Positions 1 through 64,000 of a DNA stretch of 64,000 bases are shown piece by piece. Made by a program: the position numbers and the translations under genes. The stretch spans positions 5,580,001 through 5,644,000 of the forward strand of contig NZ_CP146022.1 in assembly GCF_036967205.1 (NCBI RefSeq), in the 5' to 3' direction. This DNA comes from Streptomyces sp. Q6 (GTDB lineage: Bacteria; Actinomycetota; Actinomycetes; Streptomycetales; Streptomycetaceae). Position 1 is the stretch's first letter. Each line of letters opens with the position of its first letter. The notes beneath the pieces are model-generated. The model was given only the letters and a program-made list of their open reading frames with translations, searched no databases and was not told the origin of the DNA.

Positions 1-2566
1 CGCCCGGCGTCGGCGCGGCGGAGCCGAGTGCGTTGCCCGCGAGGAAGACGACCGCGACGCTGGCCAGGCTCAGGCTCGTCGTGTTGTCCCCGAAAGCGCG
101 GATCGACGCGTCCAGGCACATGACGAAGCAGGCGGTCAGGAGCAGCATGCCGCCGATGCCGGTGAGCAGCTTGCGGGGGCGCTGCAACACGTCGAGCATG
201 CGCGGCACGACACCGGCGAACAGCGACCTCACGCGCGTGACGACGAACTTCCGCAGGAACGGGATCGACGTCACCACAAGGACGAGAACAGCGACGGTCA
301 GCAGACCCGCGATCACGGTCCGGGACGGTGACAAGGAAGGCGTCTTCTCGGTCCCTGTCAGGTAGCCGAAGGTCAGCAGCAGCAGGATGTGGCTGCACAT
401 GCCGAACAGCTGCGAGGCGCCGACGCTCGCGACGGCGAGACCGGGACGGACGCCACCGCGCTGCAAGAAGCGCGTGTTGAGGGCGACGCCGCCGACCGCG
501 GCAGGCGCGACGATCTTCACGAACGACCCGGCGACCTGGGCCGCGACGGTCCGCATGAAGGGCACGCGTTCCGGAACGAATCCCAGCAGGCTCATCGCGG
601 CCGCGAAGTAGCTGAGCGCGGAGAACAGCACCGCGAGCCCGACCCAGCCCCACTCGGCCTCGCTGACGATGGTGCCGAAGTCGATGTGCGTGAGTTGCGA
701 CAGCAGGAAGTAGGCGCCGATCGCGCCCGCGATGAAACTGATCAGTGTGCGCGGCCTGATGCGCTCCAGGCGGGCCGGTTCGACGGGCGCCTGCGGCCGG
801 ATACGCAGCACCTGGTGGCGGATCTGGGTGAGCAGGTCCTCCTCACGGGCCTCGTCCAGGGCTTCGTCCAAGGCGCGCTTTTCGGCCTGCCGCTCGGCCT
901 TCTCGGACTTCTTCTCGGCGCGCACGGACTTCTTGCCGTCCGTGTCGGCCTCGGCTCCGGACTCCTCCAGCCGGGTCTGCTTGGCCTTGCTGGAGGCCTC
1001 CAGGACGGCCTCGCGCTCGCGCTGGGCGCGTTCCCGTCCGAGCTTGCGCAGGGTGGCCCTGGTGGACCGGGTGAGCGCGATCGGCTGGAGCAGGGGCAGG
1101 CAGTCGGCGACCGTGTCCGGGCCGAGGACGGCGACGGCGGACGCGACGGACCGCTCGGCACCCACTCGCAGCCCCAGCGTCGTCAGCAGTTGCGCGATGT
1201 CCATCCGCAGCACCAGATCGCCCGCGGCGATCTCGCCGCCGCGCAGGTCCGTGAGGATGACCGTGCCGGAACGATCCACCAGAATCGCGTCTCCGGCGAG
1301 CCGCCGGTGCGCGATCCGCCGCGACTGGAGTGCCTGCGCCTGACGCCAGGTGTCGTGCAGCAGCTCGTCCGTGATCTCCTCGTCCGGCATCGCGTCCAGC
1401 GAGCGGCCACCGATGTGCTCGTAGACGAGCATCACGGCGTCGGGACCCAGCTCGGAGGTGGCGATGAGCTTCGGCGCGTTCGCCCCGGCGGAGATCGCGG
1501 CGTACGCGAGCAGCGCCTCCTGCTCGAGCGCCTGGCGCAGCGACTGGAGGCTGCGGCGCTGCGTGATGCCGCGCAGCGTCAGGCGCCGCCACACGCGGTA
1601 GAAGAAGCCCTGCGCCTGCTGTTCCCGGTCGACGACCGTCACATCGAGCGGCGGTCCGTCCTCCAGGGTGACGAAGTAGCGCCGCCCTCGGTCGCCGTTC
1701 TCCGTGGCGCCCTCGTGGGCCTCCTCGCGGGCGGCGCTCACCGGGTGGAAGCCGACATGCCGCAGACCGGCGAGGAGCGTCTGCCCGGTGGGGCGCACGT
1801 TGGGGGAGCCGACCGCGTACAGCGTTCCGTAGGCGACGGTCCAGCCGATGAGGATCGTCAGGATGATCGAGAACGGCGTCGTGTAACCGGTGACCAGCAT
1901 CGCGAAGGCGTCGAGCAGCAGCACCACCCACAGCACCACGCGCCAGCGTGGTCGCCGGGACATGCCCACGGCCGTCATGTAGGCGATGACGGGCGCCAAG
2001 TAGCCGTGCACCGGATCGGTCAGCGCGTGGATGTCGCCGGGCGACACCTTCGTGAGCGCGTCCTGGATCGACTGCGGCGCGGCCTTGGCGACCCAGAGGT
2101 CGGTCGCGAGCGTCACGCCGTGCGCGAGTACGGCGGCGAGGACGCCGTCGGCGATCCGCAGCCCGTCGCGCTTGATGAGCCGCTCGATCGCGAACGCGAC
2201 CGGTACGAGAAGGATGGCGATGCTCGACGCCAGGCCCGCGAACTTCGTCAGCAGGTCGGGCGCCTGCCCGGTGCCCTTGTCGATGTCCTGGGCGAAGCCC
2301 GAGGTCGTGGCGTGCGCGAACGCGGCGATGGCGAGCAGCACGGCGATCGCGAGCAGCCCCACGAGGAGGCGCATGAGATCGGAAGGACGGTGCACGCGCG
2401 CGGGGAGCAGCGGTTCGTCGCCCTCGACCCGCTCCGCGTGCGCGTCCGCGTCGACGCAGTCGGGGTCGTGCAGAGGCTCTTCGTGCTTCGCGTCGACCGC
2501 CTCGTCGGCGGTCTCTTCAGGGCGCGCCGGTGTCACAGAGGTGCCCTCCGCTTTGTCGGGGTGCAC
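1..2566 (-). CDS. MprF-like (lysylphosphatidylglycerol synthase TM region) membrane protein with kinase-like middle; 3' end outside window
   Basis: Runs off the left edge, so the C-terminus is missing. I chose GTG at 2566 because GGAG lies six bases upstream (2573-2576); an in-frame GTG at 2602 would add 12 residues but has a poorer site. One N-terminal membrane helix lies near residues 65-87, with more following. A kinase-like segment comes near residues 380-480, then a charged Glu/Lys/Ala linker near 510-580, then the hydrophobic helices of the flippase-like domain, ending at the edge in the family motif GNALGSAAPTPGG. The catalytic-loop match is HRRLAGDAILVD (about residue 420), with Arg where active kinases have Asp, and the metal motif reads DLR instead of DFG. 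It may therefore bind nucleotide without phosphotransfer. No lysyltransferase domain is visible in this part. Substrate unknown. Confidence 0.8.
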   Translation of the reverse strand, partial: MHPDKAEGTSVTPARPEETADEAVDAKHEEPLHDPDCVDADAHAERVEGDEPLLPARVHRPSDLMRLLVGLLAIAVLLAIAAFAHATTSGFAQDIDKGTGQAPDLLTKFAGLASSIAILLVPVAFAIERLIKRDGLRIADGVLAAVLAHGVTLATDLWVAKAAPQSIQDALTKVSPGDIHALTDPVHGYLAPVIAYMTAVGMSRRPRWRVVLWVVLLLDAFAMLVTGYTTPFSIILTILIGWTVAYGTLYAVGSPNVRPTGQTLLAGLRHVGFHPVSAAREEAHEGATENGDRGRRYFVTLEDGPPLDVTVVDREQQAQGFFYRVWRRLTLRGITQRRSLQSLRQALEQEALLAYAAISAGANAPKLIATSELGPDAVMLVYEHIGGRSLDAMPDEEITDELLHDTWRQAQALQSRRIAHRRLAGDAILVDRSGTVILTDLRGGEIAAGDLVLRMDIAQLLTTLGLRVGAERSVASAVAVLGPDTVADCLPLLQPIALTRSTRATLRKLGRERAQREREAVLEASSKAKQTRLEESGAEADTDGKKSVRAEKKSEKAERQAEKRALDEALDEAREEDLLTQIRHQVLRIRPQAPVEPARLERIRPRTLISFIAGAIGAYFLLSQLTHIDFGTIVSEAEWGWVGLAVLFSALSYFAAAMSLLGFVPERVPFMRTVAAQVAGSFVKIVAPAAVGGVALNTRFLQRGGVRPGLAVASVGASQLFGMCSHILLLLTFGYLTGTEKTPSLSPSRTVIAGLLTVAVLVLVVTSIPFLRKFVVTRVRSLFAGVVPRMLDVLQRPRKLLTGIGGMLLLTACFVMCLDASIRAFGDNTTSLSLASVAVVFLAGNALGSAAPTPG

Positions 2567-2766
2567 GCTCTGCTCCGTCGTCTCTTCTTGATCTCGTATC
2601 ACCAGTCACCGCCCGCACGATGGTGGCATGTCCCATCGCCATAGGGGGGCATCAGGGTGCATTCGAGGAGCGCGGAGTCGCGGGCAAGCGCCTTCTTGTA
2701 CGTCTTACCGGAGCACCGCTCGTACGTCCCTCCATCTTGTCGGTGCCATGCGGCAGGATGGGCCGG

Positions 2767-3141
2767 ATGAGCGAGGAGAGCCGGTCGGCGGGAGAACTTC
2801 CCGAGTACCCCGAATACGCGGAGCGGGTCCTGGAGGTCGCCGAGCTGATCCCGCCGGGCCGCGTCATGACGTACGGGGACGTGGCGGAGTGGCTGGAGGA
2901 GGGCGGTCCGCGCCAGGTGGGCCGCGTGATGGCGCTCTACGGAGGCGCGGTGCCGTGGTGGCGTGTGGTGCGCGCGGACGGAGCGCTGCTGCCGGGCCAC
3001 GAACTGCGGGCGCTCGGCCACTACCGGGAGGAGAACACGCCGCTGCGTGAAGCCTCCCGTGCGGCCGAAGGCCACCTGCCACGTCTCGACATGAAGCGGG
3101 CGCGATGGGACGGCCGGACACGTACGGAAGCTCACAATTGA
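2767..3141 (+). CDS. Alkyltransferase-like (ATL) protein, MGMT fold without the reactive cysteine
   Basis: About 124 residues with the DNA-binding part of O6-alkylguanine-DNA alkyltransferases, including PPGRVMTYGDVAEWL. Where MGMT has the acceptor motif PCHR, this protein has PWWRV, so Trp replaces the alkyl-accepting Cys. That substitution defines the ATL family, which binds O6-alkylguanine and passes the lesion to nucleotide excision repair instead of reversing it. I prefer ATG 2767: the hexamer CAGGAT at 2754-2759 ends seven bases before it, the spacing of a leaderless transcript. An in-frame ATG at 2758 is possible. It lies upstream of adnAB on the same strand but 278 bp away, so it is probably a separate unit. 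Confidence 0.88.
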   Translation: MSEESRSAGELPEYPEYAERVLEVAELIPPGRVMTYGDVAEWLEEGGPRQVGRVMALYGGAVPWWRVVRADGALLPGHELRALGHYREENTPLREASRAAEGHLPRLDMKRARWDGRTRTEAHN

Positions 3142-3419
3142 CAGCTTCGGCCATCCTGCGCGCGGGTGGGGTGCCTGTGGCCCGTACGGGGGAAACGTGA
3201 CGCGCGGGGCACTCCGCCACGGCGGCGTCCGTTCGTGAGACAGAGCACACCTGTGCCGAGAGGGACACGAGGGAGGCGTCGGAAGCCCGGCTTCCGCCAC
3301 ACTCGACGGCGTAGCGTCGACGGAACCGTCGATGGCAGGCACCTCCATCACCCCGTAGCCACCGCTCTGCGCGGACGGCGTTTCGACCACCAGCACACCC
3401 ACCAGGACCAGCGATCCAC

Positions 3420-6400
3420 GTGAGCTCCTCTTCGTCCACCCGGCACCTGTCGCCGCACCAGGCTCGACAGGCGGTCCCCGGCGCGTATCGACTGGTGCGT
3501 ACCCCGCCGGCTCCGGTGGCCCCCCCTCGACTGGACGCACATCAGCGCGCGGCGGTTGACCACACCCACGGACCGCTCCTCGTCCTCGCCGGCCCCGGTA
3601 CGGGGAAGACCACGACTCTTGTAGAGGCCGTCTCCGCGCGCATCGCCAAGGGCACCACACCCGAGCGCATCCTGGTGCTCACGTTCAGCCGCAAGGCCGC
3701 CGTCGAACTGCGCGACCGCATGGCGCTGCGCATAGGAGCCGCTCGCGCGCCCCAGGCGACCACGTTCCACTCGTTCTGCTACGCCCTCGTCCGTGCCCAC
3801 CAGGACGCGGACCTCTTCGCGGAACCGCTGCGCCTCCTGTCCGGCCCCGAGCAGGACGTCGCCGTACGTGAGCTGCTCGCGGGCCAGATCGACCTGGAGC
3901 GGGCCGGGCTCGCCCACGTGCGCTGGCCCGACGAACTGCGCGCCTGCCTGACCACGCGCGGTTTCGCCGACGAGGTGCGCGCGGTCCTCGCGCGCAGCCG
4001 CGAGCTGGGCCTCGGCCCGGCGGCCCTGGACGCGTTCGCGCGCCGCATCGGCCGCCCGGACTGGCGCGCGGCCGCCACCTTCCTCGCCGAGTACCTGGAC
4101 GTGCTCGACATGCAGGGCGTGCTCGACTACGCCGAGTTGGTCCACCGGGCCGTGCTCCTGGCCGGCCGCAGGGACGTCGCCGATCAGCTCGCCGCGCAGT
4201 ACGACGCCGTGTTCGTCGACGAGTACCAGGACACCGATCCGGCGCAGGTGCGGCTGCTGCACGCGCTCGCGGGCGGTGGCCGCACACTGGTCGCCTTCGG
4301 CGACCCGGACCAGTCGATCTACGCGTTCCGGGGCGCCGACGTGAACGGCATCCTGGACTTCCCGAGCGACTTCCCGCGCGCCGACGGCACGCCCGCGCCC
4401 GTCGAGGTCCTCACCACGTCCAGGCGCTCCGGAGCACGCCTCCTCGAAGCGACCCGCCGCATCACCCAGCGGATGCCGCTGACCCGCCTCCCTGCCGACA
4501 AGGTGCGCGCCCACCGGGACCTCGCGCCGGTACGCGACGGCGGCAAGGCCGAGGTCTACACGTATCCGACGTCCGGTACGGAGCTCGACAACATCGCGGA
4601 CATCCTGCGCCGTGCCCACCTGGAGGAGGGCATCGCGTGGAGCGACATGGCCGTCCTGGTGCGCGCCGGTACCCGCGGCATCCCGTCAGTGCGCCGTGCG
4701 CTGACGGCGGCGGGCGTGCCTCTGGACATCGACGGCGACGATCTCCCGTTGCGCCACGAACCGGCGGTCGCGCCGCTGCTGACAGCCCTCAAGGCGGTGT
4801 CGTACGGGCCTGTCGACCAAGCCGACGAGGCGACCGAGCGATCCGGCGCAGCCGAGGGGGCCGACGCAGCCGAGGCAGCCTCGGGGTCCGACCAAGCCGA
4901 CCAAGCCGACCAAGCCGACCAAGCCGACCAAGCCGTCGAAACCGACCGGGCCGAGGGGGCAGAGGGACCAGAGAGGTCAGAGGGGTCAGAGGGGGCAGAA
5001 GGAGCCGGCGAAGCCGAGACGCCCTGCTGGCTCGACACCGAGACCGCTCTCACTCTCCTCGCCTCCCCGCTGGCCGGCATGGACGCCGCCGACCTGCGCC
5101 GCCTCGGGCGCGCGGTGCGCGAGGAGGAGCGCGCCGCGGGCAACCACCTGCCCCCGCCCTCCGACGATCTGCTCGCCCGCGCGGTCGCCGAGCCCGAGCG
5201 GCTCGCTCTGCACGACCCGGCCTACGCGCGCGGCGCGCAGCGGCTCGGTGCCCTGCTCGCACGCGCCCGCAAGAAGCTCGCCGACGGCGGCACCGCGGAG
5301 GACGCCCTCTGGGAGCTGTGGGACGGCACGCCCTGGCCGCAGCGGCTGGAGCGCGCGGCACGCCGCGGCGGCGCCGCGGGCCGCAACGCGGACCGCGACC
5401 TGGACGCCGTGTGCGCCCTGTTCGCCATCGCCGCGCGCGCGGAGGAGCGCATCGGCGGGCGCGGCGCACGCAACTTCCTGGAGGAGCTGGAAGCCCAGGA
5501 CATCGCCGCCGACACCCTCGCCGGGCGCGCCGTGCGGCCCGACGCCGTGCGTCTGATGACCGCGCACCGCTCCAAGGGCCTGGAGTGGCGCCTCGTCGTC
5601 GTCGCGGGTGTCCAGGAGGGGCTGTGGCCCGATCTGCGCCGTCGCGGCTCTCTTCTTGAGGCCGACCGCATCGGACGCGACGGCCTCGCCGAGCCCCTCA
5701 CCCCCGGCGCCCTCCTGACCGAGGAACGCCGCCTGTTCTACGTCGCCGCCACGCGCGCGCGGGAGCGACTCGTCGTCACCGCGGTCAAGGCACCCGCGGA
5801 CGACGGGGACCAGCCCTCCCGGTTCCTGACCGAACTCGGCGTGGAGCCGAAGGACGTCACGGGCCGCCCGCGCCGTCCGCTGTCCGTAGCCGCGCTCGTC
5901 GCCGAACTGCGCGCCACGACGGTCGATCCCCGGGTGTCCGACGCGCTGCGCGAGGCCGCGGCCCGCCGCCTCGCGCGCCTCGCGGCACTCAGCGACGACG
6001 ACGGTCGCCCCCTCGTGCCGTCCGCCCACCCGTACCGCTGGTGGGGCATGTACGAGCCGACCGAGAGCAAGGTCCCGCTGCGCGACCGCGACAAGCCCGT
6101 CGTGCTGTCCGGAAGCGCGCTCGACCAGCTCGCCAACACCTGCTCGCTGCAATGGTTCCTGGGCCGTGAGGTCAAGGCGGACGCCCCCGCGACCGCCGCC
6201 CAGGGGTTCGGCAACGTCGTGCACGTCCTCGCCGACGAGGTCGCCTCCGGGCGCACCCCCGCCGACCTCGACGTCCTCATGGAGCGACTCGACTCCGTGT
6301 GGGACGCCCTCGCCTTCGACGCGCCATGGAAGTCGGCGCAGGAGAAGGAGCACGCGCGCGTGGCACTGGAGCGGTTCCTTCAGTGGCACGTCATGGACCG

Positions 6401-6899
6401 CACCGGACGCACCCCCGTCGCCAGCGAGCACGACTTCGACGTGACCCTCGAAGCGGGCTCTTATGAAGTGCGCATCCGCGGCTCCATGGACCGCGTCGAG
6501 CGCGATGCCGAAGGCCGCGCCTACGTAGTCGACTTCAAGACCGGCAAGCAGGCCCCCACCGCGGCGGACGTGGCACGTCACCCGCAGCTCGCCGTCTACC
6601 AGCTCGCTGTCGCCGAGGGTGCCGTCGACGAGCCGTTCGACGGCGTACGCCCCGAGCCGGGCGGTGCCGAACTGGTGCAGCTGCGACAGGGCGCCGCGAA
6701 GAAGGACGGCGGCGAGACGCTGCCCAAGGTGCAGGCCCAGGAGCCCCTGGAGGGGGAGTGGGTCGGCGAGCTGCTCGCCACCGCGGCCGGAAAGGTCCTC
6801 GACGAGCGCTTCGCGCCGACCGCCGGCCAGCACTGCACGCACTGCGCCTTCCGCGCCTCGTGCAGCGCGCGCCCCGAGGGCAAACACGTCGTGGAGTGA
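3420..6899 (+). CDS. adnA: AdnA: UvrD-like motor plus RecB-like nuclease subunit of the AdnAB break-resection complex
   Basis: 1159 residues from GTG 3420. Walker A GPGTGKTT is at about residues 58-65 and the Walker B region DEYQDTD near 267; helicase motifs V-VI are around 5560-5770. The C-terminal nuclease carries YVVDFKTGK (about 1037). A lone Cys (NTCSLQW, about 907) and HCTHCAFRASC at the end form the four-Cys pattern of an AddB/Cas4-type iron-sulfur staple. In actinobacteria AdnA pairs with AdnB to resect double-strand breaks, replacing RecBCD/AddAB. The gene for the partner follows at once, and the order adnA-adnB matches mycobacteria. Residues about 470-535 are a low-complexity Glu/Ala/Asp/Gln linker with tandem DQA repeats, probably an insertion within the second motor domain. 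The start is not backed by a strong ribosome site. Confidence 0.9.
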   Translation: MSSSSSTRHLSPHQARQAVPGAYRLVRTPPAPVAPPRLDAHQRAAVDHTHGPLLVLAGPGTGKTTTLVEAVSARIAKGTTPERILVLTFSRKAAVELRDRMALRIGAARAPQATTFHSFCYALVRAHQDADLFAEPLRLLSGPEQDVAVRELLAGQIDLERAGLAHVRWPDELRACLTTRGFADEVRAVLARSRELGLGPAALDAFARRIGRPDWRAAATFLAEYLDVLDMQGVLDYAELVHRAVLLAGRRDVADQLAAQYDAVFVDEYQDTDPAQVRLLHALAGGGRTLVAFGDPDQSIYAFRGADVNGILDFPSDFPRADGTPAPVEVLTTSRRSGARLLEATRRITQRMPLTRLPADKVRAHRDLAPVRDGGKAEVYTYPTSGTELDNIADILRRAHLEEGIAWSDMAVLVRAGTRGIPSVRRALTAAGVPLDIDGDDLPLRHEPAVAPLLTALKAVSYGPVDQADEATERSGAAEGADAAEAASGSDQADQADQADQADQAVETDRAEGAEGPERSEGSEGAEGAGEAETPCWLDTETALTLLASPLAGMDAADLRRLGRAVREEERAAGNHLPPPSDDLLARAVAEPERLALHDPAYARGAQRLGALLARARKKLADGGTAEDALWELWDGTPWPQRLERAARRGGAAGRNADRDLDAVCALFAIAARAEERIGGRGARNFLEELEAQDIAADTLAGRAVRPDAVRLMTAHRSKGLEWRLVVVAGVQEGLWPDLRRRGSLLEADRIGRDGLAEPLTPGALLTEERRLFYVAATRARERLVVTAVKAPADDGDQPSRFLTELGVEPKDVTGRPRRPLSVAALVAELRATTVDPRVSDALREAAARRLARLAALSDDDGRPLVPSAHPYRWWGMYEPTESKVPLRDRDKPVVLSGSALDQLANTCSLQWFLGREVKADAPATAAQGFGNVVHVLADEVASGRTPADLDVLMERLDSVWDALAFDAPWKSAQEKEHARVALERFLQWHVMDRTGRTPVASEHDFDVTLEAGSYEVRIRGSMDRVERDAEGRAYVVDFKTGKQAPTAADVARHPQLAVYQLAVAEGAVDEPFDGVRPEPGGAELVQLRQGAAKKDGGETLPKVQAQEPLEGEWVGELLATAAGKVLDERFAPTAGQHCTHCAFRASCSARPEGKHVVE
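4890..4934 (+). repeat. Five tandem GACCAAGCC units inside adnA
   Basis: Five perfect 9-base copies encode Asp-Gln-Ala five times in the acidic linker of AdnA. The surrounding 4830-5020 is also repetitive (Glu-Gly-Ala and Ser-Glu-Gly runs). Because the unit is a multiple of three, slippage would change linker length without breaking the frame. Confidence 0.95.
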
Positions 6900-6962
6900 C
6901 GTGCGCCTCCGCTGAGCCGGAACGGGCCGGCGCTGTCAGTGGTGCCGGTTAGCCTCGATGAG

Positions 6963-9900
6963 GTGACCACACGCCTCACCGATCCCGAGCAGCTCAAAGA
7001 GTTGCTGGGCATCCCGTTCACCCCGGAGCAGATGGCCTGCATCACCGCGCCGCCCGCCCCGCAGGTGATCGTGGCCGGAGCCGGTTCCGGCAAGACGACG
7101 GTGATGGCCGCCCGTGTCGTCTGGTTGGTCGGCACCGGGCAGGTCGCCCCCGAGCAGGTCCTCGGCCTCACGTTCACCAACAAGGCGGCCGGTGAGCTGG
7201 CCGAGCGCGTCCGCAAGGCCCTCATCAAGGCGGGCGTCACCGACCCTGACGTCATCGACCCGGACAACCCGCCGGGCGAGCCCGTGATCTCCACCTACCA
7301 CGCTTTCGCGGGTCGCCTCCTGACCGACCACGGCCTGCGCATCGGCCTCGAACCCACGACGCGGCTGCTCGCCGACGCCACCCGCTTCCAGCTCGCCGCG
7401 CGAGTGCTGCGCGAGGCCCCCGGCCCGTACCCCGCGCTCACGCGCTCCTTCGCCGACCTGGTCAGCGACCTGCTCGCGCTCGACGCCGAGCTGGCGGAAC
7501 ACCTCGTCACCCCCGGCAGGCTGCGCGCGTACGACCACGACCTGCTCAGCACCCTCGAAGGCGTCAAGCTCAGCAACGCGGATCTGCGGAAGGTGCCCGA
7601 AGCGGTCGCCGCCCGCCTGGAGCTTGCCGAGCTGGTCGGCCACTACAGGGAGGCCAAGCGCGCGCGGGACGTCCTCGACTTCGGTGACCAGATCGCCCTG
7701 TCGGCCACGCTCGCCGACACACGGCCCGAGGTCGGCGAGATCCTGCGTGACGAGTTCCGCGTCGTCCTGCTCGACGAGTACCAGGACACCTCCGTGGCCC
7801 AGCGGATCCTGCTGGCGGGCCTGTTCGGCGGCGGCACCGGCCACGCGGTGACCGCCGTGGGCGACCCCTGCCAGGCGATCTACGGCTGGCGCGGTGCCTC
7901 CGTCGCCAACCTCGACGACTTCCCGCGCCACTTCGCGTACGCCGACGGGCGCCCGGCCACCCGCTTCTCGCTCAGCGAGAACCGGCGCAGCGGCGGCCGC
8001 CTCCTGGACCTCGCCAACGAACTGGCCGAGCCGCTGCGCGCCCTCCACGCCGGCGTGGAAGCCCTCAGGCCCGCCCCCGGAGCCGAGCGCGACGGCCTCG
8101 TGCGCTGCGCCCTCCTGCGCACGCACAGCGAGGAGATCGACTGGCTCGCCGACTCCCTCGCCCACCTCGTGGCCACCGGCACGGCACCCGGCGAGATCGC
8201 CGTGCTGTGCCGTACGGCGACGGACTTCGCGGAGATCCAGGGCGCGCTCGTCGCCCGCGACATCCCCGTCGAGGTGGTCGGACTCTCCGGGCTGCTGCAC
8301 CTTCCCGAGGTCGCCGACCTGGTCTCCGTCTGCGAAGTACTCCAGGATCCGGGGGCCAACGCCGCCCTGGTCCGCCTCCTGACCGGGCCGCGCTGGCGGA
8401 TCGGCGCCCGCGACCTCGCCCTCCTGGGCCGCAGGGCCCGCCTGCTCGTCTCCCACGCGCGCGGGGGCGACGAGGACGACCCGGACCGACGCCTGGCCCA
8501 GGCCGTCGAAGGCGTCGACCCGTCCGAAGTGATATCGCTCGCGGACGCGCTCGACACGTTCCTGGAGACCTCCATGGAGGGCGACGGGGACGACGACGGG
8601 CTGCCGTTCTCACCGGACGCGCGCGTGCGCTTCGCCCGGCTCGCCGCCGAACTGCGCGACCTGCGCCGCTCGCTCTCCGACCCCCTCATGGACGTCCTGC
8701 ACCGCGTCCTGGCCGTCACCGGCCTGGAGGTCGAACTCTCGGCGTCCCCGCACGCGCTGGCGGCCCGGCGCCGCGAGACGCTGTCCAACTTCCTCGACGT
8801 CGCCGCGTCGTTCGCGGCCAACGACAGCTCCGCGACGCTCCTCGCCTTCCTCGGCTTCCTGCGCACCGCCGCCCAGTACGAGAAGGGCCTCGACAACGCG
8901 CTGCCGGGCGGCGAGAACACCGTGAAGGTGCTCACCGCCCACAAGTCCAAGGGCCTCGAGTGGGACGTCGTCGCCGTCCCCGGCCTCGTCAAGGGGACGT
9001 TCCCGAGCGCCCAGGGCCGTGAGAAGTGGACCGCGCAGGGCAAGGTCCTGCCGCACGAACTGCGCGGGGACACCGCGACGCTGCCCGACATCGAGACGTG
9101 GGACTCCAAGGGCATGAAGGCGTTCCACGCCGACATGAAGGACCACCAGCACACCGAGGAGCTGCGCCTCGGGTACGTCACGTTCACGCGGCCGCGCACC
9201 CTGCTGCTCGGCTCCGGCCACTGGTGGGGGCCCTCCCAGAAGAAGCCCCGCGGCCCCTCCGACTTCCTTCAGGCGCTGCACGACCACTGCGCCGCCGGGT
9301 ACGGCGAGATCGAGGCATGGGCGGACGAGCCCGAGGAGGACGAGGAGAACCCCGCCCTCCAGGAGGGCTCCGCCGAGCACGCCTGGCCCCTGCCGCTCGA
9401 CGAGGCGTCCCTGGCCCGCCGCCGTCGCGCCGCCGACACCGTCCTCGCCCACCTGGAGCGCGTCGGCGACCCCGCGCGGCCGCGCGCCCACACGGAGGCC
9501 CACCCGGCCGCCCACGACGAGCCGCCCTTCGAGGACCCCGACTGGCCGCCCCCGCCGGACGACGACGAGCCGGCCTACGAGGAGTTCGCGGCCGACGCCG
9601 TCGACGCCTCCGGGGATCCCGACGACTGGGACAGCCTGTCGGCCGAGCGGCCCACCGTCCCGCACCCCACGCCCCGGCCGGACGCGTCCGCGCCGCACGC
9701 GCGCGTGCCCGAGTTCCCCGCGACGCCCCCGCCGTCCCGCACCCCGCCCCGGAGCCCGAGCTGACCCCGGAGGAAGTCCGCACCCTCGCCTCCTGGGACC
9801 GCGACCTCGACGCCCTCGCCGGTGAGCTGCTGCGCGCCCGCGCCGCCGTACGGGACGTGCCCGTGCCGCATTCGCTCACGGCGTCGCAGCTCCTGCGCAT

Positions 9901-10507
9901 GGCCGCCGACCCCGACGGCTTCGCCCGGGAACTGGCCCGCCCCATGCCACGCCCACCGCAGCCCGCAGCGCGCCAGGGCACCCGATTCCACGCCTGGGTC
10001 GAGTCGCGCTACGAAGAGCTGCGGCTGCCCATGCACGACCCGGAGGAGCTGCCCGGCAGCGACGCCGAGATCGCCGACGCGCGTGACCTGGAAGTGCTCA
10101 AGGAGGCCTTCGAACGCACGGAGTACGCCGACCGCACCCCCTACAGGGTCGAGCTCCCCTTCCAGCTCGCCCTCGCGGACCGCGTCGTCCGCGGCCGCAT
10201 CGACGCCGTCTACAAGGAAGGCGACGGCGACGAGGCCACGTACGAGATCGTCGACTGGAAGACCGGCCACATGAAGACCGCCGACCCCCTCCAACTGGCC
10301 GTCTACCGGCTCGCCTGGGCCGAGCTCCAGGGCGTGCCCCTGGAGTCGGTGGGCGCCGCCTTCTTGTACGTACGCACCGGGGAGACGGTCCGCCCGCGGC
10401 GGCTGCCCGGGCGGGCGGAGCTGGAGCGGCTGCTCATGGAGGAGCCGCAGGCCCTCGTGGGGGCCGCTGAGGAGCCGCCGGACGACCACACCCTGGTGGG
10501 AGACTAG
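6963..10507 (+). CDS. adnB: AdnB: second helicase-nuclease subunit of AdnAB (one frameshift near 9728)
   Basis: The N-terminal motor reads continuously from GTG 6963 with Walker A GAGSGKTT (residues about 38-45), DEYQDTS near 273 and the motif VTFTRPRT where UvrD enzymes have VAxTRA. As sequenced, this frame stops at 9764 after a Pro-rich stretch. The protein plainly continues one frame over to 10507 with ELTPEEVRTLASWDRD and the nuclease motif YEIVDWKTG. Adding one C to the five-C run at 9726-9730 joins the halves into about 1182 residues. The start is supported by TAGCCT at 6950-6955, seven bases before GTG, suggesting a leaderless mRNA although adnA ends only 63 bp upstream. In mycobacteria AdnB is the leading motor. 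See the frameshift finding for sequence error versus mutation. Confidence 0.85.
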
Positions 10508-10517
10508 GCTCGTGACC

Positions 10518-11930
10518 ATGAGCAAGCCCGTTGACAGCGCCGTCAGCACCGTCCGTGCGTACGTCGAGAACCACCGTGAAGCCTTCCTCGACGACCTCGC
10601 CGCGTGGCTGCGGATCCCCTCCGTGTCCGCCCAGCCCGCCCACGCACCGGACGTGCGGCGCAGCGCCGACTGGCTCGCCGAGAAGCTGGCCGCGACCGGC
10701 TTCCCGACCACCGAGGTCTGGGAGACACCCGGCGCCCCCGCCGTCTTCGCCGAGTGGCCCTCCGGCGACCCGCACGCCCCCACGATCCTCGTCTACGGAC
10801 ACCACGACGTGCAGCCCGCCGCCCGCGAGGACGGCTGGGACACCGACCCCTTCGAGCCCGTCGTCGTCGGCAACCGCCTCTACGCGCGCGGTGCGGCCGA
10901 CGACAAGGGACAGGTGTTCTTCCACACACTCGGCGTCCGAGCCCACCTCGCCGCCACCGGACGCACCGCCCCCGCGGTCAACCTCAAGCTGCTGATCGAG
11001 GGCGAGGAGGAGTCCGGCTCCCCGCACTTCCGCGACCTGGTGGAGGCCCGCAAGGAGCGGCTCACCGCCGACGCCGTGATCGTCTCCGACACCGGCATGT
11101 GGGCCGAGGACACCCCCACGGTGTGCACCGGCATGCGCGGCCTCGCCGACTGCGAGATCGAGCTGCGCGGACCCGACCAGGACATCCACTCCGGTTCGTT
11201 CGGCGGCGCCGTGCCGAACCCGGCGACCGCGGCCGCCCGGCTGGTCGCCGCCCTGCACGACGAGCACGCGCGCGTGGCCGTCCCCGGCTTCTACGACGGC
11301 ATCGTGGAACTCACCGACCGGGAGCGCGAGCTCTTCGCCGAGCTGCCCTTCGACGAGGCGCAGTGGCTGCGTACGGCCAAGTCCCACGCCACCCACGGAG
11401 AGGCCGGCCTGACCACTCTGGAGCGGATCTGGGCCCGCCCCACCGCCGAGGTCAACGGCATCGGAGGCGGCTACCAGGGCCCCGGCGGCAAGACGATCGT
11501 GCCGTCGTCCGCGATGCTGAAGCTCTCCTTCCGGCTGGTCGCGGGGCAGGACCCCGACCACGTGGAGAAGGCCGTCACCGCCTGGGTCGCCGAGCAGCTG
11601 CCCGCCGGGATCAGCCACACCATCACGTTCGGCGCCGCCACCCGCCCCTGCCTCACCCCGCTCGACCACCCCGCCCTCCAGTCCGTCGTACGCGCCATGG
11701 GGCAGGCCTTCGAGCAGAAGATCCGCTTCACGCGCGAGGGCGGCTCGGGACCCGCGGCCGACCTTCAGGACGTCCTCGAAGCCCCTGTCCTCTTCCTGGG
11801 CATCTCCGTCCCCTCGGACGGCTGGCACGCCCCGAACGAGAAGGTCGAACTCGACCTCCTCATGAAGGGCGTCGAAACCACCGCCTACTTGTGGGGCGAT
11901 CTCGCGGAGAGCTGGGCGGATGCACACTGA
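10518..11930 (+). CDS. M20-family metallopeptidase (dipeptidase)
   Basis: About 470 residues. Metal and catalytic motifs of the M20 family are clear: YGHHDVQP (zinc ligand His and catalytic Asp two residues on), ARGAADDKG (bridging Asp), LIEGEEESGS (catalytic Glu and ligand Glu), a bystander region SDTGMW, and the dimerization-domain signature around HSGSFGG. The closest known group is broad dipeptidases/carboxypeptidases of cytosolic peptide turnover; the exact substrate is not readable. I chose ATG 10518 because TAGGCT at 10505-10510, which includes the adnB stop codon TAG, sits seven bases before it, fitting a leaderless start. GTG 10512 is the alternative. Confidence 0.88.
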   Translation: MSKPVDSAVSTVRAYVENHREAFLDDLAAWLRIPSVSAQPAHAPDVRRSADWLAEKLAATGFPTTEVWETPGAPAVFAEWPSGDPHAPTILVYGHHDVQPAAREDGWDTDPFEPVVVGNRLYARGAADDKGQVFFHTLGVRAHLAATGRTAPAVNLKLLIEGEEESGSPHFRDLVEARKERLTADAVIVSDTGMWAEDTPTVCTGMRGLADCEIELRGPDQDIHSGSFGGAVPNPATAAARLVAALHDEHARVAVPGFYDGIVELTDRERELFAELPFDEAQWLRTAKSHATHGEAGLTTLERIWARPTAEVNGIGGGYQGPGGKTIVPSSAMLKLSFRLVAGQDPDHVEKAVTAWVAEQLPAGISHTITFGAATRPCLTPLDHPALQSVVRAMGQAFEQKIRFTREGGSGPAADLQDVLEAPVLFLGISVPSDGWHAPNEKVELDLLMKGVETTAYLWGDLAESWADAH

Positions 11931-12019
11931 ACGAGGCGCCCCGCAGCCGTCCCGCCGTACGTCCTGCTGAACCGCACGCCGAGCCACCCATTTTTTCACC
12001 GGGGGAGTTGGAAGTACCT

Positions 12020-12979
12020 GTGACCACCTGGACCGACCGCACCACGGACCTCGCCGGAGGTCGACCGCTCACGCTTGCCGCGCCGAGCGGCATCGACCGT
12101 GCCGCGCACCACCGCGTCGACGAGCCCTGGCTCGCCGCCGCGTGGAGCCACCCCACGACCCGGGTCTTCGTGGTCTCCGGCGGTCAGGTGCTCATCGACG
12201 AGACACCGGACGGCGCGACGGAACTGGTCATGACGCCGGCCTTCGAAGCGCCCCTCACCGAGGCCCACCGCTACTTCCTGGGCACCGACGAGGACGGCGT
12301 GAGCTACTTCGCCCTCCAGAAGGACACGCTGCCCGGGCGCATGGACCAGTCCGCGCGCCCGGCGGGCCTGCGCGAGGCGGGACTGCTTCTCTCGCCGCGG
12401 GACGCCGGCCTCATGGCACACGCCGTCGCGCTGGAGAACTGGCAGCGGCTGCATCGCTTCTGCTCCCGCTGCGGCGAGCGCACCGTCATCGCCGCCGCGG
12501 GCCACATCCGCCGCTGCCAGGCCTGCGGGGCCGAGCACTACCCGCGCACCGACCCGGCCGTGATCATGGCCGTCACGGACGAGCAGGACCGCATCCTGCT
12601 GGGCCGCCAGGTGCACTGGCCCGAGGGCCGCTTCTCGACGCTCGCGGGCTTCGTCGAGCCCGGCGAGTCCATCGAGCAGTCGGTGCGCCGCGAGGTCTTC
12701 GAGGAGGCGGGCGTCCACGTCGGAGACGTCGAGTACGTCGCCAGCCAGCCCTGGCCGTTCCCGTCCAGCCTGATGCTCGGCTTCATGGCGCACGCCACGT
12801 CCACGGAGATCAACGTGGACGGTGACGAGATTCACGAGGCGCGCTGGTTCTCCCGCGAAGACCTGCGGGCCGCCTTCGAGACCGGGGAGGTCATGCCTCC
12901 CTACGGAATCTCGATTGCGGCCCGCTTGATCGAGCTCTGGTACGGCAAGCCCCTGCCGAAGCCCAACGACGCCCTGTGA
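12020..12979 (+). CDS. nudC: NudC-type NAD(+)/NADH pyrophosphatase
   Basis: 319 residues from GTG 12020, preceded by a purine-rich GGGGGAGTTGGAAG. A zinc ribbon (CSRCGER then CQACGAEHYPRTDP) precedes the Nudix box GFVEPGESIEQSVRREVFEE, followed by the NudC signature SQPWPFPSSLM. Known NudC enzymes cut NAD(H) to NMN(H) and AMP, and decap NAD-capped RNA in Escherichia coli. The gene order nudC, mrx1, uvrD2 is the same as in mycobacteria as I recall it. It lies 89 bp after the M20 gene on the same strand and ends 19 bp before the convergent mrx1 stop. Confidence 0.93.
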   Translation: MTTWTDRTTDLAGGRPLTLAAPSGIDRAAHHRVDEPWLAAAWSHPTTRVFVVSGGQVLIDETPDGATELVMTPAFEAPLTEAHRYFLGTDEDGVSYFALQKDTLPGRMDQSARPAGLREAGLLLSPRDAGLMAHAVALENWQRLHRFCSRCGERTVIAAAGHIRRCQACGAEHYPRTDPAVIMAVTDEQDRILLGRQVHWPEGRFSTLAGFVEPGESIEQSVRREVFEEAGVHVGDVEYVASQPWPFPSSLMLGFMAHATSTEINVDGDEIHEARWFSREDLRAAFETGEVMPPYGISIAARLIELWYGKPLPKPNDAL

Positions 12980-12998
12980 GCGTCACCCCCTAGGCGTC

Positions 12999-13241
12999 TC
13001 AGACGCCGATCTTCTGCTTGACCTGGGCGAGCGACGGGTTCGTGAGCGTCGAGCCGTCGTCGAAGAGGACGGTGGGGACCGTCTGGTTCCCCCCGTTCGC
13101 CTTCTCGACGAACGCGGCGGACTCCGGGTCGTGCTCGATGTTGATCTCGGTGTACCCGATGCCCTCGCGGTCCATCTGCTTCTTGAGCCGCTGGCAGTAG
13201 CCGCACCACGTGGTGCTGTACATCGTCACAGTGCCCGCCAT
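12999..13241 (-). CDS. mrx1: Mycoredoxin-1, glutaredoxin-like mycothiol-dependent reductase
   Basis: 80 residues with the redox motif Cys13-Gly-Tyr-Cys16 near the N-terminus and the cis-proline region TVPTV. Mycoredoxins reduce mycothiolated proteins and take electrons from mycothiol. AGGAG lies about ten bases before ATG 13241. The upstream DNA carries a perfect SigR-type promoter (GGGAAT, 18 bases, GTT at 13315-13290), so induction by thiol-oxidative stress through the sigR product encoded at 49 kb is likely. Divergent from uvrD2. Confidence 0.93.
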   Translation of the reverse strand: MAGTVTMYSTTWCGYCQRLKKQMDREGIGYTEINIEHDPESAAFVEKANGGNQTVPTVLFDDGSTLTNPSLAQVKQKIGV

Positions 13242-13289
13242 GTTTCTCGCGCTCCTTTGTGGCTGGGGATGCGTGTTCGCAGTGAGTCG

Positions 13290-13315
13290 AACGTACGCGA
13301 CGCGCCGACCATTCC
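13290..13315 (-). promoter_or_regulatory. SigR-type promoter for mrx1
   Basis: On the minus strand GGAAT (13315-13311, preceded by G) is followed by exactly 18 bases and GTT (13292-13290). This equals the published SigR consensus GGAAT-N18-GTT and points at mrx1, whose start codon is about 50 bases downstream. Confidence 0.85.
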
Positions 13316-13403
13316 CGCACGTCGGGCGCATTAGTACGACGAACACCGGCCGCCTGTGGACAACGCGACGCACCCGCCCCCACAGACCTGGCAGCATGGC
13401 GGG

Positions 13404-15623
13404 GTGACAGCAGCAACGCACTCCACCCTGTTCCCGCAGGTCCCGGATTCGGCCGACGCGGTGCTCGACGGGCTCGACCCCGAGCAGCGCGCCGTGGCGA
13501 CGGCCCTGCACGGTCCGGTGTGCGTGCTCGCGGGCGCGGGCACCGGCAAGACGCGCGCGATCACCCACCGCATCGCGTTCGGCGTCCGGGCCGGGATCCT
13601 CCAGCCGGGCACCGTGCTCGCCGTCACGTTCACCAACCGCGCCGCGGGTGAGATGCGCGGCCGGCTGCGCCAGCTCGGCGCCGGGGGAGTGCAGGCCCGC
13701 ACCTTCCACTCGGCGGCGCTGCGCCAGCTCCAGTTCTTCTGGCCCAAGGCGGTCGGCGGCGAGCTGCCGCGACTCGTCGACCGCAAGATCCAGCTCGTCG
13801 CCGACGCCGCGGCGGCCTGCCGGCTCCGCCTCGACCGAGGTGAGCTGCGCGACGTGACCGCCGAGATCGAGTGGTCCAAGGTCACCCAGACCGTCCCTGC
13901 GGACTACGCGGCGGCGGCCCACAAGGCAGGCCGCGAATCGCCCCGCCACCCGGCCGAGATCGCTCAGATCTACGCCAACTACGAGTCGCTGAAGAGGGAC
14001 CGCACGGTCATCGACTTCGAGGACGTCCTGCTCCTGACGGTCGGCATCCTCCAGGACCGCCAGGACATCGCCGAGCAGATCCGCGCCCAGTACCAGCACT
14101 TCGTGGTCGACGAGTACCAGGACGTCAGCCCCCTCCAGCAGCGTCTGCTCGACCTGTGGCTCGGCGAGCGCGACAGCCTCTGCGTCGTCGGCGACGCCAG
14201 CCAGACGATCTACTCCTTCACCGGTGCCACCCCCGACCACCTGCTCAACTTCCGCACCCGCCACCCCGGCGCCACCGTCGTCAAACTCGTCCGTGACTAC
14301 CGCTCGTCGCCCCAGGTCGTGCGCCTGGCCAACGGAATCCTGTCCCGGGCGAGCGGCCGCGCGGCCGAGCACCGCCTGGAGCTGATCTCCCAGCGCGAGG
14401 CAGGCCCCGAGCCGGTCTACATCGAGTACGCCGACGAGCCCAGCGAGGCGGAGGGCGCGGCCCGCCGCATCCGCGAGCTGATCGCCGGCGGGGTCTCCGC
14501 CGGCGAGATCGCCGTCCTGTTCCGGACGAACGGCCAGTCGGAGATCTACGAGCAGGCCCTCGCCGACGCCGGTGTGCCCTACCAGCTGCGCGGCGCCGAG
14601 CGCTTCTTCGAGCGGGCCGAGGTCCGCAAGGCCGGCCACGCCCTGCGCGCGGCGGCCCGCTTCGGGGGCAACGACGCGGACCTCGACGAGGCCGTGGACC
14701 TGCCCTCCCAGGTGAGAGCCGTCCTCTCCGGCGAGGGCTGGACGAGCGAGCCGCCCGCGGGCTCCGGAGCGGTCCGTGAGCGCTGGGAGTCCCTCGCGGC
14801 CCTCGCCCGGCTCGCGGAGGACTTCGCCCGCGCCCACCCGGACGCTACCCTCGCCGACTTCGTGGCGGAGCTCGACGAGCGGGCCGCCGCGCAGCACGCC
14901 CCCACCGTGGAAGGCGTCACACTCGCGTCGCTGCACGCGGCCAAGGGCCTGGAGTGGGACGCCGTGTTCCTGGTCGGCCTCGCCGAGGGCATGATGCCGA
15001 TCACGTACGCCAAGACCGACGAGCAGATCGAGGAGGAGCGCCGTCTCCTCTACGTGGGCGTGACCCGGGCCAGACGCCACCTCGGCCTCTCGTGGGCCCT
15101 GTCCCGCTCGCCCGGTGGTCGGCCGAACCGGCGCCCCAGCCGCTTCCTGGACGGGCTGCGCCCCGGCTCCACCGGCGTGGCCGGGCGGAGCGCCGGTGTC
15201 GGGCAGGGCGGCGTCGAGCACGGGACCCGGCAGCAGGCGCGCGAGCCACTGGGCACCGCCGCACGCCGCCGCACCGACAGGAAGGTCGCGCGCTGCCGGG
15301 TGTGCGGGCGCACGCTGGAGGCGGCCGAGATGAAGCTGATGCGCTGCGAGGACTGTCCGTCGGACATGGACGAGGGCCTGTACGAGCGGCTGATCGAGTG
15401 GCGGGCCCGCACGGCGGTCGATCTCGGCCAACCGGCGTTCTGCGTCTTCACCGACAAGACCTTGATCGCCATCGCCGAGGCCGCGCCCGAGGACGAGCGG
15501 GAGCTGTCCCACATCCCGGGCGTCGGTCGACGGAAGTTTCGGACCTTCGGATCCGACGTGCTGGCCATCTGCGCAGGTCAAACGGTGGGCGATGAGCCCG
15601 CGGTGGAGGCGCACGACGACTGA
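13404..15623 (+). CDS. uvrD2: UvrD2: superfamily I DNA helicase with tetracysteine linker and HRDC domain
   Basis: About 739 residues from GTG 13404; CAGCAT ends six bases upstream, consistent with a leaderless start, and an upstream ATG at 13356 is less likely. Helicase motifs: Walker A GAGTGKT (about 45), TFHSAAL, DEYQD (about 236), DYRSS, HAAKGLEWD and VGVTRAR. A four-Cys module CRVCGR...MRCEDCP (about 631-651) links the motor to a C-terminal HRDC domain (about 655-722, with HIPGVGRRKF). This architecture defines mycobacterial UvrD2, an essential 3'-5' helicase there. It is directly upstream of the wblC leader, as in mycobacteria. Confidence 0.94.
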   Translation: MTAATHSTLFPQVPDSADAVLDGLDPEQRAVATALHGPVCVLAGAGTGKTRAITHRIAFGVRAGILQPGTVLAVTFTNRAAGEMRGRLRQLGAGGVQARTFHSAALRQLQFFWPKAVGGELPRLVDRKIQLVADAAAACRLRLDRGELRDVTAEIEWSKVTQTVPADYAAAAHKAGRESPRHPAEIAQIYANYESLKRDRTVIDFEDVLLLTVGILQDRQDIAEQIRAQYQHFVVDEYQDVSPLQQRLLDLWLGERDSLCVVGDASQTIYSFTGATPDHLLNFRTRHPGATVVKLVRDYRSSPQVVRLANGILSRASGRAAEHRLELISQREAGPEPVYIEYADEPSEAEGAARRIRELIAGGVSAGEIAVLFRTNGQSEIYEQALADAGVPYQLRGAERFFERAEVRKAGHALRAAARFGGNDADLDEAVDLPSQVRAVLSGEGWTSEPPAGSGAVRERWESLAALARLAEDFARAHPDATLADFVAELDERAAAQHAPTVEGVTLASLHAAKGLEWDAVFLVGLAEGMMPITYAKTDEQIEEERRLLYVGVTRARRHLGLSWALSRSPGGRPNRRPSRFLDGLRPGSTGVAGRSAGVGQGGVEHGTRQQAREPLGTAARRRTDRKVARCRVCGRTLEAAEMKLMRCEDCPSDMDEGLYERLIEWRARTAVDLGQPAFCVFTDKTLIAIAEAAPEDERELSHIPGVGRRKFRTFGSDVLAICAGQTVGDEPAVEAHDD

Positions 15624-15636
15624 TTCAAACTCGTCG

Positions 15637-15676
15637 AAAAAATAGTTTGCGCATGCCCCAGCAACCCCCATAGGTT
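15637..15676 (+). promoter_or_regulatory. wblC promoter with WhiB7-type AT-rich element
   Basis: AAAAAAT (15637-15643), three bases, TTGCGC (15647-15652), an 18-base spacer, and TAGGTT (15671-15676). WhiB7-activated promoters have a short A/T tract about three bases upstream of the -35. This copy suggests that WblC activates its own gene. No other A/T run like it is visible nearby. Confidence 0.7.
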
Positions 15677-15784
15677 CTTAAGCACGAAAGCAGCGGTCTT
15701 CTCGAAGGCCCTGGTTCCGTGATGTACTTGAAAGCCGTCGGACCGGTTCACCGGTCCCCTAGACGCCGAGAGGAGGCGAATCCA

Positions 15785-16111
15785 GTGATCAGCATCAAGG
15801 CCAGCTCCATCAGCACCGTCAAAATGACCGATCGCTCGGTCGTCGCTTCCTGCCTGCTCGGCTTCTCGAACCTGGGCACCGGTCTGTCTGGCGTCAGCGC
15901 CATGCGTCCGGAGTCCGGCCTGTCTCTCGCGGGTCTTCCCATTCGCGAGGGCAATGAGCGACCGACCAAGGCACCGGAAGCAGTAGCGACGGCACAGGCT
16001 CAGGCCTATGCCTTTGCCGCGGCCGGTGCCGGATTCCGGAAGCAGACGACGCAGCACCACCACACGATGTGGGCCTTCCGTGGGCCTGAACCCTGGAGTG
16101 ATCCAGCCTGA
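15785..16111 (+). CDS. wblC leader peptide (upstream ORF of an attenuator)
   Basis: Starts at GTG 15785, eight bases after a perfect AGGAGG at 15771-15776, the best ribosome site in this stretch. It encodes 108 residues that resemble no enzyme, ending HHHTMWAFRGPEPWSDPA. Its stop codon lies inside a small hairpin and 24 bases before an intrinsic terminator, and wblC begins 189 bases later. In mycobacteria and Streptomyces, whiB7/wblC is controlled by ribosome-dependent attenuation in a long leader, and this ORF is placed to sense ribosome stalling. The length is large for a leader peptide, so only the C-terminal part may matter. An in-frame ATG at 15719 has no ribosome site. Confidence 0.72.
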   Translation: MISIKASSISTVKMTDRSVVASCLLGFSNLGTGLSGVSAMRPESGLSLAGLPIREGNERPTKAPEAVATAQAQAYAFAAAGAGFRKQTTQHHHTMWAFRGPEPWSDPA

Positions 16112-16178
16112 TCGACGATCAGGCCGGCGCCTTCAGGGCCGCGGAACCCCACCCGGGATCCGCGGCCCTTCTGTTTTT
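16107..16178 (+). terminator. Attenuator: stop-codon hairpin plus intrinsic terminator upstream of wblC
   Basis: A 7-bp stem with a 3-base loop (CCTGATC/GATCAGG, 16107-16123) covers the leader ORF stop. A 15-position stem with one mismatch (16135-16149 with 16155-16169) follows and is trailed by CTGTTTTT, a rare true U-tract for this genome. Upstream GGGCCTGAA (about 16083-16091) can pair with TTCAGGGCC (16132-16140), which would block the 5' arm and act as antiterminator. Confidence 0.82.
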
Positions 16179-16299
16179 CCCGGAAGAGCCAGCGATCTTC
16201 CGAGGAGCCGGCACGAAGGGGCCTCGGGACAAGAAAAGAACCCGGTACCACCGCCACCCGGCCCACCGGCCGGAATGACCAGACGAGGAAGAAAACACC

Positions 16300-16668
16300 G
16301 TGCAACTCGAAGCGCACGCCCCGTCCGTACCGCCTTCAGACCCTCTGCCCCCGCCCGTGTCCACGGAGGACTCCACCTTGAACCCGCTGACTGCGCTCAC
16401 CGCGCTCGACGACGCCATCGAGAACCTCGGCGTGCCCGTCCCCTGCCGTGCCTACGACCCCGAGGTCTTCTTCGCGGAGTCGCCGGCGGATGTCGAGTAC
16501 GCCAAGTCCCTCTGCCGTACCTGTCCGCTGGTCGAGGCCTGCCTCGCCGGTGCCAAGGAGCGGCGTGAGCCGTGGGGCGTCTGGGGTGGCGAGCTGTTCG
16601 TCCAGGGAGTTGTCGTTGCCCGCAAGCGGCCGCGTGGTCGCCCGCGCAAGAACCCGGTTGCGGCATGA
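16300..16668 (+). CDS. wblC: WblC (WhiB7-type) iron-sulfur transcription factor
   Basis: 122 residues from GTG 16300 with GAGGAA upstream. Four cluster-binding Cys: C49, C72, C75 and C81. The WhiB turn motif GVWGG is at 93-97 and an AT-hook RGRPRK at 112-117, the combination that marks WhiB7/WblC rather than other Wbl proteins. With the principal sigma factor it activates intrinsic antibiotic-resistance genes after ribosome-targeting drugs. Context agrees: uvrD2 upstream, a 600-base leader with uORF and attenuator, and a promoter with the WhiB7-type A/T element. The start of the next small ORF overlaps its stop. Confidence 0.95.
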   Translation: MQLEAHAPSVPPSDPLPPPVSTEDSTLNPLTALTALDDAIENLGVPVPCRAYDPEVFFAESPADVEYAKSLCRTCPLVEACLAGAKERREPWGVWGGELFVQGVVVARKRPRGRPRKNPVAA

Positions 16669-16817
16669 ACACCCCAGGAACGATCGACCGCCCTCTGACG
16701 CACGACCCCAAGAAGCAGGCCCCGATGAAGCCGTCCACGAGCGAGCCCGCCGGCTCCGCGATCCCAGACTTCACCCCCACCGGCGCGAACGAATCGCGTC
16801 AGAACAGGACCCGTCAG

Positions 16818-16988
16818 ATGCAACTCATCCCAGAAGCGCTGGCTCGTGCGCATATGCACGAACAGCTGCGTGAGGCCGAGAGCGAACGCAGGGCCGTGCG
16901 CCTCGTCGTCGCTCGCCGGATGCAGCGGCGCGCCGAGCGCGCGTCCCTGCGCGCCCGACGCGCGCTGGCCATGGCCGTCATGCAGTAA
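16818..16988 (+). CDS. Small basic protein downstream of wblC, function unknown
   Basis: 56 residues from ATG 16818, which has AGGA eight bases upstream. It begins MQLIPEALARAHMHEQLREA and is a single Arg/Ala-rich helical segment with no membrane helix. A longer reading from ATG 16665 (107 residues) would overlap the wblC stop (ATGA type) and imply coupling; its extra N-terminal part is Pro/Thr-rich and looks disordered. I favour the short form but cannot decide. Likely co-transcribed with wblC, since no terminator intervenes. I do not recognise the family. Confidence 0.6.
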   Translation: MQLIPEALARAHMHEQLREAESERRAVRLVVARRMQRRAERASLRARRALAMAVMQ

Positions 16989-17063
16989 CAGAGCCACCGA
17001 GAACAGATTCACCGAACGACACAGCACAGCGTCGCTGCCGACCGCCGCAGTGAGCGGCTGTCC

Positions 17064-17100
17064 CCGCGGGGGCCGGTCCTTCCCGGACCGGCCCCCGCGG
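17064..17100 (+). terminator. Strong hairpin terminator after the wblC unit
   Basis: Perfect 16-bp stem (17064-17079 with 17085-17100) and a 5-base loop, no U-tract, which is common in Streptomyces. It separates the wblC transcript from the zinc-ribbon gene. Confidence 0.85.
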
Positions 17101-17146
17101 TGCGTGGTGAGCGGCGATCACCGGCACGCGGAGTTATCGTCGCCGG

Positions 17147-17350
17147 GTGACGTCTCTTCCTGGCGGGGACTGTGACCAGCAGCCCGAACCCTCGGCCATC
17201 GTCTGCGCCCGCTGCGGTGCGAGCGCCCCAGGACTGCCGCTGACCTGGACGTGCTCCAGAGAGGCTGGTGTCAGCCGCTACTTCTGCGACACCTGCGCCC
17301 GGGAGAACATCAGGGCCATCGAGGGACGGCTCGACTCCGACTGGTGGTGA
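17147..17350 (+). CDS. Small zinc-ribbon protein, function unknown
   Basis: 67 residues. Two CxxC knuckles, C20/C23 (CARCG) and C47/C50 (CDTC), frame a short strand region with a further Cys at 36, the layout of a rubredoxin-like zinc ribbon. The end is ENIRAIEGRLDSDWW. TTATCG lies seven bases before GTG 17147, fitting a leaderless mRNA. Convergent with the AarF-like gene, whose stop is the next base. Conserved Streptomyces hypothetical by my recollection; the partner is unknown. Confidence 0.72.
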   Translation: MTSLPGGDCDQQPEPSAIVCARCGASAPGLPLTWTCSREAGVSRYFCDTCARENIRAIEGRLDSDWW

Positions 17351-18715
17351 TCAGCCCTCGGCGGCCCGCTCGGCCTCCTCCTCCTCGTCGAACTCCGGCA
17401 CGAACCCCGGTACCCACGCCTCGAGTTCGTCCCTGAGCCTGACCGTGGCTCCGAGCTGGCAGAGCACCCCGATCGTGCTGAGCGTCACCCGGTGGATCAG
17501 CAGGTAGGCGGGCGGCAGGTTGAGCTGCTTCCCGAGCTGGTGCGCGGGCGAGCGGGGGTCGGCGATCCGTGCCGCCTGGTTGCGCATCCAGGAGCGGGTG
17601 AACGTGAAGGACTCGACCTCGGCCGGCTCGATGATCGGCAGCAGATAGTCGAGCACCGCGCCCGGTTCGAGCTCGATCGACTCCTTGACGAAGCCCTCCT
17701 CGCGCAGCAGCTCGTAGACGCCGACCGCGTCACCGGCAAGCGTCATGCGCAGCGAGGCGCCGATCGGTGTGGGCAGTCCGCCCGGGAGGCGGTCCACCGT
17801 CCCGAAGTCCAGGACGCCGAGCCGCCAGCCGCCCTCCTCGTCCGGCAGCAGCCGGAAGTTGCCCGGATGCGGATCGGCGTGCAGCAGGCCGGTGCGCGCC
17901 GGACCCGAGAACAGGAAGCGCGCCAGCAACTGGCCCGCGCGATCGCGCTGTTCCTCCGTGCCGTCGTTGATGATCTCCGCGAGGGGCGTCCCGTCGATCC
18001 ACTCGGTGACCAGGACCTGGTCGCACTGGTGCACCACCTGCGGCACCACGACGTCCGGATCGTCCGCGAACTCCTCGGCGTGGGCACGCTGGGCCTGGGC
18101 CTCCAGCGCGTAGTCCAACTCCTCCGACACCCGGTCGCGCAGCTCGGCGATGAGCGGCTTGATGTCCATCCCCGGAATGAGCGGGCCCAACAGGCGTGCG
18201 AAACGGCTCAGTTGAGTGAGGTCCGAGAGCAGGGCCTCGCCCGCGCCCGGGTATTGCACCTTCACCGCGACTTCGCGCCCGTCGTGCCACACGGCCCGGT
18301 GCACCTGCCCGATGGACGCGGCCGCCGACGGCTTGTCCTCGAACTCCTCGAACAGCTCCCGCCATTGCTCGCCGAGCCGCTCCGCCAGGACCGCGTGCAC
18401 GGTGCGGGTGGGCATCGGAGGCGCCGCCTCCTGAAGCTTGGTCAGAGCGGCCCGGTAGGGACCCGCGACCTCCTCCGGCAGCGCCGACTCGAAGACGGAC
18501 AGGGCCTGCCCGAACTTCATCGCTCCGCCCTTGAGTTCACCCAGGACCTTGAACAGCTGCTCCGCCGTGCGCTGCTGGAGCTCGCGGCCGACGATCTCGG
18601 CGGACTTGCCGCCGATGCGCTTGCCGATGCCCCAGGTGGCACGGCCGGCGAAGCCGATTGGCAGCGCGGCCAACTTGGCGGTCCGGGTAACCGCCTTCCG
18701 GGGAAGATCAGACAT
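17351..18715 (-). CDS. AarF/ABC1/UbiB-family atypical kinase
   Basis: 454 residues from ATG 18715 with GGAGGGG seven bases upstream. Family motifs are all present: KFGQALS (the KxGQ inhibitory motif, about 66), the Ala-rich nucleotide loop AAASIGQVH, VAVKVQYPG (about 150), HADPHPGNF (about 277) and VLDFGTV. UbiB/ADCK proteins are ATPases that support isoprenoid-quinone or lipid metabolism at membranes; this clade has no assigned substrate. It lies 67 bp after the ThiF-like gene on the same strand, so an operon is likely. The same family member sits next to whiB7 in mycobacteria as I recall. Confidence 0.88.
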   Translation of the reverse strand: MSDLPRKAVTRTAKLAALPIGFAGRATWGIGKRIGGKSAEIVGRELQQRTAEQLFKVLGELKGGAMKFGQALSVFESALPEEVAGPYRAALTKLQEAAPPMPTRTVHAVLAERLGEQWRELFEEFEDKPSAAASIGQVHRAVWHDGREVAVKVQYPGAGEALLSDLTQLSRFARLLGPLIPGMDIKPLIAELRDRVSEELDYALEAQAQRAHAEEFADDPDVVVPQVVHQCDQVLVTEWIDGTPLAEIINDGTEEQRDRAGQLLARFLFSGPARTGLLHADPHPGNFRLLPDEEGGWRLGVLDFGTVDRLPGGLPTPIGASLRMTLAGDAVGVYELLREEGFVKESIELEPGAVLDYLLPIIEPAEVESFTFTRSWMRNQAARIADPRSPAHQLGKQLNLPPAYLLIHRVTLSTIGVLCQLGATVRLRDELEAWVPGFVPEFDEEEEAERAAEG

Positions 18716-18782
18716 ACACCCCTCCAAGTGCCGGACAGCCGTGCTGCGCATGCCCAGGCGACGTGACACCGTCGGCCATTGC

Positions 18783-19946
18783 TTACCCGACCATTGTGTC
18801 GTGCGGCCCTTGCTCCACGGAGGTCTCCTGCCCGTTACCTCTCTCACCCGCACCGCACGGGCACTCCGGATGCGGCCAGACCGGCCGGGCGTGCCAGTCG
18901 AGGCCCGGCGCCGACGCCTCCCAGCGCGCTCCGGTGCTCGACGGCAGTTCCCCGTCCAGAAAAGCCAGTCCGTGCGCCGCCGCGAGCCCGGCGACCGCCG
19001 TGGCCAGACCCACGTCACAGGCCCCCACCTGGCGCGCGGCACGCCCCGAGCGCCACTGGGCGAGCAGCCGAGGCCACGTCGGATCGCGGTCCGCACGGCC
19101 GAGGAAGTGGCAGTGCGCGCAGCCGGTGCCGCCCGGCAGCACCAGCGGCCCCACGATCCCGGTGGCCTCGACGACCCCCGCGTACAGATGCGGGATGCCC
19201 GCCGCCACCAGGTCCTCGACCGCGGCGGGATCGGGGGAGTGGACCGCGAGTCCGTCCCGCGGAGCGACGATCACCAGGGAGAGGGGCGGCTCTCCCGCTT
19301 CCTCCTCCGCCGGGCGCGAGGCCGTCCTGCGCCGGTCGGGGCGCGGCGGCCGGGCCGGGGCCAGGGCGCGCACCACCCGTCGCGCCGATACGTCCCGGCG
19401 TTCGCCCACCGCCTCCACGCACTGACCGCCGGGAGCCACATCCCACGGTTCGACGCAGCCGCCGTCCCGCACGTCGACATGGCCGACCCCTGCCGAGGCG
19501 AGCACCGAGGCGACGACGGCGCCCACCCGCCCCGCCCCTCTGACCTGAACCCGCATGGCGTGCCGTGCCGCCAGCTTCTGCACGGCCTCGGCCGGTTCGG
19601 ACGTCGTCACCGTCAGCGCGGCGTGGTCGGGGCGCAGCCGGTCCATCACCCGTGACTGGGCACGCAGCGCGTCGGCGGCAGGCCCGCCACCCGTCGCGTC
19701 GTCCAGCAGCCCCGCGCCGGCCAGCCGTTCCAGGAGTGCGTCCACATGGCCGTCGGGCAGGCCCATCTTCCGGGCCTCCTCGCGCAGCAGGGGTACGCCG
19801 CGTGTCCCGTCGAGCAGCGTCATGAAGCTGCCCGTCGCCGTGTCGACCGGACCGACGACCACCGCGTGCGCCGGTGTCATCCCGAACTGCACCGTGTTCA
19901 GGTCGTGCCAGCCGCGCCGCAGCGCCGGCTTCAGGATCGGATGCAT
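18783..19946 (-). CDS. ThiF/MoeB-like protein (E1 fold), stand-alone
   Basis: 387 residues from ATG 19946 with GGGGGGAC upstream. The N-terminal 110 residues resemble a leader-peptide-binding winged-helix region. A Rossmann motif GAGRVGAVVASVLASAG follows, then DGGCVEPWDV, then CAHCH...CPCG, a four-Cys zinc site as in E1-like enzymes. The ATP-contacting Arg of true E1 enzymes is not obvious. Similar ThiF-like proteins assist cyclodehydratases of azole/azoline peptides, but no YcaO gene or precursor peptide is visible here. A housekeeping sulfur-transfer or adenylation role is equally possible. Upstream of the AarF-like gene. Confidence 0.72.
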   Translation of the reverse strand: MHPILKPALRRGWHDLNTVQFGMTPAHAVVVGPVDTATGSFMTLLDGTRGVPLLREEARKMGLPDGHVDALLERLAGAGLLDDATGGGPAADALRAQSRVMDRLRPDHAALTVTTSEPAEAVQKLAARHAMRVQVRGAGRVGAVVASVLASAGVGHVDVRDGGCVEPWDVAPGGQCVEAVGERRDVSARRVVRALAPARPPRPDRRRTASRPAEEEAGEPPLSLVIVAPRDGLAVHSPDPAAVEDLVAAGIPHLYAGVVEATGIVGPLVLPGGTGCAHCHFLGRADRDPTWPRLLAQWRSGRAARQVGACDVGLATAVAGLAAAHGLAFLDGELPSSTGARWEASAPGLDWHARPVWPHPECPCGAGERGNGQETSVEQGPHDTMVG

Positions 19947-20179
19947 GGCTGTCCCCCCCGTGCTGTGCCGTTTCGTCTCTCTGCGACTGATGCGTCGTAC
20001 GCACTTTTCACGTCGTTCGCGTCGATCGATCGCCAGCATGCCGGTTCGGCCGGAAGCGTGCGGAAAGTTGTCCACAGGGCCGGGGGATAGTCGTACGAAT
20101 CAAGCGGCGCGGGCCCGGGAGCACACCGAAGAGTTCTGGAGGCGGGACTTCCGCCCTGCGCAGCGGGTAACGTCGGGGC

Positions 20180-20776
20180 GTGCCCGCCGACCCACTGCAC
20201 CGTGCCACGAACACGCAGCGCAGCACGACCAGCCCGCCGCCAGGCGGTCCGGGGGTGAGCGCGGTCGAGGTCCGCAGGAGTGCGCGACGCCGCAGGACGG
20301 TCTCCGCCTATCGCGAGGGCGACCGCACGGTGGTCCTCATCCCGGCCCGGATGTCGGAGGCCGAGGAACAGCGCTGGGTGAGCGTCATGCTGGACAAGCT
20401 CGCGGCGCAGGAGAGCAAGCGGGTCCTCGGCGACGCGGAGCTGGCCGAGCGCGCCGAGCGGCTCTCGGAGCAGTACCTCGACGGCAAGGCCCGTCCGGCG
20501 TCCGTCCGCTGGGTCACCAACCAGAACACCCGGTGGGGTTCCTGCACCCCGGCCGAAGGCAGCATTCGCCTCTCGCACCGGTTGCAAGGCATGCCCGAGT
20601 ACGTGGTCGACTACGTGCTCCTCCACGAACTCGCGCATCTCTTGGTGCCGGGGCACGGACCGCGCTTCTGGCGTCTCCTTGAGGCGTATCCGCGGACGGA
20701 GCGGGCGCGCGGCTACCTCGAAGGGGTGGTCGCGGCCGACCGGCTGCCGCACCTGCCGACCACGCGCGGCGAGTGA
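20180..20776 (+). CDS. YgjP-type (DUF45/SprT-like) metallopeptidase
   Basis: 198 residues. Zinc motif HELAH (about 149) with downstream GHGPRFW, and the upstream block RWGSC, are typical of the YgjP/M48-related family; no signal peptide, so cytosolic. TAACGT at 20168-20173 ends six bases before GTG 20180, suggesting a leaderless start; GTG 20255 is an alternative that drops a Pro/Thr-rich tail. Function in actinobacteria is not known. Divergent from the ThiF-like gene. Confidence 0.8.
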   Translation: MPADPLHRATNTQRSTTSPPPGGPGVSAVEVRRSARRRRTVSAYREGDRTVVLIPARMSEAEEQRWVSVMLDKLAAQESKRVLGDAELAERAERLSEQYLDGKARPASVRWVTNQNTRWGSCTPAEGSIRLSHRLQGMPEYVVDYVLLHELAHLLVPGHGPRFWRLLEAYPRTERARGYLEGVVAADRLPHLPTTRGE

Positions 20777-20783
20777 TCGTTTG

Positions 20784-20803
20784 CCCGGGTGACTGCCCGG
20801 GCT
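20784..20803 (+). terminator. Short hairpin after the YgjP-type gene
   Basis: GCCCGGG, TGACTG loop, CCCGGGC followed by TTTCT. It starts eight bases after the stop codon. Confidence 0.65.
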
Positions 20804-20947
20804 TTCTCCGGAGCGCCGTCAGGGGCGTCGGCGCGGGGCGCCGCGGACGGTTCTGTACCAGGGCTGTACCGACTTCCTCCGCTTACAGGGTTTGCAGTTA
20901 GCCTGGCGCGACGCAATCACCATCCGGATGGGGGACGGTCGTTACGC

Positions 20948-22578
20948 ATGGCCAGGGAATTCCAACGCGGCCACAAGGCCAAGATCAGTGACCTCACCGC
21001 GGGCACCGATCTGTACGTAGGCGTACAGATCAGCGGCCCCGGACTTTCCTTCGACATCAGTTGCTTCGGCCTCGACGCCGAAGAACGGCTGTCTGACGAC
21101 CGGTACTTCGTCTTCTTCAACCAGCCGAAGACCCCCGAGGAATCCGTCCAGCTGCTCGGCGCGCAGGCCGGTGACACCGAGTCCTTCCGCGTCACGCTGG
21201 ACAAGATCCCGGCGCAGATCCACAAGCTGTCGTTCACCGCGACCATCGACGGTCCCGGCCAGATGTCGCAGGTCGCGCCCGGTTACATCCGGATCGTCGC
21301 CGGTGGCGAGGAGGTCGCCCGCTACGCGTTCGGCGGCGCCGAGTTCACCACCGAGCGCGCGGTCATGCTGGGCGACTTCTACCTGAAGGACGTCTGGCGG
21401 TTCGCGGCCGTCGGACAGGGCTTCGACGGCGGCCTCGACGCGCTGCTGAAGAACTTCGGCGGCGAGGTCGCCGAGGAGGAGCCGGCCGCGGCGCAGCCCC
21501 AGTCCGCGTCCCCCGGCTTCGCGCCGCCCGCCCAGGCGGCCGCGCCGCCCGCCTTCGGGGCACCCGCGGCGGCCGCTCCGGCCCCGGCGCCGCAGGCCTT
21601 CGCGCCGCCGCAGCAGCCCACGCCCCTCCGGCGCCCGCCCCGCCCGTCCACGCGGCGCCCACCATCGTCGCGCCGCTGGCCACGCCGCCCGGTACGGTGC
21701 CGCCGCCTCCGACGCCGGTCGCCCCGAGCCCGTACGGTCAGCAGCCGCAGCAGCCCCCGTTCGGGCAGGTGCCCGGCCAGGGCAGCGCGCCCCTGCCGCC
21801 CGGATACGGACAGCAGCCGCAGACACCGGCAGCGCCGCCCGGATACGGACAGCAGCCGCCCGGCGCACCGTCCCCGTACGGCATGCCCCAGGGAGTCCCG
21901 CAGCAGGCCCCCGCGCCGGGTGTGGCGGCGGCCCTGGAGAAGTACCGCGAGGCGCCGACCGGCCAGCGCTGGACGCTCCAGAACAAGAAACTGATCCGCG
22001 TCGACCTCGGCGCCGGTGGTGACCAGGCCGTGCTCGCGCGGCAGGGCAGCATGGTGCTCTACCAGGGCAAGGTCGATTTCAGCTACAAGGGCGCCGGATT
22101 CGCCGGCCGCATCGTGGGCAACGCCACCGGCCAGGAGATGCAGCTCATGCGCTGCACCGGACGCGGCCAGGTCTTCCTCGCGGAAGAGGCCACCCACCTG
22201 CACCCCATCGAGCTCCAGGGCGACGCGATCTGCGTCTCCGCGGAGAACGTCCTCGCCTACGACGAGACGCTCCAGCACGAGGTCCGCAGGATCGAAGGGC
22301 ACGGCATCCCGGGAGGTGCCCTGTTCGTGATGCAGTTCCAGGGCACCGGCACCGTCGTCGTGAAGACGCACGGCACACCGGTCGTGCTCCCGGTGACGCC
22401 GACGACGTTCGCCGACTGCAACGCGGTCGTGGCCTGGTCGGCGGCCGCGCAGGCGATCGTCTCCAGCCAGGTCCGGATGCGGCGCAACGCGTTCCCCGGT
22501 CACAGCGGGGAGAGCGTCAACCTCCAGTTCCGGGGCGCACCCGGCAACTTCATCGTCGTCCAGCCGTACGAGGTCTGA
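20948..22578 (+). CDS. TerD domain fused to AIM24-like domain (one frameshift near 21625)
   Basis: From ATG 20948 the first about 185 residues are a TerD domain (MAREFQRGHKAK..., calcium-site region FGLDAEERLSDDRYFVFFNQ, ending FYLKDVWRFAAVGQGF). A Pro/Ala/Gln linker follows. As sequenced this frame runs to 21994 in nonsense, while the linker continues in another frame (PYGQQPQQPPFGQ...) into an AIM24-type beta domain that ends at 22578 with NFIVVQPYEV. One extra C in the run at 21623-21626 restores a protein of about 543 residues. TerD proteins bind calcium and occur in tellurite/stress loci; AIM24 domains are poorly understood. It is first of three AIM24 genes in a row. Confidence 0.85.
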
Positions 22579-22589
22579 GGGAGCCCGTC

Positions 22590-23270
22590 ATGAACCAGCC
22601 GATCGCGGGCTTCGCCCCGACCCCGGTAGCCGCCCGCATGGAGAACCACGGCAGCAACATGCTGAAGGTCGCCATGCAGACCGGAAACGACCTCTTCGCG
22701 CGCGTGGGCTCGATGGTCGCCTACGAAGGCTTCGTGCAGTACGAGCCGAACCCGCCCGCCGTACGCCAGATCGCCCGCGACTGGATCACCGGCGAGGGCG
22801 CGCCTCTTATGAAGTGCACCGGTGACGGTCTGCTCTACCTGGCCGACTACGGAGCGGACGTCGTCGTCATCAACCTCGGCGGCGACTCGATCTCCGTCAA
22901 CGGCACCAACCTGCTCGCCTTCGACGCGCACCTCCAGTGGGGCGTCGAGCGCGTGAAGGGCCTCGCCAAGTTCGCGGGCCAGGGCCTGTGGAACATCACG
23001 ATCAGCGGCCAGGGCTTCGTCGCCCTGACATCGCGAGGCGCCCCCATCGTCGTCGACTGCGGCCGCGGCGAGGACGAGACGTACGTGGACCCCGACGCGC
23101 TCATCGCCTGGTCGCCGAAGCTGAAGGTGAAGGGCAAGCGCAGCTTCCGGGCCGGCTCGCTCATCGGGCGCGGCAGCGGAGAGGCCTACCAGATGGGCTT
23201 CTCCGGCGAGGGCATCGTCGTCGTACAGCCCAGTGAGGACAGCACCGACCGTCTCCGAGTCCGGGGCTAG
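22590..23270 (+). CDS. AIM24-family protein, second of three
   Basis: 226 residues from ATG 22590, 11 bp after the previous stop, with GAGGGAG about seven bases upstream. It is an AIM24-type domain: repeated short beta strands, with MLKVAMQTGNDLFARVGSMV at the start, LMKCTGDGLLYLADYG in the middle and GFSGEGIVVVQPSE at the end. No signal peptide or membrane helix. AIM24 is named after a yeast mitochondrial protein; bacterial roles are unassigned. Clearly one operon with its neighbours. Confidence 0.85.
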   Translation: MNQPIAGFAPTPVAARMENHGSNMLKVAMQTGNDLFARVGSMVAYEGFVQYEPNPPAVRQIARDWITGEGAPLMKCTGDGLLYLADYGADVVVINLGGDSISVNGTNLLAFDAHLQWGVERVKGLAKFAGQGLWNITISGQGFVALTSRGAPIVVDCGRGEDETYVDPDALIAWSPKLKVKGKRSFRAGSLIGRGSGEAYQMGFSGEGIVVVQPSEDSTDRLRVRG

Positions 23271-23286
23271 GGGGAGCGAACACACC

Positions 23287-24042
23287 ATGCAGAGCCCGCT
23301 TTTCGCACACGCCGAGCAGCAGTCCCAGGACCGCTACACGGTGCAGAACCCGCAGATGCTGCGGGTCACCCTGGAAGGCCACGACGACATCCTCGCCCGC
23401 AAGGGAGCGATGGTCGCCTACCAGGGGCTGATGGAGTTCGACGGCGAGGTCCAGACGTCGGGGCAGCAGCGCGCACGCGCCACCACCGGTGAGGGCCTCA
23501 GCCTGATGCGCTGCCACGGCCAGGGGACCGTCTACCTGGCGAACCTCGGCCAGTACATCCACGTCGTGGACGTCGAGCAGGACGGCCTGACCGTCGACAG
23601 CAGCTACGTGCTGGCGATGGACTCGTCCCTGCACCACGAAGTCATCGCCGTGGACAGCCAGTTCGGCATCTCCGGCTCCGGCAAGTACCAGCTCAACATC
23701 ACCGGGCGCGGCAAGGTCGCCCTGATGACGTCGGGCCAGCCGCTCATGCTCCAGGTCACGCCCGACAAGTACGTCAACGCCGACGCGGACGCCATCGTCG
23801 CCTGGTCGACCGGCCTGCGGGTGCAGATGCAGGCCCAGACGCACTCCTCGGGCGTGTGGCGGCGCCGCGGCAACACCGGCGAGGGCTGGGAGCTCAGCTT
23901 CATGGGCACCGGCTACGCGCTCGTCCAGCCCAGCGAGCTGCTGCCGCCGCAGAACGCGGTGGTGGGGCAGGGCATCGCCGCGCAGTACGGGATGGGACAG
24001 CAGGGCGCCCGGGGCCAGAACCAGGGCAACGTCTGGAGCTAG
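23287..24042 (+). CDS. AIM24-family protein, third of three
   Basis: 251 residues from ATG 23287, with GGGGGAG ten bases upstream and only 16 bp after the previous gene. AIM24 domain similar to the two before it (LMRCHGQGTVYLANLG, SFMGTGYALVQPSELL), then a short Gly/Gln-rich tail. The three copies are diverged paralogues, not recent duplicates. A perfect inverted repeat terminator closes the operon. Confidence 0.85.
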   Translation: MQSPLFAHAEQQSQDRYTVQNPQMLRVTLEGHDDILARKGAMVAYQGLMEFDGEVQTSGQQRARATTGEGLSLMRCHGQGTVYLANLGQYIHVVDVEQDGLTVDSSYVLAMDSSLHHEVIAVDSQFGISGSGKYQLNITGRGKVALMTSGQPLMLQVTPDKYVNADADAIVAWSTGLRVQMQAQTHSSGVWRRRGNTGEGWELSFMGTGYALVQPSELLPPQNAVVGQGIAAQYGMGQQGARGQNQGNVWS

Positions 24043-24058
24043 CGCCTACGGGTGCATG

Positions 24059-24094
24059 TGTAAGGGGCGGGCGCCATGGCGCCCGCCCCTTACA
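24059..24094. terminator. Bidirectional terminator between the AIM24 operon and the Nudix gene
   Basis: Perfect 17-bp inverted repeat around a central AT (TGTAAGGGGCGGGCGCC and its complement). It lies between convergent genes. Confidence 0.88.
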
Positions 24095-24116
24095 TCTGGG
24101 TCCTCGGACGACGTCC

Positions 24117-24641
24117 TCAGAGGCGCGCCCGCGCCGCCTCCACGAGCCGCACCACCGACGTGTCGGCCACGTCCGCGACCTCGTCGTACGGGAACCAGCG
24201 CAGGTCCAGCGACTCGTCGCTGATGGCCTCCGTGGCGTCCGCCGGGGCGAGCGCCGCGTACTGCGTGTCCAGATGCCACGAGCAGGGCCCGGGGATCGGG
24301 TGCCGGTCCAGCCGGACCGGGCCGCCCGGGAGCAGCGTGAGCCCCGGGATGCCGGACTCCTCGGTCGCCTCACGCAGCGCGGCGGCCGCGAGCGTCGCGT
24401 CGCCGGGCTCGCAGTGGCCGCCCATCTGGAGCCACATCCGCAGCTTCTTGTGGAGCGTGAGCAGCACACGCCCGCGTGCGGGGTCGATCACCAGGGCACT
24501 CGCCGTGAGGTGCCCCGCCGTGCAGGGCTTCCACATACCGGCGTCACCGTGCTCGGACAGATGGTCCAGGTAGACCTGGCGCAGGTCCGGCTGGTCCTCG
24601 TAGCTCTTCAGCACGAGGACCGCGTCGTCGTACAGGCTCAC
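24117..24641 (-). CDS. Nudix hydrolase
   Basis: 174 residues from GTG 24641, whose GTGA overlaps the upstream gene's stop, implying translational coupling. Nudix box: GGHCEPGDATLAAAALREAT followed by EESGI. No zinc ribbon, unlike nudC at 12 kb. A loop WLQMGGH and acidic C-terminal half fit the general NTP/NDP-sugar type, so the substrate cannot be called. Second gene of an operon with the zincin-type protease. Confidence 0.85.
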   Translation of the reverse strand: MSLYDDAVLVLKSYEDQPDLRQVYLDHLSEHGDAGMWKPCTAGHLTASALVIDPARGRVLLTLHKKLRMWLQMGGHCEPGDATLAAAALREATEESGIPGLTLLPGGPVRLDRHPIPGPCSWHLDTQYAALAPADATEAISDESLDLRWFPYDEVADVADTSVVRLVEAARARL

Positions 24642-26104
24642 TTGTCGCCGTCGCCCTCGTCGTCCCGGGAGTCGTTCTCGGAGTCGTCCTTGGAGAGGTT
24701 CGGCTTCTCGCCGGAGCCGCCCGCCGCCGCGTCGCCGAGCATCTTGTCGAGCTCGGAGAAGTCCAGCTGCTCGCGGTGGACGAAGCCGTCCGGGTCGTCC
24801 AGGTCGGACGCCGTCGGCAGCATGTCCGGGTGGGCCCACAGGCCGTCACGGCCGTCCACGCCACGCGCGTCCGTGAGCGACGCCCACAGACGCGACGCGT
24901 CCCGCAGGCGGCGCGGGCGCAGCTCCAGGCCGATCAGCGTCGCGAACGTCTGCTCCGCGGGGCCACCGCTCGCGCGACGGCGGCGCAGCGTCTCGCGCAG
25001 CGCGTCGGCGGACGACAGACGCGGCTTCGCGGCCGCGTGGACCACCGCGTCGACCCAGCCCTCGACGAGCGCCAGAGCGGTCTCCAGGCGGGCGAGAGCG
25101 GCCTTCTGCTCCGGGGTGTCCTCCGGCTGGAACATGCCCTGCTGGAGAGCTTCCTGGATCTGCTCCGGGTTCTGCGGGTCGAACTGGCCGACCACGTCCT
25201 CCAGCTTCGAGGTGTCGACCTTGATGCCGCGCGCGTACCCGTCGACCGCGCCGAACAGGTGCGAGCGCAGCCACGGCACGTGCGCGAACAGCCGCTGGTG
25301 GGCGGCCTCGCGCAGCGCCAGGTAGAGGCGGACCTCTTCCTGCGGCACGCCGAGGTCCTTGCCGAACGCCTCGATGTTCAGCGGCAGCAGCGCGGCCTTG
25401 CCCGCCGGTGCCAGCGGCAGGCCGACGTCGGTCGAGCCGACGACCTCGCCCGCGAGCACACCGAGGGCCTGCCCGATCTGCGAGCCGAACATGGCACCGC
25501 CCATGGAGCGCATCATGCCGATCAGCGGGCCCGCCATGGCCTGCATCTCCTCGGGCAGCACGTCGCCCATGGCCAGGCCGACGCGCTCGGCGACCGGGTC
25601 GACGAGCTCCTTCCACGCCGGAAGGGTCGCCTCGACCCATTCGGCGCGGCTCCAGGCCACCGCCGAGCCCGCGCCCGAAGGCAGCGACGTCGCGTCGTCC
25701 AGCCACAGGTCGGCCAGGCGTACGGCTTCCTCGACCGCGGTGCGGTCGGCGCCGCTCACGCTCGCGTCCTTCACGCCGTCCTGGGTGCCCTGCGACACGG
25801 TCTGGCGGGCGATGTCCTTGGCCATGTCCCAGTTCACCGGGCCGCCCTCGTAGGAGAGCATCTGGCCGAGCTGCTGGAAGGCCGCCCCCAGGTCGTTCGG
25901 ATTCATCGAGCCGAACATGGCCGCGAACGGGTTGTCACCCCCCGCGCCACCCGGGCCGCCCGCGCCGGGCAGGCCCGGGAACCCGAATCCGAAGGGGTTG
26001 GCCGGTCCCTGACCGCCACCGCCCTGCTGGTCCTTCTTCTTGCCCTCGTCGCCGTCGTCCGGCTCCTCCGGCGGAAGGCCGAAACCGAATGGGGTGTCAC
26101 TCAC
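24638..26104 (-). CDS. Zincin-like metalloprotease family (DUF2342, zincin_2)
   Basis: 488 residues from the minus-strand ATG at 26104. It begins MSDTPFGFGLPPEEPDDGDE with a Gly-rich Phe-Gly segment, then a helical domain. The segment LREAAHQRLFAHVPWLRSHL (about 270) is the zinc-motif region of this actinobacterial family, which matches HExxH proteases only loosely. Sometimes annotated as F420-biosynthesis associated, without proof. The C-terminus is acidic and disordered. It overlaps the Nudix gene by four bases. A homologue occupies the same neighbourhood in M. tuberculosis as I recall. Confidence 0.82.
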   Translation of the reverse strand: MSDTPFGFGLPPEEPDDGDEGKKKDQQGGGGQGPANPFGFGFPGLPGAGGPGGAGGDNPFAAMFGSMNPNDLGAAFQQLGQMLSYEGGPVNWDMAKDIARQTVSQGTQDGVKDASVSGADRTAVEEAVRLADLWLDDATSLPSGAGSAVAWSRAEWVEATLPAWKELVDPVAERVGLAMGDVLPEEMQAMAGPLIGMMRSMGGAMFGSQIGQALGVLAGEVVGSTDVGLPLAPAGKAALLPLNIEAFGKDLGVPQEEVRLYLALREAAHQRLFAHVPWLRSHLFGAVDGYARGIKVDTSKLEDVVGQFDPQNPEQIQEALQQGMFQPEDTPEQKAALARLETALALVEGWVDAVVHAAAKPRLSSADALRETLRRRRASGGPAEQTFATLIGLELRPRRLRDASRLWASLTDARGVDGRDGLWAHPDMLPTASDLDDPDGFVHREQLDFSELDKMLGDAAAGGSGEKPNLSKDDSENDSRDDEGDGDK

Positions 26105-26243
26105 GGGAATCCTCGGCTGGTAAGGCCACCGGTTCTGACCCCGGCGGCGACTGCCCGACTACACACCCAGCGTAGACACCATGGCGGGATGTGGCCTCGG
26201 TGCTTCGCCGACTCATGGCCTGCGGCAGGATGGATGCCTCCTG

Positions 26244-26270
26244 GTACGTACGCGTCATACGCGTACGTAC
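26244..26270. promoter_or_regulatory. Perfect 12-bp inverted repeat, putative operator
   Basis: GTACGTACGCGT, then CAT, then its exact reverse complement. It sits 26 bases before the SDR start codon and about 140 bases upstream of the zincin gene. There is no U-tract and no gene ends here, so an operator is more likely than a terminator. Confidence 0.6.
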
Positions 26271-26295
26271 TGAAGACAACCGCTGGAGACGCCCG

Positions 26296-27408
26296 GTGAG
26301 TTCCCCAGATCCGCAGGTTCGCGCAGCGCGAAACCCCTCAACCAGTCCCGCCGTGCGCGGGCCCGTCGTCGCGATCACCGGAGCCGCCTCCGGCGTCGGT
26401 GCCCTGCTCACCGAGCGGCTCGCCGCCTCCGACGCGATCAAGCAGGTGCTCGCCATCGACGAGCGGCGCGGCGAGTGCGCCTCCGCGACCTGGCACATCC
26501 TGGACGTACGGGATCCGGCCATCGCCGAGAAACTGCGCGGCGCGGACGTCGTCGTCCACCTGGCGCTCGACCTCGACCTGGAGTCCGACCCCGCGGCGCG
26601 CACCGCGTACAACGTGCGCGGCACGCAGACCGTGCTGACCGCGGCCGCCGCGGCCGGGGTGCACCGCGTCGTCCTGTGCACGTCGACGATGGTCTACGGA
26701 GCGCTCGCCGAGAACGAACTGCCCCTTTCCGAGGACGCCGAACTGCGCGCCACGGCCGAGGCGACCGGCGTCGGCGACCTTCTGGAGGTCGAGCGGCTCG
26801 CCCGCCGCGCCCCGCGCGCCCACCCCGGCCTGAACGTCACCGTGGTGCGTCCCGCGGTGCTCGTCGGCGGTACGGACACGGCCCTGACCCGGTACTTCGA
26901 GTCGCCGCGTCTCCTCGTGGTGGCGGGTTCACGGCCCGCCTGGCAGTTCTGCCACGTGGAGGACCTGTGCAGCGCCCTGGAGTACGCCGTTCTGGAGAAG
27001 GTCGACGGGGAGCTCGCCGTCGGCTGCGACGGCTGGCTGGAGCAGGAGGAGGTCGAGGAGCTCAGCGGCATCCGGCGCATGGAGCTGCCGTCCGCCGTCG
27101 CGCTCGGCGCCGCGGCCCGGCTGCACCGCATCGGCCTGACCCCCTCCCCGGCCGGCGATCTGGCGTACACGATGTACCCGTGGGTCGTCAGCGGGAGCCG
27201 GCTGCACGACGCCGGGTGGCGCCCCCAGTGGACCAACGAGGAGGTCCTCGCCGAACTCCTCGAAGAGGTCGCGGGGCGGCGCACCGTCGCCGGGCGGCGG
27301 CTCGGCCGCAAGGACGCGACGGCCGCCGGCGCGGCGGGCGCGACCGTGGCCCTGCTGGGTACCGCGGCCGTGGTGCGGCGGGTGCGCAAGGCACGGCGGC
27401 GCATCTGA
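26296..27408 (+). CDS. Atypical extended SDR (NAD-dependent epimerase/dehydratase fold)
   Basis: 370 residues from GTG 26296 with GGAG nine bases upstream. Rossmann motif GAASGVG near residue 22, then DVRD and HLALDLD as in extended SDRs, and STMVYG (Ser of the triad region). Where YxxxK is expected the sequence reads LLEVERLARR, so the catalytic Tyr/Lys pair appears lost. The C-terminus has an Ala/Gly-rich hydrophobic helix and an Arg-rich end (VRRVRKARRRI), like a tail anchor. It may act as a NAD(P)-binding regulator or quinone-linked protein rather than an epimerase. No biosynthetic partner is next to it. Confidence 0.8.
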   Translation: MSSPDPQVRAARNPSTSPAVRGPVVAITGAASGVGALLTERLAASDAIKQVLAIDERRGECASATWHILDVRDPAIAEKLRGADVVVHLALDLDLESDPAARTAYNVRGTQTVLTAAAAAGVHRVVLCTSTMVYGALAENELPLSEDAELRATAEATGVGDLLEVERLARRAPRAHPGLNVTVVRPAVLVGGTDTALTRYFESPRLLVVAGSRPAWQFCHVEDLCSALEYAVLEKVDGELAVGCDGWLEQEEVEELSGIRRMELPSAVALGAAARLHRIGLTPSPAGDLAYTMYPWVVSGSRLHDAGWRPQWTNEEVLAELLEEVAGRRTVAGRRLGRKDATAAGAAGATVALLGTAAVVRRVRKARRRI

Positions 27409-27540
27409 GACGGGCCACCTGCCCGGACACCTGACCGGGCCAGCTGAACGGGCCACCTGTAGGAGGCTCCAATTCGGCACGCGCGCGTGCGGGGGAAAAC
27501 GCTATTCACGGTTGTCGGCGGCGTGCGGCACGATGTGGGC

Positions 27541-28002
27541 ATGGCACCCACCCAGCACGACCACCCCGGTGAGCAGGCGGCGCACGACCCGATCAAGCTG
27601 CTCGCCATCCGTGAGACCCCGCTCTCCATCGACGAGGTCTTCCAGGCCGTCGGCGACGACGCGGCGGGCGGCACCGCGCTCTTCGTGGGAACCGTGCGCA
27701 ACCACGACGGCGGCTCCGACGTCGACCGGCTCGGCTACTCGTGCCATCCGAGTGCCGAGGCGGAGATGCGGCGCATCGCGGAGAAGGTCGTCGCCGAGTT
27801 CCCCGTGCGCGCTCTCGCGGCGGTCCACCGGATCGGTGATCTGACGGTCGGTGACCTCGCCGTCGTCGTCGCGGTGTCGTGCCCGCACCGCGGCGAGGCC
27901 TTCGAGGCGTGCCGCAAGCTCATCGACGACCTGAAGCACGACGTACCCATCTGGAAGCACCAGACGTTCTCCGACGGGACCGACGAATGGGTCGGCGCGT
28001 AG
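27541..28002 (+). CDS. moaE: MoaE, large subunit of molybdopterin synthase
   Basis: 153 residues from ATG 27541. Motifs of MoaE: GGTALFVGTVRNHDGG, LGYSCHPSAEAEMRRI, RIGDLTVGD, VSCPHRGEAFEACRKLIDDL, and the catalytic Lys region VPIWKHQ. With MoaD it adds dithiolene sulfur to precursor Z in molybdenum cofactor synthesis. No moaD or other moa gene is nearby. CACGAT ends six bases before ATG, suggesting a leaderless transcript. Confidence 0.92.
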   Translation: MAPTQHDHPGEQAAHDPIKLLAIRETPLSIDEVFQAVGDDAAGGTALFVGTVRNHDGGSDVDRLGYSCHPSAEAEMRRIAEKVVAEFPVRALAAVHRIGDLTVGDLAVVVAVSCPHRGEAFEACRKLIDDLKHDVPIWKHQTFSDGTDEWVGA

Positions 28003-28160
28003 CGCCTCGTCGAGGGGCGGCGGTCGGGCGACGGGAGGACGGGGCGGAGCCTGCTGAGGTTCCGGTTGCGTAACCGGACCCCTGCGGCGAGCGTTGACAC
28101 TGCGGATGGTTAATCTGCTGATCAGTCAGTTGCGGTCGCTCATGGGGTCGGGAGGTCCGT

Positions 28161-28325
28161 ATGGCAGTGCTCATGTGGCTGCTCATTCCGGTTGTCGCCG
28201 CGGTCGGCGCCGGGTTGTGGGGAACGTGGGCCGGTCGCAATCGCCACAAGACCGGTGACGTGACCGAGCTCAGCGGCTACGCGCGCTTCCGCGAAGCCAT
28301 GGAGAAGTCCCACTCGGGCACCTGA
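28161..28325 (+). CDS. Small single-pass membrane protein, unknown function
   Basis: 54 residues from ATG 28161 with GGGAGG seven bases upstream. MAVLMWLLIPVVAAVGAGLW is a membrane helix right at the start, then a basic stretch (AGRNRHKTGD) and a short soluble tail with ELSGYARFREAMEKSHSGT. The tail resembles small membrane proteins kept next to the Lon-like PDZ protease in streptomycetes. A TTGACA at 28094-28099 may be its -35 box. Ends 57 bp before the protease gene, which seems to have its own start signal. Confidence 0.75.
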   Translation: MAVLMWLLIPVVAAVGAGLWGTWAGRNRHKTGDVTELSGYARFREAMEKSHSGT

Positions 28326-28382
28326 CCTCGTACGGCCCGGCCCCAGGGGTGCGCCTACAGGGGCGTCCCGTACTGTCTTTCC

Positions 28383-29471
28383 ATGCCACGCCGCACTGCG
28401 ACGATGCTCGCCTCGACCTTGATCCTGATCGCGCTGCTGTGCGCGGGGGTTCTCATCAAAGTGCCCTACGCGGAGATGTCCCCGGGACCGACGGTGAACA
28501 CCCTCGCGGACCACGACGGCGAACCCGTGATCCAGATCTCCGGGCACAAGACGTACGAGACGTCGGGGCACCTGAACATGACGACGGTGCGGGTGACCAG
28601 CGCCGACTACAACATGAACCTGGTGTCGGCCGTCTACGGGTGGCTCGCCCACGACAGCATCGTGGTGCCGCACGACACGCTCTACCCCGACGGGCAGACC
28701 GAGGAGCAGTCCTCGCAGGAGAACGCCGAGGAGTTCAGTCAGTCCCAGGAGAGCGCCAAGGTCGCCGCCCTGAACGAGCTGGACATCCCCGTGAAGTCCT
28801 GGGTCATCGTCTCCACCGTCGTCAAGGACAGCCCCGCCGAGGGCGCACTGCACGCCGGTGATGTGATCAAGGCCGTCGACGGCACCAAGGTCACCAAGCC
28901 GGCCGACGTCGCGAAGCTCGTCACGAAGCACAAGGCCGGCGAGAACGTCGTCTTCACCGTCGTCCCCGTCAAGGAGGCGGCCGCCGCCGAGAAGGACGGC
29001 AAGGAGGCGACCCGTACGGAGAATGTGACGATCAAGACGGACAAGGCCGAGGACGGCCGCGCGATCGTCGGCATCCAGGCCGGGACCGACCACACCTTCC
29101 CGTTCCAGATCGACATCAAGCTCGCCGACGTGGGCGGCCCCAGCGCGGGCCTGATGTTCTCCCTCGGCATCGTCGACAAGCTCACGCCCACCGACCTGAC
29201 CGGCGGCAAGTTCGTGGCCGGCACCGGAACCATCGACGACGACGGCAAGGTCGGCCCGATCGGCGGCATCGGGATGAAGACCGTCGGCGCGCGCGACAAG
29301 GGAGCGCAGTACTTCCTCACCCCGAAGGACAACTGCGCCACCGCGGCCAAGGACGTCCCGGACGGGCTCACGCTCGTCAAGGTGAACACCATCGACGACG
29401 CCGTCGACGCGCTCAAGGACATCCGCAGCGGCAACACCGCCGACCTGCCGCAGTGCACCACCAAGGGCTGA
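28383..29471 (+). CDS. Lon-like (S16) membrane serine protease with PDZ domain
   Basis: 362 residues from ATG 28383; TACTGT ends six bases upstream, so it may be leaderless. N-terminal membrane anchor at residues 7-27, an extracytoplasmic region starting VPYAEMSPGPTVN, a PDZ domain at about 125-215 (DSPAEGALHAGDVIKAVDG), then a Lon-type protease domain with the catalytic Ser in GGPSAGLMF (about 253) and the catalytic Lys in GGIGMKTVGA (about 299). These are the YlbL type, processing or degrading membrane and cell-surface proteins. The strong hairpin at 29494 ends the transcript. Confidence 0.92.
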   Translation: MPRRTATMLASTLILIALLCAGVLIKVPYAEMSPGPTVNTLADHDGEPVIQISGHKTYETSGHLNMTTVRVTSADYNMNLVSAVYGWLAHDSIVVPHDTLYPDGQTEEQSSQENAEEFSQSQESAKVAALNELDIPVKSWVIVSTVVKDSPAEGALHAGDVIKAVDGTKVTKPADVAKLVTKHKAGENVVFTVVPVKEAAAAEKDGKEATRTENVTIKTDKAEDGRAIVGIQAGTDHTFPFQIDIKLADVGGPSAGLMFSLGIVDKLTPTDLTGGKFVAGTGTIDDDGKVGPIGGIGMKTVGARDKGAQYFLTPKDNCATAAKDVPDGLTLVKVNTIDDAVDALKDIRSGNTADLPQCTTKG

Positions 29472-29493
29472 CGTTTCGCAGTTCGGAACACGG

Positions 29494-29544
29494 CTCTACG
29501 GAGAGGGGCGCGCCGGGATCTCCCGGCGCGCCCTCTCCGTAGAG
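29494..29544. terminator. Long bidirectional hairpin between convergent genes
   Basis: Stem of about 24 bp with one bulged G (CTCTACGGAGAGGG... and complement), lying between the protease stop and the stop of the PPA1309-type gene. Confidence 0.85.
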
Positions 29545-29554
29545 CGGGAGAACG

Positions 29555-30097
29555 TCACTCGGCGAACGTCGCCGCCAGGGCCTCCGCGAGACCGGGCACC
29601 AGCTTCGCGCCGGTGAGGACCTCCGTCGACGCGTCCTTCTCGCGCAGGCGCAGCGCCGAGTCACGGGTGCCGTCGCGCAGCACACCGACCGTCATCCGGA
29701 CCTCCTGGCGGTCCGGGTGCTCGGCGACCCACTTCGCGAGCTTCTTGTCGCTCAGCCCCTCGGGGACGGACGCCTCTGCGGACGGCGGCAGCATGAGGCG
29801 CTCCACCGTCAGGGCGCAGCCCGCGACGGCGTCGGGCCACGCGATGGTGCCGAGGAACTCGTCCAGCGGCTTTCCGGCAGGGATCTCGTCCTGCTCGATG
29901 GGGGTGAGGCCGGGGGCCTCCTGCTCGCCCTCCAGGCCGAGCTGGGAGGCGAGAGCGGGTTCCTGGGCGCGCAGCGCGGCCGTGTCGACAAGGGCGAAGA
30001 GGCGAGCGGGCTGGTCCCAGCCGAGGCCGGAGGCGTACTCGTCGATCTCGAGTACGGCCCGGGTGAGGGGGCTCGCTGCCATAGGAGTGTTGGGCAT
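29555..30097 (-). CDS. PPA1309-family conserved actinobacterial protein
   Basis: 180 residues. I chose ATG 30097 because AGGA lies eight bases before it; GTG 30103 and ATG 30082 are alternatives. It begins MPNTPMAASPLTRAVLEIDE and contains LGWDQPARLFALVDT, LDEFLGTIAWPDAVAGCAL and a DGTRDSALRLR segment shared by the family. Soluble and acidic, with no catalytic motif visible. Function unknown. Divergent from the large UPF0182 gene, with a 128-bp shared upstream region. Confidence 0.78.
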   Translation of the reverse strand: MPNTPMAASPLTRAVLEIDEYASGLGWDQPARLFALVDTAALRAQEPALASQLGLEGEQEAPGLTPIEQDEIPAGKPLDEFLGTIAWPDAVAGCALTVERLMLPPSAEASVPEGLSDKKLAKWVAEHPDRQEVRMTVGVLRDGTRDSALRLREKDASTEVLTGAKLVPGLAEALAATFAE

Positions 30098-30225
30098 GGT
30101 CACAATCCTGCCTCGTTCCTCCCCCGAAGCGGGAACTGAGTAAAGCGTGAGTAAGTTGCATAGGTGATGGGTCCGCGATCTCGGGGGCCTGACCGATCGA
30201 TTACTGAACTTTCGAGGTGCGCACC

Positions 30226-33192
30226 TTGGCTTTCCAGATGCCGGACCGCGGCGGAGGCCCGACGGGGCCGCGGATCAGAGTGGGCCGACCGTCCCGGCGT
30301 GCCCGGACGCTGCTGCTGACGCTCGGCGTTCTTGCCGTGCTCGGCATGGCGTTCGTCATGTTCGCCGGGTTCTGGACGGACTGGCTCTGGTACCGGTCGG
30401 TCAAGTTCTCGTCCGTGTTCACGACGATGCTGTGGACGAAGATCGGACTCTTCTTCGTCTTCGGTCTGCTCATGGCGCTCGCCGTCGGCGTGAACATCTG
30501 GCTGGCGCACCGGCTGCGCCCGCCGCTCAGCGCCATGTCGATGGAACAGCAGAGCCTCGACCGCTACCGGATGGGCATCGCGCCCTTCAAGAAGTGGTTG
30601 CTGCTCGGGATCACCGCCCTCGTCGGGCTGATCGCGGGCGCCTCGGCGGCCAGCCAGTGGCGCACATGGCTGATGTTCGTGAACGGCGTGCCCTTCGACC
30701 AGAAGGACCCGCAGTTCCACATGGACGTGTCCTTCTACGCGTTCGATCTGCCCTGGTACCGCTTCCTGCTCGGCTTCGGCTTCGCCGCCGCGGTGATCGG
30801 CCTGGTCGCCGCCGCGCTGACGCACTACCTGTACGGCGGGCTGCGCGTCACCAGCCCCGGCGCGCGGGCCACGGCGGCGGCGACGGGTCATCTGTCGGTC
30901 CTGCTCGGCGTGTTCGTCGCCCTGAAGGCCGTCGCGTACTGGCTCGACCGGTACGGGCTCGCGGTGAAGTCGAGCGACTTCAAGGCGACGGACAACTGGA
31001 CGGGCCTGCGCTACGTCGACGCCCAGGCCTACCTGCCGGCGAAGACGATCCTGTTCTGCATCGCCATCATCTGCGCGGTGCTGTTCTTCGCGACGCTGTG
31101 GCGGCGCACCTGGCAGCTCCCGGTCATCGGCTTCGGCCTGATGGTGCTCTCGGCGATCCTGATCGGCGGCCTGTACCCGGCCATCGTCCAGAAGTTCCAG
31201 GTCCAGCCGAACGAGCAGTCCAAGGAAGCCCCGTACATCGAGAAGAACATCGAGGCGACCCGCAAGGCGTACGGCATCGACAAGGCGACGCCCGTCGACT
31301 ACAGCGGCAAGGGTTCGGACAAGGGCACCGCGAAGCAGCGCTCGGACGCCGACTCGGCGGCCAGCTACCGCCTGAACGACCCGAACGTCGTCTCGCCGAC
31401 CTTCCAGCAGCTCGAGCAGCAGCGGAAGTACTACCAGTTCCCGACGACCCTGGACGTGGACCGCTACAACGGCCAGGACACCGTCGTGGGTCTGCGCGAG
31501 CTGAACCTGAGCAAGCTCGACAAGCGCAACTGGATCAACGACCACTTCGTCTACACGCACGGCTACGGAGCCGTGACGGCGCAGGGCACGTCGACGGCCC
31601 AGGGCGCCCCGCAGTTCACCGAGTCCGGCCTGCCCACCGCGGGCGACCTCGGCAGCTACAACCAGCGCATCTACTACGGCGAGAAGACGACGCAGTACTC
31701 GATCGTCGGCGGGCCGCAGAAGGAGCTGGACTACGAGCAGGACGACGGCACGCAGAAGACCACCAGTTACGAGGGCAAGAGCGGCGTCAACCTCTCGAAC
31801 CCGATCAACCGGGCCGCCTACGCGGTGTCCTTCAGCGAGCCGCAGATCCTCTACTCCGGCGCCATCGGCGACGGTTCGCGGATTCTGTACAACCGCACCC
31901 CGAAGGAGCGCGTCGAGGCCGTCGCGCCGTGGCTGACCATCGACGGCGACGCGTACCCGACCGTCGTCGGCGGCAAGATCAAGTGGGTCGTCGACGCGTA
32001 CACGACGTCGAACGGCTACCCGTACGCGTCCCGTACGACGCTCGGGGACACCACGGCTGACTCCCTCAACGAGGCCGACAGTCAGCGCTCCGTGGTGGCC
32101 CAGCAGAACCAGGTCAACTACATCCGCAACTCGGTGAAGGCGACCGTCGACGCGTACACGGGCGAGGTCAAGCTCTACACCTGGGACGACAGCGACCCGG
32201 TCCTGAAGACCTGGAAGAAGGCGTTCCCGGACACGGTCGAACCCAAGAGCGCGATCCCCACGGAGCTGAAGGAGCACCTGCGCTATCCGCAGGACATGTT
32301 CAAGGTCCAGCGTGAACTGCTCTCGCTGTACCACGTGACGAACTCGAACCAGTTCTACAACGCGTCCGACGCCTGGCAGGTCCCGAACGACCCGACCAAG
32401 AAGGACAACAGTCCGGTCCCGCCGTACTACCTGTCCATGAAGATGCCGGGTCAGACCAGCCAGCAGTTCTCGCTGACGACGACGTTCACGCCGAGCGGCA
32501 GGCCCAACCTGCGCGCCTTCATGGCCGTGGACGCCGACGCCACCAGCAAGGACTACGGGACCATAAGGCTCCTGAGAGTCACCGAGGACAAGGTCTACGG
32601 ACCGGAGCAGGTCCAGAACAAGCTCAACTCCTCGAATACCGTGGCGAACTGGGTGCGCGACATGAAGGGCGCCGACTCGACGGTCCTGTACGGCAATCTG
32701 CTGACGGTGCCGCTCGACAAGGGCTTCCTCTACGTCGAGCCGATCTACGCACAGGGCCGCAACGCCGAGTACCCGCTGATGCGCAAGGTGGCCGTCTCGT
32801 ACGGCGACCGGATCGGCTTCGCCAACTCCCTCTCGGAGGCGCTCAACGAGGCCTTCGAAGTGGACGGGGACACCCCGGCCGAGCCGGAGGAGCCCGGTGG
32901 GGACACCACCGAGCCACCGGCGAACTCCACGGTGAAGGAAGCCCTGGCGGACGCCGAGAAGGCCTTCGAGGACGGCCAGAAGGCCCTCAAGGAGGGCGAC
33001 TGGACCGCGTACGGCGAGGCGCAGGACAAGCTGGAGGACGCCCTTCAGCGCGCCGAGAAGGCGCAGTCCGAGGCCGACAAGGCGTCGAGCGGCGACAAGG
33101 ACGCGGACAAGGACGCGGACAAGGACGCGGGCAAGGACGCTGACAAGAGCGCCGACAAGGGCAGTGGGGACAAGGAGGCGGCCGGCGGCTGA
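30226..33192 (+). CDS. UPF0182-family large membrane protein
   Basis: 988 residues. TTG 30226 is preferred: GAGG sits eight bases upstream, and the protein then begins [11 protein letters not shown] as homologues do; GTG 30217 overlaps that ribosome site. Seven or so membrane helices fall in the first 330 residues (first: [20 protein letters not shown]). A large outside domain follows ([25 protein letters not shown]-type repeats absent). The tail of about 110 residues is acidic with [18 protein letters not shown] repeats. The family is found across actinobacteria and has no proven role. An initiator tRNA gene follows 47 bp downstream. Confidence 0.88.
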
Positions 33193-33239
33193 CCGGTCAG
33201 GATGCCCCTCCGCGCCGTGGTACGGTTTGGACACAACGG

Positions 33240-33313
33240 CGCGGGGTGGAGCAGCTCGGTAGCTCGCTGGGCTCATAACCCAGAGGTCGCAGGTTCAAAT
33301 CCTGTCCCCGCTA
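33240..33313 (+). tRNA. Initiator tRNA-fMet (CAT), copy 1
   Basis: 74 bases without encoded CCA. Acceptor CGCGGGG pairs with CCCCGCT except for the first pair, a C1-U72 mismatch that marks an initiator. The anticodon stem carries the three G:C pairs GGG/CCC around CTCATAA, anticodon at 33274-33276. Identical to copy 2 at 35515. Confidence 0.95.
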
Positions 33314-33322
33314 CTGATGATC

Positions 33323-33354
33323 GAAGGCTCGGAAGCAGAAGCTTCCGGGCCTTC
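33323..33354 (+). terminator. Terminator of tRNA-fMet copy 1
   Basis: 14-bp stem with one G-T pair (GAAGGCTCGGAAGC / GCTTCCGGGCCTTC) and loop AGAA, ten bases after the tRNA. Confidence 0.8.
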
Positions 33355-33552
33355 GGTGCGTCGGTGCCCCGGACGTCATGAGCCACTGGCATGTGCGATG
33401 CGTGTACCAAGTTCGTGCGAAGACTGCTCCGCCCGGGGGGAGTTGGGAAAATTGTGTTTCACTTGTCGCCCTGTGGGCATGTCGACAAAACGCTGAAGTG
33501 ACCTCACTGGCTGCGGTATACGAGGTGTACCCAGGTTGCAGGTGGTGCGACG

Positions 33553-35378
33553 ATGGACGTTATGGGGGACAAGGCAACTCTGTTGGAGACAGGGCGGTTT
33601 GTGCAGCCGACAGATCGGGACGAACCCGGAGAGGCTGCCGAAGAAGCACGCCAGCGGCTGGCCGCGGAGGCCGGTGACGTCGAGGCGATGAGCGTCCTCG
33701 GCGCCATGCTGCTGCGCCGCGGTGATCTCGACGGAGCGGAGCCCCTGCTGCGCGCTGCCACGGGGGCGGGCGACCGCGCCGCGGCCAACAACCTCGGTGT
33801 CCTCCTGCACACGCGCGGCTACGCGGAAGAGGCCGCCGGCTGGTGGCGGGTCGCCGCCGTCGCCGGTTCGGCCCCCGCCGCGCACGCCCTCGGCCGCTAC
33901 TTCCGCGAGCGCGGCGACGAGCCCGCCGCCGAGTACTGGCTGCGCCAGTCCGCCGAGCAGGGCCACACCCTGGGCGCCTACGCCCTCGCCGACCTCCTGG
34001 AGCACCGCAGCGATGTCGGCGCCGAGCGCTGGATGCGCGTCGCCGCCGAGCGCGGGCACCGCGAGGCCGCGTACCGGCTGGCCCGCGCCCTCGACCGGCA
34101 GGCCGCCCAGCAGGGCCCCGACGACGTCCGCGTACCCGAAGGGCCCGAAGGCGACAGGAAGCCGGCCGTCGAGGCGGAGCAGTGGTACCGGCAGGCCGCC
34201 GCGCGCGGGCACCGCAGGGCCGCGCTGCACCTCGGCTCGATCCTGGAGAAGCGCGGCGCCCTGAAGGAGGCCGGGCGCTGGTACCTGACGTCCGCCAAGG
34301 ACGGCGAGCCGCGCGCGGCGTGCGCCCTGGCGTTCCTGCTGCGCGACGCCGGGGACGAGGAGAGCGCCGCCGTGTGGTGGCTGCGCGCCGCCCAGGACGG
34401 CGACGGGAACGCGGCGAACGCGCTCGGAGCGCTGCACGCCCAGCGTGGTGAGACGCAGACCGCCGAGCGCTGGTACCGCGCCGCCATGGACGCGGGCGAC
34501 AACAACGGCGCGTACAACCTCGGCCTGCTGTGCGCCGAGCAGAAGCGCACCGCGCAGGCCGAGGGCTGGTACCGGCGCGCCGCCTACGCGGGTCACCGCG
34601 AGGCGGCCAACGCGCTGGCCGTGCTGCTCCTCCAGAACGGGGACGCGGTCGGCGCCGAGCCCTGGTTCTCCAAGGCGGCCGAGGCCGGCAGCGTCGACGC
34701 GGCCTTCAACCTCGGGATCCTGTACGCGGGCCGCGAGGACGAGGAGTCGCACCAGAAGGCGCTCCAGTGGTACGAGCGGGCCGCCGCCGGCGGGCACACG
34801 GAGGCCGCGCTCCAGGTCGGCATCGCGCGCCTCCTCGAAGGCGACGAGCAGACCGCCGAGCGGCATCTGCGGTGCGCGGCGGGCGGCGGCAGCGCCGAGG
34901 CGGCCTACCGGCTCGCCTCGCTCCTCGACGTGCGCAGGCCGCCGGAGGTCCGGCACGAGCTGGGCGAGCCCGTCACCGTGAAGAGCGAGTGCGAGGAGTG
35001 GTACGAGCGGGCCGCCGAGCACGGGCACCGGCGCGCGCAGGTGCGTGTCGGCATGCTCGCCGCCGCGCGCGGTGACGTCGTCGAGGCGGCGCGCTGGTAC
35101 CGCGAGGCCGCGGAGGCCGGATCCCGGAACGGGGCGTTCAACCTCGGGCTGCTGCTCGCCCGCGAGGAAGCGAGCCCGAGGCCGCGCTGTGGTGGACGCG
35201 GGCCGCGGACGCCGGGCACGGCCGGGCCGCGCTCCGGCTCGCCCTGCTGCGCGCCCGCCGCGGCGATCTCGTCGAGGGGCAGAAGTGGGCGTCCCGGGCC
35301 GTGGAGCTCGGCCCCGCGGAGGTCGCGGAGCGGGCGGGTCGGCTGCGGGACGCGCTGCGCCAGGAGCTGACCGCGTAG
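33553..35378 (+). CDS. Sel1/TPR-repeat protein (one frameshift near 35170)
   Basis: Starts MDVMGDKATLLETGRFVQPT at ATG 33553 (ATG 33562 also in frame). At least twelve Sel1-like repeats of 34-36 residues follow, each like AEQWYRQAAARGHRRAALHLG, so this is a helical solenoid for protein contacts. The repeats break at REEAS; the same pattern resumes in another frame (EPEAALWWTRAADAGHGRAAL) and ends at 35378 with LRQELTA. Adding one G near 35170 (GAA-GGC) restores about 609 residues; the sequenced frame stops at 35370 after a nonsense tail. No signal peptide. Sel1 proteins act as adaptors; no partner is evident. It lies between two identical initiator tRNA genes. Confidence 0.85.
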
Positions 35379-35514
35379 GCGTCGCGCTCACGCCCGCGCG
35401 CAGGCCCGGACGGGCCCCGGGAGGTGCCCGTCCGGGTGCTCGGGCGGGCGCTCACGGCCCCGCGGGAACGGATTTGCGCTGGTCGGAGGGGTCCCGTAAG
35501 GTTGCGTTCAACGG

Positions 35515-35588
35515 CGCGGGGTGGAGCAGCTCGGTAGCTCGCTGGGCTCATAACCCAGAGGTCGCAGGTTCAAATCCTGTCCCCGCTA
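35515..35588 (+). tRNA. Initiator tRNA-fMet (CAT), copy 2
   Basis: Identical over all 74 bases to the copy at 33240, including the C1-U72 mismatch and the GGG/CCC anticodon stem; anticodon at 35549-35551. No encoded CCA. Confidence 0.95.
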
Positions 35589-35596
35589 CTGAAAGT

Positions 35597-35631
35597 CCTG
35601 AGGCCCGGAGCGTAAAGCTCCGGGCCTCAGG
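35597..35631 (+). terminator. Terminator of tRNA-fMet copy 2
   Basis: Perfect 15-bp stem (CCTGAGGCCCGGAGC and complement) with loop GTAAA. Different in sequence from the terminator of copy 1, so the duplication does not extend past the tRNA. Confidence 0.85.
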
Positions 35632-35665
35632 CGTGTTTCCGGACGGGCTCCGGGATGGCGCGCGG

Positions 35666-36805
35666 TCAGGACGTGTGGCCGACCGCCTCCTCGTACAGTT
35701 TCCTGTCCACCGTCCTGGACTCCGGCAGCGGATCGCCCTCCGCGACCCCCGCCGCCTTGTAGGCGGCCTGGAGCCGGTCCGTCGTGCCGCCGCGGATCTC
35801 CCAGTCCATGCGCAGTGACGGCGTCGACTCCAGGACGTCCTTGTCCGTCTTGAGCAGAGCGGCCAGCTCCGTCACGAACGCGGGGTCCTTCTTGTAGTCG
35901 CCCGGGAAGTACGTGTTCACGGTGCGGATGTACGCGCGCAGGAGGGCGACGCCCGCGTCCGGGTCGTCCTTGAGGAGGTTCGGGCCGAAGAGGAGGCCGC
36001 CGAGCGGTTCGCCCTGGGGCTGGCCGCCGAGGAACGCGAAGCGCTGGTCGCCGTCGATCCTGCGCCAGACGGGGTCGAGCAGCCAGGCCGAGTCGACGCC
36101 GCCGTTCTGGAGCGCGGTCAGGACGTCGGCCGAGCCGAGCTGCTGGAACCGGATCTTGTCGAGGCCGCCGCCGTGCTTCTTCAGCGCGGTGTTCATGGGG
36201 TACGAGATGACGGATCCCTTGCCGATCATCGTGCCCAGCTTCCGCCCCGCCATGGGGACGTGCGACGCGGACTGCCCGTCCTTCAGGCGTACCCACAGGC
36301 CGGACCGCGACTTCGGGTCGGGGGAGAAGTTCCCGGCGACCCACTTGATGTCGAAGCCGCCGAGGATGCCGTTCATGACGGCGGCCTCTGGCGCGGCCCA
36401 CTGGGCGTCGATGTCGCCCTTGGCGAGGAGGGGGAGGGCGTCCGGGGTGGGCAGGACCTTCAAGGTCACATCCAGGCCCTCCTTGGCGAACTCGCCCTTC
36501 TTGAGCGCCATTTCGAGCGGAGCCACGTACTCGGCGCTGAGCGTGCCCGTCGCGATCGTCAGCTTGCGGGTCTTGCCGAGCTTGACGGGGGCGGGGGCGC
36601 CGGAGGCGCAGCGGGCCGGCTTCCGGTCCGGGGCGAGGTCGGCGGGATCGGTCCAGCTCCCCTCGCCGCAGCCCGCGACCGCCTTGATCGTGCGGGGCTT
36701 CGCGGCCGCCGCGTCGGACGCGGCGTCGTTCTTGGCGCACGCCGTCGCCCCGATCAGCAGAGCGCCGGTCACGAGCAGGGTCGTTCCCATGGTTCTGGTG
36801 CGCAT
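35666..36805 (-). CDS. ABC importer substrate-binding lipoprotein (SsuA/NMT1-like)
   Basis: 379 residues from ATG 36805. A lipoprotein signal MRTRTMGTTLLVTGALLIGA ends at the lipobox Cys (ATAC). The mature part reads KLTIATGTLSAEYVAPLEMA and GLDVTLKVLPTPDALPLLAKGDIDAQW, the layout of nitrate/sulfonate/taurine/pyrimidine binding proteins. Third gene of an ATPase-permease-binding protein operon, 42 bp after the permease stop. Two GGAGG sites lie upstream because of a 17-base tandem duplication. Ligand unknown. Confidence 0.87.
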   Translation of the reverse strand: MRTRTMGTTLLVTGALLIGATACAKNDAASDAAAAKPRTIKAVAGCGEGSWTDPADLAPDRKPARCASGAPAPVKLGKTRKLTIATGTLSAEYVAPLEMALKKGEFAKEGLDVTLKVLPTPDALPLLAKGDIDAQWAAPEAAVMNGILGGFDIKWVAGNFSPDPKSRSGLWVRLKDGQSASHVPMAGRKLGTMIGKGSVISYPMNTALKKHGGGLDKIRFQQLGSADVLTALQNGGVDSAWLLDPVWRRIDGDQRFAFLGGQPQGEPLGGLLFGPNLLKDDPDAGVALLRAYIRTVNTYFPGDYKKDPAFVTELAALLKTDKDVLESTPSLRMDWEIRGGTTDRLQAAYKAAGVAEGDPLPESRTVDRKLYEEAVGHTS

Positions 36806-36809
36806 GGAA

Positions 36810-36843
36810 CCTCCGTACACAGCGATCCTCCGTACACAGCGAT
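36810..36843 (-). repeat. 17-base perfect tandem duplication carrying the ribosome site
   Basis: CCTCCGTACACAGCGAT occurs twice back to back (36810-36826 and 36827-36843). On the coding strand each copy has GGAGG; only the proximal one is close enough to ATG 36805 to be used. Confidence 0.95.
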
Positions 36844-36847
36844 GAGG

Positions 36848-37714
36848 TCAGGACTGGCCGCGGCCGCGGTCGCGCGGGGCCCACGGAGTGAGCAACCGGC
36901 CCGCGAGGCGCACCAGTTCGGAGAAGACGACGCCGAGGACGGCCACGCAGACGATGCCGACGAACATCACGTCGTTCTGGAACAGGGCGCGGGCGTCGAA
37001 GATGAGATGGCCGAGGCCGTTCGTCGCCGCTATCTGCTCCGAGGCGACGATGACGAGGACCGCGACGCCCGCCGCGATGCGCGCGCCCACGAGGACGGCG
37101 GGCAGCGAGGCGGGCAGCAGGACGTGGCGGAACATCTGCCAGGGGGAGGCGCCGAAGACCTGGCCCGCGTCGCGGTGTCCGGACGGGACGGAGACGACGG
37201 CCGCCATCGTCGAGATCCATACGAAGAAGAAGACCGTCGCCGCGACGAGCGCGATCTGGGGGCCCTCGCCGAGTCCGAACATGTTGAGGAAGACGGGGAG
37301 CAGGGCCAGTTTCGGGACGACGTAGAGAGCGTCGAGGAGGGGTTCGAGTGCCGCGCGGATCAAGGGGATCGACCCCATGAGGAGGCCCAGGAGGTAGCCC
37401 GCGACGGTGCCGATCGCGTAGCCCGCGAGGACGCGCTTGAGGGTGGCCCGGACGTCGGGCCACAGGTCGCCGGCGGCCGCCCGGTCCCAGCCGTCGGCCA
37501 GGATCGTGGAGGGGGCGGGGTAGACGCGGGCGTCGATCCAGGCCTGCGTCGCCGCCAGCTGCCACAGCAGGACGAGGGCGAGCGGGACGGCGGCGGCGAG
37601 CGAGAGTTCGAGGGCGCGGCGCCTGCGGCGGGTTCGGGCGGGGTGGAGTTCCTGGGGCCCCGGGGCGCGGACCAGGAGGTCGGCGGTGTCCTCGGCGGGG
37701 GCGGTCGTGGTCAT
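36848..37714 (-). CDS. ABC importer permease (SsuC/TauC-like)
   Basis: 288 residues. Start ATG 37714 overlaps the ATPase stop (ATGA), implying coupling. A short basic N-terminus (ARTRRRRRALELSL) precedes six or so membrane helices. The cytoplasmic loop motif for ATPase contact is visible as DAGQVFGASPWQMFRHVLLPASLPAVLVG, the usual EAA region. Belongs to the sulfonate/nitrate/taurine permease group and is encoded with the ATPase and lipoprotein on either side. Confidence 0.88.
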   Translation of the reverse strand: MTTTAPAEDTADLLVRAPGPQELHPARTRRRRRALELSLAAAVPLALVLLWQLAATQAWIDARVYPAPSTILADGWDRAAAGDLWPDVRATLKRVLAGYAIGTVAGYLLGLLMGSIPLIRAALEPLLDALYVVPKLALLPVFLNMFGLGEGPQIALVAATVFFFVWISTMAAVVSVPSGHRDAGQVFGASPWQMFRHVLLPASLPAVLVGARIAAGVAVLVIVASEQIAATNGLGHLIFDARALFQNDVMFVGIVCVAVLGVVFSELVRLAGRLLTPWAPRDRGRGQS

Positions 37715-38472
37715 GCCGGGACCGCCTCCTGGTGCACCTCGCCGCGCAGCAGGTCCCACAACTCGCCCTTCAGGGCGGTGAATTCAGGGGTGGCGCGGAT
37801 GTCTCCCGTGCGCGGGCGGGGGAAGGGCGGGCGGCGCTCCGCGATCACGCGGCCGGGCCGCGCCGACATCACGAGGACGCGGTCGCCGAGGACGATCGCC
37901 TCCTCCAGGCTGTGCGTGATGAACAGCGTGGTGGTACGGGTCGTCTGGGTGAGGGCGAGGAGCTCGTCCTGGAGGATCGTGCGGAGCTGGGCGTCGAGCG
38001 CGGCGAAGGGCTCGTCCATGAGCAGGATCTCCGGCTCGACCGCCAGTGCCCGTGCGATCGCCACGCGTTGGCGCATGCCGCCGGAGAGGGCCGCGGGGTA
38101 CGCGTCGGCGAAGTCGGCGAGGCCCATCCGGGTCAGCCAGCCGCGGGCGCGGGCGTTCGCCTCCTTGCGGGGGACCTTCTGGATGTCGAGGCCGAACCGG
38201 ACGTTGGCCAGGACCGTCTTCCAGTCGTAGATGCCGTAGTCCTGGAAGATCATCGCGGCGGGGCGGGGGCTGCTGGTGCGGATCTCCAGGGTGCCGGTGG
38301 AGGGACGGGTCAGGCCCGCGGCTATCCGGAGCAGGGTGGACTTGCCGCACCCCGAAGGGCCTACGACACAGACGAATTCGCCGGGGGCGACCGTGAGGTC
38401 CAGGGGGCCGAGGGCGTGCGTGGTGTCGAAGGTCCGGGTGAGGTCGGTGGCGCGGAGTTTGTGTGGGTGCAC
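37711..38472 (-). CDS. ABC importer ATPase (SsuB/TauB-like)
   Basis: 253 residues from GTG 38472, which has GGAGG five bases upstream; an upstream in-frame ATG at 38679 would run through a terminator hairpin and is rejected. Walker A GPSGCGKST, Q-loop FQDYG, signature LSGGMRQR, Walker B ILLMDEPFAALD and switch His in THSLEEA are all intact. First gene of the three-gene importer operon. Confidence 0.92.
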   Translation of the reverse strand: MHPHKLRATDLTRTFDTTHALGPLDLTVAPGEFVCVVGPSGCGKSTLLRIAAGLTRPSTGTLEIRTSSPRPAAMIFQDYGIYDWKTVLANVRFGLDIQKVPRKEANARARGWLTRMGLADFADAYPAALSGGMRQRVAIARALAVEPEILLMDEPFAALDAQLRTILQDELLALTQTTRTTTLFITHSLEEAIVLGDRVLVMSARPGRVIAERRPPFPRPRTGDIRATPEFTALKGELWDLLRGEVHQEAVPA

Positions 38473-38628
38473 GGAGCCCTCCGGGGGTGCGGCGGAGTGT
38501 GGTGGGCGCCCGCGAGAATATGACGGGGTGTCAGATTTCGGAAGAGGGTGCGTGGCTGGGGCACGCTTCGGCGGCGGTCGTGGGCTCGTCGCGGGTGTTC
38601 GCGTCGTTCGCCGTGCTCCGGCGGGGCA

Positions 38629-38671
38629 CATCAAGAAGGCCCGCACCTGTGAGGTGCGGGCCTTCTTGATG
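38629..38671. terminator. Terminator downstream of the Fur gene
   Basis: Perfect 20-bp inverted repeat (CATCAAGAAGGCCCGCACCT and complement) with loop GTG. It lies 71 bases after the Fur stop and upstream of the importer operon. Confidence 0.88.
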
Positions 38672-38742
38672 GTCGACATGCGGGGGTGTTGCCGGGTGCG
38701 GGCTGATCGCGCAGCGGTCCGCGCCTCCGCTGAAGGGACGCT

Positions 38743-39162
38743 CTACGCCTTGGCCGCGCAGTTGGGGCACAGGCCCCTGTACGTGACCTCGACGTCCGAG
38801 ATGGTGAAGCCGAAGCGCTCGGTGTCGGGGAGGTCCGTCAGCGGGTTGCCGCTCGGGTGGACGTCGCGGATCTGGCCGCACCGGGCGCAGACCAGGTGCT
38901 GGTGCGGACGGTGCGCGTTCGGGTCGTACCGCTTCGCGCGCTTGTCCGTGGCGACCTCGATGACCTCGCCGAGGGAGACCATCTCGCCCAGCGTGTTGTA
39001 CACGGTGGCGCGGGAGATCTCGGGAAGCTTGGCGACGGCGCGGGCGTGCACCTCGTCGGCTGTCAGATGGACGTGGTCCCCGTCGAGGACCTCGGCGACG
39101 ACGCGCCGCTGGGCGGTCATACGCCAGCCGCGTCCGCGCAGTCGTTCCAACAGGTCACTCAT
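38743..39162 (-). CDS. Fur-family peroxide-responsive repressor
   Basis: 139 residues from ATG 39162. An N-terminal winged helix (MTAQRRVVAEVL, SRATVYNTLGEM) is followed by the metal domain with HRPHQHLVCARCGQ and a second CPNC pair near the end, giving the two CxxC structural zinc site. Divergent from katG across a 137-bp region, so by analogy with FurA/FurS-catalase pairs it probably represses katG and itself until peroxide oxidizes it. In several streptomycetes the fur gene is co-directional with the catalase-peroxidase gene, so the divergent layout is different. Confidence 0.9.
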   Translation of the reverse strand: MSDLLERLRGRGWRMTAQRRVVAEVLDGDHVHLTADEVHARAVAKLPEISRATVYNTLGEMVSLGEVIEVATDKRAKRYDPNAHRPHQHLVCARCGQIRDVHPSGNPLTDLPDTERFGFTISDVEVTYRGLCPNCAAKA

Positions 39163-39223
39163 ACAGACCAGCCTAACAGTCAAGGGACCCAGGTCCCGAA
39201 CGGGCGTAAGTTTGGAGCATAGC

Positions 39224-41516
<2,293 letters not shown>

Positions 41517-41588
41517 GTCCTGGTGGAGCGGTGATCCGAGCCCCGGTCCGCGTCCTGGTCGGGGGCCCTGATCCGAGGCTGTGGTGAG

Positions 41589-41620
41589 GAGGGCCGGTTC
41601 CTTTCGGGGAGCCGGCCCTC
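41589..41620 (+). terminator. katG terminator
   Basis: Hairpin GAGGGCCGG / CCGGCCCTC with an extended T-rich loop, followed by TTCGTCGT. Confidence 0.7.
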
Positions 41621-41663
41621 TTCGTCGTACGGAGACGGTCGTACGCGTGTGTCCCGTGCGGGA

Positions 41664-42071
41664 TCAGACCGTCAGGGTCGAGGCCGCCGCGTGCCGCCTG
41701 GTCGGGGCCCAGCAGCGGATGATGTCGCGGACCGACACGATGCCGATCGCCTCCTGGCCGTCGAGCACGATGAGGTGACGGAAGCCGCCGTGCGACATGG
41801 CCTCCGCGGCGTCGTCCAGCGTCCAGGCCGGAGCGGCGAAGACGACGTCGGTCGTGGTGTGGGTGCCCGCTGTCTCGTGGTCCGGGTTCTGGTCGAGGCC
41901 GACGGAGTTGAGGATGTCGCGCTCGGTCAGGATGCCGATGCCGGAACCGTCAGGGTCGAGGACCACGGCCGCTCCGACGCGGCGGGCGGCCATCAGACGG
42001 GCCGCCTGGCGCAGGGTGTGGGTGGGACCGATGGTGAGGACCATCGTGCTCATGGCGTCACGGACGAGCAT
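41664..42071 (-). CDS. Two-CBS-domain protein
   Basis: 135 residues from ATG 42071 with AGGTGG eight bases upstream; a longer form from 42110 is possible. Almost the whole protein is a Bateman pair: first CBS VRDAMSTMVLTIGPTHTLRQA...IGILTERDIL, second VFAAPAWTLDDAAEAM...IGIVSVRDII. CBS pairs bind adenosine nucleotides. No fused effector domain, so its target must be another protein. Convergent with katG. Confidence 0.87.
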   Translation of the reverse strand: MLVRDAMSTMVLTIGPTHTLRQAARLMAARRVGAAVVLDPDGSGIGILTERDILNSVGLDQNPDHETAGTHTTTDVVFAAPAWTLDDAAEAMSHGGFRHLIVLDGQEAIGIVSVRDIIRCWAPTRRHAAASTLTV

Positions 42072-42223
42072 GGATGGAGCCACCTTTCCTGTGTGAGTCA
42101 CCTGTGGCACCGCGGCCCCGCGGGAGCGGACTCCTACGAGAAACGGTTCACAAGTTCACAAGTGGGGGGACTCTCAGAGTTACAGGTAAAGGGAGCGTCA
42201 ACAAGGGGGCGCGGGAGGTGAGT

Positions 42224-43018
42224 TCAGGGGCGCAGGTAGCTCAACAGCTCGCCGTGCAGCAGGCCGTTCGACGCCGCCGCGTTGCCGCTGTGCGGGCCCG
42301 GACGCCCGTCGAGGCCCGTGAAGGAGCCGCCCGCCTCGGTCACGATGATCGCGTTCGCCGCCATGTCCCACAGGGAGAGCTCCGGCTCGGCGCACAGGTC
42401 GATCGAACCCTCGGCGACCATCATGTAGGGCCAGAAGTCGCCGTACCCGCGGGTGCGCCAGACGGCGCGGGTCAGGTCCAGGAACCCGTCGAGGCGGCCC
42501 TGCTCCTCCCAGCCGGTCAGCGAGGAGTACGCGAACGAGGCGTCGGCCAGCCGGCCCACCTTCGAGACGTGCAGCCGGGTCGCCGAGGTCAGGCTGCGGC
42601 CCGTGTACGCGCCCGCTCCCTTCGCCGCCCACCAGCGGCGGCCGAGCGCGGGCGCCGAGACGACGCCGACGACCGGCTGGTAGCCGCCTTCGCCCGCCTC
42701 CATGAGGGAGATCAGCGTGGCCCACACCGGGACGCCGCGGACGTAGTTCTTGGTGCCGTCGATCGGGTCGATCACCCAGCGGCGCGGACCCGTGCCCTCG
42801 ACCCCGTACTCCTCGCCGAGGACCGCGTCCCGCGGCCGTGCCCGCTGGAGGTGATTGCGGATCAGCTCCTCGGCGGACTTGTCGGCCTCGCTCACCGGCG
42901 TCATGTCCGGCTTCGTCTCCACCTTCAGGTCGAGCGCCTTGAACCGGTCCATCGTCGCGGCGTCGGCGGCGTCCGCGAGGACGTGGGCGAGACGCAGATC
43001 ATCGTGGTAGTCGGGCAT
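42224..43018 (-). CDS. hisN: Histidinol-phosphatase, inositol monophosphatase family
   Basis: 264 residues. Metal-binding motifs of the family: GEEYG, WVIDPIDGTKNYVRG and LSLWDMAAN (the last Asp). Streptomyces coelicolor uses this family member as HisN, the last missing step of histidine synthesis (histidinol phosphate to histidinol), and this protein fits that group in length and opening sequence (MPDYHDDLRLAHVLADAADA). An inositol monophosphatase role is the alternative. Stand-alone gene, divergent from the TetR gene. Confidence 0.85.
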   Translation of the reverse strand: MPDYHDDLRLAHVLADAADAATMDRFKALDLKVETKPDMTPVSEADKSAEELIRNHLQRARPRDAVLGEEYGVEGTGPRRWVIDPIDGTKNYVRGVPVWATLISLMEAGEGGYQPVVGVVSAPALGRRWWAAKGAGAYTGRSLTSATRLHVSKVGRLADASFAYSSLTGWEEQGRLDGFLDLTRAVWRTRGYGDFWPYMMVAEGSIDLCAEPELSLWDMAANAIIVTEAGGSFTGLDGRPGPHSGNAAASNGLLHGELLSYLRP

Positions 43019-43274
43019 GAGTGAACAGTATCGATCGTGGTCGGTCCGCTGCTACAGGGCCTGATGCGAAGCCTGAGGCGGTACGGGGCGTGATGCGCGG
43101 TGTGTGCCGGTACGCGCGGGGTGTGGGCCGCGACGCGGGCCTGACCCGACGCTTGACCCGGAGGCGGGCGGGCAACCGGGGGGCAGGAGGCCGTGCGGGC
43201 TATTGACAGAGCGGACAACCCCGTCAACTCTGGCGAAACAAGCCGTACGCACACTGCGGCCCCGGGAGGCGACG

Positions 43275-43871
43275 ATGCCTGCAGCGCGGGAATCCCTGCT
43301 CGACGCGGCGTACACGGCGCTGGCGCGACGCCCATGGTCCGGGGTGCGGATGGTGGACGTGGCCGCGGTCGCCGGGGTCTCCCGGCAGACCCTCTACAAC
43401 GAGTTCGGCTCCAAGGAGGGGCTCGCCCGCGCCCTCGTGCGGCGTGAGGCCGACGCCTACCTCGCGGGCGTCGACCGGGCCCTGAAGGAAGGCGGCCTCG
43501 ACACGGTCGCCGAGTGGACGGTGGCGAGCGCCCGACGCAATCCGCTGGTGCGGGCCACGCTGACCGGCTGCTGGAGCGAGCGGCTGCCCTCCCCGACCCT
43601 GTCCGCGGTGCCGTCGTCCTCGGCCGTGCCGGCGCAGCGCCGCGCGGACGGCCCGCTGCCCGCGCCGACCGACTTCGTCAGTGCCGTACGCGACCGGTCC
43701 CTGGCCGCGCTCGGGTCGCCGGGCGCCGCGAAGGGCGAGACGGAGACGCTGGCGCGGGACTGCGAGCTGGCGGTGCGGCTCGCGCTGTCGTGCGTGATGG
43801 TGCCGCCGGGCGAGGGCGGAGTGGGGCGGATGGTGCGGGAGGCCATCCGGCCCGGACGGGTCGCGAGCTGA
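43275..43871 (+). CDS. TetR-family regulator
   Basis: 198 residues from ATG 43275 with GGGAGG six bases upstream. HTH: VDVAAVAGVSRQTLYNEFGS, a textbook TetR recognition helix. The C-terminal ligand domain is not matched to a known class. Upstream, TTGAC and GTCAA are separated by 15 bases (43204-43228), which overlaps a TTGACA -35 box and could be its own operator. It converges with an SMR-type pump gene 32 bp away, a plausible target. Confidence 0.85.
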   Translation: MPAARESLLDAAYTALARRPWSGVRMVDVAAVAGVSRQTLYNEFGSKEGLARALVRREADAYLAGVDRALKEGGLDTVAEWTVASARRNPLVRATLTGCWSERLPSPTLSAVPSSSAVPAQRRADGPLPAPTDFVSAVRDRSLAALGSPGAAKGETETLARDCELAVRLALSCVMVPPGEGGVGRMVREAIRPGRVAS

Positions 43872-43903
43872 GCGGGCGGGGGGGCGCCGGACCTCCGGGA
43901 CCG

Positions 43904-44227
43904 TCAGTGCGCCGAGCCCGACAGCTGGAGGCCGATCACGCCCGCGATCACCAGGCTGATCGAGACGATCTTGAGGGTGGAGACCACGTCACCGAGGAAG
44001 ATCATTCCGTAGATCGCGGTGCCGGCCGCGCCGATGCCCGTCCACACCGCGTACGCCGGACCCACGTCCAGCTTTCTCAGCGAGAGCGTGAGGAGGCCGA
44101 AGCTGCCGAGCGCGAACGCGGCGAACGCGATCGTCGGCCACAGCCGGGTGAAGCCGTGCGAGAGCTTCAGACAGACGGCGAAACCGGTCTCGAGAATCCC
44201 CGCGACGACCACCAGCAGCCACGCCAT
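43904..44227 (-). CDS. Small multidrug resistance (SMR/EmrE-type) transporter
   Basis: 107 residues with four membrane helices. The essential Glu is in GILETGFAVCLK, and LDVGPAYAVWTGIGAAGTAI and GDVVSTLKIVSISLVIAGVI match the family. Quaternary-cation or guanidinium export is expected; which one cannot be read. Single copy here, whereas many actinobacteria have a pair, so it would form a homodimer. Next to a convergent TetR gene. Confidence 0.9.
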   Translation of the reverse strand: MAWLLVVVAGILETGFAVCLKLSHGFTRLWPTIAFAAFALGSFGLLTLSLRKLDVGPAYAVWTGIGAAGTAIYGMIFLGDVVSTLKIVSISLVIAGVIGLQLSGSAH

Positions 44228-44345
44228 GCGTATTGCCTCCCGCGTTCCACTGATCTCGGTGTGCGTGTTCCCGATCTCGATCTTGCGTCCGGCTTGGTGC
44301 GATTATGCCTTTACCGGTGCGCGGGGGCAGCAAACAAGCCGGAGG

Positions 44346-45356
44346 TCAGTCGCCCTCGCGGCGCTCGCGGGTCGCGAGCAGCCGACGCAGCGAGTAGAGG
44401 CGCGCCGGGTCCGCGTGCCCCGCCTCCACCCAGGCGTCCAGGGCGCAGTCCGGCTCGTCGTGGCTGCACGCGCGCGGGCAGTTCTCCGTGCCGGGCTCCA
44501 GATCGGGGAAGGCGTGGATGACGCGCGACGGGTCCACGTGGTGCAGGCCGAACGAGCGGACGCCCGGGGTGTCGACCACCCAGCCCGCGTCGTCCGACAG
44601 GGGCAGCGCGAGCGCGGACGTCGTGGTGTGCCGGCCGCGGCCCGTGACCGCGTTGACATGCCCCGTCGTACGCCGCTGGTCCCGCGCCACCAGCGCGTTG
44701 ACCAGGGTGGTCTTGCCGACGCCGGAGTGCCCGACGAACGCGGTGATCTTGCCGTCGAGCTGCTCGCGCACCCGGGCCACCGCCGAGCCGTTCTCCAGCT
44801 CCTCGCGGCTGGTCACGACGTAGGGGATGTCGAGGTCGCCGTAGAGCTCCAGGAGCTTGTCCGGCGGGGCCAGGTCCGACTTCGTGAGGACCAGGAGGGG
44901 GTCGAGTCCGCTGTCGTACGCGGCCACGAGGCAGCGGTCGATCATGCGCGGGCGCGGCTCGGGGTCGGCGAGCGCGGTGACGATGGCGAGCTGGTCCGCG
45001 TTGGCGACGACGACGCGCTCGTACGGGTCGTCGTCGTCGGCCGTGCGGCGCAGCACGGAGGTGCGCGGCTCGATCCGCACGATGCGCGCGAGCGTGTCCT
45101 TCTTGCCGGTCAGATCGCCGACGACGGCCACCTGGTCGCCGACCACGGCGGCCTTGCGGCCCAGTTCGCGGGCCTTCATCGCGGTGACGGGGACGTCGTC
45201 GATCAGGACGGTCAGACGCCCTCGGTCGACGGTGAGGACCATGCCCTCCGAGGCGTCCTCGTGCTTGGGCCTGATGTTGGTCCGAGGCCGGTTGCCCTTG
45301 CGATTCGGGCGCTGGCGGATGTCGTCCTCGTCGGTGTTCTTGCTGTAGCGGCGCAT
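44346..45356 (-). CDS. rsgA: RsgA, ribosome small-subunit GTPase
   Basis: 336 residues. The circular permutation is clear: G4 motif LTKSD comes before the P-loop GHSGVGKTTLVNAL, then G3 DTPGVRSFG. N-terminal OB fold and a C-terminal zinc knuckle CPRACSHDEPDC. RsgA checks 30S maturation. It follows aroA by 13 bp on the same strand, so the two are co-transcribed. Confidence 0.93.
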   Translation of the reverse strand: MRRYSKNTDEDDIRQRPNRKGNRPRTNIRPKHEDASEGMVLTVDRGRLTVLIDDVPVTAMKARELGRKAAVVGDQVAVVGDLTGKKDTLARIVRIEPRTSVLRRTADDDDPYERVVVANADQLAIVTALADPEPRPRMIDRCLVAAYDSGLDPLLVLTKSDLAPPDKLLELYGDLDIPYVVTSREELENGSAVARVREQLDGKITAFVGHSGVGKTTLVNALVARDQRRTTGHVNAVTGRGRHTTTSALALPLSDDAGWVVDTPGVRSFGLHHVDPSRVIHAFPDLEPGTENCPRACSHDEPDCALDAWVEAGHADPARLYSLRRLLATRERREGD

Positions 45357-45369
45357 CGCGTCTCGTTCC

Positions 45370-46710
45370 CTACGGCCTGTCGGTCCCGAGGCGGTCCGTG
45401 CCGAGCATGGTGGTCCACATCTCGGGGAAGTCCGGCAGCGTCTTCGCCGTCGTCGCGACGTTCTCGATCTGCACGCCGTCCACGGCCAGGCCGATGATCG
45501 CCCCCGCGGTCGCCATCCGGTGGTCGTCGTACGTGTGGAAGATCCCGCCGTGCAGCCGGCGCGGGCGGATGTGCAGGCCGTCGGCCGTCTCCGTCACGTC
45601 ACCGCCCAGTTCGTTGATCTCCTTGGTGAGCGCGGCCAGCCGGTCCGTCTCGTGCAGGCGCAGGTGGGCGACGCCGCGCAGTGTGGACGGGCCGTCGGCG
45701 AGCGCGGCCACGGCGGCGATGCCCGGGGTCAGCTCCCCGACCTCGCCCAGGTCCACGTCGATGCCGTGGATCGTGCCGGTGCCGGTGAACTCCAGGCCGT
45801 TCTCCGTCAGCTCGCAGCTGCCGCCCATCTCCGTGAAGATCTCGCGCAGCGCGTCGCCGGGCTGCGTGGTGTGCGCCGGCCAGTCGGGGATCGTCACCGT
45901 GCCGCCGGCGATCAGGGCCGCGGCCAGGAACGGCTGGGCGTTCGACAGGTCCGGCTCGATGGTGATGTCCCGGCCGAGCAGGGCGCCCGGCGTGACCCGC
46001 CACACGTTCGCCTCGCCGCCCGACTCCGGGGTGTCGACCTGGGCGCCGACCGCGCGCAGCATGTCGACCGTCATCCGGATGTGCGGCATCGACGGGAGCG
46101 TGGAGCCGGTGTGCCTGACCTCCACGCCCTGGTTGAAGCGCGGCCCGGAGAGCAGCAGGGCGCTCACGAACTGGGACGACGACGAGGCGTCGATCTCGAC
46201 CGGGCCGCCGTCGAGCGCCCCTCCGCCGTGCACGGTCAGCGGCAGCGCGCCGCGCCCCTCGTCGTCGATCCGGGCGCCGAGCGCGCGCAGCGCGTCGATC
46301 ACGCCGTGCAGCGGACGCTCGTACGAACGCGGGTCGCCGTCGAACCGGATCGGCCCGTCGGCGAGCGCGGCGACCGGCGGCAGGAAGCGCATGACCGTGC
46401 CCGCGTTGCCGACGTCGATCGTGGCCGGGCCCTGGAGCCCGGAGGGGATGACGCGCCAGGCCTCGCCGGAGCCGTCGGGGCCCACGCCCTCCTCGATGCC
46501 CACGCCCATCGCGCGCAGCGCGCCCACCATCAGCAGGGTGTCGCGCGAGCGCAGCGGGCGGCGCAGCCAGCCCGGCTCCGCGGCGAGCGCGGCCAGGACG
46601 AGGGCGCGGTTGGTGACGGATTTCGACCCCGGCACCTGGACGGTGGCATCGATGGCTCCGCTCGCGAGAGGAGCGGGCCAGAGTGCGGTGTGCGCGGGGT
46701 TCGTGGTCAT
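45370..46710 (-). CDS. aroA: AroA, 3-phosphoshikimate 1-carboxyvinyltransferase (EPSP synthase)
   Basis: 446 residues. Substrate motifs [45 protein letters not shown] and [13 protein letters not shown] are intact. The glyphosate-sensitive class motif near residue 95 reads GNAGTVMRF, one substitution from the common GNAGTAMR. It makes EPSP in the shikimate pathway. Middle gene of the M50 protease-aroA-rsgA operon. Confidence 0.95.
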
Positions 46711-46746
46711 GCCTTTACTTTAGTGGGCCTGGCAGGACCCACCTGT

Positions 46747-47448
46747 TCACAGGCCGAGCAGCCAGCGACCGCCGCCGAGCAGTGCGCACAGTGAGACGGC
46801 GTGGAAGAAAAAGAACCACATTCCCGCGGGGACGTGCGTGAGGCGGGAGAGCTGATCGGCGTCCGAGTCGCCGGCGCCGCCGCGACGGCGCTTGGACTGG
46901 AGCTCGAACGCCGGCCGGACCCCGCCGAGCAGCAGGAACCACACCACCGCGTACGCGAAGGCCGCCTGCACCTGCGGTCCGGCCAGCCAGGACACCAGCA
47001 GGAACGCCCCGCCGGACACCACCACGGTCAGCACGCCGTACGCGTTCCTGATCATCACCAGCATCGCCACGAGCAGCGCCGTGGCCAGCCACAGCAGCAG
47101 CGTGATGTGCCCCTCGGCGAGCAGCGCCGCGCCGCCGAGGCCGAGCAGCGGCGGGGCCGTGTACCCGGCGGCCGCGGTGAGGATCATGCCGAGGCCGGTC
47201 GGTTTGCCGCGGCTGACGGTCAGACCGCTGGTGTCCGAGTGCAGCCGGATGCCGTCGAGGCGGCGGCCCATCAGGAGGGCGATCAGTCCGTGGCCGCCCT
47301 CGTGGGCGATGGTGATGGCGTTGCGGGAGAGCCGCCAGACGTTGTGCGGGACGATCGCGGCGAGCGCGACGACGCCGGTGGCGATCACCACCCACTGGTC
47401 GGGGTCGGACTGGGTTCCGAAGATCCGGTCCCAGAGGCTGGTGTCCAT
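46747..47448 (-). CDS. M50-family (site-2 type) membrane metalloprotease
   Basis: 233 residues from ATG 47448, with GGAAACC just upstream. Zinc motif HEGGH in the helix NAITIAHEGGHGLIAL; several hydrophobic helices follow and the protein ends in a membrane segment (GMWFFFFHAVSLCALL). There is no PDZ domain, so it is one of the small M50B-type proteins with unknown substrate. An SRAP gene diverges 64 bp upstream. It is followed by aroA at 36 bp. Confidence 0.85.
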   Translation of the reverse strand: MDTSLWDRIFGTQSDPDQWVVIATGVVALAAIVPHNVWRLSRNAITIAHEGGHGLIALLMGRRLDGIRLHSDTSGLTVSRGKPTGLGMILTAAAGYTAPPLLGLGGAALLAEGHITLLLWLATALLVAMLVMIRNAYGVLTVVVSGGAFLLVSWLAGPQVQAAFAYAVVWFLLLGGVRPAFELQSKRRRGGAGDSDADQLSRLTHVPAGMWFFFFHAVSLCALLGGGRWLLGL

Positions 47449-47512
47449 GGTTTCCGGCTGCTCCCGTTCGTATCGCTTCGATGGTCGGTCGGGTTCTGGC
47501 ACTGTGGCACGT

Positions 47513-48328
47513 ATGTGCGGACGGTATGCATCGAGTCGTAGCCCCGAGGATCTCGCAGGAATCTTCGAGATCGAGAAGTGGGAGCCCCAGGAGGCCCTGG
47601 CACCCGACTACAACGTGGCTCCCACGAAGGAGGTCTACGCGGTACTCGACCGCCCGGTGAAAGACGCCGAGGACCCCCGTCCGGTTCGCCAGCTCCGCAC
47701 GCTGAAGTGGGGCCTCGTGCCGTCGTGGGCCAAGACGCCGGAGGGCGGGGCCCGGATGATCAACGCGCGGGCCGAGACGGTCCACGAGAAGCCCTCGTTC
47801 CGGCGGGCGTTCTCCACCCGGCGGTGCGTCATCCCCGCCGACGGCTATTACGAGTGGGTGACCGGGTCAGCCGAGCGGGACCTGGAGGTCGAGGGCAGGA
47901 AGAAGCGCCCGCGCAAGCAGCCGTACTTCGTGACGCCGGCGGACGGCTCGGTGTTCGCCATGGCCGGGCTCTACGAGTTCTGGCGCGACCGGACCCTGCC
48001 GGACGAGCATCCGCTGGCCTGGTGGGTGACGTGCTCCGTGATCACGCTGGAGGCGGAGACCGCTCCGCTCGGGGTCGCGCCGAAGGAAGGGCCGCGGTCG
48101 CTGGCGGACATCCACCCGCGGATGCCGCTCATGCTCACACCGGACCGCTGGGACGCGTGGCTCGACCCGTCCCGCACGGACCCGGAGGACGTCCGCACGC
48201 TCCTGGAGCCGCCGCCCCAGGGGCTGATGCGGGCGTACCCCGTCTCCACGGCCGTCAGCAACGTCCGCAACAACGGGCCCGAGCTCCTCGACGAGCTGGA
48301 CGGCCCGGAGGTCGGGACGCTGTTCTAG
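47513..48328 (+). CDS. SRAP-family (YedK/HMCES) abasic-site DNA-protein crosslink sensor
   Basis: 271 residues from ATG 47513, which yields MCGRYASS so that Cys2 becomes the N-terminal nucleophile after Met removal. Other active-site residues are visible: Asn and Glu in MINARAETVHEKPSF and His in DIHPRMPLML. SRAP proteins form a covalent shield on abasic sites in single-stranded DNA. CACTGT ends seven bases before the ATG, suggesting a leaderless mRNA and an exact N-terminus, which this enzyme needs. Confidence 0.93.
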   Translation: MCGRYASSRSPEDLAGIFEIEKWEPQEALAPDYNVAPTKEVYAVLDRPVKDAEDPRPVRQLRTLKWGLVPSWAKTPEGGARMINARAETVHEKPSFRRAFSTRRCVIPADGYYEWVTGSAERDLEVEGRKKRPRKQPYFVTPADGSVFAMAGLYEFWRDRTLPDEHPLAWWVTCSVITLEAETAPLGVAPKEGPRSLADIHPRMPLMLTPDRWDAWLDPSRTDPEDVRTLLEPPPQGLMRAYPVSTAVSNVRNNGPELLDELDGPEVGTLF

Positions 48329-48391
48329 CCGTGACCGCCCCACGCGCCGCACGTGCCCGCGAAACCCGCCCGCCCCGTGCACCATGACCCC

Positions 48392-49036
48392 GTGACCCGT
48401 ACAGAAACCGTCCCCACCGAAACCGGCGACGCCCGCATCACCTGGCACCCCGCGAAGCGCCCCGCCCTGATCCTGGCGGCGAGCCACGGGGCGGGCGGCG
48501 GCATCGAGGCGAGGGACTTGCAGGCCCTCGCCGCCACCCTGCCGGCCCACGGGGTGACCGTGGCCCTCGTCGAGCAGCCCTGGCGCGTGGCCGGCAAGAA
48601 GGTGGCCCCCGCGCCGAAGACCCTCGACACCGGGTGGCGCGGCGTATGGCCCACGCTGGCCGAACCCGGGCTCCCCGTGATCGCCTCGGGCCGCAGCGCC
48701 GGCGCCCGAGTGGCCTGCCGCACAGCGGAGGAGCTGGGCGCGGCCGCCGTGCTCGCGCTGAGCTTCCCGCTGCACCCGCCGGGCAAACCCGAGAAGTCGC
48801 GCGCCGACGAACTCCTCGGGGCGGGCGTGCCGACCCTCGTCGTCCAGGGCGGCAACGACCCGTTCGGCAGGCCCGCCGAGTTCCCCGAACCCGCAGGACC
48901 CGCCCCGTACGAGATCGTCGAAGTGCCGTACGGCGACCACGGTTTCGCCGTTCCGAAGCGCGCCGACCTCACCCAGGACGAGGCCCTCGCCGTGCTCACC
49001 GACGCCGTCGTCGCGTGGACTGGATCACTCCCGTAG
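48392..49036 (+). CDS. Alpha/beta-hydrolase (KANL3/Tex30-like)
   Basis: 214 residues from GTG 48392; CACCAT ends six bases upstream, so a leaderless start is likely, with ATG 48353 an alternative. Triad candidates: Ser in GRSAG (nucleophile elbow), Asp in GGNDPFG, His in GDHGFAV. The N-terminal block [12 protein letters not shown] is the oxyanion loop of the dienelactone-hydrolase-like group. Substrate unknown. It ends 77 bp before the SigR' start and 6 bp before the SigR-type promoter. Confidence 0.83.
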
Positions 49037-49042
49037 AACCGG

Positions 49043-49068
49043 GGAATGTCGAGCGTGGGGCGACTGTT
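49043..49068 (+). promoter_or_regulatory. sigR promoter p2, SigR-dependent autoregulation
   Basis: GGAAT (49043-49047), exactly 18 bases, GTT (49066-49068): a perfect SigR consensus upstream of sigR, as in Streptomyces coelicolor. Transcripts from here include the ATG at 49114 and so make the long SigR' form. Confidence 0.9.
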
Positions 49069-49113
49069 GTGCGGACTGTAGGAACACAGTCGGTACGAGA
49101 GGAAGTCCGCCGC

Positions 49114-49953
49114 ATGGGTTCGACCATCTGCCCGAGCCGTGCCACCACTCCTGACCTGGAGTGGAGCGTGCTGAGCGCGGCCAAGACCGTCCCTATTCGG
49201 GCGGCGGGCGGACCGGATCGTCGTCTATCCTCCGATTCGAGTGGGACCTCACTGGGTCTCATGCCGTCGTTGGAGGAGGTGGGTCCGGTCACAGGGACCG
49301 ACGCAGGGACCGAACATGGCCAGGCGGACGAGCGCCCGGAGCCGGCGGAGAGCACTGCCGAGCGCAACGCCCGCTTCGAGCGGGACGCGCTGGAGTTCCT
49401 CGACCAGATGTACTCCGCGGCGCTGCGCATGACGCGCAACCCCGCGGACGCGGAGGACCTGGTGCAGGAGACGTACGCCAAGGCGTACGCGTCGTTCCAC
49501 CAGTTCCGCGAGGGCACCAACCTCAAGGCGTGGCTGTACCGGATTCTGACGAACACCTTCATCAACTCGTACCGCAAGAAGCAGCGCGAGCCCCAGCGCA
49601 GTGCGGCCGAGGAGATCGAGGACTGGCAGCTGGCGCGCGCCGAGTCGCACATGTCGACCGGTCTGCGCTCCGCCGAGTCGCAGGCGCTCGACCACCTGCC
49701 CGACTCGGACGTGAAGTCGGCGCTCCAGGCGATCCCGGAGGAGTTCCGCATCGCCGTCTATCTCGCCGACGTAGAGGGCTTTGCGTACAAGGAGATCGCG
49801 GACATCATGGGGACACCCATCGGGACAGTGATGTCCCGGCTCCACCGGGGCCGTCGCCAGCTGCGGGGCATGCTGGAGGACTACGCCCGTGACCGCGGGC
49901 TCGTCCCGGCCGGCGCCGGAGAGTCGAACGAAGCGAAAGGCTCGGGCTCATGA
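49114..49953 (+). CDS. sigR: SigR, ECF sigma factor for thiol-oxidative stress (long form SigR' from 49114, short form from 49279)
   Basis: ATG 49114 has AGGAAG nine bases upstream and gives 279 residues. GTG 49279 gives 224 residues beginning [10 protein letters not shown]. The difference of 55 residues equals the SigR' extension described in S. coelicolor, where the long, unstable form is made from the induced promoter. Region 2 ([37 protein letters not shown]) and region 4 ([26 protein letters not shown]) are complete. A possible second promoter with TATCCT near 49226 would serve the short form. rsrA follows with a four-base overlap. Confidence 0.95.
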
Positions 49954-50246
49954 GCTGCGGAGAGCCGCACGAGACGGACTGCAGTGAGGTCCTCGACCAT
50001 CTCTATGAGTACCTCGACCACGAGATGCCGGACCCGGACTGCACCAAGTTCGAGGTGCACTTCGAGGAGTGCTCCCCGTGCCTGGAGAAGTACGGCCTGG
50101 AGCAGGCCGTGAAGAAGCTGGTCAAGCGGTGCTGCGGCTCGGACGACGTGCCCAGCGATCTGCGGGCCAAGGTCATGGGGCGGATCGAAGTGATCCGGTC
50201 CGGGCAGGTCGCCCCCGACGACGGCATGGGGAACTCCCTCACCTGA
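49950..50246 (+). CDS. rsrA: RsrA, zinc-containing redox anti-sigma factor of SigR
   Basis: 98 residues, ATGA overlap with sigR. The zinc/redox residues known from S. coelicolor RsrA are present at the same positions: Cys11, His37, Cys41 and Cys44 (HxxxCxxC), along with Cys3, Cys31, Cys61 and Cys62. Disulfide stress expels zinc, releases SigR, and SigR then raises its own operon and mycothiol-linked genes. The mrx1 promoter at 13.3 kb fits that regulon. Confidence 0.96.
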
Positions 50247-50431
50247 CGCAACTTCAGCGGCGGGGGCGGGAGTTCGGCCCCACCGGCTCCCGCGGCCCGT
50301 TCGTCACTTCGTTCACCCGATCGTGCTAATCCGGGGCCCCGCTGCCCCGGTATTCCGCACGATGCGGCCCGCGTGTCTCTCCCCGCGTCCTATTCTCCGT
50401 GAACTGAACGCCACGGAGAGGGAGTTGAGGC

Positions 50432-51766
50432 ATGCGGTCGGTTCCGCCGGTGGCCCGCGCCTATGTGCTCCTGGCCGTCGGCGCCGCCCTCGTCTGCGCC
50501 GCGCCCGCGGTCACGTCCGCCACCTCCTGGCCCGCCGTCGGGCTGCTCGCCTGCCTGTACGCGGGGTGCGAGCAGGTCGGACGCTGCCGGATCATCGGGC
50601 GCCGGGCGCCCCAGGGCATGGGGACCTTCTTCCCCGTACTCCTCGCAGGAGCGTTTCTGCTGCCGCCGTCGGCCGCGGCGCTCGTCGCCGTGCCCGGCGC
50701 GCTGCTCACCCACGTCGAACAGCGGCCGGCCGGGCTGCGCCGGATCTGGCGGGCCGCCCGGCTCGCCCTCGCGCTCTGGGCCTCGGCGCGGCTCTTCGGC
50801 GCGCTCGGCGGCCCCGAGGCGGTGTCCGCGCCGCACTTCCCGTACGCGCTGGTGCCCGCTGCCGCCGCCGTCCTCGCCTTCTGCGCCGTCCTCACCGTCC
50901 TCGACTGCGGCATCCTCGCCACCGCCGAGCGGGTCTCCGTCCGCGGCGCGTGGCCCGGTCTCCTCCTGCGCTCCCTCGGCCCGGTCGCCGTGCACGGCCT
51001 GGCCGGACTGGTGATGGCGGTGCTGTGGGCGAGCCCGTACGGCCCGGCCGCCGCGCTGCTCGTGCTGCTCCCCATGTACATCTCCTGCTGGGTCTTCGCC
51101 CAGTACCAGCGCGAGCGCGCCGCCCACCAGGCGACCATCCGCGCCCTGGTGCAGGCCGTCGACATCAAGGACGGCTACACGCGCGGGCACAGCGAGCGGG
51201 TCGGCCAGGCGTCGATGATGATCGCCCGTGAACTGGGCATGGACGACGAGCGGGTCGAAGTCCTGCGGTTCGCCGGAATCCTGCACGACGTGGGCAAACT
51301 CGGCGTCCCCACCCGGCTGTTGCGCAAGGACGGGCCGCTCACCCCCGAGGAGCGCGAGATCATCCAGCTGCACCCCGAGTACGGGCACGAGATGGTGCGC
51401 GGCATCGGGTTCCTGGGCGAGGCGCGGTCGGCGATCCTCCACCACCACGAGCGCCTCGACGGCAGCGGATACCCGTACGGGCTCGCCGGGCAGCAGATCC
51501 CCGAGTGCGCCCGGGTGGTCGCGGTGGCCGACGCGTTCGACGCCATGACCTCGACCCGTACGTACTCGCGGGCGCGGCCGGTGCCGGTCGCCCTCGCGGA
51601 GCTGGAGCGGTGCTCGGGGTCCCAGTTCGATCCGGTGATGGTGGAGGCGCTGGTCCAGGTGTTGCGGCGGGAGGGGTGGCATCCCGTGGTGACGGCCGAC
51701 GAGACGGCGGCGCTGCCCACGCCCCGTGCGGAGGGCGTGCCGGTGCCGGGGGCGGCGTCCCGGTGA
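50432..51766 (+). CDS. HD-GYP domain membrane protein, putative cyclic-di-GMP phosphodiesterase
   Basis: 444 residues from ATG 50432, GGAGAGGGAG upstream. About five to seven membrane helices fill the first 215 residues. The C-terminal domain has HSERVG, HDVGKLG, HHHERLDGSGYPYGL and ADAFDAMTS, so the GYP motif and all metal ligands are intact. Such enzymes hydrolyse cyclic di-nucleotides. Its stop overlaps the next gene's GTG, so both are translated together. Separated from rsrA by 185 bp. Confidence 0.9.
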   Translation: MRSVPPVARAYVLLAVGAALVCAAPAVTSATSWPAVGLLACLYAGCEQVGRCRIIGRRAPQGMGTFFPVLLAGAFLLPPSAAALVAVPGALLTHVEQRPAGLRRIWRAARLALALWASARLFGALGGPEAVSAPHFPYALVPAAAAVLAFCAVLTVLDCGILATAERVSVRGAWPGLLLRSLGPVAVHGLAGLVMAVLWASPYGPAAALLVLLPMYISCWVFAQYQRERAAHQATIRALVQAVDIKDGYTRGHSERVGQASMMIARELGMDDERVEVLRFAGILHDVGKLGVPTRLLRKDGPLTPEEREIIQLHPEYGHEMVRGIGFLGEARSAILHHHERLDGSGYPYGLAGQQIPECARVVAVADAFDAMTSTRTYSRARPVPVALAELERCSGSQFDPVMVEALVQVLRREGWHPVVTADETAALPTPRAEGVPVPGAASR

Positions 51767-53042
51767 CGGGGGCGGTGTCCATGGCGGTGCCCCGGGCGCC
51801 ACGGGTGCCCCTGTTCGTCGTCGGGGTGTACGCCGTCGCCTGTGCCGTCACCGTCGTCGCGCTCGGTGAGACCCTCTGGCGCGGGGTCGACGACCGGGGC
51901 GTCGCGCTCGCCTTCGGAGTGCTCGTCGCCGTGGGGAGCTGGCGCGCCGGGGCGGCGGCGGGGACCGGGAGCCCGCGCCGCTGGGCGCCGCGGGCGCCCT
52001 CGCGTACGCGCTGCTCGGCTCGGTGGCGGGACAGCCCACGCACCACGGCGTGGGGCAGGTCGTGACCGTCGCCGTCGCCGGGGCGCTCGTCGGCTGCGTC
52101 CCGCACGTCGCGCGCGGCACGGGGCCCACGCTCGACCACATGGCGCGACGGGTGCTGACCGTGGGGTTCGCGGCCGTGTGCTTCCAACCGCTCTACAACC
52201 AGGGCAAGTTGGAGGAGTGGTTCGGCGACGGCGCGTACTACGCGCTGCTCATCGCCGGACTGCTCGTGCTGACCGCGCTCTGCGACGGGGTGCTCGCCGC
52301 GGCCATGGCGCACGCCAGGACCCGGTGGCCGTTCGGCCCGCTGCTCCGCGACGAGCTGCGGGCCATGCTCGGGATCGGCTCCGCCGTGTGCGCCACGGGC
52401 GCCGTGATGGCGCTCGCCGCGGCCGTCGCCGGGCTGTGGGCGCTGCCCGTCATCAGCCTGCCGCTGCTCCTCACCCAGCTCGCCTTCCGGCGCTACGCGG
52501 CGGTGAAGGCCACGTACCGCCAGACCATCACCTCGCTGGCCCGCGCCACCGAGATCGCCGGATACACCCCGCACGGGCACGCCCTGCGGGTCGCGGCGCT
52601 CAGCCGGGCCGTCGGGCGCGAGCTGGGACTCTCCGAACCCGACCTGACCGTCCTGGAGTACGCGGCCCTGATGCACGACATCGGACAGCTGTCCCTGCTC
52701 GACCCCGTCGCCGAAGGGGCCACCGCCGCCCTGCCCACCGCCCAGCAGCGGCGGATAGCGCTGCTCGGCGGCGCCGTCGTCCGGCAGACGGGGGTGGACG
52801 CCCAGGTCGCCGTGGTCGTCGAGCGGCAGGCCGATCCGTACCGGGACCAGCCGCTGTCCGCGCGGATTGTGCGGACAGCGAACGCGTACGACGAGATGGC
52901 GAGGGAACAGGGCCCTCAGGGACCGCTCACGGCCCTGGAGCGACTGCGTCTGGCCACCGGCCGCGACTACCAGCCGGAGGTCGTCGAAGCGCTGGCCAGA
53001 GTGGTCGCCCACCCGGGTCTGCGCCTAGGGTCGGCTGGGTAA
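51763..53042 (+). CDS. Membrane protein with degenerate HD domain, partner of the HD-GYP protein (one frameshift near 51961)
   Basis: GTG 51763 overlaps the previous stop (GTGA). The first about 66 residues (VPLFVVGVYAVACAVTVVAL...) are one or two membrane helices. The sequenced frame then turns to nonsense and stops at 52065, while the protein resumes in another frame (DREPAPLGAAGALAYALLGS) and continues to 53042. One extra G in the run at 51960-51963 restores about 426 residues. The HD part has HGHALRVAAL and MHDIGQL but lacks the HHHE and GYP motifs, so it is probably inactive and regulatory. Same overall plan as its upstream neighbour. Confidence 0.83.
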
Positions 53043-53150
53043 CCCATGGGTAATGAGCGGGCGTCCGACCGTACGTGGTTGGATGCGAAGAAGCCCACAA
53101 AAGAGGCGCGCCCCGGGGGTGCGGGCCTCGAGTATCGGCAGGCAGGAATC

Positions 53151-54131
53151 GTGAGGATCTTCGGCAAGGGACGGCACCGGCCCTCCGCCTCGTGGCGGCA
53201 GGCCACAGACCGCGCGTTCACGCTGATCGGCGACGGTCGGTACGAGGACGCGGGGGCGCTGCTGACCCGTGCCGCCGACCTGGAGCCCTGGCTCTCCGAG
53301 TCCTGGTTCAACCTCGCGCTGCTGCACAAGTTCCGGCACGACTGGGAGCAGGCGCGCACCGCGGGACTGCGGGCCGTCGCGCTGCTCGACCGGGAGGCCG
53401 GCGCCCCGGACTGGTGGAACGTCGGGATCGCCGCCACCGCGCTCCAGGACTGGCCGCTCGCGCGACGGGCCTGGCAGGCGTACGGGCTGAAGGTGCCGGG
53501 CGGCGCCGCGGCCGCCGGTGAGCCGACCGGGATGGACCTGGGCAGCGCCGCGGTCCGCCTCTCGCCGGAGGGCGAGGCCGAGGTCGTGTGGGGGCGCAGG
53601 CTCGACCCCGCGCGCATCGAGGTCCTGTCGATCCCGCTGCCGTCGTCGGGACGGCGCTGGGGCGAGGTCGTCCTGCACGACGGCGTGCCGCACGGCGAGC
53701 GGACGACCGCGGCGGGCCACTCGTTCCCCGTGTTCGACGAGATCGAGCTGTGGGCGCCGTCGCCGGTGCCGACGTGGGTCGTCCTGCTCGAAGCCGCCAC
53801 GGAGGCCGACCGGGACGCGCTGGAGCGGCTGGCCGCCGACGCCGGGTTCGCGGCGGAGGACTGGTCGTCGTCGGTGCGGCTGCTGTGCCGGATGTGCTCG
53901 GAGTCACGGATGCCGTCCGACGAGGGGGACGGCGAGCACCTCGATCCGCACGACCACAGCGAGCCGGGGCACCCCGGGCCGCTGGGGCACGTGACGGACG
54001 GGCAGCTGTGGGTGCCGGAGCGTGAATGCGGGGTGGCCGCGCCGGCTTCGCTGGTGCGCGGGCTGCTGGACGGCTGGGTCGCGGATTCGCCCGACTCCCG
54101 GGACTGGCGGGATCTTGAAGAGGTGTGCTGA
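53151..54131 (+). CDS. TPR-containing protein, unknown function
   Basis: 326 residues from GTG 53151, which has AGGAA just upstream; a longer reading from 53046 is unlikely. It begins VRIFGKGRHRPSASWRQATD, then two TPR-like helix pairs (AFTLIGDGRYEDAGALLTRA, LSESWFNLALLHKF), then a mixed domain (VWGRRLDPARIEVLSIPLPS) and a Cys-containing C-terminal part (LLCRMCSESRMPSDEG). It resembles a conserved Streptomyces protein, but I cannot assign a role. Encoded after the HD pair with a 108-bp gap. Confidence 0.72.
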   Translation: MRIFGKGRHRPSASWRQATDRAFTLIGDGRYEDAGALLTRAADLEPWLSESWFNLALLHKFRHDWEQARTAGLRAVALLDREAGAPDWWNVGIAATALQDWPLARRAWQAYGLKVPGGAAAAGEPTGMDLGSAAVRLSPEGEAEVVWGRRLDPARIEVLSIPLPSSGRRWGEVVLHDGVPHGERTTAAGHSFPVFDEIELWAPSPVPTWVVLLEAATEADRDALERLAADAGFAAEDWSSSVRLLCRMCSESRMPSDEGDGEHLDPHDHSEPGHPGPLGHVTDGQLWVPERECGVAAPASLVRGLLDGWVADSPDSRDWRDLEEVC

Positions 54132-54277
54132 CGCGCGTGATCGACCGCGTGTTCGTCGTGGCTGGTCGCGCCCCGCGGCGGAGCCCCTGAGGGACCCGGT
54201 CCCGCGCCCGGGCGGCGCCGATCTCCCCGTACCCTGGTAGGTATCACCCCGTTTCCCTAGGAAGGCTTGCGTCCGTC

Positions 54278-54928
54278 ATGGCCCAGCAGGACACCGATCA
54301 GCAGCACGGCGGCGTGCTCCCCGTCGACGACGAGGGCTTCGTCGTCGACACCGAGGACTGCGAGGCGCGCGAGGCGGCCTACCGGGAGCGCGGGACGTCG
54401 CGGCCGATCACCGTCGTCGGGAACCCGGTCCTGCACAAGGAGTGCAAGGACGTGACCGAGTTCGACGCCGAGCTCGCGCAGCTGGTCGACGACATGTTCG
54501 CCAGCCAGCGCACCGCCGAGGGCGTGGGCCTCGCCGCCAACCAGATCGGCGTCGACCGCAAGGTCTTCGTCTACGACTGCCCGGACGACGAGGGCGTGCG
54601 CCACACCGGCGTCGTCTGCAACCCGGTCCTCCAGGAGCTGCCCGCGGACCGCCGCCGCCTCGACGACTCGAACGAGGGCTGCCTGTCCGTGCCGACGGCG
54701 TACGCCGAACTCGCCCGCCCCGACTACGCGGTGGTCACCGGGCAGGACGAGAAGGGCAACGCGATCACCGTGCGCGGCACCGGCTACTTCGCGCGCTGCC
54801 TCCAGCACGAGACGGACCACCTGTACGGGTACCTGTACATCGACCGGCTCTCGAAGCGGGACCGGAAGAACGCGCTGAAGCAGATGGAGGAAGGGACCCC
54901 GCGCTACGAGGTGGTCCCCAACAGCTGA
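54278..54928 (+). CDS. def: Peptide deformylase
   Basis: 216 residues from ATG 54278. The three motifs are intact: [17 protein letters not shown] and QHETDHL, giving one Cys and two His metal ligands plus catalytic Glu. The family removes the formyl group from nascent proteins. The first about 40 residues ([20 protein letters not shown]) form an acidic extension beyond bacterial standard length. Upstream TAGGTA (about 54237) may be a -10 box. The hairpin at 54954 ends transcription. Confidence 0.93.
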
Positions 54929-55229
54929 GCCCAGCCTGCTGGTTGAGCGCCGAGCGGCGCCTGGTGCGGAAGTTTCCGGCCAGGCGCCGCTTCGTCGTAT
55001 GCCCCCGCGCGGCCTCGTACGCCCGCATGTGCGAACAGGATCGGCCGTCAGAGATCCATATTCAGTCACGTAAGGGGACGAATCTGGTGTCCAGGGGTAG
55101 TGAGGGGAGCAAATCCGTTCCCAGAACGGTCAGTTGTAGTGCTGAATAGAAAGCGCGGGGATACGCAACGGCGCGCGCCCGGCACCGCGGGAGGGGCGTA
55201 CGCCACCAGGCGGCAGAGAGGGGTTTTTC
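54929..55229. other. Gene-free region between def and eizA
   Basis: 301 bases. The first part has a terminator hairpin (54954-54990). The A/T-richer segment 55040-55165 probably holds the eizA promoter: several A/T patches occur, but I cannot pick a convincing -35/-10 pair. I see no ORF with a ribosome site in it. Confidence 0.7.
54954..54990 (+). terminator. def terminator
   Basis: Perfect 11-bp stem GCGGCGCCTGG / CCAGGCGCCGC with a 15-base loop that can fold further (CGGAA/TTCCG), followed by TTCGTCGT. Confidence 0.8.
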
Positions 55230-56315
55230 GTGCCTGCTTATCCACAGACAGCGGTCCCACCGGCACTGGCGCTACCGGTGATCGAGGACGCGTTTCCTCG
55301 CAATCTGCACCCGTATTGGCCAAAGCTCCAGGAGAAGACGCGCTCCTGGCTGCTCGAAAAGCGGTTGATGCCCGCCGACAAGGTGGAGAAATATGCCGAT
55401 GGTCTGTGCTACACGGACCTGATGGCGGGCTACTACATTGGTGCCCCCAACGATGTGCTGGCCGCGATCTGCGACTACAGCGCGTGGTTCTTCGTCTGGG
55501 ACGACCGCCACGACCGCGATGTGATCCACCGCAGGACGGCGAGCTGGCGGCGGCTCGCCGTCCAGCTGCATGCGGCCACGGAAGCCCCGGAGCTGCACCT
55601 GGACCACAAGGACCCCGTCGTCGCGGGGTTCGCGGACAGTGTCGAGCGGCTCTACGGCTCCCTCGGCCGGTCCTGGAACGCCCGGTTCGCGCGCCACTTC
55701 CACGTGGTGATCGACGCGTACGACCAGGAGTTCCGGAATCGGATGACGGGTACGGTGCCGACGGTCGATGAGTACATAGCCCTGCGCAGGAACACCTTCG
55801 CGCACTGGATATGGCTCGATCTCCTGGAGCCGACCGCACAGCATGAACTCCCTTCATGGGTGCGGAAAAACGAGGCATTCGCCCGCGCGGGGCTCGCCTG
55901 CCAGGATTTCTCCGCCTGGTACAACGACCTGTGCTCGCTCCCCAAGGAACTCGCGGGAGAGGAATTGCACAATCTCGGGATAAGTCTCATCAAGCACGAG
56001 AAGATTTCTCTCCGAGAAGCCATCGAGGAAGTCCGGCGAAGGGTCGAGGGAACCATTCAGGATTTCCTCGTCGCGGAGGTCGAGGTGGAGCGGCTCGCGG
56101 TCGCCACGGAGAATGTCGGACCGCACGGAGTGGAACTCGCGACGGCCATCAGGTCGTGCATCGGAAATATGCGGAACTGGTTCAGTTCCGTGTACTGGTT
56201 CCACCACGAATCCGGCCGGTACGCGGTGGACAGCTGGGACGACCGGGCCACACCGCCCTACGTCTGTGACGAACAGCCCGACCAACAGCCCGATCAGGTG
56301 GGTGAGTGCGCATGA
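55230..56315 (+). CDS. eizA: Epi-isozizaene synthase (sesquiterpene cyclase)
   Basis: 361 residues, the same length as the S. coelicolor enzyme by memory. Magnesium motif DDRHD in WFFVWDDRHDRDVIH and the NSE triad NDLCSLPKE are present, as is the opening LHPYWPKLQEKTRSWLLEKR. It cyclizes farnesyl diphosphate to epi-isozizaene, the precursor of the antibiotic albaflavenone. AGAGGGG precedes GTG 55230. The cytochrome P450 follows with a four-base overlap, so the pair is one operon as in S. coelicolor. Confidence 0.93.
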   Translation: MPAYPQTAVPPALALPVIEDAFPRNLHPYWPKLQEKTRSWLLEKRLMPADKVEKYADGLCYTDLMAGYYIGAPNDVLAAICDYSAWFFVWDDRHDRDVIHRRTASWRRLAVQLHAATEAPELHLDHKDPVVAGFADSVERLYGSLGRSWNARFARHFHVVIDAYDQEFRNRMTGTVPTVDEYIALRRNTFAHWIWLDLLEPTAQHELPSWVRKNEAFARAGLACQDFSAWYNDLCSLPKELAGEELHNLGISLIKHEKISLREAIEEVRRRVEGTIQDFLVAEVEVERLAVATENVGPHGVELATAIRSCIGNMRNWFSSVYWFHHESGRYAVDSWDDRATPPYVCDEQPDQQPDQVGECA

Positions 56316-57699
56316 CCGTCGAATCGACTCTGCCGGCTCCGGCCGCGGGTCCGGGCCCCGAGCAGCAGCCGCCGCCCGCCCCGGCGGCGCGCCGCTCCTC
56401 GGGCACGCCTGGAACCTGCTGCGCGACCCGCTCGGTTTCCTGTCCGGGCTGCGCGACGGCGGCGACGTCGTGCGGCTGAAGCTCGGCCCCAGGACGGCGT
56501 ACGCGGTATGCGACCCGGAGCTGGTCGCGACGGTCCTCAAGAGCCCGGACTTCCTGGTCGGCGGGCCCCTGTGGGAGACCATGGGCGTCCTGCTCGGCAA
56601 GGGCGTGGCGACCAGCAACGGGCCGCTGCACCGGCGTCAGCGGCGGGCGATCCAGCCCGCGTTCAGGATGGACCGGATCCACGAGTACGCGACGGTGATG
56701 GAGGAGGAGGCGCGCGCGATGGCCGCGCGCTGGAGCGACGGCCTGACCGTCGACATCACCGCCGAGGTGTTCCGCACGGCGACCCGGATCGTGGCGCGTT
56801 CCGTGCTCCAGGTCGACTCGATCGACGAGCGGGCCGACCGGCTCAGCGCGGCCCTGCACACGGTCTTCGAGGGGCTGTACCGGCGGATGATCCTCTCCTT
56901 CGGGCCGCTCTACCGGGTGCCGTCGCCCGCCAATCGGCGATTCGACAGGGCGCTGGCCGATTTGCATCGCCTGGTCGACGAGATCATCGCGGAACGACGG
57001 GCAGAGGCCGCTTCGGGAACGAATCCGGACGACCTGCTCGCGGCATTGCTCGCGGACCGGGACGAGAATGATGAACCCGTCCACGAACAGGAGGTGCACG
57101 ACCAGGTCGTGTCCCTCGTCGTGGCCGGTGCGGAGAATGTGGCGAAGACGCTGACATGGGCCTTCCAGCTTCTCGCCGAACACCCGGAGCACGAAATTCG
57201 GTTGAGCGCTGAACTGGAATCCGTCACGGGTGGCCGGCCGGTCGCTTTCGGTGACCTCAAAGAACTCGCATATATGCGCAATCTCATCACCGAGTCCATG
57301 CGGATACGGCCCGCCGTTTGGATATTGACGCGGCTCGCCGCCGTCGATACGACGCTCGGTGGGTATCGCATTCCGGCCGGGGCCGACATCCTCTACAGCC
57401 CGCTGGCCATGCAGCGCGACCCGCGCGTGTTCCGCGACCCGCTGGTGTTCGACCCCGACCGCTGGCTGCCCGAGCGCGCCGCGGACGTCACGCGGACGGC
57501 GCACGCGCCGTTCAGTGTCGGCAACCGCAAGTGCCCGGGCGACCACTTCAGCATGGCCGAACTGGCGCTGATCCTGGGCACGGTGGTGGCCAAGTGGCGC
57601 CTGGTGCCGACGGCGGAGACCGACGGCACGGCCAGGATCGGCATCACCTTGCAGCCGCGGCGGGCGCTGCTCAAGGTCGAGGCCAAGCAGGCCGTCTGA
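56312..57699 (+). CDS. CYP170-type cytochrome P450, epi-isozizaene oxidase (one frameshift near 56380)
   Basis: ATG 56312 overlaps the eizA stop (ATGA) and begins MTVES, as CYP170A1 does. This frame soon leaves coding, while the P450 continues in another frame from GGAPLLGHAWNLLRDP to 57699. One extra C in the run 56379-56382 (or 56356-56359) restores about 463 residues. An unshifted start at GTG 56302 is possible but gives an unrelated N-terminus. P450 landmarks: I-helix GAENVAKTLTWAFQ, ESMRIRPA, and the heme loop FSVGNRKCPGDHF with the ligand Cys. The I-helix lacks the usual acid-Thr pair (AENVA), as CYP170A1 does in part. It oxidizes epi-isozizaene in two steps to albaflavenone. Confidence 0.88.
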
Positions 57700-57706
57700 C
57701 GCCGGG

Positions 57707-58669
57707 TCAGGCGACGGACCGGACCCGGAAAGTCCTCCTGAAGGCGTTGGGGGTCGTCCCCAGCGCCTTCATGAACTGATGGCGCATCGCCGCCGCGTTC
57801 CCGAACCCGGCGCGGTAGGCGATCGCGTCCACCGTCTCGTCGGTGCCCTCCAGCAACTCCTGCGCGAACAGCACCCGTTGGCGCAGCAGCCAGCGGTACG
57901 GGGTCGTGCCCGTCTCCTGCTGGAAGCGGCGGGCGAAGGTGCGCGGCGACATGTGCGCCCGCGCCGCCAGCTCCTCCACCGTCACCGCCTCGTCCAGGTG
58001 CCGCTCCATCCAGGCGAGCACCCCGCCCACGGTGTCGCAGCGCGTCGCGGGCAACGGCCGCTCCACGTACTGGGCCTGGCCGCCGTCGCGGTGCGGCGGC
58101 ACCACCATGCGCCGCGCGATCGCGTTGGCCACCTCGGCGCCGTGCTCCGTGCGCACGATGTGCAGGCAGGCGTCGATGCCGGCGGCCGTGCCCGCGGAGG
58201 TGATCACCGGGCCCTCGTCCACGTACAGCACGTCGGGGTCGACCCGGGTGCGCGGGAAGCGGACGGCGAGTTCGCGCGCGTACCGCCAGTGCACCGCGCA
58301 CCGGCGCCCGTCGAGCAGCCCGGCCTCGCCGAGGACGAACACGCCCGAGCAGACGCTGAGGACGCGCGCGCCCCGGTCGACCGCGCGGTGCAGCGCGGCG
58401 AGCAGCTCCGGCGGGTAGGCGTGCGTGGGCCCGCCGGCCGCCGGTATCGCGATGAGGTCGGCCTCCTCCAGGCGCTCGATGCCGTACGGGGTGGAGATCG
58501 TCATGCCGGGGACGTGCGTCGACAGGTTCGGCCCTTCGACGGAGACCGCCGCGAAGTCGTACACGGGCAGCCCCGCGTCGCTCCGGTCGAGGCCGAACAC
58601 CTCGCAGACCACGCCGAGTTCGAAGGGGTGCACACCGTCGAGCAGCACTGCGGCCACGTTTTTCAGCAT
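57707..58669 (-). CDS. nrdS: AraC-type regulator with DJ-1/PfpI domain, NrdS-like
   Basis: 320 residues from ATG 58669. The N-terminal DJ-1/PfpI-like sensor domain (VAAVLLDGVHPFELGVVCEV, nucleophile-elbow-like LSVCSGVFVLGEAG) precedes an AraC double HTH (EELAARAHMSPRTFARRF, AIAYRAGFGNAAAMRHQF). In S. coelicolor the gene after nrdAB is nrdS, an AraC-like protein of the nrdABS operon, so position and type agree. Here a 406-bp gap with a small gene on the opposite strand and a terminator separates it from nrdB. Its stop is 7 bp from the convergent P450 stop. Confidence 0.75.
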   Translation of the reverse strand: MLKNVAAVLLDGVHPFELGVVCEVFGLDRSDAGLPVYDFAAVSVEGPNLSTHVPGMTISTPYGIERLEEADLIAIPAAGGPTHAYPPELLAALHRAVDRGARVLSVCSGVFVLGEAGLLDGRRCAVHWRYARELAVRFPRTRVDPDVLYVDEGPVITSAGTAAGIDACLHIVRTEHGAEVANAIARRMVVPPHRDGGQAQYVERPLPATRCDTVGGVLAWMERHLDEAVTVEELAARAHMSPRTFARRFQQETGTTPYRWLLRQRVLFAQELLEGTDETVDAIAYRAGFGNAAAMRHQFMKALGTTPNAFRRTFRVRSVA

Positions 58670-58762
58670 GTCTGCCAGTGTGCCGCAGAGTTGGCAGCAA
58701 TTCGAGGGTCACTGACAGTCCTGCCACTGCCGCGCGGTGCCGTCCGGCGCGACAGTAGAGGC
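58670..58762. promoter_or_regulatory. Half-site cluster in the nrdS upstream region
   Basis: TGCCA/TGGCA-type half-sites recur in about 60 bases: CTGCCAGTG, GTTGGCAGC, CACTGACAG and CCTGCCACTG. The spacing suits an AraC-family operator and serves both nrdS and the small divergent gene. Confidence 0.5.
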
Positions 58763-58921
58763 ATGAACACAGCGATGAACTACCTCACCGTCCTCGTCGT
58801 CTTCCTCCTCCTCGCCGCCCCGTCCCTGTACGGAATGGCCCACGACCGTCGCGTCGACCGCCGGCTCAGGTCCGCCCGCGCCGCGGAGGAACTCCGCGCC
58901 CGCTACGACCGAGTCGCCTGA
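58763..58921 (+). CDS. Small single-pass membrane protein, unknown function
   Basis: 52 residues from ATG 58763. YLTVLVVFLLLAAPSLYGMA is a membrane helix; the tail HDRRVDRRLRSARAAEELRA is basic and helical. GACAGT ends six bases before the ATG, suggesting a leaderless transcript. It is divergent from the nrdS-like gene and lies inside what in other species is the nrdABS operon span, on the opposite strand. The open frame alone is weak evidence; the membrane helix and start signal make it credible. Confidence 0.55.
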   Translation: MNTAMNYLTVLVVFLLLAAPSLYGMAHDRRVDRRLRSARAAEELRARYDRVA

Positions 58922-59015
58922 CCCGGCCGCCGGGCCACGGCCGGCAGATGCGCGCGCCGAACCGAACAGCACGGAGAACACGGGGAGTTACCGCCCGCGC
59001 GCGGTCGACGACGAA

Positions 59016-59059
59016 GGGGCGGCACCCGGCGCACGCACGGATGCGCCCGGTACCGCCCC
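59016..59059. terminator. Hairpin between nrdB and the small membrane gene
   Basis: 18-position stem with two mismatches (GGGGCGGCACCCGGCGCA and near complement). It lies 16 bases after the nrdB stop on the minus strand, so it may reduce read-through into nrdS. Confidence 0.72.
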
Positions 59060-59075
59060 CTCAGGAACGTGTAGC

Positions 59076-60095
59076 TCAGAAGTCCTCGTCGAAGTCGACC
59101 GAGCCCTCCACCGCCACCTGGTACGCCGACGGGCGGCGTTCGAAGAAGTTGGTCAGTTCCTGGACCCCCTGGAGCTCCATGAAGGAGAAGGGGTTCTCCG
59201 AGCCGTAGAGCGGGGCGAAGCCGAGGCGCTGGAGGCGCTGGTCGGCGACGCACTCCAGGTACTGGCGCATCGAGTCGGTGTTCATGCCCGGCAGACCCTC
59301 GCCGCACAGGTCCCGCGCGAACTGAAGCTCCGCCTCGACCGCTTCCCGGAGCATGTCCGTGACCTGCGTGCGCAGCGCGTCGTCGAAGAGGTCCGGCTCC
59401 TCCTTGCGGACCGTGTCGACGACGTCGAAGGCGAACGACATGTGCATGGTCTCGTCACGGAAGACCCAGTTCGTGCCCGTGGCCAGCCCGTGCAGCAGAC
59501 CCCGCGAGCGGAACCAGTACACGTAGGCGAACGCGCCGTAGAAGAACAGGCCCTCGATGCACGCCGCGAAGCAGATCAGGTTGAGCAGGAAGCGGCGGCG
59601 GTCCGCCTTGGTCTCCAGGCGGTCGAGCTTCTCGACGGAGTCCATCCACCGGAAGCAGAACTCGGCCTTCTCGCGGATGGAGGGGATCTCCTCGACCGCG
59701 TCGAACGCCGCCGCCCGGTCCTTCGGGTCGGGCAGATAGGTGTCGAGCAGCGTCAGATAGAACTGGACGTGCACGGCCTCCTCGAACAGCTGGCGCGAGA
59801 GGTACAGGCGCGCCTCGGGGGAGTTGATGTGCTTGTACAGCGTGAGCACGAGGTTGTTCGACACGATCGAGTCGCCCGTCGCGAAGAACGCGACCAGACG
59901 GCCGATCATGTGCTGCTCGCCGGGCGTGAGCTTGGCGAGGTCCGCCACGTCGGAGTGGAGGTCGACCTCCTCCACCGTCCACGTGTTCTTGATGGCGTCG
60001 CGGTAGCGCTCGTAGAAGTCCGGGTAGCGCATGGGGCGCAGGGTCAGTTCGAAGCCCGGGTCGAGCAGGTTCTTCTCGGGAGTGGTGTCCGTCAT
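59076..60095 (-). CDS. nrdB: Class Ia ribonucleotide reductase small subunit NrdB
   Basis: 339 residues; ATG overlaps the nrdA stop as TAATG. Diiron ligands are visible: Asp in ATGDSIVSNN, Glu/His in FEEAVHVQFY, Glu in CIEGLFFYGAFAY and Glu/His in RDETMHMSF. The C-terminus ends in FDEDF, a peptide type that docks on the large subunit. With NrdA it makes deoxyribonucleotides aerobically. Streptomyces also has a class II enzyme elsewhere; this operon is the B12-repressed one. Confidence 0.94.
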   Translation of the reverse strand: MTDTTPEKNLLDPGFELTLRPMRYPDFYERYRDAIKNTWTVEEVDLHSDVADLAKLTPGEQHMIGRLVAFFATGDSIVSNNLVLTLYKHINSPEARLYLSRQLFEEAVHVQFYLTLLDTYLPDPKDRAAAFDAVEEIPSIREKAEFCFRWMDSVEKLDRLETKADRRRFLLNLICFAACIEGLFFYGAFAYVYWFRSRGLLHGLATGTNWVFRDETMHMSFAFDVVDTVRKEEPDLFDDALRTQVTDMLREAVEAELQFARDLCGEGLPGMNTDSMRQYLECVADQRLQRLGFAPLYGSENPFSFMELQGVQELTNFFERRPSAYQVAVEGSVDFDEDF

Positions 60096-62443
60096 TACTG
60101 GCAGGCCTCGCAGGACTCGGGGTTTTCCAGGGAGCAGGCGACCGCGTCGGGCTCGGCCATCTGGACCGGCACCCGGGCCGCGGCCCGCGCGATGCGCGTC
60201 GCGGGACGCGAGCGCAGGTAGTACGTCGTCTTCAGGCCCGACTTCCAGGCGTACGCGTACATCGAGGAGAGCTTGCCGATGGTCGGCGTCTCCAGGAACA
60301 GGTTCAGGGACTGGGCCTGGTCGAGGTACGGGGTACGGGCCGCAGCCATGTCGATCAGGCCGCGCTGCGGGATCTCCCACGCCGTGCGGTACAGGGCGCG
60401 GACCTCGTCCGGGACCCAGGTGAAGCCCTGCACCGAGCCGTTGGACTCGCGCAGCGCCTCGCGGGTCTGGGCGTCCCAGACGCCGAGCGCCTTCAGCTCC
60501 TCGACGAGGTACGAGTTGACCTGGAGGAACTCGCCGGACAGCGTCTCGCGCTTGAAGAGGTTGGAGACCTGCGGCTCGATGCACTCGTAGACGCCCGCGA
60601 TGGAGGCGATGGTGGCCGTCGGCGCGATCGCCAGGAGCAGCGAGTTGCGCAGGCCGACCTCGGCGATACGTTCCCGCAGCGCGGCCCAGCGCTCCGGCCA
60701 GGTGAACTCGACGCCGTAGTGGTCGGGGTGCAGCACACCGTGTGCCGTGCGGGTCTTCTCCCAGGCGGGCAGCGGCCCGTTGCGCTCGGCGAGGTCCGCC
60801 GACGCCTCGTACGCGGCGAGCATGACGCGCTCCGCGATCCGCGTCGACAGCGCCTTGGCCTCGGGGGAGTCGAAGGGCACGCGCAGCTTGAAGAAGACGT
60901 CCTGGAGGCCCATCGCCCCGAGGCCGACCGGGCGCCACTTCCCGTTGGAGCGGCCCGCCTGCTCGGTCGGGTAGAAGTTGATGTCGACGACCCGGTCGAG
61001 GAACGTGACGGCCGTGCGGACGGTCTCGTCGAGGCGCTCCCAGTCGATGTCGTGGCGCTCCACGTCGACGAAGGCGCCGAGGTTCACCGAGCCCAGGTTG
61101 CAGACCGCGGTCTCCCCGTCGTCCGTGACCTCCAGGATCTCGGTGCACAGGTTCGAGGAGTGGACCGTGTGGCCCGGCTCCGCGGTCTGGTTCGCCGTGC
61201 GGTTCGCCGCGTCCTTGAAGGTCATCCAGCCGTTGCCGGTCTGGGCGAGGGTGCGCATCATGCGGCCGTACAGGTCCCGGGCAGGGATGGTCTTCCGGGC
61301 CTTGCCCTCGGCCTCGGCCCGCCGGTACGCGGCGTCGAAGTCGGCGCCCCACAGGTCGACGAGGTTCGGCACGTCGGCGGGGGAGAACAGGGACCAGTCG
61401 CCGCCCTCGGCGACCCGGCGCATGAACTCGTCCGGGATCCAGTGGGCCAGGTTGAGGTTGTGGGTGCGGCGCGCGTCCTCACCGGTGTTGTCGCGCAGCT
61501 CGAGGAACTCCTCGATGTCCGCGTGCCACGTCTCCAGGTAGACGGCGGCGGCGCCCTTGCGGCGGCCGCCCTGGTTCACGGCGGCGACCGACGCGTCGAG
61601 GGTCTTGAGGAACGGGACGATCCCGTTGGAGTGCCCGTTCGTGCCGCGGATCAGCGAACCGCGGCTGCGGATGCGGGAGTACGCGAGACCGATGCCGCCG
61701 GCGTGCTTCGAGAGGCGGGCCACCTGGTGGTACCGGTCGTAGATCGAGTCCAGCTCGTCCAGCGGCGAGTCGAGCAGGTAGCAGCTCGACATCTGCGGGT
61801 GGCGGGTCCCGGAGTTGAACAGCGTGGGGGAGGAGGGCAGGTAGTCGAGGCGGCTCATCAGGCCGTACAGGGCCGCCACTTCGTCCCGCGCCCGCGCGCT
61901 GTCGTCCTCGGCGAGGCCCGCGGCGACCCGGAGCATGAAGTGCTGCGGCGTCTCGATCACGGAGCGCGTGATCGGGTGGCGCAGCAGGTAGCGGCTGTGC
62001 AGGGTGCGCAGCCCGAAGTAGCCGAAGCGGTCGTCGCCCGCGGTGTCGATCAGCGCGTCGAGCCGGGCGGCGTGGACGCGGACGAACTCGGCGGTGCGGT
62101 CCGCGATCAGGCCCTCGCGGTGGCCGACCGCGACCGACTCGGTGAACGAGGTGACGCCCTGCGAGGCGGCCTCGGCGGCGATGGAGAGCGTGAGCAGGCG
62201 CGCGGCGAGCCGGGAGTAGGCCGGGTCCTCGGAGATGAGCCCGGCGGCCGCCTCGGTGGCGAGTTCCCGCAGCTCGGTCTCGTCGGCCCCGGCGGAGCGG
62301 CCGCGCAGCGCGGCGGCGGCGACCCGGCCGGGGTCGGTGTCGGGGAGGTCGGCGGTCAGCTCGGTCAGCGTGCGCAGCAGCGCGGTGCCGGGGGCATCCG
62401 CCTCGGCCACGACTGAGGCAGGATCAGCGGGCGCGATGGTCAC
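60095..62443 (-). CDS. nrdA: Class Ia ribonucleotide reductase large subunit NrdA
   Basis: 782 residues from GTG 62443 with GAGGGAG nine bases upstream. Active-site Cys in SSCYLLDSP, the radical cluster SNLCTEILEV (Asn, Cys, Glu), the partner Cys in AVCNLGSVNL and the C-terminal redox pair CEACQ are intact. A short N-terminal region rather than a full cone domain suggests weak or no dATP overall-activity control. The 5' leader holds a cobalamin riboswitch, so B12 represses the operon and favours the class II enzyme. Confidence 0.95.
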   Translation of the reverse strand: MTIAPADPASVVAEADAPGTALLRTLTELTADLPDTDPGRVAAAALRGRSAGADETELRELATEAAAGLISEDPAYSRLAARLLTLSIAAEAASQGVTSFTESVAVGHREGLIADRTAEFVRVHAARLDALIDTAGDDRFGYFGLRTLHSRYLLRHPITRSVIETPQHFMLRVAAGLAEDDSARARDEVAALYGLMSRLDYLPSSPTLFNSGTRHPQMSSCYLLDSPLDELDSIYDRYHQVARLSKHAGGIGLAYSRIRSRGSLIRGTNGHSNGIVPFLKTLDASVAAVNQGGRRKGAAAVYLETWHADIEEFLELRDNTGEDARRTHNLNLAHWIPDEFMRRVAEGGDWSLFSPADVPNLVDLWGADFDAAYRRAEAEGKARKTIPARDLYGRMMRTLAQTGNGWMTFKDAANRTANQTAEPGHTVHSSNLCTEILEVTDDGETAVCNLGSVNLGAFVDVERHDIDWERLDETVRTAVTFLDRVVDINFYPTEQAGRSNGKWRPVGLGAMGLQDVFFKLRVPFDSPEAKALSTRIAERVMLAAYEASADLAERNGPLPAWEKTRTAHGVLHPDHYGVEFTWPERWAALRERIAEVGLRNSLLLAIAPTATIASIAGVYECIEPQVSNLFKRETLSGEFLQVNSYLVEELKALGVWDAQTREALRESNGSVQGFTWVPDEVRALYRTAWEIPQRGLIDMAAARTPYLDQAQSLNLFLETPTIGKLSSMYAYAWKSGLKTTYYLRSRPATRIARAAARVPVQMAEPDAVACSLENPESCEACQ

Positions 62444-62759
62444 GTGGGGGCTCTCCCTCGCTCGGCTCGGGGCCTTACGGGGGAGGAGTGGCTCGGGCGC
62501 GCACGCACGGCGGCACCGTCGTCACCGGCCCGATCCGCGAGGCCCGACGTCGTCGACGCCCCAGCCGGACGGCTCGGGCGTACCGTCGACAGGTCCTCGG
62601 ACTCACGCAGGCGCTTTGTGCGCCTCCGTTCACCGTTGCGGGACAGTTCCGGAATTGCACCGGATTCCCCTGTGGCGACAGCGAGAGCGAGCATACATGT
62701 TGTGCCGGGTCGCTGCGGCAGGCCCACATCTTGTGTCGGCCCGCCGCATGCGGCGGTGC
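62444..62759 (-). other. Long leader region of nrdA
   Basis: 316 bases without a gene. It contains the cobalamin riboswitch (62570-62700) and a G+C-rich stretch between it and nrdA with several possible hairpins that could be the expression platform. A TATGCT at 62690-62695 (minus strand) may be the -10 box. The nucleoside hydrolase stop lies at its upstream edge. Confidence 0.8.
62570..62700 (-). ncRNA. Cobalamin (B12) riboswitch of the nrd operon
   Basis: On the minus strand the conserved landmarks occur in order: GGGAATCCGGTGCAATTCC, then ACTGTCCCGCAACGG, then GTGAGTCCGAGGACCTG (the B12 box, 62604-62590). A class Ia nrd operon under B12 riboswitch control is known in S. coelicolor. Boundaries are approximate. 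Confidence 0.93.
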
Positions 62760-63740
62760 TTACACGGTGCCCGGCCGCTTCAGGAGCGCGTCCACGAAGT
62801 CCTCCGTGAAGTTGCGCGGTCCGGTGCCGAGGGCGATCCGGCCGCGGTGCCGCGTGCGCGCGTTCACCAGCGGCGACTCGACGTAGTACTCGCGGGGGTA
62901 GTCGGCGTCGTAGGGGATGAACACGGTCTTGCCGCGGGTGAGTTCGGAGGCGCACTCGACGACGACCGTGCCCTCGGCGGCGGTGACGAACGACTCGTCC
63001 GCGCAGACGCCGACGGCCAGCGGGTCGTGCAGCGGGCAGCCCTCGTCGGCGCGGTAGGCGTTCAGGTAGAAGCTCATCAGGCGGGCGGTGAGCGCCATGT
63101 CCTGGCCCGCCTCCTCCAGGATCTCCAGCTCCTTGGCGCCGAACCGCCAGCCGTGCGTCGCGTCGAGCCCGACCATCGTGTAGCGGATGCCCGAGGACAC
63201 GACGAGGTCGACGGCGTCCGGGTCGGCCCACGCGTTGAACTCGGCGACCGGCGTGATGTTGCCGGGCACCTCGGCGGCGCCGCCCATGAAGACGAGGTGC
63301 TTCACGCGCCGGGCGAAGCCGGGGTCCTCGCTGAGCGCGAGCGCCACATTGGTGAGCGGCCCCGTGGCGCACACGGTGAGCTCACCCTCGTACGCGCGCG
63401 AGAGGCGCAGCAGCGCCTGCGTGGAGGATTCGGTCTGCTCGGGCGCGGTCGAGTCGGGAAGGACCTCGGTGCCCAGCCCGGCGGCGCCGTGGAACTCGCC
63501 GGCCGCCGAGTACGGCAGCCGGGTGAGCGGGCGTCCGGCGCCGCGGTGCACCGGCACGCCGCCGTCGATGCCGAAGGCGCGGGCGAGGGCGCGGCCGTTG
63601 CGGAACGTCTGCTCGGAGGGGACGTTGCCGCCGACGGTCGTGTACGCCTTGAGGTCCCACAGGCCCGTGCCGAGGAGGTACTGGAGCGCGACGGCGTCGT
63701 CGATGCCGGGGTCGCTGTCGAGGACGATGGGGGCGGGCAT
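62760..63740 (-). CDS. Inosine-uridine-type nucleoside hydrolase
   Basis: 326 residues. The calcium-binding signature DSDPGIDDAVAL opens the protein. A later metal-site region (NAWADPDAVDLV) and LHDPLAVGV with its Asp also fit. It cleaves ribonucleosides to base and ribose for salvage. GGAG precedes ATG 63740. Same strand as nrdA, ending at the start of the riboswitch leader; read-through could occur but separate control is likely. Confidence 0.9.
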   Translation of the reverse strand: MPAPIVLDSDPGIDDAVALQYLLGTGLWDLKAYTTVGGNVPSEQTFRNGRALARAFGIDGGVPVHRGAGRPLTRLPYSAAGEFHGAAGLGTEVLPDSTAPEQTESSTQALLRLSRAYEGELTVCATGPLTNVALALSEDPGFARRVKHLVFMGGAAEVPGNITPVAEFNAWADPDAVDLVVSSGIRYTMVGLDATHGWRFGAKELEILEEAGQDMALTARLMSFYLNAYRADEGCPLHDPLAVGVCADESFVTAAEGTVVVECASELTRGKTVFIPYDADYPREYYVESPLVNARTRHRGRIALGTGPRNFTEDFVDALLKRPGTV

Positions 63741-63774
63741 GGGGGGCTCCTTCAGTGATCGCGGTCAGGGGACA

Positions 63775-63823
63775 CCGTAACGGGACAAGCCCCTCCGGAC
63801 CGGAGGGGCTTGTCCCGTTACGG
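63775..63823. terminator. Perfect hairpin upstream of the nucleoside hydrolase
   Basis: 23-bp perfect inverted repeat (CCGTAACGGGACAAGCCCC... and complement) with a 3-base loop. It ends the transcript of the membrane protein gene entering from the right. Confidence 0.9.
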
Positions 63824-63832
63824 TGCTGCGGT

Positions 63833-64000
63833 TCAGTGGCCGGCGTCGACTCCCACGGCGGGCAGCTCCACCTTGACGCCCTTGTCACCGGCGTCGGCCG
63901 TGTAGTCCGCGGGCGACGTCTCGTCGATGCCCTCGGGGGCCTTGGCGGCCTTCAGTACGAAGGTCAGCACGACGGTCACGATCACGTTCAGGACGAACGC
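63833..64000 (-). CDS. C-terminus of an integral membrane protein, probably a secondary transporter (partial)
   Basis: Only the last 55 residues are in the window; the gene begins beyond position 64000. AFVLNVIVTVVLTFVLKAAK is a final membrane helix, followed by a hydrophilic tail with PEGIDETSPADYTADAGDKG and GVDAGH. This fits the end of a sodium:solute symporter of the MctP type or similar, but 55 residues cannot settle it. Confidence 0.6.
   Translation of the reverse strand, partial: AFVLNVIVTVVLTFVLKAAKAPEGIDETSPADYTADAGDKGVKVELPAVGVDAGH

Follow-up and report, generated by a model that had tools for sequence, protein, structure and literature searches.

In a 64,000-nucleotide stretch of the Streptomyces sp. 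Q6 genome (hereafter the window), we found that the leader of wblC is very probably a ribosome-dependent attenuator of the whiB7/wblC type, in which a long upstream open reading frame (uORF) would act as a trap for stalled ribosomes and the C-terminal codons of the uORF would be conserved as an RNA helix. The anatomy of the leader, conservation of the reading frame, selection at the RNA level, compensatory base changes and recurrence across the class were all observed. In Actinomycetes, intrinsic resistance to drugs that target the ribosome is driven by WhiB7/WblC. The Q6 leader is a member of the whiB7/wblC system that has already been reported. All of the elements described in the initial annotation were located where it had placed them. 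Its picture of the uORF changed in two respects: the uORF is not oddly long, and its conserved end is best read as RNA.

The window lies within a genome of 8.95 Mb, and the best 80 relatives of its wblC all came from Streptomyces. The gene (16300..16668, + strand) starts with GTG and encodes 122 aa matching PF02467 (Whib, E 2.7e-14), and its locus was far the top match among the 11 WhiB matches in the genome. The translation of this WhiB7/WblC-type protein downstream of the leader contains GVWGG and a C-terminal RGRPRK stretch, which we take to be marks of WhiB7. Upstream lies a UvrD-type helicase gene (13356-15623), and between the two genes come a block resembling a promoter, a strong ribosome site, the uORF of 108 codons and a terminator. 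The promoter (15638..15676, +), a candidate for WblC-dependent autoregulation whose hexamers were assigned by eye, would comprise an AT-rich box AAAAAT (15638-15643), a -35 hexamer TTGCGC (15647-15652) and, after an 18-nt spacer, a -10 hexamer TAGGTT (15671-15676). Its columns are mostly highly conserved in the 81 Streptomyces loci, and it was absent from the output of a sigma-70 consensus scan. Excerpts of PMC7157823 place the WblC motif GAAAWY 3 nt upstream of the -35 element and name a two-level control of wblC in S. coelicolor; the AAAAAT box fits this motif at 5/6 positions with the right spacing and is conserved in the 81 loci. If transcription starts ∼7 nt past the -10 hexamer assigned by eye, the transcribed leader would be ∼617 nt long, and the coordinates 15637..16299 take in the promoter besides the transcribed leader. 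A search of 14500-17600 against the Rfam covariance models (E <= 1) gave no hit to the leader.

Other features of the window are recorded here in their own right. A 107-aa ORF (16665-16988, +) overlaps the wblC stop codon (ATGA) and has relatives in 80/80 Streptomyces wblC loci; its core EMQLIPEALARAHM was found by tblastn in 26/100 far loci, and searches of Pfam and NCBIfam returned no match; it may be a small protein linked to whiB7. A cobalamin riboswitch was detected at 62571-62700 on the - strand (Rfam RF00174, 39.1 bits), and two tRNA genes of equal Rfam score (33240-33313 and 35515-35588, +) lie ∼2.3 kb apart, perhaps reflecting a duplication or an element in between.

The uORF (15785..16111, +), identified by its open frame and its conservation, runs for 108 codons from a GTG start at 15785 to a TGA stop at 16109-16111 and ends in HHHTMWAFRGPEPWSDPA. 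It has a strong ribosome site of its own, as had been proposed: the Shine-Dalgarno sequence GAGAGGAGG (15768..15776, +) stands just 5' of the start in 81/81 Streptomyces loci, and the uORF with the same site was found in all 80 of the other Streptomyces wblC loci. The uORF measures 97-119 codons in these 81 loci (start codons GTG 77, ATG 4) and 90-123 codons in a set of 148 rows (GTG 138, ATG 10), from which L081-L089 (WhiB hits in the own genome or copies of the window itself) had been dropped, as had L127 and L129 (no motif). The 148 rows reduce to 141 distinct ones, and 60 were picked at below 90% identity; alignment A1 holds 42 of the 60, thinned by hand, and alignment A2 holds 57, with L053, L128 and L130 omitted for long insertions. 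A search with the uORF protein found a match in 210 of the family's 297 genomes. Of those listed, with 67 unmatched genomes left off, the only one of the own genus lacking a match was G097; it was later matched by an RNA model, and a 119-codon uORF was read there (locus L208).

Loss of the reading frame had been named beforehand as one outcome that would speak against the initial annotation, and the frame proved to be conserved. The spacings between conserved blocks vary by indels and leave the frame intact in 140/141, 127/128, 123/126 and 132/132 rows, the denominators being those of the 148 rows where both anchors could be located, whereas two non-coding control spacings showed no frame (remainders 97/38/13 in 148 rows and 43/36/35 in 114).

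Near the uORF start, a small hairpin GACCGA-TCGC-TCGGTC (15826..15841, +) lies in a conserved block (z -2.6, 2/200 shuffles as good) and is not part of the consensus structure of the alignment windows. Its inverted repeat, GACCGATCGCTCGGTC, is conserved, and the 3' half also shows complementarity to a conserved block around 15958. Two candidate switches internal to the uORF, picked out by eye, 15836-15842 with the block near 15958-15964 and 15875-15882 with 16023-16030, were rejected, complementarity being all that they offered.

Past the uORF, the U-tailed terminator of the initial annotation was recovered at the distance given there, its G-C stem beginning 24 nt after the uORF stop codon. 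This intrinsic terminator between the uORF and wblC, predicted by sequence and folding, spans 16135..16178 (+) with its U-rich tail; the hairpin itself (16135-16169, tail TCTGTTTTT) has an MFE of -29.7, a z of -5.5 and 0/200 shuffles as good, and its stem is nearly invariant. A simple terminator scan left it out, presumably on account of an internal stem mismatch and of a loop above the limit of 8 in the perfect outer stem. The upstream segment said to pair with the terminator 5' arm was traced to 16076-16083, within a predicted 84-nt antiterminator hairpin (16069..16152, +; MFE -48.4 kcal/mol, z -4.9, 0/200 shuffles as good) that shares sequence with both the uORF and the terminator; a second segment, 16091-16098, pairs with the 5' flank of the terminator together with its first bases. 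The antiterminator is built from the helices GUGGG/CCCAC, UUCCGUGG/CCGCGGAA and CCCUGGAG with segment 16131-16138. Nearly all of its pairs are kept in the 141 distinct rows, mostly without variation, and the columns of terminator and antiterminator alike are nearly invariant in the 81 Streptomyces loci.

Two smaller hairpins occupy the end of the uORF. H1 (UGGA-GUGA-UCCA, 16094..16105, +) lies in the last uORF codons, has an invariant stem in the 141 rows and a GNRA-type loop (GTGA 116, GCGA 16, GAGA 15 and GTCA 1 of 148 rows), and is mutually exclusive with the antiterminator. H2 (16106..16124, +) is the hairpin already proposed on the stop codon; it spans TGA 16109-16111 and doubles as the antiterminator apex. 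Its pair 16107-16123 is C-G in 121, U-A in 16 and U-G in 4 of the 141 rows (single-pair null p 2e-4), and the folding of H1 and H2 together gave a z of -2.6 with 4/200 shuffles as good. An unbiased all-pairs covariation scan with a tree-based null returned 0 pairs at E < 0.05, which we read as low power given near-invariant columns and a strong phylogenetic signal, and we therefore relied on tests of prespecified structures and on comparisons between loci.

This conserved architecture, together with the mechanism published for the gene family, supports the proposed ribosome-dependent attenuation of a whiB7-type gene. We infer its timing, stall position, drug response and the reason for the uORF length as follows. 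Transcription would start near 15683 and ribosomes would initiate on the uORF. If translation kept pace to the end, a ribosome would cover the last codons, which form the antiterminator 5' strand, and the terminator would then fold and stop transcription near 16178. If instead a ribosome stalled or lagged before approximately codon 94 of 108, through an antibiotic or because charged tRNA is lacking, the last codons would be left free to pair with the terminator 5' flank and arm once these were made, and polymerase would continue into wblC. The length of the uORF would in this way provide a wide trap for stalled ribosomes.

Folding of the window RNA to 16152 with a modelled ribosome was consistent with this scheme. 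The antiterminator probability was 0.98-1.00 for a P site on codon 1, 20 or 40 and 0.94-1.00 at the sampled codons 84-93, and it fell to 0.00 at the sampled codons from 94 on. A conserved C/A-rich stretch encoding Gln-Thr-Thr-Gln-His-His (16043-16066, +), directly 5' of the antiterminator, lies at the last positions from which a stalled ribosome should, in this model, permit antitermination. In the absence of any ribosome the probability was 0.94, so that loss of the start codon should, on the model, raise expression. With the RNA extended to 16169, the terminator had an equilibrium probability of 0.96-1.0 at every sampled ribosome position, so the antiterminator would have to be kinetically trapped and act before the terminator is complete. 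Across the 60 rows, the antiterminator exceeded 0.5 in all 60 with the ribosome front just before it and in 53 with the front at 15900. The window has a dip of its own, with antiterminator probabilities of 0.64, 0.17 and 0.05 for a ribosome at codons 55, 62 and 70; it is absent from most relatives among the 60 rows, and as a modelled effect it weakens, for the Q6 strain, the claim that a stall at any codon would suffice. Permissive stall codons are predicted up to ∼93 of 108, and the peptide sequence should matter little.

To place the Q6 locus in the class, a covariance model of 16058-16178 (R1) was searched in 296 class genomes; it matched 160, including 31 in the own genus, and left 136 without a match. 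We read 100 of the matched loci, chiefly best scores first, 99 of them outside the genus and nearly all in other families. A WhiB hit was present in 97, then a terminator in 94 and a uORF with a Shine-Dalgarno sequence in 90; as R1 contains the terminator, the independent findings at matched loci are the uORF and the WhiB gene only. The uORFs of the 90 loci have 43-198 codons (median 76.5), lengths that are biased upward by taking the longest start among equally good Shine-Dalgarno sequences, and stop 15-40 nt (median 22) before the terminator. An earlier count with another start rule had given 37/40 loci with 52-160 codons and a median of 83. A uORF so placed occurred in 90/94 loci vs 8.2% of 1602 positions drawn at random from these loci, and in a strict form (GGAGG, a stop 15-30 nt before the terminator and 43-200 codons, limits set after inspection of the data) in 83/94 loci vs 0.8% of 1602 random positions. 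The initial annotation had called the uORF very long for its job; with 43-198 codons usual in these 90 class-wide, model-matched loci that view found no support, and the counts suggest that a long uORF is normal for the family and the rule among model-matched loci.

The uORF is constrained more at silent positions than its protein would lead one to expect from wblC. Over 3000 random row pairs among the 148 rows, amino-acid identity was 0.66 for the uORF vs 0.87 for wblC, and identity at four-fold sites was 0.82 vs 0.75. The wblC starts had been picked mechanically (122 codons in 77/148 rows), and the comparison was repeated on window columns only, giving protein and four-fold identities of 0.66 and 0.82 for the uORF, 0.88 and 0.75 for wblC and 0.94 and 0.70 for wblC codons 37-122. 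Four-fold sites of the uORF form frozen blocks (0.83-0.99) between linkers that vary freely (0.54-0.67). In wblC the first 12 codons are frozen as well (0.94), and such constraint is not unique to the uORF. Conserved uORF codons mostly use one synonym, which is often a rare one (CGA 81/81, GGT 81/81, TAT 77/78).

Part of this constraint falls on an internal hairpin, M (15970..16030, +), with an outer helix of 15970-15977 and 16023-16030 and a consensus fold z of -7.2; in the window its MFE z was -4.1, with 1/200 shuffles as good. Over the 57 rows of A2, 94.3% of the outer-helix cells are paired, and two-sided changes occur in 4/8 pairs (9 two-sided cells), so that compensatory changes lie inside the uORF. 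None of 500 shuffles reached hairpin M in cells paired, two-sided cells or covariation score, and 7 and 10 of 500 reached it on the other two measures. A control slid by -3 matched or surpassed hairpin M on three counts, namely two-sided pairs (4), cells changed on both sides (22) and types of pair (10), with only 50% of cells paired and a covariation score of 0.093 vs 0.155 for hairpin M, and the remaining five slid controls fell below it on every measure. The hairpin was predicted at > 0.5 in 48/60 rows. Outside the genus its model (R2) matched none of 99 loci, and its one match among the 100 far loci was L208, which belongs to the same genus. Consensus folds of four other groups, each of few loci, gave best window z values of -3.5 (10 loci), -5.0 (5), -0.9 (6) and -2.3 (14).

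In the window, a ribosome at codons 62 and 70 masks the 5' arm of hairpin M and frees a segment that pairs near 16126-16131, where the antiterminator drops to the 0.17 and 0.05 given above. With the ribosome front placed at 15978 or 16008, the antiterminator stayed > 0.5 in 53/60 and 50/60 rows of relatives, and the pairing of the freed segment is broken in 6/141 rows at 16027/16129. A role of hairpin M as a conserved guard of the antiterminator was rejected, the effect being missing in most relatives. We regard the hairpin as a new lead, and guesses as to its function include a polymerase pause and a ribosome brake.

The frozen synonymous sites could also reflect pacing of the ribosome by chosen slow codons instead of RNA folding, an explanation that we hold to be possible, if on balance doubtful. 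With the ORFs of the window as codon usage reference, rare codons (under 8% of synonyms) make up 21% of the uORF vs a median of 5.9% in 27 gene-like window ORFs, a level reached by 24 of the 1125 windows of 108 codons taken from genes, and the median of the 148 relatives is 19% with the same codon table. Against this, wblC itself has 13.9% rare codons, several of the conserved rare codons belong to hairpin M, where they covary with the bases opposite, and the last codons are accounted for by the antiterminator. The enrichment fits pacing and is partly explained by hairpin M, and pacing by slow codons is compatible with attenuation by stalled ribosomes rather than exclusive of it. Somewhat more speculatively still, the uORF body may be under selection chiefly as an RNA and a timed track, with the family-specific hairpin M and the conserved rare codons pacing ribosome against polymerase, for example by a polymerase pause that would let the first ribosome catch up. 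If so, the long uORF would be a general integrator of stalls and not a codon- or drug-specific sensor.

The initial annotation had allowed part of the uORF another role, for example as a stalling peptide. Such a role may exist in the form of an RNA hairpin or a translation-pacing element; the peptide was disfavored. It would require that the C-terminal residues HHHTMWAFRGPEPWSDPA stall the ribosome drug-dependently inside the uORF and so drive the switch, which appears quite unlikely. The comparison across streptomycetes that had been suggested did find the C-terminus to be the best conserved part of the uORF protein within Streptomyces, as an arrest peptide would be, along with compensatory changes in the stems. 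The C-terminal synonymous sites, however, are about as frozen as the residues, and the pattern looked for in an arrest peptide, residues kept while synonymous codons vary, was not seen in the uORF, where synonymous positions are mostly fixed. Residues give way where pairing does not: the H1 loop is GNGA in 147/148 rows while it encodes Ser in 133 and Arg in 15, and within the family the change from C-G to U-A at pair 16107-16123 accompanies an Ala/Val exchange, matched across the hairpin. Outside the family, the helix CCUGGAG/CUCCAGG (Trp) is swapped for CCUCGAG/CUCGAGG (Arg) and GGCCUUUGAG/CUCAAAGGC (Phe), among others, with pairing compensated. Duplexes between the uORF end and the terminator flank were more stable within a locus than across loci (-15.1 vs -13.1 kcal/mol; z -6.5, 0/5000 permutations) in a test in which 90 loci were reduced to 60 and relatedness between loci was partly controlled. 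The own duplex beat its cross mean in 47/60 of these non-redundant loci and was in the best tenth of its row in only 17/60; for the terminator arm alone, z was -3.5 (1/5000 permutations), with the own partner better in 41/60 loci. In the model, moreover, stalling within the last 15 codons would favor termination and not induction. With residues tracking RNA pairing and four-fold sites more conserved than those of wblC, the sequences suggest that the uORF end is conserved as folding RNA and not as a special peptide, its residues being kept because their codons form an RNA helix.

That the uORF encodes a functional small protein under selection, with attenuation secondary, is a shade less probable again. 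The frame survives indels and there are conserved blocks in the N-terminal half, yet the protein identity of 0.66 vs 0.87-0.88 for wblC and the four-fold identity of 0.82 vs 0.75 are the reverse of a protein-coding pattern, and the uORF protein had no Pfam or NCBIfam match. The uORF bodies bear no recognisable similarity between families, which argues against a peptide function. A chance ORF in GC-rich DNA, with the terminator being simply that of the helicase gene upstream, can be practically dismissed, for although long open frames are frequent at such GC content, the Shine-Dalgarno sequence is present at all 81 loci, the frame is kept, a promoter-like conserved block separates the helicase gene from the uORF, and the arrangement recurs class-wide far above the random-position control.

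An attenuator with a uORF upstream of whiB7/wblC has reportedly been described by Lee, Lee and Roe (2022) and by Burian and Thompson (2018), as relayed in passages of papers citing them. Excerpts of four papers that cite Lee et al. 2022 describe uORF-mediated attenuation of whiB7/wblC with a terminator and an antiterminator (PMC11550727, PMC10727445, PMC9618640, PMC13393426), and those of PMC4128351 describe a mycobacterial uORF with a stem-loop. Antibiotic-induced stalling within the whiB7 uORF is stated to be untested in PMC12121999. Our literature search of titles and abstract openings, with Lee et al. 2022 outside it, found neither an internal uORF hairpin nor a class-wide survey of uORF length. 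As far as these excerpts go, the Q6 leader shares with the reported system the same gene, a long leader, a uORF, an intrinsic terminator and an antiterminator made from uORF and terminator sequence, and no tested feature sets the Q6 locus apart.

Other attenuators resemble it in part. In the trp attenuator, stalling decides between terminator and antiterminator. A stall-dependent choice of the same kind is made in the Corynebacterium ilvBNC attenuator, according to parts of PMC11109978. The leader peptides of amino-acid attenuators are rich in the sensed amino acid, unlike the wblC uORF, in which we saw no dominant codon run, only Ala in modest excess (median 0.167 vs 0.130 for the genes of the window), and the reported whiB7/wblC signal is broad. 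Attenuators of ARE-ABCF genes (are5sc, tiaA, lmrC, vmlR) likewise rely on the ribosome to switch between terminator and antiterminator in a resistance-gene leader, as described in sections of PMC12421871; are5sc and tiaA differ in having very short uORFs (MLV and MVGDDDISG vs ∼100 codons at wblC) and in start-codon stalling by one drug group (PMC12421871). The toiL uORF of E. coli topAI belongs to another gene and another organism than the wblC uORF, and it is similar in that a single uORF senses several antibiotic classes, as reported in excerpts of PMC12121999.
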